A stretch of 64,000 bases of DNA, from positions 62,001 through 126,000 of the forward strand of contig NHZP01000048.1 in assembly GCA_003313425.1 (NCBI GenBank), given 5' to 3'. Positions 1 through 64,000 of the stretch are shown piece by piece. Numbering within the stretch: the first letter of the stretch is position 1; each line of letters opens with the position of its first letter. The notes below the pieces were generated by a model. The model had not been told where the DNA came from. It saw nothing but the letters and a program-made list of their open reading frames with translations, and searched no databases. The stretch comes from Pseudopyrenochaeta lycopersici (taxonomy: Eukaryota > Ascomycota > Dothideomycetes > Pleosporales > Pseudopyrenochaetaceae). The position numbers and the translations under genes were made by a program.

Positions 1-380
1 GGAAATGAGTCGAATGCTTCCACGGTTGACTTGAACGTTGCTGGTGTGAGCATTATTACGGAATACGCTGCGGGCCGTAGGTGTGCGTTTTGGGAGTCGC
101 TCGACTCGTAGCTATTTGTGTTGGTTAGATAGACAAACTTTGGCTCAAGGATCGATGATTGACTGATAGAGAGCGTCTGTACGCAAACTTAAACGGGCTG
201 GAAAGGGCATTAGTCAGTACTTAACCTATACTATGTTCAATATAAGTTGCTTGAAGGATATTTCAATTTCCGTCTTGGCGCAACCAACGCGCAAATTCAC
301 TGAACGTGTAGCGAACATCATTTCACCCCAGCTAAAAACGAGCCCATAGAGCAACCCTCAATAGCTATTGTAATAAAATT

Positions 381-638
381 TTGGAATATAGTAATCTTAT
401 AATGCATGAAATTGAGTCATGTTACTTTTATTCAGCTGGTGACCTGATGTTGCAGCCACGACGTGACACTGATGCTGATGGTGGTGATCCAGCTCCTGAT
501 GCCTCCCCCGCACGTACAGGCTCTACCACTTGCTTCCTTTTGTTTAAAAGCTGCTTTTGGCCTATTTGAAGCTTACCTATTACTTCTTTTTGCGAACTCC
601 ATACGATTCTGAATTAGCTTTTCGACCTTTTGAGCCTT
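381..638 (-). pseudogene. Downstream half of a minus-strand coding relic split by the hAT element
   Basis: Read on the minus strand, this stretch continues the reading frame of the relic at 6165-6356 once the hAT element and one copy of its 8-bp target duplication are removed. The joined frame stays open for well over 100 codons, broken only by a TAG next to the insertion point and a TAA about 25 codons on. Both could be Gln codons changed by C to T. The peptide is Lys/Arg/Gln/Ala-rich, like the tail of a transposase, but I do not recognise the family. The plus-strand reading frame over the same bases is probably a shadow. Confidence 0.4.
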
Positions 639-646
639 CAGTTTCT
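639..646. repeat. 8-bp target-site duplication, left copy
   Basis: CAGTTTCT lies directly outside the left terminal inverted repeat. The identical octamer is directly outside the right one (6159-6166). Eight-base duplications are the signature of hAT insertion, so this fixes the element's left border. Confidence 0.95.
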
Positions 647-667
647 CAGAGATGTCAACAATCAAGC
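647..667 (+). repeat. hAT left terminal inverted repeat
   Basis: These 21 bases, beginning CAGAGATGTCAA, are an exact reverse complement of 6138-6158. They abut the left target-site duplication. Confidence 0.93.
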
Positions 668-800
668 TACAATCAAGCACTTGATTGATTGGCTTGACGA
701 TCGTCAATTCGATCAATCCAAGCCTCGTCCTAGTATTTTTGCAATCAAATCAAGCCTTAATACGAAGCTTGATTGGTTAGCTTGATTAGCTTGATGTTTT
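660..800. repeat. hAT left subterminal repeat block
   Basis: AATCAAG and its complement CTTGATT recur many times in both orientations in this 140-bp stretch. A matching block lies at 6012-6145 inside the right end. Such clusters are typical transposase-binding subterminal repeats of hAT elements; binding here is inferred. Confidence 0.7.
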
Positions 801-970
801 AGTGTTGCGGGAGTGTTCAGCAACATGTTTTAGCTTCGATTTCAATGAGGCTACTAAGTTTGCTGTACGAGCGATCTCGCGATACTTTCCTGGTGTTATA
901 GTTAGCTTAGTAAGCATCTCAGCTACCTACCTAAAGCTACTTTACGCGTCCATCTTACGCGTTATCTACC

Positions 971-1011
971 TATCCCCCGCACCGCCAACATCGCCCGTAC
1001 ACGGGCCACCT
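971..1011 (+). repeat. Left inverted repeat of the piggyBac relic
   Basis: This 41-bp sequence matches the reverse complement of 3327-3367 with a single mismatch. It contains an internal near-palindrome, GCCCGTACACGGGC. It is placed about 125 bp before the first recognisable transposase codon. Confidence 0.85.
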
Positions 1012-1136
1012 AAGCTCAGCCAACCAGCGCGCAGCCCCGGCGAATCGCCGAAAACCTCAGGATTGTGTTGTAGAGCGTAGATTTTTGAATTGCCTACTAA
1101 CTTGTTAGTAAATGGAAATCAGTTATTTTTGCAAAT

Positions 1137-3042
1137 ATGCCAAGTAATTCTTCAAAGTTGAGTAATGACCCTGACTGGGTAAAATATACTCAGTACGAGA
1201 AAAAATCAGGGAAATTCCTGGATTTGCCACGCACGCCGCCATCTGAGTGGAAGCCTCTCTCTATTAGCAACGACGACACAGGCAGGGCGCGTTTACCTGA
1301 GGGAGTAGATGCTGGCGATCCTATTACTCTCTTCAATCTCTTCTTCAGCGTTGGCATCCTTGATAGGATAGCCTACCATACAAATCAACATGCTGAGAAG
1401 CTCAGAGCCGCAATAATAGACGACCCATACGTACGAGGATGGAAGCCGACGTCGCTAACTGAGCTGTATACGTACTTCGCGATAGTAATATATATGGGCC
1501 TACACAAAGAGCCGTCAGCAGAGGAATACTGGAGTAGGCTACACGCCAACGCTCCTACTCACTATATCAACAAGTACATGTCCCGCCAGCGCTGGGAGCA
1601 AATAGATCGCTATATATACTGTACAGAAGTTGAACAACTGTTTAAATCGCCGTTCGGGCGCGTGTGGGATCTCTCTGAGCATATACGCAAGCGCTCACTT
1701 GAGCTGTGGCATCCTGGTGGGTCTCAAGGTGCGATTTACTAGCTTTTTGTTAGCAATACTAACTGCGGCATCTAGGCAAGCACCTCTGCGTTGACGAAGC
1801 TATCGCCAGGTTTACTGGACGCGCCAGCGAGTTAGTAATAATTAAGACGAAGCCCACACCTGAGGGATATAAGATATGGGTCCTCGCGAGCGACGGCGTT
1901 GTACTCAACTGGCTATTTCATGCTAAGGGCGTTGGCAGAGGGCCTGTCAATCTCGCATACGACCTCTCTGAGCTGGCCTTTACCCCTACTGAGTCAGTGC
2001 CTCTTACTCTCGTACTTGCCAAAGACGCTGATAACAACCGTATATTTCTGCTAGGGCTCCACGCCGTGTGGGACGACAATCTCTTCAACACCATCCCTAT
2101 GCTTGAATACCTAAGGGACGAAGGCATAGGCTGTGCCGGCACAGTTAGAAGCACAAAGACTGCAACAGAGGAGCGCTTTGAGGCTAAAGCTGAGACGGAG
2201 ATGGCAGCGCTAGAGCTAGCAACAAGGGAGCGTGGTAAGTAGAAGTTGACAAAAGAGCGCTTTAATAGCGACTTAATACGGCTTAAGACGCAATTTACAA
2301 AGGAGATTATGTGGGGAGAGGCTTACTGGGCGCTCTTAAACAACAAGACAGTACTTTAAGCTGCCTGGCGGGATTCGCAAGTCGTCCTTTTTGCTACTAC
2401 TATCGCTGACGGTAAGCAACTCTGGTAACTCTAGCTGCTCTGGCTGCTCTGGCTGCTCTGGCTACTGCTAAGCTCAAGCTAACAATAGCAGGCGTTACTA
2501 CTGTAGAGCGGCTCCGCCGTCGCCCTGTCGTAAGCGTGTACAATAAGAAGCCCTTCGAAAAGGCCTTTGGCGGCGCGCCCGTCAAGTTACTTGGCATCCC
2601 CGAGATGATAGATGCCTACAATCACTACAAGAGCGAGGTAGATCGATTTGATCAAACGCGCAGCTATTACTCTACTCAACAAGTACGCCATCGTACATGG
2701 CGGCCACTACTTTACTTCTTACTCGACTTGACGCTTAACAACGCGTACAGGCTCTCTACATACTCAACGCTAGCCTCAGCTAAGAGAGATGGCTACAAAC
2801 GCTTCCTCTATAAGCTCGTTGATCAACTCTTTGAGCGCGGCACACGACTTAACAACGGCTCTCGCAAACGCAAGGCTCTCGACGACGTCGTCGCCGCGGA
2901 TAGCGACTCTCATACAATAACAAAGGTATACGTAGAGTTAAAGACCTGTACAGCCTGTAGCGAAAGTGGGCGGGCACATAACGGAGTAACAACTGCTAGG
3001 GCACCTCTAAGAGCAATAACAGGTAATTCACATGGCCGCTAA
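1137..3042 (+). pseudogene. piggyBac-like transposase (DDE_Tnp_1_7) relic
   Basis: Three blocks read as a PGBD/piggyBac transposase. 1137-1742 encodes the N-terminal domain (motif YFAIVIYMGLHKEPSAEEYW). About 1785-2400, in another frame, carries the first catalytic Asp context (CVDEAIARFTGR) and a VRSTK-type motif. 2536-3042 carries the conserved YNxxKxxVDRFDQ and WRPLLYFLLDL blocks. Defects are a frame change near 1745, in-frame stops TAG at 2240 and TAA at 2357 (both where Gln would fit), and a second frame change at a 9-bp tandem repeat (about 2433-2463). The gene cannot make a complete transposase. Confidence 0.88.
2433..2463 (+). repeat. Three-copy 9-bp tandem repeat inside the piggyBac relic
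   Basis: GCTGCTCTG is repeated three times in tandem. The transposase reading frame differs on the two sides of this block, so replication slippage here is a plausible cause of one of its frame breaks (inference). Confidence 0.6.
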
Positions 3043-3326
3043 CGCGCTCCGCGTACAACCTATGGCTGTAGACTTTGTAAGGTGCCTTTGTGTAGGCCAG
3101 AGCTGCGTCCTGAGTGCCTGGCCGAGCACCAACGCCGCGTCAGCACCATCAGATCGGTAGATATCTCTATGAGCTCTACTATTAAGTAATTAGCAATTAT
3201 ATTACTGTATTTTAACTACAACTATTATAAATGAGCCTGCCTACGAGAACTGCTAAGACATTTCATATGTTTTGGTTTTCCTACTAAAATAGTGCCATCA
3301 GGGACATCCTCCTATTGGCAGACGCC

Positions 3327-3367
3327 AGGTGGCCCGTGTACGGGTGATGTTGGCGGTGCGGGGGATA
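3327..3367 (-). repeat. Right inverted repeat of the piggyBac relic
   Basis: This is the reverse complement of 971-1011 with one mismatch. It follows the last recognisable transposase codon by about 290 bp. Confidence 0.85.
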
Positions 3368-3379
3368 CTGTCGCCTTTG

Positions 3380-5895
3380 CCTATATAGACAGTTACTTAG
3401 TGGTTTTTTACGCCCCTATTGTTGCTATGCTGCTTAACAAAGCCCCTAAACGTCTCCGTAACAGCGCTGCTATCCCGAACAAGCGCCTAAGGGTCGCTGC
3501 TTGTAGCATTGAGTCCCAGCCTGTCGACGTTAATACGACCTAGCAACTATCTTAGCGTCTATCGCCGCGCAAAGCACTGACGACTGCCGCGTCTTAGGCT
3601 ACCGAGCCACCCACCTTTGAGTCGCAGTTGCGCGAGTCTCAGCCTAACGTTGCGATCGTCACGTCTATTGAGGGCAGCAAGGCTGTAATAGTAGCTACGT
3701 TAGAAGATAATAATAATAGTAGTAAGGGCTTTAATAAGCGCTTTGCAGACGACTTCGAGGGGATTAATTGGTTACGTTTACTTTAATACTGCAAGCCGTT
3801 GGCTACGCAGAGGCAGAAAAAGAGCTAGGTATACCTCTACGGCTTTCGCGTTGCGCTTATTAAGGACCCAGACCGCACCTTCTTTGTCTGTCGCTATTAT
3901 TATAAGCACAAGATTATTGACGCTGGTGGCGGCGGCATATACGAAACAACGCTATCGACGTCGACCTCAGCGCGCTATTTAGAGCAGAATAAACGCGGCC
4001 ATCGTTACGCAGCTCCAGGCAAAGCGCACGCTGCGACGAAGGCAGGTAAGAGCGGGCTGCGCGCTGTCTTTAAGGCCGGCAAAGTCAAGGTATCCTAAGA
4101 CGTTGCCAACGAGCTTGCCGGCTTTAGCATTCAGGATTTTCGACATGCTGCTGTCGCATGGCTCGTCGAGAACAACCATCCAATTTCTGAGTTTGAGTCC
4201 CCCGCGTTTCGACGGCTGCTTGAAGCTGCAAATCCTAAGGCAGTGGCGGCATTGTGGACCTCCTATGCGAGTGTTTCACGCTTTGTAATGCGCCGTTTTG
4301 ACTTTATACAGCCGCAGGTTGTCGCTGAGCTGTCGCAATCAATAAGCAAGGTCTACATCAGCTTTGACAGCTGGACGACTAAAGGCGGCAAGCGTAGCTT
4401 CTTAGGCGTTGTTGCTTACTACGTTAACAGCGTTGGTGACCTTGTAGACGTACCTATCGCGCTGCCGCAGCTGACGGGCGCTCACACTGGCGAGAAGATT
4501 GCTGAAGTAGTTAGCAAAACACTGCAGCAGTTCGGCATAAATCCGCGTATAGTTGGCTACTTTATGCTTAACAACGCTACTAACAACAACGCTGCCGTCC
4601 TTAAGCTCGCGCAGCAGATAGGCTTTATCGCTCCCCATCGCCGCCTCCGTTGCGGCCCTCACATCCTTAACCTTATCGGTCAGACGCTACTCTGGGGTAA
4701 CAACAACGACGCGTACGACAACGATAGCGGTAAGCTTACTGCTGAGAGCGAGTTAATGCGTAAATGGCGCGAGGATGGGCCTTTAGGCGTGCTTCTTAGC
4801 GTTATTAACTACATTAAAACGCCGCAACAACATAAGCTTTTTAAAAACTTTCAGCGCCTCGCTAACGCTAAGCTGCCTACAGATTAACATAGGATACTTA
4901 AGCTAATTAAGCTAGTTATCACGCGCTGGAACTCGTACTACTCTGCCTTTAAGCGCGCCGTAGAACTGCAGCCAGCAGTTAACGCCTACGCTAACCACCA
5001 TATACGCCGCGTGCGAGATAAGGACACGTACGCGATAAGTCGCGGCAACAAGCTGCCGGAGGCAGCGCCCTGGATGCGATCGGACGGGCTAACAGCCGCT
5101 AATTAGGCGGTCGTTACTGAGTACATAGACGTACTAAAGCCGCTAAAGTTGGCAACAAAGCGGCTTAAAAGTCGCGGCAAAAGTGGCCGTTATGGCGCTA
5201 TTACTGAGGTCATCCCAGTCTTTGAGTTTATACTTACTTACTACGAGCAGTGCGTTAAGGTGTACGAGGCAGTCGACTATAATGCGCACGACGACGCGCC
5301 TAAGGACTATCTCGCGATCAACCTTCGCGCTGCCTAGGCGAAGGCTAGCGATTACTACAATAAACTCAACCTCTCACCAGCGTACTACGCGGCAACGATA
5401 CTCCATCCGCGCTATAAAACTTACTGCGACGTTGCCTGGGCTGACAAGCCTGAGTGGCTGGACGCTAATAATTGCGCGTTCCGCGCGCTTTGGGCTGAAT
5501 ACAACCGCTCACCACGCCTAGTGAGGCGGCCAAAGGTTATTACCAATAATATCGACGAGGCTATTGAAGCCCTCATCGATCCTAAGGCTAGCGCGGCTGC
5601 TGAGGACAGCGAGATAGACGAGTTTAATAGGTAGAAGAGGTGCGAGCCAAGGGTTGAGAAGGGTAGTGATGCCGCAAACTTCCTAATTAAATACTGGGTA
5701 AGCTTGCGCGATCGCTACCCTAATCTCTCTAAGATAGCTATCGACGTCATCTCTATCCCAGCGTCAAGCTGCGAGTGTGAGCGTATGTTCAGCGAGCTTG
5801 GCGACCTGCTTGAGCCCCGAAGGCGGAAGATCTCACCCCAGTTACTGGCTGCTATTTAGTGTATAAGGCGGTGGTATAAGGCTGGCTTTAATTAA
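3380..5895 (+). pseudogene. hAT transposase relic with BED finger and dimerisation domain
   Basis: From about 3850 to 5895 a single frame reads as a fungal hAT transposase. In order it has a BED-type zinc finger region (3850-4010, motif FFVCRYYYKHK), an RNase-H-like core (SFDSWTTKGG, then GYFMLNNATNNN) and the C-terminal dimerisation region (IPASSCECERMFSELGDLLE near 5760-5820). The frame is cut by TAA at 4096 and 4885 and by TAG at 5104, 5335, 5632 and 5857. All six are explicable as CAA or CAG to stop. The second Cys and the first His of the finger also read Tyr, a change that needs the same kind of transition. The region upstream of 3850 is too decayed to align. Confidence 0.92.
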
Positions 5896-6011
5896 GGCAG
5901 CAGCGTTGCTACAGCAAGAATAACTGACACTGAAATAGACGCTATATACAAGTTGTGCTATTGGGGCCAGGAGGTCGAGTAATTAGTATAGCCGAGCGAT
6001 CTCTACAACAA

Positions 6012-6145
6012 TAAATAATCAAGCCACCGATCAAGCTTCAAGCCAAGCCAGCCTCATCTAAGCAATCAAGTCAAACAAGTCAAGCCTAACGACTCCAAAT
6101 CAAGCCTCAAGCCAAGCCGACGACGAGGGCTTGATCGGCTTGATT
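6012..6145. repeat. hAT right subterminal repeat block
   Basis: Multiple AATCAAG/CAAGCC copies in direct and inverted order mirror the block at 660-800. This follows the transposase relic and ends at the right terminal repeat. Confidence 0.7.
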
Positions 6146-6158
6146 GTTGACATCTCTG
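6138..6158 (-). repeat. hAT right terminal inverted repeat
   Basis: These bases are the exact reverse complement of 647-667. The element ends at 6158, directly before the right target duplication. Confidence 0.93.
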
Positions 6159-6166
6159 CAGTTTCT
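6159..6166. repeat. 8-bp target-site duplication, right copy
   Basis: CAGTTTCT is identical to 639-646 and fixes the right border of the hAT element. Confidence 0.95.
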
Positions 6167-6356
6167 AAGCTTGCGTAGCCGCTTCAGTAGCCTTCTCCCT
6201 CTCCCCAGAGTTGCTAACAAGCCGGCCTGCTTCTATGTCCAACGACCTGACCTGTAAAGCCTGAAAAGCCCGAATTTGTGTTACTAATATGACTTCTTGA
6301 ACCCTGACTGTTCCATTTCTTCCTACGACCGTTCGCCTTCCTTTGGCCATTCCCAA
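6165..6356 (-). pseudogene. Upstream half of a minus-strand coding relic interrupted by the hAT element
   Basis: The minus strand reads 63 codons from 6356 and reaches a TAG right at the hAT junction. Skipping the element, the same frame continues through 638-420. The peptide is basic and polar, with no domain I can name. It may be the C-terminal tail of an older transposase. I infer that the hAT landed in this relic. Confidence 0.4.
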
Positions 6357-6469
6357 AGCTAGTGTATTTTATCGTCGTTACAGGCGGGAGGAGGCATTTA
6401 AGTTTTTGTTATCTGATTATATCAGCAAATATGCCCATAGAAAGTCGATTGATTTATCCGCAAAGCCTT

Positions 6470-6680
6470 CGCTGATCCACCTCCTAACGCATACAACGCA
6501 GCTGTGAGCTGGCCGAATAGCTTCCTCCGTTTTGGTTCTCACGTAGCTCCAGCTTCTGGAAAGAGACGTTCAAAATTAGTAGAAGCAACAGGAATTGAGA
6601 ATACATTAATGCCATCCGAGAAAGAGTCGGGTATTTATCAGATAGAGAGCGCCAATAACCAATCAAATCAATGGCGTGAG
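6470..6680 (-). pseudogene. Second hAT fragment: C-terminal dimerisation region relic
   Basis: The minus strand first reads YWRSLSDKYPTLSRMAL. After a +1 shift near 6605 it reads VFSIPVASTNFERLFPEAG, a stop, and then EPKRRKLFGQLTAAL. This is the hAT dimerisation motif (W..n..yP.LSrmA.dv.SIPaSs...ERlFS.ag). It has opposite orientation to the main hAT and is clearly a different, more decayed copy. No upstream domains could be read. Confidence 0.8.
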
Positions 6681-6689
6681 TTGATCTCT

Positions 6690-8350
6690 GAAAACGCTGT
6701 CCACTTTCTTCTACTGTATAAACTTGTCCCCTCGTCGTATCCTAGCGTCTTAATGCCTAATATATTGATTGACATCGTCGTCGATCTCAGCGTTGTATCT
6801 TACGCGTTTTGGCTGTGGCGGGGTCTCTGAATCTTACTAGATTCACCTCTGTACGGCTGCTAGAGAGCTTAAAATTGCGTGTTGTTATAGTTGAGGTAGT
6901 GAGGGGTATTTATTTATCTAGGCATTATCGCAATAGAGTTTGTAGTACGGATGCAGGATTGCGGCTGTCTAACACGCTGGAGAGTTGTTAAGCTTAACGT
7001 AATTTTTGCGAGGCTTCTTAAAAGCAGTGCAAATATTATATAGCTTGTATTCTTTGGGAACCATTTTTTAGTTCTTAAGGTACCAAGTTAGAGGAGAGTA
7101 CTTTAAGATTTAGCTGAATAACTACGTTATTAATTCAAGCAATACTTAGAAATCTGGAATATGGAACAACACTTAGGTATAGTGTTATAGTAAAGTTTAG
7201 ACAGAAATTTATAGAGTAGTTGAAATATAAAGGTGTAGAATTACAATGCGTCGGTGTAAAATTACGTAGCCCGCTCGCTTGCGATAGGCGTTATCTAATG
7301 TAGTATTACATGTACAGGTTAAGGGGTTATTATTGCTACATAGCCTACTTAAAAGTGTTACAATATAAGTTCTAGTAAGTGCTGCTAATTTTTTAATTTC
7401 TTTTAACTCCTAGCTTTACACAGGGTAACTAATTATTAGCCTTAACCTAAATATTGTGAAAAAGGTTATATAATTACTACAGAGTTAATATATATAAACT
7501 AACGTCCTAGAGTATACTTAATAGCTCAGATATTTAGGCAGGACCTCTTCCCCGAAGGTGAGAGGCATCTGCTGTTTTGTCCATTTCTTTCAAATAGAGT
7601 TCCTCTTACCCAGACCGTCCTAACTGTGCGTATTAACTGCTATACATAGAGCTAAAAATTTCAACTATAAAATAGCGAACTTAGCTGGAATCCGTCGAAA
7701 GCTCCTTATTTGCGCTACTAATATCTTCGCTAAATCTCGTGCCTCTATAAGCACTAGCTAGTTATTGTAACAAAATAGGATATTCGTTTCTATTACTATT
7801 TTAATTAAGTTAGCGTGTATGGATAGTAATAAATGCATTCTTTGCCAGTCTTTGCCGTCCATCCGTTAAAGATGAACTGTTCCCAAATAACAAAATCCTC
7901 ATACACTATCCTTACCCTATACAGTTAGGCTACTCCTCCGTACTATATACAATCTCGAGAGCTTCATTATCTTGTAGAAACAAGGCTCTCATCCTTCTTG
8001 CAGACTTCATGTTCTCGCACAGAGACACGTAATCCATCAACTTGCGCTCTTCGCGACTCTACAACGCTATCACCAATTTTTGACCATTCGCCACTATATA
8101 GCTTTCACTTCTCCTCGCACTCCTGACTGAAGCCCTTCCAAAGCCGACGAGTTGCCGATATTGGGAGCTACTCTTCGCGCCTGCACTGCGAAAAAGAGTA
8201 CTTGACTAATCAACGGCATTTTTCAGGAATTTTTGGCTGCACAAAACTTAATTATAAGCTGTAGGCCATATCTAAACGAACTTGTATGTACAATTGTTTT
8301 TTAACAAGTCCTATAAATAAGTTCTATAAACTTGTCCTCGGGTCTACAAT
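6690..8350. other. Gene-free, AT-rich decayed stretch
   Basis: There is no open frame of substance on either strand, and 7000-7800 is markedly rich in TA. The pattern fits old RIP-mutated repeat DNA. I see no RNA gene or recognisable transposon domain in it apart from the hAT fragment immediately to the left. Confidence 0.5.
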
Positions 8351-9417
8351 TCAGTCGTCTTCAATACCCACGAGTTTGCAAGAATCCTTCCACAACTGAT
8401 CTTCCTTGGCGGAATCAAATGCCCATAAGGCGTGCCCAGGTTCGGTAGTAGGATTCTCGCACTGCACAGGTCCCCACTCACCCGCGTCCTCTAGATATTT
8501 GCCTCCAATACCCTCGTACTCTTTGCCGACCGCAGCAAGCACAGTTGTTGCGGCACCCTGCTCTATAGACTTCAAATGTGCGACCATCTTTGCGTCCTTG
8601 GAAATATTTTCTAAGAAGGCAGCATCTAAGTGACGGCTTAATTCAGTTTGGATTACGCCAGGATGGACGGCCAAACTGTGCAGGCCTTTAGAGCCATAGT
8701 ATCTTTCGATTGCATTAGACATATAGAGGTTGGCTGTCTTTGCTTGACCGTATGCGACCCACTCGTTATACGGAGTCTTTTCGAAATTGTAGTCGTCAGG
8801 TTGGATGCCAGAAAACCGATGAGCGGACGAACTTAGAATAACGACACGGGAGTGGAAGGATGGTGTGGAAGAGCGGAGAAGGGCCGGACTAAGGAGTTGG
8901 AAAAGTAAGAAGTGGCCTGTTATACAAAGTCAGCGAAAGAAGATGGTACCGCGGGGCACACAAGCTAAAGCCGCTTACCCAGATGATTCGTGCCGAACTG
9001 GGCTTCATAGCCATCTACGGTGACAGTGCGAGATGGTAGAGCCATAATGCCGGCATTATTGACCAAAATATTGAGCTTGCCGCCGCTGCGCTTCAAAAAT
9101 TCTGCCGCGGCCTCTCGCACACTGCGCAGCGATGCAAGGTCTAAGGCGATCAGCTCGATCTTGCCCTCGAACCCAGCAAGAGCCTTTTCTGCTTTTTTTA
9201 AATCTCGAGCAGCTGCGAACACTGTTGCACCAGTTTTGGCAAGGACCTTAATAGTCTCAACCCCAATGCCAGCCGAGGCACCAGTGACGAGTATAACCTT
9301 GTCAGAAAGCTGCCCTTGCAGGCCCTCATCTTTGAGGATCTCCAAAGCAGTGGGACGAGCATCTCCCGGTCCATTGGTAGACAGATGCGCCGCAGTATAC
9401 TTGTTAATTGGTGGCAT
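8351..9417 (-). CDS. Short-chain dehydrogenase/reductase (retinol-dehydrogenase-like)
   Basis: Two exons, 9417-8979 and 8916-8351, with a 62-nt intron (GTAAGC...ACAG), give 334 aa. The protein is a classical NAD(P)-dependent Rossmann-fold oxidoreductase. The cofactor motif TGASAGIG lies at residues 45-52, NNAGIM at 120-125, and the catalytic Ser cluster (175-177) with YGQAK (Tyr202/Lys206) follows. The intron splits a Gly codon in the conserved NHLGHF motif, which confirms the junction. Sequence style resembles the RDH11-14/TIC32/WW-oxidoreductase group common in fungi, whose substrates are mostly unknown. It is isolated from other genes and shows no sign of damage. Confidence 0.93.
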
Positions 9418-10457
9418 TGCGAAGAGAGTAGCAAAGTTGGTCCGAAGTGTGGGAATGAGATAGGTTCTGAGCTGCTTCTGCGTGTATTTATATGCCTACT
9501 TCCTAAAATGCCTTGGCCGTGGTCCAGAGTTAAATCTTATGGAATCCAAATTCGCAAGCCGCACCTGAAACTCAATTAGGCTTGATAACAAACGCCCTTC
9601 CGAGAGTTAACCCGTGCCCGATAGATAGTGTGCATACTTCCCAACTAGCGATACCATTGGTGACGTGATTAGCATGGAATGGAGTTAACAAGCGTATTTA
9701 CGATCAACGTAGTTCAGCAGGCAGGTTGGGTCGGGCAAATATAGTCGGTCCAAACCGGTCGCACTTTGGTCAGGCAAAAGTGGTTCTGAAAGTGATGATC
9801 GCACAAGCCCATCTATGCAGAGTTTAGCCCAAAGTATCATCAGTTGTTGCATTTTGCCAGATCACTTCACAGTCAATGTGTAGAAGTCAAGACCGAATGC
9901 GAGAGCACTCTAGTGGTTTATAGACCAACGAATGGTGCTTGTGTCCTCTAACAGCCGATCTCCATCGCACGAATTCAAGGCAGTGAACCCCCATGCGGTT
10001 TTTGATGTTAGAAAATTTCTCGGGTACGCAGAACGGGAAATGGCGGTCTGCTGTAGGCTCCGAAATCCAACGGAACAGCGTTGGGCACTAACGACTCAGA
10101 TACGAAAGGTTTGGCGTCGCGAGACCTGTGTTTCGGCTTTGTAATCGCTATTCAGCTCCTTTCATTACCCCGCCACCTTTGATACTAATTAAGTCCGAGA
10201 CTTTGTAAAGCGCTAGCTTACCGCTCCAATCACCGCTTCCTCGCTCCGGTTCACGACGTTAAAATGACTCGCTCTTAAGAAGCAGGGAGCTAGGGATAAA
10301 AGGAACCTGACCCACGATTATGTTTGTTAGGCTACCTGAATATCCTTTGCAACCCACTGCTCTCGACCTCGTAACTTCCTCTGTTTCTCAAAACTTCGGC
10401 TGCTTGGCTTCGCAAATCCTTGACTCTTAGAGCCACAGTACTTTAAATTCCCTAAAC
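9418..10457. other. Intergenic region between divergent SDR genes
   Basis: About 1 kb separates two divergently transcribed dehydrogenase genes and must contain both promoters. I see no further gene, repeat or RNA. Confidence 0.5.
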
Positions 10458-11370
10458 ATGGCTCCTCCCACACCAGTCTGGTTCATTACAGGTGCTTCCT
10501 CAGGCTTTGGGAAGTACATGGCTCTTGAGGCTCTGTCCCGCGGTCACAAAGTTATCGCTAGCGCACGAAGCTCTTCGAAAATTGCTGACTTAGCCGAGAA
10601 AGGTGCAGACACTATCACTCTCGATGTCACCGCACCCCTCCCAGAGCTTCAAAAGATTGCCAAGGAGACAAATAACAAATATGGGTATGTCACGCATCTC
10701 GTGAACGCCGCAGGATATCTTTTGGTTGGTGCTGTTGAGGAGACGTCGTGAGTCATCTCTTTAACGTTACAATGAAATCAAAATTGACATATACAGACCC
10801 CAAGAAGACTATGACCATTTCAACACCAATGTGTTCGGTATGCTTAACGTTTGCAAAGCCTTCATTCCATACCTCCGCGCAACCCCTGGTGAGAAGACTA
10901 TCTCGAACTTTGGTTCTCTCGCTTCTTGGGTCGGAGGCCCTGGCTACACCCTTTATACTGGTACAAAGTGGGCTTGCTCTGGAATTTCTGAAGCCATGCG
11001 TGCGGAGCTCGAATCTTTCGACATTAAAGTCACTGTAATCGAACCTGGATACTTCAGGACTGGCTTCCTAAGACCCGAGGCCCAGATCTCCTCAGCTGTT
11101 CGACTTAAGGAGTACGATGACACGCAGGTGGGGCAACTGCGAGCTGGATTAAGTGCAACGCATAACAAACAGCTCGGCGATGTAGCTAAGGGATCAAAGA
11201 TCTTGATCGACATTTTGACGCACACTGGATTAGCGGAGGGAAGGGAAGTACCAGTGCGTGTGGCTCTAGGGTCCGATTCGCCACCCGCGATTCGAAGGAA
11301 GCTGCAAGCAACAGAGGCACTGCTGAGCGAATGGGAATCTATCACAACTACCACAGACCATGAGTCGTAA
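10458..11370 (+). CDS. Short-chain dehydrogenase/reductase (classical SDR)
   Basis: Exons 10458-10747 and 10797-11370 (49-nt intron, GTGAGT...ACAG) encode 287 aa. The TGASSGFG cofactor motif is at residues 11-18. The catalytic triad is Ser137, Tyr150 and Lys154 (YTLYTGTK), with FNTNVFG upstream as in fungal oxidoreductases of this group. It belongs to the large NADP-dependent SDR family that includes carbonyl and ketoreductases; no substrate can be assigned. It is divergent from the SDR at 8351-9417 but not closely similar to it. The long minus-strand frame opposite the second exon is a shadow. Confidence 0.93.
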
Positions 11371-12418
11371 TGTTTGCGCTTTATGGCTTTAGGCCGTGGG
11401 AATAGCAGAATTCTGATAAAGTTTCGATTATCACGTTTGATTATTCCTTGCTCGTGACCATTGTATATCGCGATCTGGAGTTCAGATGGGATCCAGATAG
11501 CGGACAAGGTAGATCTTGTGTTGACGATACTGTGTAAGTTATGGCACATGCCCAACGTGTGGGTATGCAGAGCCGTGCGCGTTAAATGGACGAAGCTCCG
11601 TGACCATATCGCACCTGGGGGCAGTGAGAAAATCATTTTGCGGCAATTTGTGAAAATCCTCCGAGGGTTACATTTGGGCCGCTGAATGCATCAGCGTAGG
11701 AGCGGTGATGAATTGGGTTTAGCGGGATTACATTGGAATGACGCATTAGGCCAGCGTATACGGCGGAGTTGTGCTGAATCTGTGGAACTGAGGGCCAAAA
11801 ACCTGAGTCGACCATACCACCCGGGTCTGAGTATCAATAATTTCGATATTACAATTATACAATCGAGACTTGTATGTGGATGCTGTCAAGACCGGTATGC
11901 GCATGAGCGGCAAGTCGTAAATGACCAGTACGACAAGGTAGATCGACAAGCATAGGACAAGCATTCTAATTTAGAGACTCTCTGACCCCAAGAGGATTTG
12001 GTCTTCAACAATGAGGGGAATAGCATGGAATTTGTCCATAGAGTAACATAATGTCCACATGGTAGGATGTATTTATTCGTGGGCGGAGCGATCGATAAGG
12101 CCTCTATCTTAGTAGCGAGGAACTGGGCTGATTGCTAAAAAGTGGAGTATGCTGGATACCATGTGGTAGAGCGAGGGCTTTGGGGCCGAGTGTTCACCCT
12201 CCCCTTATCCGTCTCAATATCAATATGACGCAAAACAGGGATCCAACGAGCCCTCAACGCGAAAACCATCATATGTGACCAAACTTCCGGATCGAGGCTG
12301 CAAATTCGGAATCTTCGACATCAAATTCTTCGTCACCGTGAATCGGGTCGAGAAACTAAAGCAGTGTCAGCACGGAGATGAAGCATAACATAAGCAAAGT
12401 CGCTAAAATGTTTACGTA
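11371..12418. other. Intergenic region, nothing recognised
   Basis: About 1 kb between the convergent 3' ends of an SDR and a small secreted-protein gene. Open frames are short and without family resemblance. A possible additional 3' exon of the secreted-protein gene (about 12300-12345, minus) cannot be excluded. Confidence 0.4.
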
Positions 12419-12936
12419 CTAAGTTGTAGAGCAGTTACCAGCTTCGATGACGTGCAAGATGCCGGAGAGCTGGTAAGTCTTGGTGGTATCTGTATCCTCA
12501 GCCACGAATGTGATATTTGGGAAATGCTGAGGTGAATTATTTGCGTTAGATTTTGGTTCAAAGAGATCAAGCCGCTTCCGCAGGGAAGTAACGCACATTC
12601 CATCGAACCGACCCATCAACCGGCAATAGAGCCTGTCTTAACGCCAAAACATCCTCTGCGCCCTGGGAAGTGTTGTTCATTACGATCATGGACCCGTTTG
12701 CGGTGAAGAAATCCGTAAATTCGGTTGTCGATGTGGGAGTCTCAGCTTGCAACAATAACCTATCACAGAGTTAGATGAGGTTGAAGGAGAAACTCTGAAG
12801 GGAAAGAATACTCTTCGTAGAATGGGCCGAAGGCGTAGTCAACCCCGCATTGCGGATTGTAGAATGTCATGTTAATCGCGCGGACTGCAGGCAAGAGAAG
12901 CCCTAGAGCGGGAAGGATGGTCGTAAAGAACTTCAT
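12419..12936 (-). CDS. Small secreted protein, possibly SnoaL/NTF2-like
   Basis: Three exons, 12936-12812, 12759-12597 and 12526-12419, joined by introns of 52 and 70 nt, give 131 aa. Residues 1-20 (MKFFTTILPALGLLLPAVRA) are a clear signal peptide. The mature part has two Cys (C30, C128), several N-glycosylation sequons (NMT, NNT, NIT, NCS) and the motif VRWNHFPNITFVAEDTDTTK, which crosses intron 2 in phase. The pattern of a phase-0 join giving WNHFPN resembles small secreted fungal proteins with an NTF2-like fold; that assignment is inference. The stop at 12419 follows GNCSTT. Another intron and a short last exon are possible. Confidence 0.7.
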
Positions 12937-14562
12937 GTCGATTGAAAGAGATGTTCACGTGGTCAGCTAGTAGATATTCAATAGCAACACAATAGCAACA
13001 AACTATCTTTTATATGTGTAATTATTCATCATCTCAGGGGTTTGGGTACGGCCAGCATTATTAAGCTGGGTTGGGATCAACCTTCTACAAAGATGCCAAG
13101 CATCGGACATATCGGCGCAGACTTCGGTGCTGATATGGATGGCATACGTACAGGTCTTAAAAATTCGAAATGAAGAACTTCGGTGCGTCGGTAATTCTCC
13201 TCCTCACTTGACCCGCTGCCCATGAACGCTCACTTAGAACAATTCTCGTCTTTATCCTCTTTCTATGACATCATTCTAAGACACAAACAGTGTATGTATA
13301 TTTTACCGTTGGTTTGTCCGTGTGCTCGTGGTAGTGTTTCTGACCTGCACATGGAGCGCGAGCACATCCGTCCGAGAACGGGCCGAACCGTTCAGGGCTA
13401 TCCATGCTGTGCTTGCTTGTGCTATCTGTAACACCAGTCTTCTACAGCAGGTAGGGCTTCTCGCTCAAGTTTCGCCACAGGCACGTATGACAAAGGATTG
13501 TCCAAGCCTTGCGATATTACCATTGCTCGAACGATGATACTGCACCTCTGATAGACTACTGGTGTGGGAAAACTTTTTGTTTTCGCGCAAGTTCCAGGTC
13601 TCCATCATGCAGGCCCGGGAGCTAGCCGCGCATCTGTGGGGACGGAGCTAGCCGCGCCCCGCCGTGCCAAGCTAGATGCAATCCGTGTCCCTCTTGGCAG
13701 CGTTTGCAACCACGAGGTATGTGTCCCGCTGAGCTCTGCAAACTCCACGCGCACCCACTCCCTTTGCCATATTTCGCCGTCCGTTATCTCCGGCCATACT
13801 CCTTCCTCAATCTCAGCTTAGAATGGGCCCAGCAAGACAGCGTACGTGGTTGCCAATATCAATCTATGCCTTGAGACGGACGGCTATGTGCCGCCCTGCC
13901 GTTCATGGACAATGTCGGTAATGAGGCGCGTCATTGACGTTGGAATAGCTCATGACATCATGTTACGATCACATCCGAGTCTGAATTCCAGTCTGAGTAT
14001 TTGTTTAAGAATAGCGTAGCAATAACAGAAGATGGAAGAGGCAAATACGAATGCGTGCAATAGGCTTGCGTGATTGAAAGCCAGAGGGAGCCGGTAACTG
14101 TATAACCCCTCGGTAGACGTATGGCCCCCGGGTCAACCGCGCGGACGTGAGGGAGGGAGCGGACGGGTGTAGAGGCTTATGGAAGCCCAACGACGCCTTC
14201 GAAGCCTCTTTGTATCTAGTGAGGGCGCCTGTACTCATCTAGTGGCATCTAGTGGATATCTCTCTGAGCCCGGACGGAAAATTAACCAATCACAGAGTAC
14301 CCCACATTTTACAGCCCCTCAACTTTAAGCATACGACGACTTGGCAGGGTCGATTACGAATTGAGAGGCGGGGAATTGGTAAGGTTCCTGGGCCCCTTAA
14401 CCCCGGACCCCAGATCGCAGAGCCACCGGGTTGCAGTATGTAAAAGACGTGGTCCCAGGACAGGACGAGATCAAACATTCGAACTCAAAATTGAAAAGTC
14501 TCTTTGTTTATTTCCATACCAGCAGCACATAGACCAGCCCATTTGTCAAGATCCTTGTCATC
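12937..14562. other. Intergenic region, nothing recognised
   Basis: 1.6 kb without a convincing gene. GC content is higher at 13560-13830 and 14080-14440. A 14-bp direct repeat (GGAGCTAGCCGCGC) occurs at 13618 and 13644. The open frames are short and look random. Confidence 0.4.
13008..13014 (-). promoter_or_regulatory. Possible TATA box of the small secreted-protein gene
   Basis: TATAAAA lies on the minus strand 72 bp before the ATG at 12936. Two copies of AATAGCAACA adjoin it. Position and sequence fit a core promoter; there is no other support. Confidence 0.3.
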
Positions 14563-16171
14563 ATGTCGAGCGACAAGTCCTCAAGATCGAACGCGATTCA
14601 GAAAGAGGAAGCCGGGCTTCCCGCTGTGGGAGCCTTTGACCGGACCAGGGAGAAGAAGCTGATACGGAAGATCGATCTACGATTGTTGCCCATTCTCGGC
14701 GCACTTTATTCTATCTCATTCATTGACCGCGGAAACGTAATACCCCTTACACAAACAGACTATATAATGGCCGCTAACAATCTATAGATTGGAGTCGCCC
14801 GCGTTGCTGGTATGGGCCAGGATCTCCAGCTCCAGATCGGGAACCGATATACTACCGTCCTCGTACTTTTCTTCCCTACCTACTTCCTGCTCGAACTACC
14901 CTCTAATATTATTCTGCGCAAAGCTGGAGTGGCTAATTGGCTATCATTTATCGCCTTCTCCTGGGGTGTTATCATGATTGGACAAGCATTTGCTAAAAAT
15001 TGGTGGACTCTTGCTATTTGCCGTGTTCTCCTAGGTGCTATGGAGGCAGGCTTCTTCCCGGGCTGCGTATACCTAATTACATGCTGGTACCTCAGATACG
15101 AGGCGCAAAAGCGGTATGTGTTGCATCCTTAGAATTACGAATTTAATTGCTGATGGCCACTTTAGATTAGGTGGCTTTTACCTTTTTTCAGTTGCAATTG
15201 GTGGCTTTGCTAATCTTCTTGCCTACGGCCTTATGCAAATGGAAGGTGTAGGTGGAGTGCGTGGCTGGCAATGGTACATAGCATTAACCTTAATTGCATG
15301 GGGTACAAACACTGACTGCACGACTCAATCTAGGATCTTTATCATTGAAGCAATCATCACCTGCGTCGCTGCAACCATAGCCTGGTTTTTCATTATTGAC
15401 TTCCCCGACAAGGCAGGAAAAAAAGGCTTCTTAACCTACGACGAAGCTAACTTTATCTTGCAAAGAATTGAAGACGACCGAGGCGATTCTGTGGCTGATC
15501 CGTTAACATGGGCAGTGCTATTCTATCATCTTAGAGACTGGAGGCTGTGGGCATATGCTATTCTCTTTATGTCGACAACAATGCCCGTTTATGCGTTCTC
15601 GTATTTCCTACCAATTATTCTCGTTGGTATGGGATACACAGGAGGACAAGCGAACGCGTTGTCAGCTCCTCCCGCCATTACTGCTGCTCTAGTTGCTTTT
15701 GGATTTGCATGGCTAGCCGACAGGAAGAAAGTCCGTGCTCCATTTATCGCTATCCAAAGTCTCATCGTTATCACCGGACTTATGCTTGTTTCCTACGCTA
15801 CCAACAACGGCGTTCGCTACTTCGGAACCTTCCTTGGTGTTGCAGGTGCGCAGGGAAATGTACCCGCTATTCTTGCTTACTAAAGCAACAATATTAGGAG
15901 TCAGAGTAAGAGATCGGTGGGGAGTGCTCTACAAATCGGATTTGGCGCTCTTGGTGGCATTCTTGCATCTACAACATTCCAGCAGAAAGATGCACCAAGA
16001 TACGCAACCGGCCTGTGGGTAAGCGCTGCCCTGCAGTTTTTGATTCTTTTCATCTTGTGTGTAACCTCCTTCTATTTTTGGAAGAAGAACAAGCAAGTAG
16101 AGAAGCAGGAGCAGAGAGGAGAGCCTTTGGACCTTATCGAAGGCCAGGTGGGCTTCAGATATACGTACTAG
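14563..16171 (+). pseudogene. MFS transporter of the Dal5 (anion:cation symporter) family with one nonsense codon
   Basis: Exons 14563-14736, 14788-15113, 15166-15273 and 15334-16171 fit family landmarks at every junction: FIDRGN|IGVARVAGMG, QKR|LGGFY and RGWQW|IFIIEA. They would give 481 codons. TAA at 15881-15883 interrupts the conserved LAYQSNNIR motif, where relatives have Gln. CAA to TAA is a CpA transition. Translation would stop after 385 aa and lose the last two or so helices of the 12-helix fold. The family imports allantoate, nicotinate, pantothenate or other small carboxylates. Downstream coding is intact, so the stop is recent, or an error or polymorphism. Confidence 0.82.
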
Positions 16172-18392
16172 TTCATAGGTGGGCTAAAATTTAGGCTCAG
16201 GCCGCTTAGCACCTTCCCTTTTCTGACCATGGCTGAACTCCATAGATTGAATCATCTTCATTCGTTTTATATTTGCACTTGTTTGCTGTCACGCTGGTGA
16301 TGAAGAGGCATCGTTGGCCAATCTTGTCACGCAGATATTGCGGGATACTAGACGCAAGAGTGTCGAGAAGGATACCGAACGTATTAAGACTAGTATCACC
16401 TGCAGAAGTAGCTACTATCACGGTTATGAGCCTATTTTTAAGCCATTATAACCAATTACCCACGTATGCCAAGGCTGTGGCCGTCAGGAGGAGGGCCCAT
16501 TAGATTCTTCGCAGGAGCCGCCGTACCCCCTGAACAGGCATGAGCTTTGTTACCATGCTTACAGCGCCAATCTTCTTTTCTGTTCGTTCATTGTAATATT
16601 GCGTCTCTATGTTCTCGTCTAGCATATAAGACAACTCCCACAATATTCGTCGCTTGGTAAAGGAGACTGACGATGCTGTGCGAGGACGTGTTCCAGGTCA
16701 TAAAAGTGCTAGCTAGAGACCTCTGGAAGAAACCTCCTCGTACCAGCGAACATCTTCGTTGCGACGTTAGCACCGTAGTTGATCAAAAGTTTTGGATCTC
16801 AAGCTTGCCTCCCCTATTGCTACTACGAGAGCCGTATTACAACTACCGGCTTCAGCTTTGAAGATAGTTGCTTGAAGCTGTAATAGAGTTAAATTTATTT
16901 TTTATTGGAGTGTCTCCTGAGCTTTTTTGGCTAAATTCGCGACCTGGTAGCATTGTGGAAGGTGGTTGAAGTAGGCTGGTTGTAGTTCGCGATCTCGCTT
17001 GGCAACCATAACATTTGACGACTCACTGTACAAGCTATCACCCAAGACCATTGAAGCAGATTAGCTTCAAGAGCACTGGCTTAGGAACGGCTTGGTAGCG
17101 TATTTGACTTAGTATGCGGACGCTAAAACATATACGAACTTGGGATGCTCTAAATATCTACCTTTGCGTGTAATTCCCTAACTCTCTTATGTTAAGTCAT
17201 CGAACCTCATCAAACTGAAATCGACATGCGGTGGATATCAAAACGACTCAGACCAACCGACGAAGTCTTTTGTGTTCGTGCACCATATACACAGATTCAC
17301 TCAATGCACGTGAACTACCCAACAGGTCACCCCGGAATGAGGCTAGAAAGCATCAAACAGCTCCTTAATCACTTGTAGAAAACAATCCAATTTCCTAGAA
17401 TCTTCCCTGTAGACGTTACCGATACCAACATGTCTTTGTAATTTTGTCAAGTCGCCAAAGATTGAGTAGGACTTATTATCGTAAGCTTCTCGCTTGTAGA
17501 GCACGTTGAACTCTGCGGCTGAGAAAGTTTGAAACTCTGAAGTTGAGAGGCTCGATACCCCGCAGCTGAGATAATTAATACGCCACAGCTGAAAAGTGTT
17601 CTGAGGAGGTGAATGAGGCTATCGCATCTCGCTCTTATTGAATGTCCAGCTTTATCTTTGCGCACCTACTGTCAGCCTCAGAAACTTTCTAACGTAATAT
17701 AAATTAAAAAAATCTTGATAAATTCGAATAACGGAGCAAGAAACGGCTGTTGAGTGAACTATGTGAGGCTGCTTGAGATGTCTGCTTGAACGAGCTGCTT
17801 GAGTGAGCTCTACTTGTATCCGTTGTCTTAACTAGGGCATGTCGCCGATGCGCGAAATGCCTAGTGTCACCCACAAAAAGCCATGTTCCTACAACGATCC
17901 CATCTACCGCTAACAGGTTTGGGGCCAGCTCCGTCACGATGTGAGATCGTAGTAACCGAGACCCATGTCTCGCGCTAAAGAACTGAGAATAATATCAACG
18001 TTTGATGTACAAACAGCCAATTCAACAATTGAAAGCCAGGAAATAAAAACATAAAGTTGCTAAATAAGTTCTAAAATCACTTAATGTTAGAAGCGGGGAA
18101 ATCAGCTCTACAAGAGCATTGGTCAGGTAGCTCAAGCTAAGATTCGCGATATCGCCACCGCTTCATCAATTACGGTCCTGAACTTGTGGTACTATCCTGC
18201 AGCGGAATAACTTCTGCCCGTATGATGCTTTGTTGCCATTGAGCTGAACGATTGTGGCGAACCTTTGGGAAATATCCCTGGGCAAGTAACAAGGTTTAAA
18301 GGAAGTGGAGTGAGTCCCAACTCACTTTCAACCCGACTGTTGATTGAGTTGGTAAATCCGCTCAGATTTAACCATTCTCTTAATCTCTTATC
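16172..18392. other. Intergenic region with a weak repeat fragment
   Basis: 2.2 kb with no convincing gene. The only structured part is a transposon-like fragment at about 17704-17840. The stretch 17480-17620 has several CTGAG/GCTGAG runs but no open frame of note. Confidence 0.4.
17704..17840 (-). repeat. Fragment of an unidentified repeat also present at 61.7 kb
   Basis: The minus strand encodes SSSSFKQTSQAAS...LNSRFLLRYSN. The minus strand near 61730-61820 encodes SSSSLKQLTRAAS..LASRFSLRYPT. The shared Ser-rich leader and SRFxLRY motif indicate two decayed copies of the N-terminal coding part of the same element. I do not recognise the family. Confidence 0.45.
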
Positions 18393-20908
18393 ATGCAAGT
18401 ACACACTTTCTTCTGGATAGCTAATGCAGTACTTTTTGCAACTGTGTATGTATGTCACAATCCTCATGTCGCAGCCGGCGTCTTACAATCAGTTAAAGCT
18501 CCTGCCGGTGTGCCGGCTTTGCGCTATTCCCTCTTCAGGATCCAGACACCATTTTTGCGAAATGCCCAACTGGCACGCATTTCGGTCTCAATGGCTTTGT
18601 ATGCTGTCCAGAGGGTACTGATCTCGACCCCGATCCGTCACTCGAGGGCTATGTTTGTTGCCCACCATGTATGTCAGGTTTCCTTGTATTTGAACTCATT
18701 GTTCTATACCGTTTACTGAAAACTTAAACAGCAGAGCCAAATTGTGGTCCATCTGTCGTTCCCAATGGCTTAACGTGTGCAGACTCCAGTTGGTCACTCT
18801 GGACACGTAGATTTAGCGGTTCGATGACTGCTTGTTGCATGCAAGGCTACTACCCTCAGACCTCAAGGTACTGCGTACAGGGAACACCTAGTGGTCCAAG
18901 TGGCACACGGTACTCGACTGTGTGTGCTTTCTTTCAATATTACTTCGGCGATGGTATTGTTAATGTTTCTTGAATCAGATCGCCCAAGCAGGTGGATCCA
19001 CGTGTACCGGGACATCTTTACAGTCTTCGGCCACCAGTGATCCATGTACAAGGCTCAAGTTTCGTCGCGCAGACGGCCCAAACGCTTGTACGAGTGCTGC
19101 ACCCCCCAAACCTACACGCACTGGTCTCCCTTGTAACCTGGTAAGACAAACTGCTGCTTTTACAAATTGGGGAACTGCCTTCTAAAATTTCATCGTTTTA
19201 GGTTCAAAATGCTGCAAAAGTGTACACAACATTCAAAGCTAATGGCAATCCTGGGATCGGGTTCTGGGGCCAAGTACTTAACCTAGTGTGTCTAGGCGCA
19301 CTCTCATCTTGCATAGACACAGTTCCTGAATGTTCTCGAATTAAATCTCTCGAATCGCTTAAATCCCTACCTGCAAATTGCAATCCTGCCGATATTCCCG
19401 AAGACGGCTTCGAAGCATTCGTGTTTAATGGCTTCTTAGGAGGCAATAATCTCAATCTTCAAGAGGTAGTTGAAACGGCTCGACAGACACAATTGTTTGC
19501 CAATCTCGTCGCAATGGAGCTATACAAGCGCGAAAAGGATGCGAATTCGGTAACGAGAACTCTATACAAAATCAGTCATCTTGACGATCCAGACATGATT
19601 GGAACGCTGCAACTTGGGTATAACCATTTCCTGCAGGAGCTTGGACCTCTCTTTCAAAAGTATATCGACAACTTGGTCGCTACTGCGACAAGTGTTGAGG
19701 ATCGCGATGAGAAGATTCGCCAACCACGCGCCCAGCACCAGCACCTATTCAACTGTCAAGTGGTACCCGGATTCGCGATTCAGGACGCAACAGGGGAGAT
19801 TCCAAGCTTCAACGCATGGGTAGCACAGCTCATTGTTCCAATCGCAGCTAGCAGCGTAAGGAATTATGAAATATGGGAGGCCATTTGGAAGAAATATGGT
19901 AGTCGAGGGTTCATTGATAGCTGGTTCCGAAAGCGACAATCTGGCTCGGATCAGTCCAGGTGGGCAAGGCGTGACAATTGGGACGAAAACATCACGTCGG
20001 CGGAAGACTTTTTCTTGGCCCTAGGATATAACTCTCCACTTTCACCCAATCTCAAATCTCATTTTTCCAACTGGGCTGAGCCACCGTCGATAAATCCTGA
20101 CATGGGACCTGCGGAGTTTTCTTCATATACTCGAAATGACACTACGCCTATAACGATCAGTCGGACGCTCGACGAGGCCTCAATCGTTCTTATGTCTCTG
20201 ACTTCGTCCACGTCTGGTGATGGCCCACTCGATGAGCTCGAGGCATTTGTCGGTCTTGTTCCATCATCTTTTACTACCGTCAATGCATCACTCATCCCAT
20301 CGATCAACCAGTCTGTTGTCGTCGTTGGACCTATGCTGCTAATTTGGCCCAACAACGTCGAACTTATGCCTCGAACATATCTTATCGATTCAAATAATAG
20401 TTTAAGTTCCACAGCGAGCAACGGAACATCTAAGTTGACACCGGAACAATCCGCGATCGCTGAGGCTGTGAACGGGAGCAGTTTTGCAGGCTTTGCGACC
20501 ACTGAATTTTTGAAACCTGCAGATCCGAACTCGAGAAGCCTTTTCTACAGACAAGCCTCGCTATCTATGGTGGTGGTACCCTCGATGTTTGGGCAGAACG
20601 GGACGAGCCTTGTCCTCGTGGATCTGCTCTCTGGAAATGCACTTGGGTCAACGTTGACCACGGATCCTACTAATTCAGAAAGAGTTATTTTAGGTGTAGA
20701 ATTGAAACCCGGAGCAGGTGGTGGAATGTGGGAAGGCGGGTTCAACGGTGGTGGAATATATGGTGTAGGAATTGTGGATGCTAATGGGGAGTTGATTCGA
20801 ACGCTCCCTGGTTCGCAGTCAACATCAGCTGCAATTTCTCTTGGCCCAGGTTCGTTGTATGTATTCTTGATAATGTTGGTAAGTATTTTGGCAACCTACA
20901 CTTTTTAA
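18393..20908 (+). CDS. Large secreted Cys-rich protein of unknown function, likely cell-surface
   Basis: Five exons (18393-18449, 18539-18668, 18732-18919, 18979-19140, 19202-20908) encode 747 aa. All phases agree and all introns are GT-AG. Exon 1 is a signal peptide (MQVHTFFWIANAVLFATVY). Exons 2-4 form a short Cys-rich region with CC pairs (GFVCCPEGT, GYVCCPP, TACCMQGYY), reminiscent of small disulfide-knot modules. Exon 5 is a 568-aa domain with no motif I know. It ends in a Ser-rich stretch and a hydrophobic tail (SLYVFLIMLVSILATYTF) that could be a GPI signal. No function can be assigned. Confidence 0.8.
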
Positions 20909-22014
20909 ATGCTGTTCATATTTGAGAATCGTAGATGTAAGTGTTAGGACTTTACCAAGGCTCGAGTTATGTGACGCCAAGCGCAGACATCTTATAAGCG
21001 GTGGTAGTCCCGCATCATAAATAGCTTGAGCTACAGTGGCTACCACGATAAGGCGACCGATCAGATCCGATTATCGCTAAAATATCTCCGGCGTTATGGG
21101 TAAAGTTCTCATACAGACATTGCTTGCAAATACAGGCTATATAGGCTTACAGCTCTATATTTTACTAGGATTATGTCCAGGGTTTTGCTAGCTTTTGACT
21201 TATGGTGTCTCGCGCGATGGGAATTCTTCTGAGGCGCATGGCCACCAACAACTTTACCTATAGTGACGATCTGCACGCGACAGCCATTAACGCTTATGAC
21301 GCTTAGCAATTCGCAGGGGAGCTCTACTATATTAAAAAGTACCATGTGCTTATTTGCAGGGCACATAGTACAGGAGTACAGAATATTGACGTGCATCTGC
21401 GTAAACAACACTCTATACTGTAGCAAGCAGAGGATGCATTTCAATGTAGATGTGATCCTGATTGTAGCTTCAGTATGGTAAACAAAAACAGGCTACAGAA
21501 GTATTGTAAAGATTACATAAAACAGCATGAAAGAAGGGCACTAAGCTGTACAAAACAGTAAAAGTGTAAATATTCTTCCGAGCTGGCGAGCTACAACGAT
21601 ATTTTATTGTAGGCGTAGCAAGCAGCGATAACGAGCTGTCTGTTTGTAGCGAAGCCAAAGGCGTTGTACGTGAGCAGTTGGTCAGATGGGAAATACCAAA
21701 GCAGGTAGAATAAATGAAGGCGCAATTTATGGACGCAGGAGCAGCAAAGACTGACAACACTGGGTGGATTAAGCGTACAGTGTGGTTGGAGCGCCTTGCG
21801 AAGCAAAATACCGAACGGATCCATTGTGAGATCACGAGTTGGCAAAAATCTCTTGTTCATGATTTGCAAGCACGCGGTGCACACACGACACGTCATGCAG
21901 GGCTCATAGGGCTAACGTGCACAGGTGCCGCTTAAGTGCATGGATTGACGTGCTTATTGGCCAAGCAAAAAAAAATCAATTCAAGCTCTTTGCAGCATGG
22001 AATGTCGTCTCGGA
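20909..22014. other. Intergenic region, nothing assigned
   Basis: About 1.1 kb. Minus-strand frames at 21109-21444 and 21591-21896 are unusually Cys/Leu/Tyr-rich, and the second holds a CxxCxxC series. They resemble decayed mobile-element sequence but match nothing I can name. Confidence 0.35.
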
Positions 22015-22168
22015 CAGGGTAGAGGCACCTAGTCCTGTTCCGGTACCTGAACCTCCAGCTGGTACAACTGTACGAGTGGTGCCATCAGCGACGGTCAGTA
22101 GCCTTACTGAATTCAGGAGAGTTGGCCATGCTATGCTTGTAGGATTGGCAGGCTTTATGCTTCCTTAG
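22015..22168 (+). pseudogene. Decayed duplicate of the 3' end of the GPI-type surface-protein gene
   Basis: The frame ending at 22168 reads VPSATVSSLTEF...VGHAMLVGLAGFMLP. This parallels VPSGTVSSPVEY...AGHAVLVGLAGFMLVWM at the end of the gene at 22884-23887. The similarity extends upstream through a PP-AGT segment and then fades. No signal peptide or body of the gene is recognisable. This is therefore a truncated paralogue left by a tandem duplication about 1.7 kb apart. Confidence 0.7.
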
Positions 22169-22883
22169 ACATAGCCCTTGAAAGCTATGATGACTGGTAT
22201 AATATGTACTTCATGAATGCTAAAGTCTCAGTCTTCACGGACTACCACTTGGTTCTCTTTCACAATTGAAGAAGCGAAATGTGAATTATTACTCGTCCTG
22301 TATTAAAGTAAACCACTTGAGGAGGAATTCAAGGGCAGCTGTCGAACTAGAGTTCGAGAGCAAACTCTTACCGATTCGAACGCTTTATGGTGTTTTCCAG
22401 TGATTATCCGTTCTTTGTTTAGTCTAGCCGTGCCTCCTTGCTTTGTGCTCGTACACATAGGGCTGAGAAGATAACTAGAGCCGGCGAAAATGTTGCAACC
22501 TCCGATCACAGCGTAACCATATCCGATTAACACAAAGACGCTGAAAGCATACTTCATGCATGCAGACTTGGTTCCTGCAGCGAGATGCCATCCGCTGAAC
22601 GCTTCTGGCTATGATGAGCAGTTATTCTATCTATCACCAATGATGATAGAGAGAGACATGAAGGTAACCTCTTGGTTACACCATTCCAGTCCATCCTAGC
22701 ATTGCGTGCCTCAAGGTGTTAGGAGGGGTAAGGTACATTGCGGATATGTTTTAAGAGCTATCAGCCAAGGTAGATGGTTATAAAGCCTACGTGAGGACCT
22801 AAAATACCTCCTACAAGGACTGTACCCGCTCGCTCGCAGCTTACTAGATTGATCTCAGTCGTTACAGGGAATATTCTGCAGCC

Positions 22884-23887
22884 ATGCCCTCGCTCTTGAG
22901 GTCACTAGCCTTTCATACATTGGCTTCGCTTCTGTCTACGGCTTTTGCTGGTACGGAAGGGGCAATCGAATCTGCTACTCTAAAGCTTACGCTCCCTAGA
23001 AGACTACGACCCGTATCCTGCTAAAAGTACTACATGTTCAGATGTCAATATAACCACGACAGAAACTTTCACCTCGACAACCATTGTGCCTGGCCCTACG
23101 AGTACTGTGACCACCACTCTAGGAGACGGCGATTCACTCACGGCAGAACTCGTTGCTAGAAGAGATTACTATCAACCAACTTACAACGCAACTAATCCTG
23201 GATACGTTCCAGGATCCACTTCGCTACCACTTAATGTGACTTCTTATGGAGAATGCTCTATAATCACGTCAACCGTTTCGACCACGATTATCACAACTGA
23301 GTCCGGCCCCGTTAATCTCATAACAGTAACCGAGCTCATACCGACCACGTCTCTTACACCGGCTCCATCTCCATCAACCATGGGGAACCCTCCAGACAAT
23401 GTTTCTACTGAGCCTAAACCTTCATCGTAAGCGATCCTAGCTCACATCTGACTTGGCTCAATCGGCTGACCTTGGCCTGCTCAGTACTCCTTCAACGGGC
23501 GGTCCTCCGATTAGTAGTGAGGGCGGCGGTGGTCGTGGTGGTCGTGGTGATGGTCGTGATGACATTGGTAGTGGCGGTGGTGATGGTGGAGGCGGTCGTG
23601 CGGTAACTGGTCTTGGTAGTGGTGGAGCCGGCAGTCCTGCAAGTGGTCCGGCGAATGGTCCTAGCATCGGTTCAGCCAATCCTCCTGGTGGTGATTCACC
23701 ATTGGTTCCGGAGGATTCGAGTCCTGCCACGGGAGCTAATCCTCCAGCAGGTTCGGGCGGCGGAGAAGTACCGTCAGGGACAGTCAGCAGCCCTGTTGAA
23801 TATTCTGGTGTTGCTTATCGTGAGGCGGCTCACGCTGGGCATGCTGTGCTTGTGGGGTTGGCTGGCTTTATGCTTGTATGGATGTAA
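22884..23887 (+). CDS. GPI-type Ser/Thr- and Gly-rich cell-surface protein
   Basis: Three exons (22884-22950, 23000-23426, 23485-23887) encode 298 aa. The order is a signal peptide (residues 1-22, ending STAFA), a Thr/Ser-rich region with TTTETFTSTTIVPGPTSTV-type repeats, Cys in TTCSDVN and YGECSIIT, a Gly-rich low-complexity segment (GGGGRGGRGDGRDD), a Pro/Ser linker, and a C-terminal hydrophobic stretch (HAVLVGLAGFMLVWM) preceded by small residues, as in GPI attachment signals. Such proteins are typically O-mannosylated wall components; enzymatic activity is unlikely. The introns were placed by phase and by restoring the AFA-EDYDPYP and PSS-TPST continuity. Confidence 0.82.
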
Positions 23888-24390
23888 TGTTGTTACGTTC
23901 TGGGATATAGTAAATTGGGAGCAGTGTATGCTACAGTAATAATAGAGATAAGAGAGGTATATGAATCTATTTAGTAACTTCAGCTTCAACAATATACAGA
24001 GATATAAGGGTGGGGACATTGTGTCTTCAGGATGGATCGATAGGCCGGCGGATTAGGTCGGAAACTTTCTAGCGTACTAGCGGCGGTATGCAGCACGCCT
24101 TTCGAGCACACTCGGGTCTTAGCAGGTGCGTGGTTGTCCAAAAGCAAGCAGAAATAGCGGAAGAACAGCCTATGCAGGAGCAATAATAGCACTGTTATTC
24201 TGGCCTCCCGTTCTACTCGCAAGCACGTAGTGCTACAGTGTGCAACTAGGAGCAATGTGTCCTTGGCAGGCTACCGCGAGATTCTGCAGTGTTCAATCAA
24301 TTCAGATCTAAGCCACTGCAAACTGCTTCAGTGCAAAAATGGAGACGTAGCAGCCGAGGTACGGTATTAGTCGGTGCCAGCGTCGCACCA
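23888..24390. other. Intergenic region, nothing recognised
   Basis: Half a kilobase following the surface-protein gene, with no open frame of note on either strand. Confidence 0.4.
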
Positions 24391-24750
24391 ATTCTGGGTT
24401 GTGTGTTATACTGTATAACAACGTAAAGAAGCGTTTCCAGGTTGCCACACCAGGTCACGATGGCGGCAGGCAGAGTGGACGAGACGTACATTTAGCTCCA
24501 TATGCTACTATTCTGTGTCCATGGGTCTCTTTCCCATCTGGAACCCGAGCTGGGCTGTGGGGTCGTTGGTGACCCCGCCGAGCGAGAGGTGCGAAATGTA
24601 GGCTCCTTGCTGCTGCTGCAGCTGCTGCGGAATGCCACCGCTCTGTGGTTACGACGGCGGTTACAGGGGCGCCGGTGAGCGCAGCTGGTGGATGGTGGAG
24701 ACGTGTTGGAGGACAGGATGATCGGCTGGTGGGGTGTCAGCATACCAAGC
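24390..24750 (-). pseudogene. YIF1-like (ER-Golgi transport) gene relic
   Basis: On the minus strand one frame reads ...HVSTIHQLRSPAP, then (across two stops) QSGGIPQQLQQQQGAYISHLSLGGVTNDPTAQLGFQMGK, then two TAG codons and a remnant of the xEYMEQN motif. The NDPTAQxGFQxGK block followed by GQEYxEQN is a hallmark of YIF1/Hrf1 proteins, which act with YIP1 in COPII vesicle trafficking. The rest of the gene, including all transmembrane helices, is missing. This is an isolated N-terminal fragment, not a working gene. Confidence 0.75.
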
Positions 24751-24768
24751 GTAAGAGACTTGGAGAAT

Positions 24769-24813
24769 GCGATTGCGATTGCGATTGCGATTGCGATTAC
24801 GAATGCGATTGCG
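24769..24813 (+). repeat. Hexanucleotide microsatellite (GCGATT)n
   Basis: Five consecutive copies of GCGATT are followed by degenerate copies (ACGAAT, GCGATT, GCGTGT). It lies just upstream, in minus orientation, of the YIF1-like relic. Any protein read through it is a repeat artefact. Confidence 0.9.
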
Positions 24814-25697
24814 TGTGCGTCAAAGCTTCCCTTTACGCGGCGGTGAGTGTGCTGGCGGCGGGTTGTTGTTGCTTGGGCGCTGTATTGCGGCGCGTGCGAT
24901 ACAGTCAGTTGTGTAGCGATAGTGGAGTGAAGGGCGATGCGCGCGGCGGTGAGGATGCAGTGCCCGGTGCGCCGGACGGGACAGTGTGCAATCTTTTGTT
25001 GTCAAATTTCTGGTGCCTGGGGAACTGCGGTGATAACAGCGCACCTCCGAACCCGACGTCATGGGTAGTACCATTACCCACCTTGCTTGAACAATTCTCG
25101 GCGCATTCCAACCGAGTCTCACTGTCGCTGTCGCCATGTCGGATACCTTCGAGGTCCTGACCACGTTGGGCGTGTTGCTGTGATCACGCACCTTTGTCCC
25201 CGTCGGCGCCAATGTCATCAACAGCTTGATCGGCGAAGTCTTCGTCGAAGAGTGCGGATTATTCAACTACTATAGCAGTCTGTTACATAATTTAAGCCTA
25301 CGCAGGTCTTCTATTTAGTAGAGTAGTCACGACGCTAGAAATCCTCTAAATGCCTCTTAGCAGTAGCTGTGTAGCTATAATTACTGTACTCGTTACATAG
25401 TATTTTACGTGCATTGGCTAGTATAATACATTAGCCTAAAGAGAGTAGATTAGACTTTGCCCTCAAGTTTGTAGGACTCAGGGTATGTGACGAATCGAAC
25501 CTGTAGGTGTACACTCTGCAGCATTTGGACTTAGGGCTGGATTCCTTGGGATAGCGCAACAGTAGCGCTTTCTAAACTTGTCACCACAACGGCTTCTGTC
25601 GTAGACTCTTCTTAGCGAGGGATTCTTTAGTGTTGAATTGCTCTTGAAGAAAAAGTTACCATTTTCCATATATATTTTCCCATGACTACTATTTTTC
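24814..25697. other. Intergenic region, nothing assigned
   Basis: A GC-rich part (24814-25260) gives open frames in several phases, none with family resemblance. An AT-rich part (25260-25690) is gene-free and leads into the 3' end of the P450 gene. Confidence 0.35.
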
Positions 25698-27638
25698 TCA
25701 ATCTAATACACTGAATTTCATGCCAGGTGGGACTTCCATCCACTGTTTTGTCACTGGATCAAGTGAATTCTGCGCAGCATTTCTCCAAGCCTCCCTAATC
25801 ACATCCGCCCGCTCCTTTGATCGCGGAACAATCTTGATGTGAAGATCTGCAGGCTGCACTGCAATTCCTCCCACAAAATTATCAATGTCTACAGGGAGAG
25901 GGTTTCCGGTTTCGTCCTCCATCCGCTCAAAGTTGAATCCCCACAGCATTCGAGCCACGCCCATTAGCAGCGACCGCTCTGCGATATGCATACCTTGACA
26001 GAGTCGACGTCCAGCGCCGAAAATCCAATTCTGACGCGTATTCTCGTCTCTATTCGTAGCAGACTCGTGCTCGCTCTGATGGTCGTCTTTGAAACGAGTC
26101 GGATCGAAAACACGAGGACGAGGATTTCGTTCAGGATCCATATTTATAGTCCTTCAATGCATTTAGCAGAGATGCAAAAAAAGAGGCACTCAAGGGAAAA
26201 TGCTACTGACCATACATTAGGGACAACAAGTGACGCTTTAGGAATGCGATACCCCTCATAAAAGTCTTCCTGTATATTCGCGTGCGGCGAACCCAGAATA
26301 ATGGTAGGCATCCAGCGTATCGTTTCCTTGACCAATGCACGGATGTATGGCAATTCTGCCACTTCCTCTAGAGTTGGAAGTCTGTCTGGCCCGACAACTC
26401 GATCAATATGTTCCTGTGCAGTTTTTTGAACCTGTGGAAACATCATCATGGCATGCATGAATCCGAGCAATGTGCCCGATGTAGTGTCAGAGCCACCTTC
26501 GAGTAGTGAACCACAAATGTAAGAGGCTTGTTCATCCGAAAAGCCATCGGCCTTCTGAGCTTTAAAGACATCAAAGCTAAAGCACGGCTACAGTTCACAA
26601 TTAGTGGCAGCCACCTTCATAATTCTAGCATGATATTCTTACATGACATGTCCCAGAAAGAATTCTACTCTTAGCAGAGGCCCAGTTCCTCATGTACAAG
26701 TCCGCCTCGTCAGCAGCGAGTTGATAGGCTTCACGATAGGCGGGTAGAAGAGGAGGTGGCACCTTCCTGAGCAGGGGAAACACATCCAGAATTTGGCCAC
26801 TCGCTGCTCCAACCAGCTTGCCCCATCTTTCGAAGTTCTGCACATGCTTAGATTCTCTTCAGTACGGGTCCATAAGGTTTTACAAACCTCGAAGAATGAT
26901 ATAAGCCGAGGATCGCTCTTGGATGTCGTTCTATAACCGTAAACCATCTGCGTGGTGAGAGAAGTGGTATATCTTCTAACATGATTGACAAATTCTTCTG
27001 GCTCATTCAAGAAAGCTAGCATCATATCCTTGTTTTCCAGGTCTTGATATGGTATGTAGGCGACTGCAGTTTTGATGTTCAGCGTATTGTGCATCATCTT
27101 GTGAACAGATCGCCACTGGGGTCCATATTTCTAAACATGTTTAGCCAAGGTTTCCGGAGACATATACACCAAACTTGCCATTGTCACAAATCTCATCCCT
27201 CCTCCTACGACGTCATGGCCCAGGTACATGTCAGGCCTATCCGAATAGATATTGCTCCTCTTATCCAGTAAGTCCTTCACGACTTTTGGCTTATTCAAAA
27301 TGATGAGTGTCTTTGTTCCGAGTATAAGAGAATACACTGGGCTGTATGTGTTTAGTCAAGGGTTCCTCTAGGGGTGGCCTGAGACGGTGTACCCATATTC
27401 TTGCGCCCATTTTTGGAACTGCTCATGGGGTCTCTCCTTCGGCATCTGACAGAGCAGGTAAGCATAAATTATGGCATAGAGCAGGCTCCCTGACCAGATG
27501 AAGATTTCCGAGGATAGGTAAGGTTGGAGGTCCAGGTGGAAGATCTTTCGGCCGCCGACCAACTTGTAGCAACTTGAAAATCCCATAGAGTGTGGTAGCC
27601 GCAATAGTAATCACTACGAGTTGCAACGACGTGTACAT
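25698..27638 (-). CDS. Cytochrome P450 monooxygenase
   Basis: Seven exons (27638-27495, 27445-27393, 27341-27170, 27130-26888, 26837-26643, 26587-26211, 26151-25698) give 545 aa. The order is an N-terminal membrane anchor (residues 1-25), Pro-rich hinge [14 protein letters not shown]-helix EGGSDTTSG (299-307), ExxR as KETIR (E357, R360), PERF-region DPTRF, and heme loop [10 protein letters not shown] with ligand Cys446. Style is that of the fungal CYP64/CYP619 group acting on phenolic or polyketide substrates (family guess only). Intron 3 is doubtful: the donor giving the correct phase makes a 39-nt intron, while a 44-nt alternative breaks the frame. It is the first gene of the putative aromatic cluster and is transcribed in the same direction as the FAD monooxygenase. 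Confidence 0.92.
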
Positions 27639-29079
27639 TGTGACAACAGATAAGTCCGCTTAGTATTAATGGGGACATTAATGTATAAATTTTGCTGCTT
27701 TCACATTCGACCCTGAGATATAGTTATGATGGGTGATCGGTCCAATAAACGGAGCTAAGTTGTAAGCATAGGGGGTGCGGAAACGGAAGCATTTCTAGAG
27801 AAAAAGGTTCCGAGAAGCGTTCCACGTCCGCCCTCGGAGTAAAAGGATTTGCGGACGTTATTTTACAGATATCTTATTCCTGTATGTCCTGTGATTCGGA
27901 AAATCAATTTTCTAGTCTCTGTCTCAAGTGATCCGATTCATGCGAAAACTATAGCACGTTTTATAATGAACCGACCCATTACTGAAACGATCATGACCCT
28001 TCGGCATTACAAGGTCTGAGACACCGGGAGTCTCTTCACCTTTGATACCTTGCGTCCGGCCCAAGGACTGCGTTCGCGACTCCAGCTGGGTTACGTTTAG
28101 TGTTTGCGTTCAGCATGTTGTAAGATTTGACAGGTGCTTTGGGCCGGTAGATAAGAGGGTAAATGTTGAAATTCAGCTTCGCAGTCTTGGCAACGCAGCA
28201 CCGGACAATTTGAAGACGAGTTCGATAGATGGTTGATACGCATACCTGGACCCGTTGTATCAAGTGTTGCTTGTATTAGTTCATATATATAGACAGGCAT
28301 AACATCGCCATCTATCTCGCTATCATGAATACAATGAAGGTTGTATGCTGCCATTAAGTTATTGTTGGGGGAACGATATAACTATCTCGTGTCTATCCAA
28401 AATAGCGTAGAACAACGACGGTAATGGGGTTTAGCGTAGCAACGCAGTTTCAAAACTGGCTATCGGTTTTGTACACGCGGCCTTAAGATACACAAGCATA
28501 CATATGTAAGACAAATGAAGACAATGCCCCAGCCGAACCATTTCAGCATAAAAAGTCGCTGGTAGAGGGGCACAACTAGGATTGATTAGGTAAGGGCAAG
28601 GAAGTCAGAGTCGACAACTGTAAGTGTATCTTCCTAGACTTCCGGAACGTTGTACTAAATTAAAAGAAACTTTGAATACTGCTCCGGGGACCAGTATGGA
28701 TCTATTCGCGTGTGTTTGCCGAGTTCACCAGTTCAGCAGTAGAGACCTTAAACTCATACAACGAAGTATTTGGGACGGCTAACAAGAGTAGACCAAGCTC
28801 GGTGAGCGGCATCAAAACACGATTCAGAGAAATCCACGCCGGCGACGCATGCGGCCTATTTGTAAATCCTTACTAATGACTGTCGTTCGATTCGCTTCAA
28901 CAATGTATTCGGCTATGCGTACTGGCTAAGGCATCTGTACAAACAAAGGCCATCGCATGCAGAATTCTTCATAACACTGTCCTACGTATAGTCCTTGAAT
29001 GTATTACTTTTACTGACGTGTCCAGAATACAGCGTAGCAGGCGAACACATGACCGCCAAATATGGCAAGAGGGACGAAG
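27639..29079. other. Intergenic region upstream of the P450 gene
   Basis: 1.4 kb between the start of the P450 gene and the 3' end of the FAD monooxygenase gene. It should hold the P450 promoter. No gene, relic or repeat could be supported. Confidence 0.4.
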
Positions 29080-31236
29080 TCAATGGGAACCGTTCTCCAT
29101 TCTATTGGCCCTGTTCTCGTTGCCAAGATCATTGTTGTCTGTCAACTTACCATACTTGGTCAAGAGAACCCCTAGCACCTCAGTCAGTTCCGCCACGCTG
29201 TCATGGCCAGGCCCGAATGATCGCCACCCGATCATGTTGTCTGGGCGGACGAGGATGGCTCCGCCGTGGCCAACCTGTTTCAGACCGGACCATACCGAGT
29301 TGTGGTCAATATACATCATCTCTTTGCCGTGAAGCGGCTGGACATCCACGGTGGCGGTGCGAACTGATACGCCAGTTCGCTTGGATACTGCTTCGGCTGC
29401 GTTGACCCACTCGGCGCCCTTGGCATCGGTAAGGAGTAGAAAGTGGCCTTCGGAGCCAACCAAGTCGTGCGTTGATGCTAGCTTCATTCCGGTGTCACCT
29501 CTGAAGCGGAGCCAGGCGTGCGGTAGGCGGTGCCCTGGCCGCGTTGTCGGACGATATAGTTGGCCAAGAGGATCTGGGACAGGCCTTGGCGTGCCGTCGG
29601 GCACTATCGCACCTGTGTCGTAGTTGTATCCAAGCTCGAGATCGTGGGCGCTAAACTCAATCATCTGGCCTTCAAGTGTTCTTTGGATGAGGGCACGTAG
29701 CGTTGCGCCAACGTCCGAGTCCTCGAAGATGGCTGCAAAGCGGGCTTCGTTGAGTGCAGTCTGGCCAGGAATCAGGCCAATGGCGGCATTGATGACGGAT
29801 GTGTTCATGAATGTCATTAAGCCCCAGTCGCAATTGCGCCTGCCAATGGGCCGGCGCTCGAGCTCGTATGTATCGAGCAAACGAGGGGGCGCCTTTCCCT
29901 TTAGCACAAGATTGAGCTTCCACGCCAAATTATGGGCGTCGCCTATGGCTGTGTTAAGACCTAAGCCGGTAGTAGGAGGGTGTCGGTGGGCAGCATCTCC
30001 CGCGATGAAAACGCGCCCCTCATGGTACTTGTTGGCTAGGACCCGCTCCAGAACCCAGTGGTTGACATGCAGCACCTCAAGGCTGAGCTCGGGCAATTTG
30101 AGCAGCTCCCGAATGCGAGGAACAAGCCGGGCCTCGTCCCAACGGGCCTCATCTTGGAGATCGAAGCCAAAATGCAACGTCCACTCCTCCGAGAAGCGTC
30201 CCCAAGTCGGGCCCATAGGGACAAGGGACCCACTGGCCAGTAAACTCCCTCCACCAGGATTGATAAAGTGAGCGATGAAGTTCCTATCGTCCCAATACTC
30301 GGATAAATCCGCCTTAAAATGAGTGGATACAACGTCGACGATGTTCTTGGGTCCATCCATCTCGACTCCAATCTTGGGACCGACAGTTTTGCCTCCGTCG
30401 GCACCGACAAGGTACTTTGTGCGATAATGAGTGGTGTTGCCCTCTTTGTCCTTGACGGATACCAGGACAGCGTCGTCCATAGGAGTGATTTCAGTGACAG
30501 TGTGACTGAACATGACCCGGCCTGGATTCCGCTTCTCTGCGATCCGGCGCAGAACTGGCTCCAGGCGGATGAGCGGGAGGTTGTGAGATCTCAGGGGACT
30601 ATCTCGCCTATTGATACCCTGGAGTTAGTGTTGTCGGTACAATAGCTGCATTTAACATGCCACTTGTTATCCATATATTGGTCCAGAGGAGGTTTTAGAC
30701 CGAGGTGAAGGTTGTAGGAATGGATAGGGGTTATGATACGAGCAGTATTGACGTACTGGTAAATACTGGCTTGAGCAGACTCCTCTCCACCACCAAAGGC
30801 ATCACAGGTGCCCAATTCTTTGCGATCATAGGGTGCGTTTCCCCCAAGGGATGATAGCCATTGGACCTTGCTGATGTAGCGCATCGTGCCTGCCTTTTCG
30901 GTGACGGCATCGGCCATTCCATGCTGACGGAGGATCTCCATCGACCTTTGGTTGAGGTAATGAGCCTTTGGTAAGTTGGACGTGCCTTCATGGCGCTCGA
31001 ATAGGATATGATCTACACCTTGGTCGGACAGAATGCTCGAGAGGGTCAATCCGCAACCTGAATGCCAAGAAGATAAGTGTCAGAATAGGACGCGATGTTT
31101 TCTCGGAGATAAGACAAATGATAGACGAAATGAAGAATACAAAATAATGGAATCATTCGTCTCCAGCCTGCTTACCTCCACCGCCCACAATGAGAACGTC
31201 TATGTCAACAGGATTCTGGGTTGTAGTAGGCGTCAT
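29080..31236 (-). CDS. FAD-dependent aromatic hydroxylase (PheA/TfdB type)
   Basis: Exons 31236-31176, 31057-30757 and 30607-29080 give 629 aa. The first FAD motif VGGGGCG (residues 17-23) is split by intron 1. GADGGKT follows at about 189. The second flavin motif GRVFIAGDAAHRHPPTTGLGLNTAIGDAHNL has its GD at 324-325. A thioredoxin-like C-terminal region follows, as in phenol 2-monooxygenase and 2,4-dichlorophenol 6-monooxygenase. Intron 2 must end at ...CAATAG, giving IYQRDSPLRSHNLPLIRLEP; the nearer CAG would break the frame. These enzymes hydroxylate phenols ortho or para with NAD(P)H and oxygen. It diverges from the SnoaL-like gene. Confidence 0.93.
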
Positions 31237-31774
31237 AGTGCTTAACGGGCTGTGAACTAATAGTAAGTTATCATAGAAAAGATTATGCGGTCAGCTAGGC
31301 TGTCTTAATACGTGCTCGGAGCGTTTTAAAAGCGCAATGATTGCTAGTCACAGTCTACTCCGTTCTGAACAGTTCCCGTGTTTCCCGGGGTGGGTTAACG
31401 TTGTTATGATGAGATGCGGAACTCGGTCGCTAAGCGAGCGCCCATCATTCGGGTCGTGATTTGATTCCGGAGGGTACAAATTCAATCGGATTTGAGACAC
31501 ATGTCACAACGGAAACAATGGCTAAGACCCGAGTAATGCACCGAAATCTCTAGGCTGCATCCTCATCTCCGTGGTCGCCAATTGCGCACCCGGATGTCCA
31601 GCAACGACCGACTAGTCATCGACTGTAGTGCCTACGGTGGGTTCGGGACGTGGAAAACTTTTCATCTTCTCATTCAGATTCAACCTCAAAATTGAGCGAC
31701 ACCACACAAGGCGTTAGAAAAGGAGAAATACTTCGGCAACCGCCGTAAAACCATCACAGAGCACACACGACGAA
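31237..31774. promoter_or_regulatory. Divergent promoter region of the FAD monooxygenase and SnoaL-like genes
   Basis: 538 bp separate the two start codons. It contains CGG-N14-CCG at 31450-31469 and another CGGA nearby (31487-31490), the sort of spaced CGG triplets bound by Zn2Cys6 dimers. The regulator at 36412-39592 is an obvious candidate, but the sites are short and could be chance. Confidence 0.35.
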
Positions 31775-32564
31775 ATGGGCCGCAACACCGCTTTCACGCA
31801 ATGGCCGGCCACCGAGCTGTCCGAAAGTGTCAAGGCCCTGATTGATAGGTTCTTCTCACTGCTGGATGATCCAAATGCTTCAGTGGGCGACAGCCTGGCG
31901 GACGAGATCTTTACGCCTGATGGCACCTTGACCGCTGCTGCTGGCAAGGCATCCGGATCTGCTGGTAAGGTCCTAGATGACAAAAGCTACTCTCTTAGTT
32001 TGTTTAACCAACACTGTTGCGACTTGTTCTTACAATGTCACTACCAGCCCGATGTCCAGATGTCTCCAAAGCAGCCTTACAAAATGTATCTTCGCTATCC
32101 TGTTCTCCAACTACTATTTTTCCTAATCTGATACATACGCTCTCTTTCTTCACTACACACACAAACTCATCAAAATTTGTGAGAACAGAAATTCGCAAGT
32201 GCCGCGATCACGCGTGGAAGGTGGTCACGCAACGCCAACACCAGATTTTGAAGGTTTATGTACACGACGCCGCCAAAACAGACTTAATGCTCATCGGCAA
32301 CGTGAACATGATGCTCGCGAACGGCAAGTCAGTAGCTGGCGAGTTTGCCGCCCGCATTTTACTTTCGTACAGTGAGAGCAACGACGCCGCGGTTAAGATA
32401 CGGTCCTATGAAGTTTGGGCGGTACGTTATTCTAACCCTTGGTCTTAGCTTTTCGTTTTCTAATCTCACATCGTATCCGAGTTATTGAGCTCATGCTAAC
32501 ATTGGCCCGCTGCTCTTTTTTACAGGATTCTGCACCGATGACAAAGGCTTTGAACGAGCCATAA
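31775..32564 (+). CDS. SnoaL-like (NTF2-fold) protein
   Basis: Exons 31775-31964, 32189-32421 and 32526-32564 give 153 aa. Intron 1 is long (224 nt), intron 2 is 104 nt, and the last exon is only 13 codons. The protein reads ...FFSLLDDPNASVGDSLADEIFTPDG, then (E)IRKCRDHAWKVVTQRQHQI, then SYEVWADSAP. This is the usual layout of fungal SnoaL-like proteins, small cone-shaped folds that act as polyketide cyclases, isomerases or dehydratases or have lost catalysis. It is head-to-head with the FAD monooxygenase, which suggests a role in the same pathway. No signal peptide is present. Confidence 0.85.
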
Positions 32565-33261
32565 TTGCTTGGAGTAGTGAAAATAGGACAAAGTGACTTG
32601 CCGAAGAAGAGGACTGGTAGTGGTTTGGGGGTCAATAAGAAATCATTTCTCTTTGCAGTTATCCCATAGAATCTTCATGAATAAACAAAAGATGACGTGG
32701 GCACATCGGCTTGCATATTGATAATTCAACTTTCTCTTCCTCGCTACTTTGACTACCGCGTGTAGGCGCGACCTACACATGCAAACTAAGCACATAAATC
32801 TTGATTGAGAAGATAGAAGATTAGTATTATCCATTATTGTCATTGCCTTGTCATGGCTTCCAAGCAGCTTCGACCACACTTTGGCATAAGCGAGGTATGC
32901 ATTGGCGAGCAAGTCAACCAAATGCAACCGAAGTTCGTATCCTCCGGCCGAGAAGGGTTCGTAAACAAGAAATTATCCGGTACTTACGCTTCCGGCCGGC
33001 GGCCACAAAGCGCTAATGGTGGTTGTTAAACAGTAGCCAAATCCCGAGGCCAAGCCCGCGTCCCCTTTGCGCCTCCGTTGCGTTGGATTGGAAGCTCATC
33101 TGTATCTAAAGCCACTTTTTCTCCAAAGGATATATGGAGATTGCGAATTCAATTTAAAAACATATATTATAGGGTTGGGGCGACCAATCTTACATCTGCT
33201 ACCGTCTAGCTGTCTCATTTTCGATTAGTTAGTCGGACGTCATAGCACACTGCGGTACACA
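32565..33261. other. Intergenic region before the acetoacetyl-CoA synthetase gene
   Basis: About 700 bp, containing the promoter of the downstream synthetase. Nothing else could be recognised. Confidence 0.4.
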
Positions 33262-36134
33262 ATGGCGACAGCAAGCACCCGCAGCCCCCGCATGCTTTGG
33301 TCACCGCCAGACAGGTCCAAGACGAATATGGACAGCTTCCGGCAGCAAGTCAACAAGAAGTACAAGGGACTCCAACTTGAGACATATCGTGATCTCCACG
33401 CGTGGTCGACTGATCCTACGACGGCCCAGGATTTTTGGAAAGAGCTATTTCTCTTTGAGAATATCAAGCCTGGCGTCATTCCAGCTCACGCTATGGACCT
33501 CGAGGTGAGTTTGAATCCAGTTGGAAACCCCACTATGAAGTGGTAGAGGAAGCAGAAGTATGATCATAGAAATAATCGTCATCAACACAAATGACAACAG
33601 CGAAGGATAGACATAGGATAATCTGAAGAAAAAGAAAATTGATTTGCTGACAATATCGGATTGCTTGGCCACAGGCAGGTAGCACAAGGCTCATGTACCC
33701 GCCTCCAAAGTTCTTCCCAGACGTTACCATGAACTTCGCCGAGCACATCCTGCAGGGCCGACCAGATGATCAGCTTGCCATCATCGCCTGCGGCGAGGGT
33801 GGGGTTGATCAGCGCCAGATCACTTTCGGCCAGCTTCGCGCGCGTGTGGAAACAATCGCCGATGCGCTCATCTCTTTGGGCGTGTGTGCAGGCGACCGTG
33901 TTGCAGCCGTCATCTCCAATTGCGCCGAAGCGATCGAGATATGCCTAGCGACGCTGTCACTCGGTGCCATTTGGTCCACGTCCTCGCCTGACATGGGCGT
34001 CACCGGCATTATCGAGCGCATGGTCCAGATCAAACCCAAGCTTGTCTTCTATGAAAGCTCCACCCTGTACAATGGAAAAGTATATGATGCGACAGAAAAA
34101 TATGTCAAGTGCTTCGAAACGTTCTCTTCGTTTCCTGAATTCAAGCAGGGTATTGTCATTGAGCGGACTGTGCCTGTGAATACCAGTCACGGCGGGAAAG
34201 TTCAGACATTCGATTCCTTCTTGAAGCTAGCCTGTGGACGACACCTTCAGTTCGCACAACTGCCGTTCAGCCACGCGGGCTTCATCGTGTACTCCTCTGG
34301 AACGGTAAGGAATTGGTTTACTACCGAAGTTCTTATCGTTTGCCCCTTCGCAACGAAGAATCGTAGCTGACTCGAGATCGATAGACTGGCGCACCAAAGT
34401 GTATTGTTCATAGTGCTTGCGTAGGACCTCCCATAAGCCAGTCTGAGAATGTACTTACGTATTCATCAGGGTCTTTTGATGCAAGTTAAGAAGGATTACA
34501 TGCTTCACCTTGACGTCCGGCCAGGAGACACCATCTACCAATACACCACAGTATGCTTATTTGCCCCCGAAAAGCTTCCTTATGATAATTTGGTAAACTA
34601 ATCAGGATTTCACCACAGACAGGCTGGATCATGTGGGCGATGGTCCTCTGTGGCTTGTCGTACGGGGGGAGTATACTTATGTACGACGGTTCTCCATTTC
34701 TACCGGACCCAATGGTTACATTGCGTCTAGCGGCAAAATATAGGTAAACCTACTTCCTTTTGAAATCTACATGTAGGAGATGGTAGGAACTAATCTTGAG
34801 GACCTTTCTAGAGTTTCGCTGTTCGGTACGTCTGCACGATTTTTGACTGATTTGAAGCGAATGAATATTAAACCACGTATGTTTTTCATGTTTTCTCTGC
34901 AACTTCTCACACCCTTAATGAGTTCATCTCGTGCTAACAATTCATTGATTATAGGTGATCTCGTCGATCTCAGCTCATTACGCACCGTATCCTCCACAGG
35001 ATCCGTTCTCAATACTGATGTGTGCGAGTGGTTCTACGACCACGCTTTTCCTAAACACGCCCATCTTGCCTCGGCAAGTGGAGGCACAGATCTAGCATGC
35101 GCCTGTGAGTCCGCGATCCGGTTGCCAATAGAATGAGAGAGGGAAGAAATGCCTGAACTCTTATAAGGCCAGTTCCAAAATAAGAAATCGCTGGTTACTA
35201 ACTTCTGGGCGCGCACAACAGTGGTTGGGGGCGATCCAACGTCACCGCTCTATGCCGGCGATATCCAGGCACCTGCCCTAGGCATGGCCGTCGACATTTT
35301 CGATACAATGAGCTCTTCGTCAGTTTCGGTCCAGGCATCCGGCCAGCCCGGTGAACTGGTATGCTGGCTGCCCTTCCCTAGCCAGCCCGTCAAGTTCTGG
35401 GGCGTCAAGGGCGATGAACGATACCAATCTGCGTACTTCAAAAAATACGGCCCAAATGTGTGGCATCAGGGCGATTTCGTATCCATGTCACCCGCTACAA
35501 AGGGATATACAATGTTGGGCAGGTCGTAAGTCATTATACTTTTCCGAAACACCCGCCAATAGCTGGTCGACTTGATGAAAAGGGGCTGGATGTGCAATTT
35601 GTGGCAATTATGAGCCAAGCTGTTTCCCACCTCCCTGCTGCTGTGCGTAAAGAAACATGCTCTGTTTTGGCACTGATTCCTCCCTCTAGCGACGGTGTCT
35701 TAAACCCAGGCGGTGTGCGATTCGGTTCCGCCGAGATCTACAACGTAACAGCTTTGATCCCTCAATTCGAAGAAACCATTTGCGTCGGGCAGCGCCGCAA
35801 GAATGATGCGGACGAGGTAGTACTCTTATTCGTCAAGATGAAGGATGGCGCGCAGCCGCGACACCTCACCCCCAACCTCATCGCGAGCACAAAAACTGCT
35901 ATTCGCTCCGCCCTGAGCGCCCGCCATGTCCCCAAGCATATCTTCGAGGTCCCTGAGATTCCATATACAATCAATGGGAAAAAGATCGAGCTGGCAGTGA
36001 AGCAAATCGTGTCGGGTATAGATATCAAGCCGTCCGCGGCTGTCATGAACCCGGAGAGCCTGAAATATTACGAGAGATTCTACGATGTCGAGGAAGCGGC
36101 GCGTGCGCAGGAGGCGTCTTCAAGCAAGCTCTGA
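33262..36134 (+). CDS. Acetoacetyl-CoA synthetase (acetoacetate-CoA ligase)
   Basis: Nine exons (33262-33504, 33675-34304, 34385-34420, 34470-34550, 34619-34743, 34812-34876, 34955-35104, 35222-35525, 35690-36134) give 692 aa, the family's normal length. It is an adenylate-forming enzyme: YSSGTTGAPKCIVHS P-loop (split by intron 2), YQYTTTGWIMW, YDGSPF, FGTSARF, QGDFV, GRSDGVLNPGGVRFGSAEIYN and C-terminal NGKKIELAVK, with the catalytic Lys. It activates acetoacetate with ATP and CoA in the cytosol. Intron 5 must end at CTAG (34811) to keep phase. Intron 8 is 164 nt and stays open in the frame of exon 9, so retention is possible. It sits between the SnoaL-like gene and the regulator. Confidence 0.95.
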
Positions 36135-36411
36135 AATTGGAAGGCTTGGACGGAGAAGACAGAAGAAACAAATAAAAGAGACTTGGATAGTTTTCATATA
36201 TTAAAGACCCATTGCGCCCAAAAATCGTCTGCTTTCTTACTCTCATTTGTTGCAACAAGCTGTACACGGGAGGGGAGTCGTTTGTGGTTTGCTCGTTCAG
36301 AATAAAATGCTGTATCCCAGCTCATACTGGCGCACCACTCTTAGATAAAGAATCGCTTTTCGAACTGTAGGAGGGGATAAAGGTGTTACATACATAACGT
36401 TAGAGTCATAA

Positions 36412-39400
36412 TCAGAACCATGAATCGACTTGAGGGAGACGAGGAAGAAAAGCGGGCCACTGGCCGGAGGTGAGCTGATCTGCCGGGAAATCGTAAATCT
36501 GTAAAAGAAACCCAATCAGTGATTATCAATATTTTGGCTGTGGAGAAAACGCGTTGAAGGGCATTTGCGGCTGGGAATCAGTATGGGCATACTACCTACC
36601 TCATAGGGCAATTCTGCATCACTATATTGTTCATGCAAAAACGGGTTATCAGACTGCTCTCTTGGTGTCACCGTTGTCAAGTTTTTAGACACAGCTTCTC
36701 TGGCCCAGTGCGCCAAGCTGCGGATGCAGGGTATTGAGATGGCCGATTGCGTGGCGTATTCCAAATAGGCAAAATGGCCCGCAGCAATCTCGAGCAAACC
36801 AATGTCCCCCATTGCGCTTTCTCCTTCCGGTGCCCTCAAAACGGAGATGAAAATGTTGATCATGCCGATGAGAGGATAGTAGAATACAAACCTGCACATG
36901 AACACATTTTTAGCTACACGCCAGGTATAGATCAAGGAAACACTATAGCGAAGAGTGTCGGTTAGTATACGTACCAGACAGGGGCAATTGAGTCGATAGA
37001 AATAGATCGAATTGCCAGTATAATTGCCCTAGATGACTGTGCAAGGACCTTCGCACTGGCCGCAGCCTGCTCCTGAATGGCGATGTGTGACATGTTTTGT
37101 GAAGTCAGTAAATTCCAGGGGTATCCGAAGATAGAGTGAATGGCTGACATATTTGCATGGTAAGTGAAATGCAGATACATCAAGTGCTCGATCCTGAGTC
37201 CCTCCGGGGCTTGGCAAGACGGCGCATGAAAGGTGCCCTTGAAATGCTGAGGAAGCTCGTCGTACCAGTTCTTCAGACGTTCGTCCATATCTTTGACGAG
37301 CTTCATCTTTTGTAATGGGGTAAGCTGCTGCGCTTTGACGGTAGTGAATTTCTTCAGGATGTCCGATGAAATGGTGGCTTGGCGGATACTCTGCTTGAAA
37401 AACTCAACAATGTTTGGACTTACGCCCGGCACCCACGCGGGCAGGTCGCAACTGATATTGTCGTCGTCAATGATCTGCGCGGTGGGATTAGCTTCCATGA
37501 TGAGCAGTATGACATCTTATAAAGTAGGCCGAGGGATAGCCACTATTGCCCACTACAGGACCAAAACAATATACCCACACGCACGCAGGTAAATTTTGTG
37601 CGCATATACAGTCACGAACATAGAGGTTGAAGAATAAAAATTCCGACTTAACATACCGAAGGCCCTCCTACACGCATTGCTAAGTGCTTTTCAAAGCAGT
37701 ATATCGACCAGAAGAGCCAGCTGCGCTTCTGAATATCTTCCTGCGCCAGCCGCGACGGCGAGGGGCGTAGATGAAGCCCCTTTGCATGCGACAGGCGCAG
37801 AGCACAGCCAATCAGCATGTATTCTATTTTTGGGCTACCGCAACCTTCAGCATAGATGGCCTATGAAATTGAAAGAGCTTGTTAGCAGAACTGGGCAATC
37901 AAGCAGATGAGCACTGCTATGATGAAGATGGGAATGAAGCAAAGACAAGAACAGATATGATAGGTAGGGGTGAGAACGCTCAAGCAAGTGTAAAACGCAC
38001 CATCAAGAACAACGTCTGTATCGAAGTTAAACCTGGCCCACCACCATGCAGCAAATCTGACTCAACAGCTAATGCGTTCTTGAAATAGGACTTAGATTCC
38101 TCTTGAGCTTCGGTCCACGACCTGGTTTTGAAAGTGTGAATCTTGCATCCAATGGCGTAGACAACATTACGCGTCCCATACCACGCCGGATCATCATCCA
38201 TGCTGCTCCGAGTCTCGAAGTGGTTGCGCAATCGAGTCTCGAAGCTGGACCGGTCGACAAAGCAGAAGGTGGCTTCCAGGCTTTCGTCGAAGTATGCTGC
38301 GATACGTATCAGTTGTATTTGATGCTGCTTCCGCTTGCTCGAGAGAAGGGTGAGGTTGAAGGGGCAGGTAAAAGAGAAAAACATACCTCGGACGTACGTC
38401 CAAGCAGTTACTCGATCAGGGTCGGGCACTCGATCGGTGGCCAAGCGCTCGTTAAGTTGCAACTTGTTGCTTATTGTGGATAACATCAGTGGCGCACTGG
38501 TTCGAAAGCTGGAAGCATGAATTCTTGAGGCGATCCATCCCATACCAGGGTCAAGGCATATGGAGAGGAAGGAATTCGGGCCTTGGATCTGATTAGCATA
38601 CAATCAATATGTACGGCGATAACAGGGAAACTTGAGTACAAAGGAAGTGTGCTCACCATGTAGTTCGTTTGCAGGCTCATCAACGCCTGTACTTTCGTCA
38701 ACTGTTCCCGGTTTCGATCTTGTAACACTGGCAGGAGCAGCAGAAGTGGTAGTGCTGTAGGAACCGAAGAGGTCCCGACCCTGTGCAGGCGGAGTTAATA
38801 CATGGGCATCTGGACAATTCGAGTTTTCGCTCGGTGTTAGTAGGGAAGTAAAAGCATTTAAGTCGACATTAAAGCATGGCGTGCTAGTGGAGTGGAGAGG
38901 AGGGGGAGTGGGGGCCCGAGCACTCTGTAGGGAATGAAGATATTGTGAGTGGGCGGGGCTGCATGCGGAAGCAGCAGCAGAAGCCGAAGTAGTCACAACA
39001 GGAGCAGGAGTAGCGGCAGGAGCATTAGCATCAGCATTAGCAGCACCAGAGTTAGAATTGGAGCTAGCGAGCGGGTCCGTTGAGGCTTCGAGCGGCGGTA
39101 AGTCGGATATGCTCAAACCTGCTTCGCGCAGCAAGCGTTCGGCTTGCTTCAGGCGCTCCTCGAGAGGTTGGGGCCGCACCTTCTTCCTGGCTGGTCCACG
39201 GTGGCGTCTGCTGACACAGGTGTAATGACAGTCGGCAGCTGAGTTCTATTGGATCAGACAATGTTAGTGAATACTTGTGGGTGGTTTTCGAACGACGTAC
39301 GAAGCAGCTCTTGCATGGCTGTGACGCATCGCCTAGACGGGTAGAAATCGAGAGTCGTCAGCAAATACAGTCGTGAGCGACGACGTCACACAAGATGAGT

Positions 39401-39592
39401 CTACCGAGTCTGCTCACATTTGATCTTTTTCAGCCGACACCGGTCGCAGGCAACCATGGACTTGGCGGACCTCGTTGTATGAGTGTCTTGTGCATTGTGT
39501 CGGGCTGGCGTGGCCAGTGCCGCGCCATTGGGCGGAGCTGGAGATAATGACATGAGGTTGGGAGAGACAATGAGAAGGTCAGGGCGCGACAA
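36412..39592 (-). CDS. Zn2Cys6 transcription factor with fungal-specific TF domain
   Basis: Nine exons (39592-39418, 39332-39301, 39245-38657, 38581-38387, 38296-38001, 37860-37657, 37474-36975, 36891-36600, 36498-36412) give 789 aa. The binuclear zinc cluster is Cys49, 52, 59, 65, 68 and 75 (CDRCRLKKIKCDASQPCKSC plus one more); introns 1 and 2 fall inside it. A Leu-rich coiled-coil start (LEERLKQAERLLREAG) and an Ala/Thr/Ser-rich linker follow. The Fungal_trans (PF04082) region begins near SFLSICLDPG, with FVDRSSFETRL, IGCALRLSHAKGLHL and SWLFWSIYCFEKHLAMRVGGPS|IIDDDNISCDLP. It is central in the cluster and divergent from the VOC gene, so it is probably the pathway regulator (inference). Confidence 0.9.
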
Positions 39593-40115
39593 GAATCTTT
39601 CTCGCTTTCCACCCCAAGCACACCAAGAGCAGCCCCAAGTTGCCGTTGAAACTCAAGCAAACAGGTGGTTCAGCTGTGCGCACCGCTGACTTTCATTCCT
39701 CCACATTCATTGGGAAGCCGAGCTTCAGCGACTAAGGTGATTGACCAAGGCTAAAGCGCACAGAAACCCCGCATTTTCCAAGACCAGACTGTGTGAATCT
39801 TTCGCTAAGGTCTCACTTCTTTACTAATTATCCGTGCGAAGTTGGAATAAGCCTGGGAAAGGTGGGGAAGGCAAGGGATGGAGGCAAGGTTTGTCGCGTT
39901 CGTGGTGCAAGATGCCGGGCACTCGGAGGCATTTTTTTGGTTCCGGGAGCTCCGGGTGCGGCATTCCCTGGCCGCTCAGATCAAAAGCTCGGAAGACTAG
40001 AAGTGCACCGAGTGCCCGTCCGAAGACCACCTTGTACAATATTCGGGGCGCCTGCAGTGAGCAAAGATGAAAGCAAAGTATTATAGCCTCGTGCGCTCGA
40101 TGTCGAGATATCTCA
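39593..40115. promoter_or_regulatory. Divergent promoter region of the regulator and the VOC dioxygenase-like gene
   Basis: 523 bp between two head-to-head start codons. CCG and CGG triplets are frequent from 39930 to 40050. I could not define one clear repeated operator by eye. Confidence 0.35.
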
Positions 40116-40742
40116 ATGCCAAAGTCTAAGCAATTCAATACACCCACAGTCGTAGCTCGTTCATCCGCCATGACGACTAGCCAACACGTAAAGGTCAAGA
40201 GCCCCTCCATGTTCGCTCATGTTGTACTGCGCACAGGCAATTTCAAGTCTATGGTCGAGTACTACAAGGATTTCCTCGGTGCGCACGCCAGCTTCGAGAA
40301 TGACATCTTGTCCTTTCTGCGGTACGACGACGAGCACCATCGCGTCGCCATCATAGGCGTACCCGGCACACAGCCTAAGCAACCCAACACAGCTGGCTTG
40401 GAGCACATTGCCTTCACCTTCGACAGTCTGGACGACCTGGCGCTAGCGTATACCCAGCGCAAGGCCTTGGGCATAACGCCCACCGTGTGCATCAACCATG
40501 GCCCCACCACCAGCATGTACTACACAGATCCGGATGGCAACCAGATCGAGACACAGGTCGACAACTTCGACACCGCAGACGACGCAAGCAAGTTCATGGC
40601 GTCCAAGGAATTTGCCGAGAACCCCATCGGCACCGACTTTGATCCTGAGGAGCTCATCAAGCGACTCCAGAGTGGCGAAACCCACGACAGCATCAAAAAG
40701 AGAATCGAAATTGGGCCGCGTGGTTTCCCTATCCCTGTGTAA
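40116..40742 (+). CDS. VOC-superfamily protein, extradiol-dioxygenase-like
   Basis: A single exon of 208 aa; ATG at 40170 is an alternative start, since homology begins at about residue 32. Two beta-alpha-beta modules typical of the vicinal-oxygen-chelate fold are visible. Candidate metal ligands are His35 (AHVVLRTGNF), His97 (LEHIAFTFD) and Glu145 (DPDGNQIETQVD). This 2-His-1-Glu set is that of type I extradiol ring-cleavage dioxygenases such as 2,3-dihydroxybiphenyl 1,2-dioxygenase. Lactoylglutathione lyase-like roles are possible. Its neighbours (phenol hydroxylase, FAH-family hydrolase) favour cleavage of a dihydroxylated ring. No damage is seen. Confidence 0.9.
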   Translation: MPKSKQFNTPTVVARSSAMTTSQHVKVKSPSMFAHVVLRTGNFKSMVEYYKDFLGAHASFENDILSFLRYDDEHHRVAIIGVPGTQPKQPNTAGLEHIAFTFDSLDDLALAYTQRKALGITPTVCINHGPTTSMYYTDPDGNQIETQVDNFDTADDASKFMASKEFAENPIGTDFDPEELIKRLQSGETHDSIKKRIEIGPRGFPIPV

Positions 40743-40758
40743 GTGTTCTTGCACGCAG

Positions 40759-40790
40759 CACACACACACATATATATATATATATATACA
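40759..40790 (+). repeat. Compound microsatellite (CA)n(TA)n
   Basis: About six CA units run into nine TA units, 17 bp after the stop codon of the VOC gene, within its probable 3' untranslated region. Confidence 0.95.
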
Positions 40791-41101
40791 GAGGCCCGTG
40801 CTATTGTATTGTTTAATTCTACTCTTGTTGTTGCTGGCATATAGTGGGCGCCCAAATAGTTGTAGGTGACCTAGTATGAAGTATTGTGTACCAGACTGTG
40901 TGTGCAAATAGTGACGCTAGATAAGTAAAGTTTATTCAATGAATAAACAAATAATGCCTTGCTGCCAAAGAACACCCAGAGAAAGCAATTCCACTGGATC
41001 TCCACAAGCTAAGATGTGGGAAACAACTAGAGAAAGGCATCTACAACAAATATCTTTGTATATATTTATCCATCACCTTGTTAAATGTATTCATAAGTGC
41101 C

Positions 41102-42220
41102 TCAACTGGTTTCAAAGACCATTCTGTTCGCCATCTTACCAATCTTCTCAATCTCAATCTCTACCACATCGCCATCTTGGAGCCACTGGGGTGGTTTCAT
41201 AAATGCCGCAACTCCCCCCGGCGTGCCAGTCATGATTACGGTACCCTTTCGCAATGTCGCCCCCCGACTGAGATGTATAATGGTGTCAGGTACATCAAAG
41301 ATGAGGTCGTTAGTCATAGCATCCTGTCGGACCTCTCCGTTGACAATAGAACGGATGCGCAGACCCTTGTTCTCGTCCACCAACGACGGATGCAACAGCG
41401 TCGGACCTAGGGGCCCAAACTTGTCAAATGACTTTGCAGGGCCATGCTGCTGTCCCGACCTTTCTGGCATCTGCCAGTAGCGCGAAGAGACGTCATTGCC
41501 GGCCGTGTAGCCTAAGACACACGACTGAGCTTCGGCTCTTGTCTTCACAGTCTTGCAATCCTTCCCAATGATTACGCACAATTCGGCCTTGATAATTAGA
41601 ATTGTAAGTAAATGGCAATTTTTACGTGAATAACTTTAAACCCAAAAGGAGCGGCGAAATGTACCTCGTAGTCCATAAGCAGGCATTGCTTGTTAATCGG
41701 GATGTCTTCAAAAGGTCCAGCCAGTGCATCTTCTCAGGAGGTCAGCATACAGCCAAGACCGCCAGCGATCGCCAATGGTGTACTGATAGACTAGGAAGAA
41801 CAAACCTGGCGGCTTTGTAAAGATCACAGGATACTCCGAAGTAGGAAGCTGCTACGTATCAGCTACTCTGCTTCCTCAATAAGCATGTGTCGTCGAGACA
41901 TACGTTGGCCTCAGCAACATGAGTCTTGTAGTTTATTCCCAGACACTCATAGATCGGAGTGCTTGGAATTGGACAGAGAACCTGGAATCATTTTGAGCAT
42001 ACGTTACCGGTGTATTCAATCGTCTGTGCCATACCTTGTGGATCGTTTTTGTGAGGTCAGTCAACGTAAAAGAATCGTCATATGGTAGTCCTCCTTGGTA
42101 TACTGGAACCTCCAATCCTTGAAGGCCGCTCTGCCAGTCGAGGTCACCACCGAGCTCTCCATAGAACTCGTTCCCATCGACATCCTCAAAACGGACAAGA
42201 CGAGAGAAGCTCAGAGTCAT
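41102..42220 (-). CDS. Fumarylacetoacetate hydrolase-family protein
   Basis: Five exons (42220-42035, 41981-41904, 41848-41806, 41729-41665, 41587-41102) give 285 aa. The family layout is complete: N-terminal RFEDVDG, IYECLGINYKTHVAEAN, the metal-binding and catalytic segment (FTKPPDALAGPFEDIP ... MDYEAELCVIIGKDCK), GYTAGNDVSSRYWQ, and C-terminal LRKGTVIMTGTPGGVAAF. Glu in DYEAEL and the later Asp in GNDVS are expected metal ligands. Members hydrolyse or decarboxylate acylpyruvates such as fumarylpyruvate or fumarylacetoacetate. Beside a dioxygenase-like gene it would act after ring opening. The short exons 3 and 4 were placed by phase and by conserved sequence. Confidence 0.93.
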
Positions 42221-42750
42221 AATTTCAACTGCTTGTTCGGAAAGTCTTGATAAAAGAAAATGAGAAAGGAAGCTACAAGTTCTGGCCTGCGATAACTAGC
42301 TAGTGTCTGGCGGATGTATTATTGTTTTTGTCTGAGATCAGTCGATTTGGCAGATATGTGGAGGTATCAAGAGCCATATGGGCTTTCCAGTGGCCACGTT
42401 TTGTAAAGATGTGACAGAACACGCAGGCACGCGACCTGTGTTGCGCGCCGTCGGCGCCTTACGTCGGAACTATTCTAGTGTGCTCGGAACCAATTCTAGG
42501 CCAAATGGCTTCGAGTGCTCCGGCTTCATCTGAATGCAACTTCAGCCGAGAAATGAAAATTACAAAAAAATTCATTTATCGCAATCGGGTTTGCTACTCA
42601 GTCAGGCGTTTGGTCACAACAGTAGCCGTCAATAAGTGTCATGTTGTTTCGCACGGACTTTCATTGCTCTATACCCCCTCGACCGTAATCGGTCTGACAC
42701 TTGGCCGACCGTGTCTATGAAGAATTATATAGTATTACAGACAATCCATC
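42221..42750. other. Intergenic region between FAH-family and nitroreductase genes
   Basis: 530 bp upstream of the FAH-family gene and downstream of the nitroreductase gene. It should contain the FAH-family promoter; nothing else is apparent. Confidence 0.4.
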
Positions 42751-43455
42751 CTAGATCACGCGGAGTGTTTCGTTGAAAGGGAGCTTGTCCGGCACTGACG
42801 GCCGTGGGGTGGTCTCTGCGCCAATATTCAACCCAGCTCTCCACTCCCACGTTTCTGGAATGTCGAAAGCTTCCCTAACTTTCTTCGTCACTAAATCAAA
42901 TACGTTCATATGTTGCAGATTAGCACCAAGGCCCTCCAACTCAAGCGCTGTCCACACCTGGATTTGGAGCATGCCGTTCGAATGCTCGCCGAATTGGGGG
43001 AATACATGCGCTGCCACCTTATGCATCTCTTGTGACCGTTTTATGGTTTCTTGGTCCTCCCAGAAGGTGATCTATAAATAATTTCAGCGTCAGTAAAGAG
43101 GGGAAGGGGCGTTCGAACTACTTACGCTACCATATGCAGCTTGGAACATGTCAAACTTTTGGCTCATAACCGCATGGACCTGCTCGCTGACCTCCAGAAG
43201 AATTGGTAGTGCATTATCCTTGATGATTTGCCACAACTGCTTGTGTTTCTCCCCAAGAAGGATGGCCACGCGCATGGGTTGTGTATTATACGAGCTTGGA
43301 GAGACAGCCAATACTGACTTCACAATCTCTTCGATGCGAGCATCGGAAACCGAAATATTGTCGCTGAGCGGATACACAGTCCGACGATAGCTGATGGCCC
43401 TAATATACTCGTCGGTGGATGGCTTGGCGATTTTCGGGGGCGTTGTGGTAGCCAT
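42751..43455 (-). CDS. Nitroreductase-family FMN oxidoreductase
   Basis: Exons 43455-43126 and 43071-42751 (54-nt intron, GTAAGT...TATAG) encode 216 aa. ATG at 43455 gives the usual start; the frame is open further upstream but that part is not family-like. Motifs are RRTVYPL (FMN phosphate), SSYNTQPMRVAILLGEKHKQLW, FQAAYGSITFWEDQ across the intron, and a C-terminal LEGLGANLQHMN segment. It resembles the small fungal Frm2/Hbn1-like nitroreductases, cytosolic and linked to redox or lipid signalling. It may be the last cluster gene or an independent neighbour. Confidence 0.9.
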
Positions 43456-43900
43456 TGGGAGATTTGATATGTTAAGGTTTATCCTTTTTGCGTGCCAGCA
43501 GAGGTAATTTAAGGAAGGTCTAGAGACGAAGTTTTTGGTCGATGAGAAAGAGAATAAGCAAACACATTGGAGCCAATTGGAACTCATACGGGAACGGATG
43601 TTACCAGATTCCGCAATTATTAATCCTATCTCCACAGCTCTTTCCAGCAGTGCACCATTTTCGAGCCTTGCCGGAATTCTCCGATCCGGTTCCGTTTCGG
43701 AGGCAAATACGGACAAAAGTGAATTACCTTCTCTAGGCGCGCTGTCCGCACGAACACGGAAAATCTTGGTAAATTGATAGAAACCCGGAAACATGGTGAT
43801 ATCAGCGCAAGCAGCTGGTATCATAGGCTCTACTTTATGTTTTAACCACACATTTGGGATTTTATACGCTTGCTTTCTGAATACCAACCTGAGCAAACGG
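43456..43900. other. Upstream region of the nitroreductase gene
   Basis: The minus-strand reading frame runs open from the gene start back to 43968, but its product here (Cys/Arg/Ile-rich, no family features) looks accidental. I treat it as promoter and intergenic DNA. Confidence 0.45.
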
Positions 43901-43904
43901 ACGA

Positions 43905-44240
43905 TCATCTGAAAACTAGGCTCAATGCAGTTATTCTTTCGAGAGATGCAATCATATCCTGAAGGCACTCAGCAAACTTGGCGCTGTCCAAGACGCGATG
44001 GTCGGCACTACAATTGAATGCCAGATTTTCTCGTATTCCCACCCGATCATTGCCACTTGTATCTTTCTGTACAGAAGAAACACGCTTTGCGTCACCAATC
44101 CGCACAATTGAGGCCATTGGAGGCAGAATCGCTGGTCCATTCGTTGAACTCCCTATGCTGCAAATGCTACTGACAATTATAAAGCCTCCTGAAACTCCCT
44201 TGGATGTAGTTGATTCTCCATCACCAGGGCTCTCAGCCTA
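43905..44240 (-). pseudogene. 2-oxoacid dehydrogenase acyltransferase (E2) C-terminal relic
   Basis: The minus strand reads VSGGFIIVSSICSIGSSTNG, then a PPMASIVRIG segment, then NCSADHRVLDSAKFAECLQ. This is the order of the E2 catalytic domain (GGTFTISNLG..., NPPQ.AILAVG, DHRVxDGA..AxFL). The catalytic His and Asp of DHRVxDG are still visible, with Ser where Gly is usual. Lipoyl and subunit-binding domains are absent, and the fragment stops just beside the rhamnosidase gene. About 110 codons remain, so it is a displaced fragment rather than a gene. Confidence 0.7.
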
Positions 44241-44308
44241 CTAATCTCCACTCCTAACGAGTCAATAGAATGTTATCAACACGGCAAACTACAGGAACAA
44301 GGAGATAA

Positions 44309-46799
44309 TTAAGCTACGTCAACCACGAGTGAAAATCTCTCTCCACCAATAACAGTGAAAGTGCCATTTCCACCTTTTACCGCTTCCCCATTTAATCGCC
44401 AGGTGAAGTTGCCATTGGTGGTAGGTAGCGACACGATACCGTTGGTTTGGGCAGGACTGACGACACTCAGGCTTGTAATTATATCATCCGTCGCATTCCA
44501 TGCGACAGCAATCTCACCGCCAGGTACTGGGACACTCCCAGCTGCCCAAGTTAGTCCTAACATGACGGGTGAAATCTGCCATTCGCGGAAACCAGGCTTT
44601 ATAGCCCGCACACCTAAGACATATGTGCTCAGTTCGCCTGTTGGCCCGGCTCCCCATGCATGACACAAACTTGTAATTGCTCCTAGCCCTGGCCCGCCGT
44701 TTGCGTCTAAGGTCTCCCAGAAGCAACCTGTGTAGTTCGCGCGAGCAGGATCAGCCATTGGGTACCAAAGACTTTCGAGCAATTCCTTAGCTACGACTGC
44801 GTTTCCGATAGACAAAGCCGCTCGCAGATGATAAGCCGATGCGTAAGGGCTTATGAATCTTCTGAAACCAGCAGCAACCGTCGTGTTGGAGAACGCCAAA
44901 GGACCGCTTGGACTGGACAACTGGGCCATCGTGTTCAAGACTTGCGACGACGTGTGATTCGAGTCCGTCACTCCAGCGAGAATGGCGAGAGCATTACTGT
45001 CCTGTCCAAATCCATGTGTAATAGATTCAGAGAGATAGTAGGCTCCAAGCTCGCTGCTCCAGAGATATTTGTTGATGTCAGACCGGAGCGCATCCAACCG
45101 GGAGGAATATGGTTCCGTGTCGACGCCTGCATCGCCCAACAAAGTGAGAGAAGACTGCAGTGCGTAGGCATAGATCATATTGAATTTCGCAACAACGCCA
45201 TCCTGTGCAGGATCATAATAATTCCAGTCGCCGCCAAAAGCAATGTTGGAAATATTAAGTAGCCCGTTGCTAGGAAGAACCTGAGACTCGGCCCAATCAA
45301 GCATACGAACAATCTTTGGTGCCCATTCCTCCGCGATGGTCATCTCTCCAGTATACTGATAGAAGTTGGCAACTGCTGTCACCAGATTGAATGAATACCC
45401 TATGAGGCCGGTGATATTGGCGTCGATAGGCTCGGAAAGAGGCTCCTGCTGGATTTTGGCGGTTGGACTGAAGAAACCGGGTGTCAACTGAAACGAGCCG
45501 ACCAGATCCAGGGTACCCTGAATGTACTCCACGCCATAGGTGCTAACCATGGTAGAACCAACAGCAACATCAAGATCTCCAGCATAAGCTATTCGATCGC
45601 GTTTGGAACCGTCTACAGTAGTATCCAGAGGATTGGTCTCCATCAAAAAATCCGCAAGAAAAGACTTCTCAGTGAGCTGAGCCGAATATATCAAGTCACC
45701 TGCAGGACTTGTTGCGCTCAGATTTCGGAAGAGGGCAGATTGACCGAGGGCGGCGCCAAGCCCGAAAGAGCCGTAAAGTGAGTAGGTCTGCGAAAATTGC
45801 ATGACCATTACTTCGTCGATATAGACCGAAATCCCGGTAAGGGCAACGGAAACCTTCACATAGTGCCAATGGGTAACAGTTATGTTACTAGGCAGAATGG
45901 CAAATGCAAGGAAGTTGGCAGCAGTCTCGGTAGTTCCAGTGTTGGCGCTGATCGATCCATTTGCAATGTTGCACCAGATGTAAATACCGTCATTCAAAGT
46001 ACTTGAAAGAACAGACAACGAGAAACCGTTGCCGATGGGTTTGACCTCGAAATCAACGTCATACTCCATCAGGGTGGAAGCAGTAACACCGAAGAGAACT
46101 TGCGGTGCTTGACTCTCTACCAAAGATCCTTCAGAGGAAACTTGCCAAAAGTCTGGAATAGTGAACGCAGGAATTTCATTCAATTGGATTGTTCTCGCTC
46201 CCGTTCTCCAGATACGGGTGTATCGATCATCGGAGCATTCAAAGGAGCCGGGTAGCGAATCGACGGAAGTAGTGGACGTTGTGGGTTTCACACCAACATT
46301 AGCCAACACTAGTTCGCCCGGGGTTGAGAGAGATATCTTCTGATAGCGGAAGCCTCCTTGAATAAGTCTATTTGTATGGGTGGAGGGCTTGGTGATGTTA
46401 TAGTAATTCGACCGATAAGTTTCCATGGCTGCAGCCAATCCAACTCGGCCATCGCTTTACAGACATCAGCTGTATTCAAACATATAACGAGTGTGTTGCT
46501 CTTACAGTTAAAGAACTTTGAAGGACTTCAAGAGTCTCACTGTAAGTGATTTCCAATCCAGAGGTATCGCCCTTGGCGGACACGACTTGGAATGTTGGGA
46601 ATCCTTCTACGTCAGCGCCATAATCAAGGACCACCACGCCAGACGTAGATGAGTTGCCTATTAGCGTTATAGTATCTTTGGATGCGAATATAACAGTTGT
46701 GTTTCGAGATATTTCGTTTCCGTACGAAGGCTTCAAAAACGCCAGCAAAGTGAGGGTAAGAGCGATTGCGAAAGACCACATCATAGGAAAATGTCGCAC
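44309..46799 (-). CDS. Secreted alpha-L-rhamnosidase (GH78)
   Basis: A main exon (about 46463-44309, 709 or more codons) and an upstream exon from ATG 46799 (signal peptide residues 1-27) would give about 810 aa. Family landmarks are TYSETLEVL, AMETYRSNYYNI, FGGDWNYYDPAQDGVVAKFN, TGCFWETLDANGGPG and SLCHAWGAGPTGELSTYVLGV, then an Ig-like C-terminal domain. Catalytic acids of this inverting family lie in the (alpha/alpha)6 barrel. It removes terminal rhamnose from plant polysaccharides or flavonoid glycosides outside the cell. The junction is unresolved: exon 1 ends in phase 0 at its best donor (near 46508), but the acceptor before SDGRVGLAAAM needs phase 2. A micro-exon, odd intron or frameshift is possible. 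Confidence 0.85.
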
Positions 46800-47800
46800 C
46801 TCGATGTGATGGGTGGAGTCTTAGTCGTTGCGATGTACAAAATAATATACCAGTCAGAAGAAATGTTGTGTTCGGCAAAAGGTTGGGATGGAAGTTCCCT
46901 TTATACTGATTTGACATAAACTATTGATTTCTGTACATTCAAATTGCGAGATTGGAGGACTGCATGGCGCGCCATACATCGGGCCGGGAATACAGTGAAA
47001 ACCGTGGGTCGACAAATTACGTTGCGTAGGCAGGATAAGGGGAAGCTGATGTGCTGCACTCGCGTTGACATCTATATGCTTGATTATCGGGTTAGTGGCG
47101 TTTGGATATTTCGTGCAGCCCGGAGTTCTTGGGCCAATAGGGTGGTGTGTGCTTCGCTTAGTTCTAAGTCTATACGAGATACGCGAGTGATCTTTGAAGG
47201 ATCTCGTTTCTATTGAGCTTAGCTTAGACCGAGATACGCACGAACCCCAAGACCCGGAAAAAAAAAGGTTCATAAGTACCTGCAAAGACGTATGTCGTGC
47301 ATATCTGTATGCGCGTCGGAGACATGCATACGGTAAAGCATACTAGGATCTCACAGTTGCATGGATTGAGTAAGCATTTTGACCGAGGAGAAACACTTAT
47401 GGTCTCGCAAGATATGCCGTAAGTGGGAAAGACGGCATGTCAGAACAATTTCAACTTTGGTCAAGATTTATGTTAAGTATTTGCAGTTCACTACGAAGCC
47501 GGTACTTGGTTCGGAAGGTTTTAGTTCGTCAAAAAGATCACTTCAATTCGTAAGACTCGTCGCTCTACAATGCGGAACATGCCTGCCAGAGGAGTAAGAC
47601 AACCCGGCTCGGAGGTCCCTGGGCCCACCAGTTACGCATTTTTGAGTTCATACCTACGAATTCGTATACTTTAGTTGCTCTGCATTCGACCGTCGTTTCT
47701 GTCTGCCGCCATTGTCGCAGAGGCTTTAAAAAATAGGCTATTTCTTCGACGGATGGGCCCTTGGTCTAAGGGAACATGAATCAGACTCCAGCAAACTCAT
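46800..47800. other. Intergenic region upstream of the rhamnosidase gene
   Basis: One kilobase with promoter DNA for the rhamnosidase. Frames on both strands are short or lack family resemblance. Confidence 0.4.
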
Positions 47801-48984
47801 TCATAATTCAAATTACAAAGACGATGCGGAGGCGCCACAATATATCCTCCCGACCTAAGGCATCGCAAAGGTAGAAAGGATCATGAAGCAGAGCTGTACA
47901 CAAAAAAGAAGGTCAGAACATTTGTTTGCAAGGGGAAGGACAGGATCCCAGGGATATACAAACCGAGATTACCATTGAAGCATAGCTTAGGGTTTCTAGG
48001 AATAATGTATGGTGGCCTGGCTTGGCAGGAAGAGTAGCGAAATAGACGACTCATGCTCAAGAGACTATCTGGGAGGTCGCACTGATGGGAGTCTGTCAGA
48101 GGTCGCTCGTCAATCCAACGGACGTCAGAATGGGGGAAACAGAGTAAGACAAGAATGAGTTTCCAAACACCTGCAAACAGATGGCAGCCTACATGACGGT
48201 TGTAAGCCGCTTGCGGTTGCCAGGAGTCTTGCACAATTCCAAAAAGCTGCTGTGAAGTGATTGGCCTACTTCGGTCTCTATTGTTAGTTCCAATAAGATC
48301 TCCTGGTATTCAACAGGACTAAAAGGTCAGTATCATAGCCTTCTCTGTGGTATTTAAATACCATATAGAAAGCTTCGTTGCGTAGGCCCTTACTTACGAG
48401 CTATCGCAGAGATTCGGGAAAAAGCCAACCCAACGTGAGCTGAATGAGCGAGGGACGGACCCTGAAGTGCCGAGAGAATTCTCAATGAAGAGGTGTCGTT
48501 GATGCGGAAGGTAACAAATGTGCATCAGGCAACAGCAATGGAGCCGACAGAATAGAATGTTATGAACAGGGCTGTTGCGGTACTGCGCTAGGCTGGGTAG
48601 GCAATCTTGGTGATATATGGGGCCCTGATGCCAGAGACCATGACGCTTGTAGCACCTACAATAACCTGAGAGATAATGAACGACGTTCATGGCACCAGCT
48701 TGGCGAGCAGATACTATATACGTAGTGGCGGCTTCCGAGGTTGTTCCCCAGCGCCGCCCGAAGCGATCAGCAGCAGGAGAAATGAAAAAGATACCAAGGG
48801 CGCCTCCAAAAGAATACACCGCATCAAAAATGCCGAGCGTAGCGCCTTTGGGTGTGCCAAAGTAGGTCCTACAGCGAGTGACAGATGCAGAGCGTTCATC
48901 ATATATATTGCTGCTAGTGATCGAACACAGTACCGATTCAATAGAGAGAAATGCTGAGTTGTCTGTAGCTGTTGGATGGAGCAT
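47800..48984 (-). pseudogene. Broken MFS sugar transporter (HXT/lactose-permease type)
   Basis: The minus strand starts with YFGTPKGATLGIFDAVYSFGGALG and the MFS motif A (ADRFGRRWG). After a frame change near 48660 it reads IRAPYITKIAYPA, then a TAG at 48588-48590 where relatives have Gln, then RSTATALFITFYSVGSIAVA and a TGA where Trp is expected, and later LCKTPGNRKRLTTVM with another stop. These are sugar-porter landmarks in the right order (APPYITEIAYPxQRSTATALYN... and the sixth-loop GNRHRL). Several frame changes and stops make it non-functional. Confidence 0.75.
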
Positions 48985-50666
48985 GACTCGTTGTTAGGCC
49001 CATGTGTGCTTAGAATGCATCGTGAAGCTATATTATGGCTTATTGTGCGATCGTCGCCAGTGGCAGACTACATGAGGAGTAACGAGCTCCTAGTAACCAT
49101 TGCATAATGCAACTGCTTTTAGAAAGAGCTGTCTTCATAGCAATTGTGTATAAAATTCATCAACGTTCGAATGCTGGTTTTCCATAATGGCTCTGCATCA
49201 ATATTACAATGTGACATTGAGTGCAGCCACCACGGCAAATGATTAGTTCACTTGACTGATACTAAAAGTTTTAGATGCAAACCAGATGCCTTCGCCTCGT
49301 TATTGAGCAGAACCAAAGCGGAATACCCCGAAATGGAAAGGCATCAGTATCTCTTCAGTCTTCCCCCGATCACAGTATTCCAAAACTTGGAGGCACGGTG
49401 AGCCATAAAGCTGGTAGACATCGCGCGGGCCAAACATTTATTTGCTATACTCCTAGCGATGTTCCTTTGTTGTAGGGGTGGGATCAATATTGGATTGTTC
49501 TCATAACTTTCCAAGTATGCCAGGTTGATGATACTTCCGCCATGTTACTGTAAGACCGCTTGAAACGAACCCATAACAACACTGTCACGTGATGGGCGAC
49601 CTCAAGATTCATCTGGTGCGGTGTACCTGCCAGCAGGAATATCGTGGAGGACGATAGTATGAAACTAGTGCTCGCATCCAGGGTTGCAGAGTCTAGGCTT
49701 CAGTGCACTAGCACTATAAACCCAGCTTTCAGGTGTCAAGCTACTATGTTGGTTATGCAACGCGCAAAATTGGACCTTTTTCATTCTTGGCCGGTGTATC
49801 ACGCGTGAACAAAGATCCTATGGTGCAGCCACGCCGGTCGAACTTACATATTCCAACAACCAGGCGGGGCTGAATACAAAGACTTGTTTACTGTCGAAGT
49901 CGAGTACTCGACATCATGAAGCAAATCTTCTTCGGGGTCGTTAATCCGTAGCTTGACAAATCGCCCGATTACCGTCTCCCCCAATGTACTGCTTCAAATG
50001 TCCTGGCCATATGCTATGTTCGCTTCTGCGGCGTGGATCCACAAGCCGCCGGACGGCAAACCGTGCAAGCTTGGTCTATAATTTGTCGGATAGAAATTTC
50101 GTAGCACCTAATCTTTAATGTGATTGCGACCAATTCGCAGAAAAACTCGAATGTCTATTGTGTCGTAGAACCAGCGGCCACGTGGTGCACCTTCCGCGAC
50201 CCTGCTCCTAAAGCCACCGTGGATACACCGCCACCAGCGAGAGCTAGCAATCCACCACCACATCCGTGTATTTGTATGACTAAGTATACCCGAAATGAGC
50301 AGTAAATTGCAGAAATTCCCAATTTGGGTTGCAGGTCAGGGTGGCGATACGATCTGGTCACGCTAAACCCTGGCCCGTCTCGCCCCCAGCTCTTGGCATC
50401 TTACTTTTTAATTTATGTCTTACTCTTAGTAATCGCATGCCCGTATTCCTCACTTGAACATCAATTACACGAGCTATCATTCTAGGAAGTTGAATGGAGA
50501 AGGCAATATCGACCACGATGTATAAGAGAGAGAGTTTTACAAGACTATGGACAGCAACGACGATTACAATATCTTCGAAGCTCGCATCTTATACGAACAC
50601 AACCATACTGCACCTCGGTCTCAGTGTCCAACATTCTTCAATCGCTGCTTCCACCCATTTCGCGAT
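48985..50666. other. Intergenic region, nothing recognised
   Basis: 1.7 kb between the transporter relic and the NLP-family gene; the latter's promoter is at the right end. No gene, RNA or repeat was recognised. Confidence 0.4.
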
Positions 50667-51470
50667 ATGTTGCTCAATTTATCTCTTCCCACGGTCGTTG
50701 TTACCCTGCTTGGTATCTCGATAGCCGCACCCTCGGATCCTCCACTCGCGGACTCGCAAAGCTCTATCGTCAAGCGCCAACGGCTCGAGGCTCTCCCACA
50801 GCGTGCTGGTCCCGAGCATATCAACTGGCAACCCTCTCTCGACTTCGACAGGGACAGCTGCTACCACGTACCCGTCATTGATGCCGCTGGGACAGTCAAC
50901 CAAGGCCAAGACCCTGTTGGTTCGCATTGCCGCCAGGGCTGGATGTTAAGCAATACGAACGTCTACGTGCGCGGGCACTGCCAGACGAAGAATAATGTGA
51001 AATGGTGCATCCAAATCTATGACTATTACTTTGAGGCCGACCTTCCAAGCCACAAGCATGATATTGAGCACATTGCCGTGGTGTTCAAAAACGATAACTT
51101 CGAGCGGATTAGTCTGTCATGCCACAGCAAGTGGGACTCTCGCGGATACAATGATGTGAGGTGGCACGACGGCGGGTCACACGCCAAGATTGTCTACCAC
51201 AAGGATGGAGCGAGCACGCATTGCTTCCGATACGCCAAGTCGAGCGACGAACCACCGGAGAATCACGCTGGCCACTGGTTCCGAGGTGCGTTGGTAGATT
51301 GGTTCCAAGGGCTCAATAATAATCAGCGGAGTATCTTGAACAAACACTCGTTCGGAGCTGCAGGCTTTGCCATCAAGGATTCAGCGTGGTGGTGTGCCAT
51401 CACTGCGGTTGTTCCCGAGTTACGCAATTCCGGTGACTGCGCGAAGTGTAAATATGCGGGCGGGTGTTAG
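50667..51470 (+). CDS. Secreted NPP1/NLP-family (necrosis- and ethylene-inducing-like) protein
   Basis: A single exon. I choose ATG 50667 (267 aa), because it begins directly with a signal peptide (about residues 1-21). The frame is open 40 codons further upstream, but that part is not secretory. A dibasic KR site at residues 36-37 suggests a propeptide. The NPP1 core follows: a CIQIYDYYFEAD strand and the heptapeptide position, which reads HKHDIEH in place of the family's GHRHDWE. His, Asp and Glu that bind the divalent cation are kept, while Gly and Trp are changed. Six or more Cys in the mature part suggest disulfides. Many such divergent members are not cytotoxic; activity here is unknown. 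Confidence 0.85.
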   Translation: MLLNLSLPTVVVTLLGISIAAPSDPPLADSQSSIVKRQRLEALPQRAGPEHINWQPSLDFDRDSCYHVPVIDAAGTVNQGQDPVGSHCRQGWMLSNTNVYVRGHCQTKNNVKWCIQIYDYYFEADLPSHKHDIEHIAVVFKNDNFERISLSCHSKWDSRGYNDVRWHDGGSHAKIVYHKDGASTHCFRYAKSSDEPPENHAGHWFRGALVDWFQGLNNNQRSILNKHSFGAAGFAIKDSAWWCAITAVVPELRNSGDCAKCKYAGGC

Positions 51471-52871
51471 GGTGGATGTGCTTGATCAGTTTGATGTTTA
51501 GAAAGGAGAGATATGGGGATTTCGGTTTTGGTCTTAGGACATTGTGGGAGACAGTCGGTCATCTAAGTCAATAATCATATGTGAATACCACTAGTATATT
51601 GATGTGAAAGGCTTAGGTACCTACTTTGGCCAACTCTAAGGTAGTGAACAGCTATGATATATAGATTTCGGTTTCCGCATGCACTCTAGTCTCTTTGAAA
51701 ACTCCTATGTTGCACACCCGTGGCGGTAATTCGATAGAAACCAATTAATTCCTTGTCAGACAGCCAGTTCATACGAGCTTGGACATTGTTTCACAACGAA
51801 GCTGTGCATCATCCTAGCCCAAGTTTTCTCAAACTTGGCCTCTTTGCTGACCACATTGGAACTTAGCTTGAGGGAGAATTAGGCATTAGCATCACCTGAC
51901 TCTCTAGGGGTTGGCTCCAAAGTCATAGCAAAATAAAGGCGAGCGTTCTCTGATTCCTCGAGGCCTTTAGTCTCGTAAACCAGATCGTAAAGCCATACAG
52001 TGTAACATGAACCTCGATGAGACAAATTCCTCGACAGATATAGGTTGTCCATCCATGTTTTCCATCACCAAAGGCGTAGGGCAATCTACCTCAATGCTGG
52101 AACTTTTTGCATCTTATCACTACTCCCATTATTCCATTAAGTCAAGAGCAACAAGCATTGCGTGAATGCTGTTGCTCCGTGATAGGTTCCTTGGCCAGTG
52201 GGTGCTTTTACTCCATGAGAAATGGCCGCCACCGCGGCTCGTTGGCGCCTTTCATCTCCTCCAATTGTATTGTCGGAGGCAGGTCGAGCAGAGACCGTTT
52301 CAGACGATATGTGTTCTCCTCCAGAAACATACATTCATCTTCATAAAGCGTATCTGAATGTAACGGGGTGGATTACAAACAGGCATGCGATATAATGCCT
52401 CCGCTTTGTGGAAGCCCGATTTAGGTATGGAAAGATCCATTAAAGGTGGCCGTGGATCGATGTCCGAGCGGTGCATAGAGCATTATGGTGTGCCTCTCCC
52501 ATGAGTTGGCCAGCTCAAGCAGCTTACCTAGAATCTCTTTTTCGCTCCGCTATTCAAAACTTTATTAAGATTTGTTGCGTTGCATGTTACAGTAAGCTTT
52601 GTGAAATTTATTCTCATGTACTTCATTAAGGTCTTTAGAATTGGGCTTAGATTCAGTCTGTGCAGTTTTCAACAGCTATCACCTCACAGATGGCTTTTTT
52701 ATTGGTAGGTGGTAGGGTAACTATGTATTGAACCTAATTGATTTTATTATTGCATGATGCTCTTTAATCCCACAATTCCACCAGTTTAGTCTTCACGTAT
52801 AGTTACGCACAGAACCGTTGAAGCCGATAAATAACTCGATTTCATTAGTCATGATAAGTTAGCTCGGTTGT
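51471..52871. other. Intergenic region between convergent genes
   Basis: 1.4 kb between the 3' ends of the NLP-family gene and the RdRP-helicase gene. No supported gene or repeat lies here. Frames at 52107-52357 are short and overlap each other on both strands. Confidence 0.45.
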
Positions 52872-55800
52872 CTAAACACTTTTTGACGCCTCTGAGTCAA
52901 TCCCAACAACCTGACACCTGTCAATCAACCTTTTCCAAACTCTCTTACTCTCATCTAATTCACCATCTGCTCCTACTCCCGTCAGCGTGGACCTACTACC
53001 AATAATCACTACGCCACGCTTTGCCCTCGTCATCACAACGTTCAGCCTACGCATATCGTCTAGGAAACCAATTTGACACGAAACATTGCACCGCACAGTA
53101 ACAAACACAACAATATCTGCCTCGCGGCCTTGGAAACCGTCGATAGAGGAGACATCAATATTTGGTATGGCAGAGCTGAGAGCTTCCTTTTGGCGAGTGT
53201 AGGGTGTCAAAATAGCTATTGTTGGATTTTGAGTACTCGGAGACACCGAAGCAGTTCCAGTAACAGGACTGGTTAGAAGCTGAAGAACACGCTTGCATAG
53301 CTCAACCTGACCTTGATTAGCCTTCGATTCCCGGCCCAGATCTTCCGAGTCGTTGCAATCGATCCAAACCATGCGATTATCTTTCGGCCAAGGAAATTGC
53401 GACGTAGGTATTGAGCGTTCGTTATCTGCAGTCGCTGTCTTCAATTTGCCCTCGTAGAACTCGGTAGAGCTAAAGCTGCAAATCATACGGTGCATGCGGT
53501 ACTGTGTGTCAAGCATGACTTTGGCTATACCATCACGCTTTGGCATATTATAATGCCTTTCAAACAACGAGATGTCGTAGCCTGTGAGTACGGCGTTCTG
53601 TTGCACCGTAGCACGGAGTTGAACGTGGTCACCAACCAGGATTGCGCGCGAACACCCTTTCACCAATGGCACGAGAGTCGTGGGCTCCGTCTGTTGAGAG
53701 CCTTCATCTATAATCACCACATCGAACTTTTCGTCGCGCAGGAGACCAAGGCTTGCGCCAATACACGTGGAAAAGATTAAGCGCGCTTCCTTAATTCGCT
53801 TCTGTGCTTTACGTCGCGCGGAAAGATTATTAGAGAGATCTTTACCCAAGATGGCATCGCAAGTATAAATTCGAAGATCCGGGGATACCTTAGATAGCTG
53901 GAAGTAGTATTAGTGGCAGTGGCGGACACTTGAGATATCGCTGGCTTACCTGGGTTGACACTCTCACAGGAGTAATACCCAAACTCTTGGCCTCTTTATA
54001 GCAGACAAATCTTCTAAGCATATTGTCGACGGCATTTTGCGTTGGCGCCGTGACGAGGAACCTTGCTGTAGGCATTGTCCTGTAAAGCTGGAACAGAATA
54101 ACAACTATTGTGTGCGTTTTTCCAGTCCCAGGAGGACCCCATATCAGGGTTAGGGGATAATTCATGGCTGCTGTCAAGGCATCATTCTGGCTCGCATTAA
54201 GAGTCGGATCCTTCACTGGAGATGATTTGACTCCGGAAAATCTGCTCTGCTCAGTATCAGGTATCCCCAGAAGAGAGGCGTATATGCTGCAACAGGCTCC
54301 ACGTTCGGTGTAAAATATCCTGACAGCGTCGAATGATGTTTTACTTGTAACAAAGGAGCCGCAATGAGCAATAGCCCACGCGCATTGATCGACGTATGAA
54401 GGGGGGTGGTGCAGACACCTGAATGTGGCAATCCCCGTCTCCGCGTTCAGTGTCAGAGCGTCCATGGAGAAAGGTTTCGCAAACGGGTCATTCTGCGGGG
54501 AGCTGGTGACAGTCAGCCGAACATGGTCACCAGCTTTGAGAAACCCGCTCATCGATGAGTCTACGCGTAGAATGCTCTTTACAATTGTGTAGCCATCCAC
54601 GTAGTCTTCAATTTCAAGCTTGATCTGCTCCTGCTCATGCCTTGATCCTCTTGCTGCCTCATCGATGTGATCAAGAGCGATGCCGAACAAGGACAATGTA
54701 AACTGGCGAGTAGCTATGGGACGACCAACAATGATTCGAGGCGTCTCTGGTTCTAGGACTTCAAGAAGAAGATCCAAAGCAGCCTCGGGTGAGCGAACAG
54801 TGAGTGCGATGAGCTCTACTAACTCGGCAAAGTTTTGCAAAGTCATTCTCTTAAGTTCATGTATCAGAAGCAAGATAGGCTGCTTGATGAAGCTTTTAAG
54901 TTCGTTGCTTGCTAAAACAAGTTCCTTCGCAATGACTGGAGCTAGAGAGACCAGATCGTTCTCAATGGCTCCCTTGTAGCTGCGCCATGTTGCAGACTGT
55001 AGGAAGGTTGAGGTCAGATACGGCGCATCTGGCAAGTAATGCATCAAAGTTGATGCAACTACCTGGCCATTAAGTCTTAAAGCTGAACTTCGCTCAAGTA
55101 ACAGCAGTTGGGAGAACACATTGCGAAGCCGTGCTCTTTCGTGATGCTTCTTGAGCAGATCTAAAATCTCTAGTAGGTCAGTAGTAGACTTGGCCTGCTG
55201 AAGCGAAGAAAGATCATTATCGCGACAAACATTTCGAATAAGATCTGTACGCTCATCCCATGCGACATTCTCTAATTTTTGAACTTTGTATTCGAGTTGG
55301 AGCTTTTCGAATAGCGGAAGGACGTCCTCAGTATCAACATATTGTAGCCACTGGTCAAGAACATTCATAGAAGCAATATCTCGATTACTGATTGCATACA
55401 CCTCCTGCCACAAGTTAGTACAGCCGGATAGAATGACCTGGCATCCGACTTACAGCACCAAGGACACCTTCGCCCTGGACCTTGCCCACGTGGGTTTGTA
55501 TATCGCGGCTGATCTTGTCAAGAGCAACACTTGCTTTGCATTCAAAATTAATTTTCTTGCGCATGGTATGCTCTCTTGCCCTACGTTTGTCCCCTTGACT
55601 TTGTATCGCGCGATATAATGAGTCATCTCCTCTAGGAGCTCTTAAAAAGATCCAAGTATTGCTTCTTTGTTGTTGGTAGAGTTGGAAGACATGTTCATCG
55701 CAGTATAGTCGATAATGAACCTTTGTAGGCATGACGCGGTAATTAGCTGAGTGTAGTCCTTGGGAGTGTGGGAAGACGAAAATTCGCACATTACCGTCCA

Positions 55801-58220
55801 CAGATACCTCACTAGCGCGAGCAATCTTTTGTGGAACGTATATAGCCATGCTTAGACGTTCGGTAATGTTCAATATGATGATTTTCTTGTGGAACAACTC
55901 CAATGAGCGACATAGTAGAGGGAGAAATCTTCCCATGCGGTCATTGGCAGACCGGAAAATTGGTTTCCAATGCAAGCGCGGATGTTGCAATCCAAACCGA
56001 CAGAGCTCGTTAGGATGTATGAGCTCAGACTGGAGAAGCCCATTGCGAACTAAACTCGGTGCTGTCAGAGACGGTGGTAGTAGGCTAAGGAACCAGATTT
56101 GTTGTTCGTCGGTAAGTGCACTAAAGTTAATGTATTGTTGGTACTCCATCACATCAATGTGGTGCCGGTCACACCATCGGACCACTATTTGCAGTAACTC
56201 GAACTCTGACATGGCCATTTTATCGCGACACATAAACAAGTCAATAATTTCCGGATCATCGTGCACCTCTGGTACCAAATTAGCTGTACTTTGAATGAGT
56301 TTCGTACACGCCTGGTGCAAGACATCCAGAATGAATGGCGCAACTGATGATCGTGGTTCGGGTTGGTCTTGGAGGTTTTCGAATGCTTTCAAGTTCTCGG
56401 GGATCTTGATGTGGTTCCCATCAACACATTGGGAAAAAAGTCGGTTGAGCTGTTGGCATTGAGGGCTCATGGCATCTCCCAGCCGAGCCCACTTCATATA
56501 GAGATTTTTGACTCTACCCAAGGATGCGTTAGTGTAACGGGCGAAGTATTCGGCACGGCTGTCACCAGTAACATTGCCAAAAGTGATAAGCTCCTTGCCA
56601 CCAGGATATTGCGCAGGTTCAGCCATTGTCCTGGGAATAATGTCGCTATCCCACGTAACAAAGACTGCGAGGAGATTGAGTCTCAGTGAAAAGCCTATTT
56701 GGTAGGATTTGTCTTCGAACTTACATTTGTCGCCATCGAGATCCCCCCCAGACATTAAATCAGCGCTCGGCCGCTTACCCTTTGTCGAGAACACGATGCA
56801 ATCGACTAAATGTGAGAACTCGGGCACATCGATTGCCTTGAACTTTTGGAGATCCCCCGGATGAAGACATGGATTTCTCGTTACCAACACTTCAGTATTG
56901 ATGATGGTCCGAGCCCTACCATCACAGTCGTCTGTGAAGCGTACAAAGCACTCCCCCTCCCTCAGCCGTCCCTTACAGCCACCTTTCGCTGTTGGGTCAC
57001 AGACTCCAAATATTAATCGTGACTTCGGAATAAGGATGCGACACCGCTGTTCGTGACGCTTGTTGATCATTCGTGCATATTCCTGCTTGACCAAACCTTT
57101 GAGGTTGGTAAGAACTGAGCTTAGACCTTCCAATAGCATTTTTTCCGCTAAATCCATTTTACCTATGAAGGAAAGGAATTGAAAGGCAGCCCTGTGGTCA
57201 CCTTCGCTGACGTTTCTGAGGAAATTCAGATACTGTGCTTGTTTGCTGAGCAAAACCTCTTGGGAGATGCCCAGCGTATGTAGAAGCACGACAATCTCAT
57301 CATTCAAGCTACCAAAAGCGTAAGGCTAAATCGAATTAGCCAATGAGCACCGACGCAGAAAGATGTAATACCTTAGAGTAGTCCACAATGGCGAAACTGT
57401 GGTCTGGCGAATCCTTGAACTTCCGCATGGACTCTCGGAATTGAACCTGGACTTGACATTGCAACGTTGGGTCCAGTGTCAAGACGCCTTTATAACCGCG
57501 ATAGCGGACCTGAAAGACAGATGGAAGATACCTTCTGTCACGAAAGATGATGTTACGCATTTGTGCTAGCTGTTTAGCCAACTTGGTCGAGATAAGGCCG
57601 CAGCCATCAGTGTAGATGTAATCCTTTGTGGCGACATCGTCAATGTCCTGGCAGCGTTCTGGTGGTAGGCTGTGCGTTACTTCGGCGCTCGAAAAGAGAA
57701 GTCCAATGCGTTTGGCCTTCTTGCCAACAGACTTGAGCTTTGATAGATCTCCCATAGCCTCAATTTTCGCCGATATTTCCTCTTTGGACGCAGCGTATAG
57801 GAAACACGATCTCGACTTGAGCTGACTGTTGGAATGACCGAAGAAGTGGTATGCGATACCATTGAGAATAATACCAGAAACAAGGATTCGTGTGATCCAA
57901 TCACCATTTTCCCTGCCTGTAGCCGGTCGTGAAGATTCACCCACGGAAATTGCAGGCCATTGTAACCAAAAATCGGCGAAAGAGAGTAGAATAAACCTAT
58001 CGAGGATGTTATCCCTAGTGACTCGGTTATCGGGAGCGGTTTCGAAACGAAGGGTAATGCTTTGCTTCTGTGTCGACGAAACAACCGCCACATGCTTGAT
58101 GAACCGTGCCTGATTCGTACACTGGGGGTCTGGAAGTTGCGGGATCAAGTAGTCCCATTTCTCGTCTTCTGGTGAAATTTTATTCTGCAGAACAACCTCG
58201 AATGATTTAAGATTTTGCAT
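52872..58220 (-). CDS. RNA-dependent RNA polymerase fused to SF1 (Upf1/SDE3-like) helicase
   Basis: Four exons (58220-57372, 57325-55454, 55404-53950, 53897-52872) give 1733 aa. Residues 1 to about 900 are a silencing-type RdRP: YIYTDGCGLIS (about 202-211), PSVFQVRYRGYKGVL, VLVTRNPCLHPGDLQ, then the catalytic loop SGGDLDGDKC (DLDGD at 478-482). From about 908 on it is an SF1B helicase: GPPGTGKT (1330-1337), DEGSQQ (1456), GDHVQL (1481), QYRMH (1524), IDGFQG (1644) and RRLNVVMTRAKR (1675-1686). The joining intron, 55453-55405, is 49 nt with GTAAGT, TACTAAC and CAG. It links the two halves in phase 0, and no stop precedes it. RdRPs make double-stranded RNA for Dicer, and partner helicases (Hrr1 in fission yeast, SAD-3 in Neurospora) normally act in trans. 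The RdRP part is shorter at the N-terminus than QDE-1 or SAD-1. Confidence 0.93.
55405..55453 (-). other. Intron that fuses the RdRP and helicase halves
   Basis: Minus-strand order: donor GTAAGT, branch site TACTAAC about 35 nt later, acceptor GGCAG; length 49 nt. Both flanks are in phase 0 in frames independently defined by RdRP and helicase motifs. Reading through would stop after about 12 codons, so splicing decides whether the fusion is made. Confidence 0.85.
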
Positions 58221-58469
58221 CCTTAGTGAAGTGCGATCTGCTAAAGAAGGTGTTTAGTTAGGCGTCCTGCTGGGAAGGAGGTTCGTGCGGGGTTGTAGCT
58301 GACGTGAAGTGAGTCCTGCAGACGCGGTGTAACACACGTCACAGTTGATTAAGTGGGCAGATAAGGCATTGCAGTCCGCACATGCCAACAGCATAATCCG
58401 ATTTCGCGTTCGTTTCTTTCTCTTCTTACTATTCCTTACCTATCTCGTGTGCGACGGAAAGCGTGCATA
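58221..58469. promoter_or_regulatory. Short shared promoter between RdRP-helicase and P-loop NTPase genes
   Basis: Only 249 bp separate the two divergent start codons, so the genes probably share control elements. A CTAAC...CTTTAG acceptor-like string on the minus strand just before the RdRP ATG (about 58245-58265) leaves open a short 5' leader intron. Confidence 0.55.
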
Positions 58470-59105
58470 ATGAGAAACACCTACATCATCGGCGCACAAT
58501 CAACCGGAAAGACCACTCTAGTCAATGCTTTAGCGGCAATTTTTGAGGCTCGTGCAGAGAATCCTCACTGGATCTGTTCACAGCCACCATCGATAATCCG
58601 CGAAGTGGCTCGCACAGTCTTAGACCAGAAGGGATTCAGCCGCAGAGACATTACCACTTCTCCAGTCCGCGCTCTACAACTCCAAAAACATATTCTCGAC
58701 GCTCAATACAATGCTGAAACCAAAGTTTGCCCTTCTGGGAACAAATCAGCATGGTGTATCTGTGATCGATCTGGGTTGGACCCAATCGTATACGCCAAAT
58801 GTTTTGTCGGATTAGACGCGTCAGCGGAATTGCTCGCGTCGAAGACCTGGCTAGAGCTAGAGGATCGCATGAAGGAGGGAATTGTGATTCTGTGCGAATC
58901 AGGGTGCAACTGGCTGGTAGATGACGGAATACGATTGATGCCAAGGGATCAAGATGAGTGGACGAACATTGATCGCACCTTTCGGGACCTGCTGGAGGCA
59001 CGCAACATTAGCTATGTCGTTGTGAATAAGAATATGACAGAACTTGAAGACCGGGTGGAATATGTGCGACAGCTCATTGATACACTACACAGCCAGACAC
59101 CATGA
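58470..59105 (+). CDS. AAA_28/NadR-like P-loop NTPase
   Basis: A single exon. ATG 58470 (211 aa) starts directly before the first strand and is preferred to an in-frame ATG 21 bp upstream. Walker A is YIIGAQSTGKTTLVNAL (residues 4-20). A Walker-B-like WCICDRSGLDPIVYAKCF follows, and a lid region with conserved Arg/Asp ends in LVDDGIRLMPRDQDEWTNIDRTFRDLL. This is the layout of AAA_28/NadR-type nucleotide-binding kinases. Fungal members are of unknown function; phosphorylation of a small nucleotide-like substrate is a family-level guess. Its tight head-to-head pairing with the RdRP-helicase gene suggests co-expression. Confidence 0.87.
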   Translation: MRNTYIIGAQSTGKTTLVNALAAIFEARAENPHWICSQPPSIIREVARTVLDQKGFSRRDITTSPVRALQLQKHILDAQYNAETKVCPSGNKSAWCICDRSGLDPIVYAKCFVGLDASAELLASKTWLELEDRMKEGIVILCESGCNWLVDDGIRLMPRDQDEWTNIDRTFRDLLEARNISYVVVNKNMTELEDRVEYVRQLIDTLHSQTP

Positions 59106-60165
59106 TGGCACACAATGCTGAAATTAGCACTCGCAAGTGAAGCGATGCACTTCCCTTATAATTAGAATACTTCCTCTAGAAAAGCTTTTAATGTTTCCTA
59201 AGCACAGTATTACTTTGGATTTAGGGCTAATCAATTTGATGTTTTACTCTATATAGTAACAGTAGTACATGCTACTAACATCTCGAAAGAGATATTAGTA
59301 GACTTGGTATTAACTTTTAACCGCGCAACGTAAGCGCTAAGAAAACGTAGTACTAAGAATTACGCTATTGCTTTATCTACTACATAACTAGTTAGAATTA
59401 GTATACTAAGCTCCCCTTCTTAAAGTAAGTTGATTAGTGTCTTATAACGATCTTAAATGCTAATAGTAGGCTACGCAGGGCTAGTGCCGCTAGTTCCTAA
59501 GAACGTAAGTTAATTTTCTAGAATAGAGTAAGATACTAAACATTTAAGATCTAATTAAGTAGTTGCGATTGTTGCTGAGACAAGATAATTAGTTCCGTTA
59601 GATATCAGCGCGGAGCCTACACATTAGAGTGCGAATTTAAGGTATTTAATTATAGTTTGTTACTTAGCTAATACTCTAGAGCAGGTTTGTAAAAGGAGCT
59701 CTGTAGTGCACTCTAATCTAGATTTCGGTTCCTTTACGATGATATATGGGTAACATAGCGTCGCCTATAGTAGTTTTGAATTTGTTTACAATACGACAAT
59801 TAACTGAACGATTCTAAGATTCCATTTCGCTAGCCGGATCAGTCTTGTTCCTCTAGCTAATCGAGCTGATATACCGACTTGGAACATAGAAGGCAATTAC
59901 ACTCACACTATCTATTAGATACGGAAGCATCTTTAGGCAGTGTTATGTACTGGGAATACACGGTATTGCTGCTAACCCTGCGCTAGCGACACGAAGGGTT
60001 AGCGCCCTATGCGCACGCCTCTATCTGACCTTCACCCTTACAGTTCGCTTCCGTGGGTGGCGCACGCGCCGCGAGCCCTTGCTTAAAGCTGCAAGAATCC
60101 TGGGCCGGCTGTGCCGCACCCTTTCTTAAACTCAGACTGCTGCAACATGGCCCTCTAAAGCCTCG
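59106..60165. other. AT-rich gene-free stretch
   Basis: 59106-59960 is strongly AT/TA-rich with no open frames, similar in texture to 7000-7800. It is probably RIP-mutated repeat DNA. 59990-60120 turns abruptly GC-rich (GGCGCACGCGCCGCG) before the glycosyltransferase gene. No RNA gene was recognised. Confidence 0.45.
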
Positions 60166-61523
60166 ATGACAGCACTGATGTACCTCTCACAGACTATAGG
60201 TTGCCGTCCAAACAAGCAGGTGCTCATTTTTGCCTTTATCATATTCAATATCTTCCAGATCGCACAAATCCTGCACTGCCTTTCGGGCCCTACGACTGAG
60301 CTGGCTGCTCGACGACCAGAACGAGTGTACATCGCCAGCCTACACTGGAACAACGAGCAGATTCTGCGAAGCCACTGGAATGACGCTGTAGTCGCCCTGG
60401 CGACCGCTCTTGGCCGAGAGAATGTCTTCGTCACGGTATACGAAAGCGGGAGTTGGGACGACAGCAAAGGCGCTCTGAGAGAGCTTGACATGGCGTTGGA
60501 GGCACACAAGATCAGGAGGAACATAACCATGTCAAAGACTACCCATCTGGATGAGATCTCTGACGTGAACAAGGGCCCTGGCTGGGTCGATACGCCTGGA
60601 GGAACGCGAGAGCTTAGACGTATACCATACCTTTCTCGGCTTCGTAACTGGACTCTGGAGCCTTTGCAGGAGCTCGTTCAGCAAGGGGAAAAATTTGATA
60701 AGGTCCTTTTCTTAAACGACGTCGTGTTCAGTGTATGCGCTTTGATCCAACCTCTGCGCCGAGTGCCTGGAGTAACTGACGGCCATGCAGACTGATGACG
60801 TGTTTCGATTGCTGAACACGAACGATGGAGACTTCGCAGCCGCATGTTCACTAGACTTTAGTCGGCCTCCACAGTTATACGATACTTTTGCGCTGCGGGA
60901 CGCTGAAGGTCATGAGATGCTCATGCAGACGTGGCCTTATTTTCGTGCAAGGGAATCTCGACGAGCAATGTTAGCAAATAGTCCTGCGCCAGTGACTAGT
61001 TGCTGGAATGGCATGGGTAAGTTTAGGACGCCCCTAGTGCGCCATGCAAATCCTTCCTCGTCTTATCCACTTTGCTTCCATTGGCTAATCCGCATGTTCT
61101 CCTGCAGTTGCGATGCCGGCTGAACCTTTTGTTTCAAGTCCATCACTACGCTTTCGGGGCATATCAGATTCACTGGCAACTTCGCACCTTGAAGGATCTG
61201 AATGTTGCCTAATTCATGTAGATAATCCTCTTCGCGCTGAGAAGCGTACATACGTGAACCCGCAGGTGCGTGTAGGCTATAGTGGCGAGGCATACAACGC
61301 TGTACATCCTCAAAAATTGCTGCTGTCCTCTTGGCAGGTTCTTAAAGCCTTGTGGGAAAATCGTATCCGCCGGTGGGTGACGACACCGCGGCTGGGAGAA
61401 TGGAGGGTGCGGAGAAGAGTTAATATTTGGAGGAGCAAAAGCGAAGAACATAAAGAAGATGGGGAAATTTGCCTCATCAATGAAATGCAAGTACTTGCCG
61501 CAAATGGGTGGGCACATGTCTAA
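60166..61523 (+). CDS. CAP59/CMT1-family glycosyltransferase, type II membrane protein
   Basis: Exons 60166-60732, 60791-61016 and 61108-61523 give 402 aa. Residues 19-37 (VLIFAFIIFNIFQIAQILH) form a signal-anchor helix, so the catalytic part is luminal. Family blocks follow: SLHWNNEQILRSHW, FVTVYESGSWDDSKGALREL, KVLFLNDVVFS|TDDVFRLLNT, GDFAAACSLDFSRPPQLYDTFALRD, WPYFRARESR, SCWNGM|VAMPAEPF, LRFRGISDSLATSHLEGSECCLIHVD and NPQVRVGYSGEAY. Relatives in Cryptococcus are the alpha-1,3-mannosyltransferase CMT1 and the capsule protein CAP59. Ascomycete members probably act in wall or extracellular glycan synthesis in the Golgi. All junctions restore conserved blocks. Confidence 0.92.
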
Positions 61524-62254
61524 ACTGCTGACGTAATAATCGGATTGTGTACTAAATAGATTAATAAGCAATGAAAGTAAAGAACTTCAACGTGACCGCT
61601 ATCACTGTAAGCAATTTAGTGCCTGATGATTATTGAAATAAGTATTATTCAATAGGTCCACTACGCATTTGGGTGTTAAACAGTCAAGTAAATCTTTTAT
61701 TTTCATTTCCAAATCATCTTTAACCACCAATTTGACAATGGTTGGATAGCGAAGCGAGAAACGGCTAGCTAAGGAAGCTGCTCTAGTGAGCTGTTTGAGA
61801 CTGCTTGAGGACCTGTTTCGGCTGCGGAAGATGGCCACTTAAGCGAACGACTGTAGAGGTAAGGTTGTAAGTTTTATATAGAGCCTAAGAAAATATTTAA
61901 GGCTCCCTCAGTTATTAGCTTAGTTACTCTTGGTTAATTCTATTATTGTATAGCGTTCTTTGCGATGGGTAGCTGTGGACAAGGTAAAAGAAGTTTCATT
62001 GGTCGGCACGCGTATGGTTTTGCAAAGCTAGTCCATGGCTAAAGTGGCTGCCTTCCACCAACTAACTTGTTTAAACGACCGTTTATCGCGGATGTAATAG
62101 CTTCGGCAAATTAGCCAATACCGGGTATCATGCTCTGCAATCATCCTGGGTGCTGAGGATCCACAAAGACCGTACATTCAGGGATATAGTTATGTGAATT
62201 TAAGGTATTAACCTCAGACTGAATCTGAGGATGACGTATTTGAATCTCGCCGAC
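61524..62254. other. Intergenic region with repeat fragment
   Basis: About 730 bp. The minus-strand fragment at 61602-61838 belongs to the same unidentified repeat as 17704-17840. The remainder shows no gene. Confidence 0.4.
61602..61838 (-). repeat. Fragment of an unidentified repeat (second copy)
   Basis: The minus strand encodes FRSRNRSSSSLKQLTRAAS, then LASRFSLRYPTIVKLVVKDD. This is parallel to the copy at 17704-17840 but longer and better preserved. It looks like the N-terminal leader of a transposon protein, cut off after about 78 codons. The family is not recognised. Confidence 0.45.
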
Positions 62255-64000
62255 TCAAATTAAGCACACTGGCATCCTGTACTTCTTTAACTTTCCCCAC
62301 AACTCCCCATTCATCACGCCGTGAACGTACGTCTCCCCAATCAGTCTGAAGCAGCCATCTTCCACCGGCCTCAGCACTAACGGTAATCTACCCCCCTTGA
62401 ATAACCAAACCCGGTCGCCCTTCTGGAGCGATACAAGACCAAGGCCTAAGTAGCCTGTCTCGGTTGTGAAAAGCCGCCTGTCCGGACCATCGCCGGTATG
62501 TCGAGTGAGCACACGACAGAACTGCCCGGTGTTGAGGTCAATCTCCTCGCGCTTCTTTGAGTGTTGTAATGGCAGATTCAGGTCGCCAGCTTCCATGCGA
62601 ATCTGCACTTCGGTGTAAAGCTTAATCTCATAGGGCGTTGGCCAACAAGATCCTGTTGCATATTGCTCTTTGAGAGAAGGTAGAATCACTTGCTGGAGAG
62701 CGCCATTGTGCTTCCTAACTTCAAGCCCAATGAATTGATTGAGCATGAAGTCGTGGAACATTTGCATAGAGATATGCTTCATAGAAATCTGAAAGTTGTC
62801 CAGCCTATTGAGGCACAGCGTCCGCCAAAGGACATCCAAAAGAAAGACTTTGGCGTACTGGGTCGTGCTATCGACACCGTTGAGCAGATCAAACCAAGAT
62901 TGCATGAGCCCCATGGTGTAGAGCAGGAACGAGTCCTCTTCGTCCCAAGTCGGTGGCATTTGTACAATGTTTTGAATCCCGGCGATGGCGCCGAGCTCAG
63001 CTCCATTCAACCAGAGCTTTTTGTCCTCAATGCGGATGGTTCTAACTCCCAGGGCTCGGTCAAATTTACCTCTGGTGGCATTATATCTGTCAGCAACATC
63101 CCCAAGTCGAAGGGGATGTGAAGAAACCGTGAAATCAGGTACCCAGGAAGGCAGATTGGTCAATCTCCGCTTAGACGGATCTTCAACATACGAGAGTAAG
63201 GTTAGTTCCGGAAGACATTGCAGGAGGATTGTAGCCGTTTTGATGTACGTTCCTACCACCGTTGCCTTATAGTCAGCTTTCAACGGCGGACTAACTTCGT
63301 ATGCAAGACCTCGTTTTAGGAACCCAAGAGCAGCGAAAATCCGATCCCTATCATCAGAAGCATCTTTGCTGCGAAGGATCCCTAGACAGTCAAGAAAAAA
63401 GGCATACCCAGCAGAGCCTCTTGGAACCCGGTAGATTTTGGCATATTTCTTCTGCGATTCGGAAGCATTCTTGACATGGTGCTGCTGAAGTTGACTAAAT
63501 GAAAGGATCTTCGTCCAGGGATGGGCTTCGGCATCGTCCTTGTCCGCGATACCCCTAAAGAAATAGCTGGAAAGCCCAGTGTACCTGAAGAATATTGGTA
63601 TCACGGCGAGCTCATCAAGAAGAAACTCATTATCACCGCAGAAAAACCTGACTTCTGTTGCAAATGCCACTTCCTGAACCACCCAGGCACGACTAAACCA
63701 TCGTCGTTCGGAAAAAAATCGATAGTAAGTATGCCAGTCGAATTGGCAATCTTTCGAGCCCAAATTCAATCGTTCATAGAGATTCGTGTGATGCCAATCC
63801 TCACGGCTCAGAGCTGTCCGGTCGTTGACCATCATGAAATAGGATATCGATGGGACAAGCTTCCTATGCAGCGCTCTAAAATCCGCAATGTCTCTCTCGA
63901 GCTCTTCACCAAGCCAGACGATAAGCTTTTGACAGCAGTTGTAGATCTTATCCATCAAGCTGACTTGTGAGGCACGCTCCACAAGGTCGTCCTGGTGGAT
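62255..64000 (-). CDS. HET-domain (heterokaryon incompatibility-type) protein, 5' part outside the window
   Basis: The frame is open from the right edge to the TAA at 62255, at least 581 codons in one exon. The first residues seen (IHQDDLVERASQVSLMDKIY) match the block that follows WxDAICINQ in HET domains, so the true start lies a further 60-100 or so codons outside. VIWLG-type (LIVWLG), RRWFSRAWVVQEVAFA, the DRIFAALG segment and the C-terminal FRLIGETYVHGVMNGE are characteristic. HET proteins trigger non-self recognition or programmed cell death in filamentous fungi, and many act as effector domains beside NLR-type receptors. No additional domain is visible. Confidence 0.93.
   Translation of the reverse strand: MHQDDLVERASQVSLMDKIYNCCQKLIVWLGEELERDIADFRALHRKLVPSISYFMMVNDRTALSREDWHHTNLYERLNLGSKDCQFDWHTYYRFFSERRWFSRAWVVQEVAFATEVRFFCGDNEFLLDELAVIPIFFRYTGLSSYFFRGIADKDDAEAHPWTKILSFSQLQQHHVKNASESQKKYAKIYRVPRGSAGYAFFLDCLGILRSKDASDDRDRIFAALGFLKRGLAYEVSPPLKADYKATVVGTYIKTATILLQCLPELTLLSYVEDPSKRRLTNLPSWVPDFTVSSHPLRLGDVADRYNATRGKFDRALGVRTIRIEDKKLWLNGAELGAIAGIQNIVQMPPTWDEEDSFLLYTMGLMQSWFDLLNGVDSTTQYAKVFLLDVLWRTLCLNRLDNFQISMKHISMQMFHDFMLNQFIGLEVRKHNGALQQVILPSLKEQYATGSCWPTPYEIKLYTEVQIRMEAGDLNLPLQHSKKREEIDLNTGQFCRVLTRHTGDGPDRRLFTTETGYLGLGLVSLQKGDRVWLFKGGRLPLVLRPVEDGCFRLIGETYVHGVMNGELWGKLKKYRMPVCLI

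Follow-up and report, generated by a model that had tools for sequence, protein, structure and literature searches.

A probable FgRdRp5-type gene joining a silencing-type RNA-dependent RNA polymerase to a UPF1-like helicase in Pseudopyrenochaeta lycopersici

In the window, the whole 64,000-nucleotide stretch of P. lycopersici DNA analysed here, we identified a five-exon gene on the minus strand (58220–52872) that encodes one 1713-residue protein. This gene very probably specifies an FgRdRp5-type protein, in which an RDR-like silencing RNA-dependent RNA polymerase (RdRP) carries a covalently attached C-terminal UPF1-like SF1 helicase. The fusion architecture is already known from Fusarium graminearum; the newer part is a kinase-like neighbouring gene, a relative of which accompanies antiviral genes at another place in the genome.

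Gene structure and domain content

The splicing of the gene was predicted from its sequence and from comparison with a paralogue on C27, with which it has introns 3 and 4 in common. Exon 1 (57372–58220) opens with an ATG at 58220, and the alignment with a second paralogue, on C55, starts at residue 1 with that paralogue's own Met. Exon 1 is followed by intron 1 (57326–57371; 46 nt, starting GTATTA and ending TTTAG) and by exon 2 (56725–57325), which holds the NPCLHPGD motif and the catalytic DLDGD motif. Intron 2 (56665–56724) is 60 nt long and in frame; the preliminary description had kept it as coding and thereby arrived at 1733 codons. Its removal gives DLDGDKFFVTWD, and the placement of this intron is based on the motif spacing of other RdRPs of the genome, which this arrangement matches (DLDGDDYMVLWD on C4 and DLDGDIYGIIWD on C23). 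Exon 3 (55454–56664) encodes the C-terminal part of the RdRP half, over which the C27 copy is 62% identical (residues 543–887).

Intron 3 (55405–55453) links the RdRP half to the helicase half. As described previously, it is 49 nt long and has no stop codon upstream of it; it has the form GTAAGT...TACTAAC...CAG and lies in phase 0. An in-frame TAA lies inside its branch-point-like TACTAAC. Left unspliced, the transcript would stop 12 codons past exon 3 and encode the RdRP alone. Exon 4 (53950–55404) begins with a region without a Pfam match (residues 888–1279), whose initial part is largely helical in a structure model of low confidence (mean pLDDT of exon 4, 48.8), and then enters helicase motif I. 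Intron 4 (53898–53949; 52 nt) precedes exon 5 (52872–53897), which contains helicase motifs II–VI and the stop codon.

All seven motifs named at the outset for a silencing-type RdRP followed by a UPF1-like SF1 helicase were recovered in the one spliced frame, namely TDGCG (204), NPCLHPGD (434) and DLDGD (478) in the RdRP half and GPPGTGKT (1310), DEGSQQ (1436), QYRMH (1504) and TRAKR (1662) in the helicase half. The Pfam matches were far beyond chance. The RdRP domain PF05183 (56390–58046, introns included) covers residues 59–575 with an E-value of 7.6e-117, and its catalytic DxDGD motif is present as GGDLDGD. The helicase core, matched by AAA_30, AAA_11 (5.8e-42) and AAA_12 (1.9e-50, residues 1479–1674), spans residues 1288–1674 (52992–54204, intron included). 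A PF05183 RdRP followed by an AAA_12 helicase in a single protein is the arrangement that defines the FgRdRp5 type.

The best PDB chains for the RdRP half were 7w82 (“RNA-dependent RNA polymerase”, 1.1e-62) and 7eu0 (“RNA-dependent RNA polymerase 2”, 1.5e-61), which we take to be plant RDR structures, and QDE-1 was distant in the same search (2.7e-16). This placement follows phmmer ranks, with the RdRP on C23 represented by a 275-residue piece. Dicer and Argonaute genes are also present in the genome.

It was also considered that regulated retention of intron 3 could give two products from this gene, the complete RdRP-helicase and a polymerase lacking the helicase. The in-frame stop within the branch-point-like motif would suit such a switch, and the C27 intron has an early in-frame stop too; early stops are nevertheless expected for most short introns, and we regard this as unlikely.

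Helicase class and related architectures

The preliminary description interpreted the protein as a fusion of the Rdp1 and Hrr1 or the SAD-1 and SAD-3 pair, and thus as a built-in RDRC-like machine. Hrr1 belongs with the ZNFX1-type helicases. The RDRC of fission yeast (Rdp1-Hrr1-Cid12) and the SAD-1/SAD-3 pair of Neurospora likewise combine a silencing RdRP with a helicase, but as separate proteins, and Hrr1 is of the ZNFX1 kind, whereas the helicase of the fusion is UPF1-like. In a tree of 14 helicase rows, all from this genome and several on long branches, the fusion fell outside the six-member clade holding the ZNFX1-type helicase (support 99/98); kinship with Hrr1 was judged through the ZNFX1-type class. 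The ZNFX1 domain PF25396 was absent from the fusion protein in the Pfam search and present in a separate ZNFX1-type helicase gene on C1 of the same genome. The PDB search also ranked NAM7/UPF1 (6e-53) ahead of ZNFX1 (1.7e-19).

These observations argue against a single chain doing the joint work of Rdp1 and Hrr1, which we consider improbable, even though the same two kinds of enzyme are involved and an RdRP and a helicase do cooperate in Neurospora (excerpts of PMC7763443) and in fission yeast (excerpts of PMC11237814, as well as general knowledge).

UPF1/NAM7 provides the closest solved helicase core, and the GPPGTGKT, QYRMH and GDHxQL motifs also occur in the genome's own UPF1 (C18). The fusion differs in its motif II, which reads DEGSQ rather than DESTQ, and in the long extra region ahead of its core. 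The UPF1_Zn_bind (CH) and UPF1_1B domains gave no match in the fusion at E 0.001; UPF1_Zn_bind is present in the C18 gene. Dictyostelium RdRPs carry a Dicer-type helicase at the N-terminal end. The contrast with these enzymes holds, since the helicase of the fusion is of the SF1 type and C-terminal, and Pfam found no N-terminal Dicer-type DExD/Helicase_C domains in it.

The architecture is not unreported; it already exists in FgRdRp5 of F. graminearum (FGSG_09076), which was described in 2015 as an RdRP with a C-terminal helicase (excerpts of PMC4515635) and appears again in a 2024 study in which deletion of Fgrdrp5 affected exonic siRNAs and ascospore discharge (excerpts of PMC11237814). In both proteins an RdRP domain precedes a DEAD-like/AAA_12 helicase, and the helicase coordinates are close, at 1288–1471 and 1479–1674 here and at 1277–1478 and 1475–1677 in the Fusarium protein (PMC11237814, in part). 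A plant likeness of the FgRdRp5 polymerase is reported in excerpts of PMC4515635 and PMC4870495. In both proteins the RdRP resembles plant RDRs more closely than QDE-1, and each is one among several RdRPs of its genome. Kinship with FgRdRp5 is thus read from architecture, coordinates and nearest relatives. A point against our reading is that, according to the excerpts of PMC4870495, FgRdRp5 may not be critical in hairpin-RNA silencing.

The lancelet candidate RdRP BL02069 has an additional AAA_12 domain and so likewise combines the two in one protein, but it is an animal protein and predicted only (PMC6396948, in part). The available portions of two papers on fungal RNAi genes (PMC4290597 and PMC6572790) do not mention an RdRP-helicase. 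A dust-mite paper (PMC5805368, in part) was discarded as an AAA_12 parallel, the matching word being a journal code.

Paralogues and constraint across the junction

The C27 copy is a broken paralogue of the fusion gene, 60–62% identical to it. It carries a 58-nt intron at residue 887|888, the same place as the 49-nt intron 3, with conserved flanks and a diverged intron sequence. Intron 4 is likewise common to both, at the same residue, after VSTQ, with the form GTGAGC...CAG in the C27 copy. Residues on either side of the intron 3 junction are conserved between the two genes, and this conservation includes the residues before the exon-4 Met, EVYAISNRDI/EIYVISNRDV.

Because dS was not finite in five of eight stretches (three short junction stretches gave dN/dS values of 0.097, 0.17 and 0.101), we used codon-position identities instead, leaving out stops and gapped codons. 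Between the window gene and the C27 copy, second-position identity was 0.83 ahead of the junction and 0.85 beyond it, compared with 0.47 and 0.46 at third positions; for residues 888–1130 the values were 0.78 and 0.30. Coding constraint is therefore present on both sides of the RdRP/helicase junction.

The same comparison bears on whether two abutting genes lie here, with the RdRP ending at the intron-3 TAA (55417–55415) and the helicase starting at an ATG at 55368. Whereas the unspliced frame does end at this TAA and exon 4 has its first in-frame Met (residue 900, MNVLDQ) downstream of it, the gap between the two genes would be just 46 bp, the C27 copy conserves residues on both sides, including those ahead of Met 900, and it keeps the splice sites though the intron sequence differs. 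We reject this reading as highly unlikely because the C27 copy retains intron 3 at an identical position, between flanks that are conserved.

The C27 copy is truncated and carries stops, which limits its weight as evidence for the introns, and the C55 paralogue is truncated as well. Fourteen stops lie on the tblastn path of the C27 copy; we count 12 as in-frame, because two fall where the path is out of frame around intron 4. There is a change of frame after this intron, and reading the copy in a single frame loses register for ~30–35 residues around it, with a slight effect on one of the tree's rows and on a helicase-core stretch of the codon comparison that is not among the values given above. 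The composition of the copy itself (TpA/ApT 0.8, GC 0.474) did not support RIP as the source of its decay; the block adjoining the copy is AT-rich (GC 0.197, TpA/ApT 1.68). That the window gene is itself a partly decayed relic like these two relatives is very improbable, given that it is open across 1713 codons with its motifs in place, that its GC content (0.473) resembles that of the whole window (0.478), and that its composition is not RIP-like.

Proposed mechanism and the neighbouring AAA_28 gene

By analogy with the exonic-siRNA phenotype of the Fgrdrp5 deletion, we infer that the RdRP-helicase protein would act in RNA silencing. UPF1 has a 5'-to-3' polarity. In a tentative model, an active helicase of the same polarity would walk 5'-to-3' along a single-stranded target RNA, clearing bound proteins and structure, and would perhaps deliver the polymerase to the 3' end, where it would start and copy back toward the 5' end; the resulting dsRNA would feed Dicer and Argonaute. 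With the two enzymes covalently joined, coupling between unwinding and RNA copying at the start of silencing becomes testable on a single purified protein, whereas such a test is difficult when the partners are separate. The Fusarium deletion, as described in those excerpts, already connects RdRP-helicase proteins with small RNAs.

Divergently oriented from the fusion gene lies a plus-strand gene for an AAA_28 P-loop kinase-like protein (58470–59105; 211 residues from the Met used), with paralogues on C55 and C27. The 249-bp intergenic region (58221–58469) is possibly a shared promoter of the two genes. Three AAA_28 genes passed the cut-off in the genome: the one beside the fusion gene, one beside the truncated C55 paralogue and one on C27, which sits between a Dicer and the only viperin found. 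Also on C27, ~36 kb is shared by an Argonaute, a second helicase and the broken copy of the fusion. Through this linkage to viperin and Dicer, a connection in fungi of RNA silencing with nucleotide-based antiviral defence becomes concretely testable.

Based on this, we hypothesise, with some reserve, that the RdRP-helicase and AAA_28 genes may be parts of a duplicated and partly broken antiviral set together with viperin, Dicer, Argonaute and the second helicase. The AAA_28 kinase might supply or charge nucleotides for the chain terminators of viperin, and the RdRP-helicase might make viral RNA a Dicer substrate. Transposons were perhaps the cause of the duplication and breakage of this candidate set.

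For the AAA_28 protein, NCBIfam and Thymidylate_kin matches all lay below their cut-offs, PADLOC returned no match, and the structure model was poor (mean pLDDT 47.2). Against the PDB, the protein gave weak matches to NadR (3.5e-4 over 31 residues).

One gene with polymerase and helicase halves

The RdRP-helicase fusion gene occupies the minus strand at 58220–52872 and its five exons encode a single protein of 1,713 residues. Pfam searches of this protein identified an RdRP domain (PF05183, residues 59–575, 7.6e-117), AAA_11 (5.8e-42) and AAA_12 (residues 1479–1674, 1.9e-50); residues 888–1279, scanned separately, matched no Pfam family, even at E 10. The RdRP and SF1 motifs named in the preliminary description were found in the protein. 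Its length of 1,733 codons was revised to 1,713 because 56724–56665 is a 60-nt in-frame intron; once this is removed, the catalytic region reads DLDGDKFFVTWD, with spacing that matches the RdRPs on contigs C4 and C23. The intron that joins the halves (intron 3, 55453–55405) proved to be as first described: it carries GTAAGT, TACTAAC and CAG, is in phase 0, and is preceded by no stop codon.

Independent support for a single gene comes from a broken copy of the fusion, identified by tblastn on contig C27 (about 99.7–103.4 kb) of this genome, whose 188 contigs total 62.7 Mb. The copy aligns at 62% identity over residues 543–887 and at 60% over residues 888–1703. The two aligned parts are separated by 58 nt (GTAAGA...TTCTAAT...TAG) precisely at residue 887|888. 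Intron 4, which follows VSTQ, is also common to both genes, with GTGAGC...CAG in the copy. The intron flanks are kept at the protein level, whereas the intron sequences are not. With stop and gapped codons excluded, second- and third-position identities between fusion and copy were 0.83/0.47 for residues 840–887, 0.85/0.46 for residues 888–935 and 0.78/0.30 for residues 888–1130. This excess at second positions argues that protein constraint acted on both sides of the junction and on the middle region lacking a Pfam match. The copy's intron 3 at the same residue, together with these constrained flanks, indicates that the fusion predates the duplication that gave rise to the C27 copy.

The copy is broken. 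Its tblastn path contains 14 stops, two of them where the path is out of frame around intron 4, leaving 12 in frame, and the reading frame shifts after that intron. It stops at residue 543, beside an AT-rich block (L035:6860–9001, within C27; GC 0.197) with high TpA/ApT (1.68). A second piece, on contig C55 and perhaps once part of the same gene, corresponds to residues 1–280 in three aligned stretches (41–71% identity); a remnant of a DDE_1 transposase (L031:2899–3330, within C55) lies some 280 bp beyond its truncated end. Residues 281–542, approximately, were found in the bases read of neither C27 nor C55, and the PF05183 search of the genome gave no further place for the missing RdRP residues. 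A dynamin-like GTPase (L031:672–2528; C55:54171–56027) lies near the truncated piece and its AAA_28 neighbour; its best PDB match is Mx1 (3.8e-25), barely ahead of a dynamin (4.4e-24).

Classes of the two halves and relation to FgRdRp5

The solved structures closest to the RdRP half are four plant RDR chains (1.1e-62 to 1.7e-61), each annotated either as RNA-dependent RNA polymerase or as RNA-dependent RNA polymerase 2; the match to QDE-1 is far weaker (2.7e-16). PF05183 has nine matches in the genome on five contigs (C4, C10, C23, C48, which carries the fusion and whose positions 62001–126000 make up the window, and C55). The C10 enzyme is QDE-1-like (best match 2j7n, 1.3e-84; motif DYDGD), and the C4 RdRP and a piece of the C23 RdRP are nearer the plant-type chains.

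AAA_12 has 19 matches in the genome and occurs together with PF05183 on C48 only, the RdRP part of the C27 copy lacking most of the PF05183 region. A tree was built from 14 helicase cores, all from this genome; several of its branches are long, and five of the 11 inner ones are drawn open. In it the fusion groups with its C27 copy (100/100), outside a six-member clade (99/98) that contains the ZNFX1-type gene on C1. The UPF1 zinc-binding domain and the 1B domain are present in UPF1 itself (C18); the fusion has neither. Tree position and domain content thus class the fusion helicase, at the sequence level, as UPF1-like. Hrr1 is a helicase of the ZNFX1 kind. The proposal of a built-in RDRC was therefore not upheld: the fused helicase falls outside the ZNFX1-type clade, and a separate ZNFX1-type helicase is kept in the genome.

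UPF1-type helicases travel 5'-to-3' on RNA and the polymerase reads its template 3'-to-5'. Because these polarities are opposite on one strand, the simplest division of labour would be in time: the helicase would first walk to the RNA 3' end, clearing the RNA, and the polymerase would then start at that end and copy back. Alternatively, the helicase might track the displaced strand of a duplex, in the polymerase's direction.

Novelty of the architecture was not supported, as it is already in print: published passages describe an RdRP joined to a helicase in Fusarium graminearum FgRdRp5 (FGSG_09076; PMC4515635, PMC11237814) and AAA_12 in a lancelet candidate RdRP (PMC6396948). PMC11237814 places the FgRdRp5 DEXDc domain at 1277–1478 and AAA (PF13087) at 1475–1677, puts the protein on a separate branch of the RdRP tree, and reports that its deletion lowers ascospore discharge to 47.6% of wild type and shows a part in exonic siRNA accumulation. 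Elsewhere, excerpts place FgRdRp5 near Arabidopsis RdRp2 and RdRp6, state that hairpin-RNA silencing may not critically depend on it, and guess at an antiviral role (PMC4870495), which is also listed in part of PMC6764512. By architecture and coordinates, compared with the published description, our protein is a further FgRdRp5-type member. The fusion gene is genuine and well formed, and its kind is known though little studied.

Gene neighbourhoods of the fusion and its copies

The gene neighbourhood is the part of the finding most worth following. On C27, about 36 kb (76001–82045 not read) holds viperin (67173–68222), Dicer (about 69.8–73.4 kb) with an AAA_28 gene between these two, Argonaute (about 82–84.6 kb), an SF1 helicase (about 86.9–88.8 kb) and the broken fusion copy. 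Viperin, the only such match in the genome, is recognised by PDB viperin chains (to about 1e-140) and by NCBIfam and PADLOC viperin models, scoring above the NF038283 cut-off and below that of TIGR04278. In the Dicer gene, Dicer_dimer is accompanied by two stretches matching RNase III, and Helicase_C lies in a second open frame. AAA and AAA_lid_6 matches just downstream of the SF1 helicase (L042:5621–7999, C27) perhaps belong to the same gene. This group, including C27:67173–73417, is possibly an antiviral gene island. Most silencing genes lie outside it, given four Dicer_dimer places and six Piwi places (seven matches, one place being a short fragment with stops) genome-wide. Under a crude model of uniform placement, the chance that one gene lies no more than 5 kb from any of 16 such loci is 0.0026, or 6.5e-6 for two independent genes, and viperin fell within 20 kb of both Dicer and Argonaute in none of 200,000 random placements. 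These estimates are post hoc and take no account of gene density, and the C48 and C55 loci arose from one another by duplication. The open-licence literature yielded no report of viperin with a fungal Dicer gene cluster and, judged by listing, nothing on such a cluster for viperin with mycovirus.

In the window, the divergent AAA_28 P-loop gene (plus strand, 58470–59105) starts 249 bp from the fusion start codon. Among the 29 of 61 first-look candidates scored, at least three AAA_28 places exceed the cut-off, namely beside the fusion, beside the C55 RdRP piece (likewise divergent) and on C27, and a weak one lies below it. The C55 and C27 paralogues share 59% and 39% identity, respectively, with the window protein, which matches thymidylate kinase and NadR models weakly, below cut-off. 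Passages of PMC11249213 state that viperin depends on the kinase CMPK2 and that 15% of bacterial viperin genes adjoin such a kinase.

Other genes in the window include an open frame at 50526–51467 matching NPP1, a necrosis-inducing protein family (7.5e-32), a CAP59_mtransfer (mannosyltransferase) family match at 60130–60792 (3.4e-43), and an open frame with a HET domain at 62258–64000, running to the window end.
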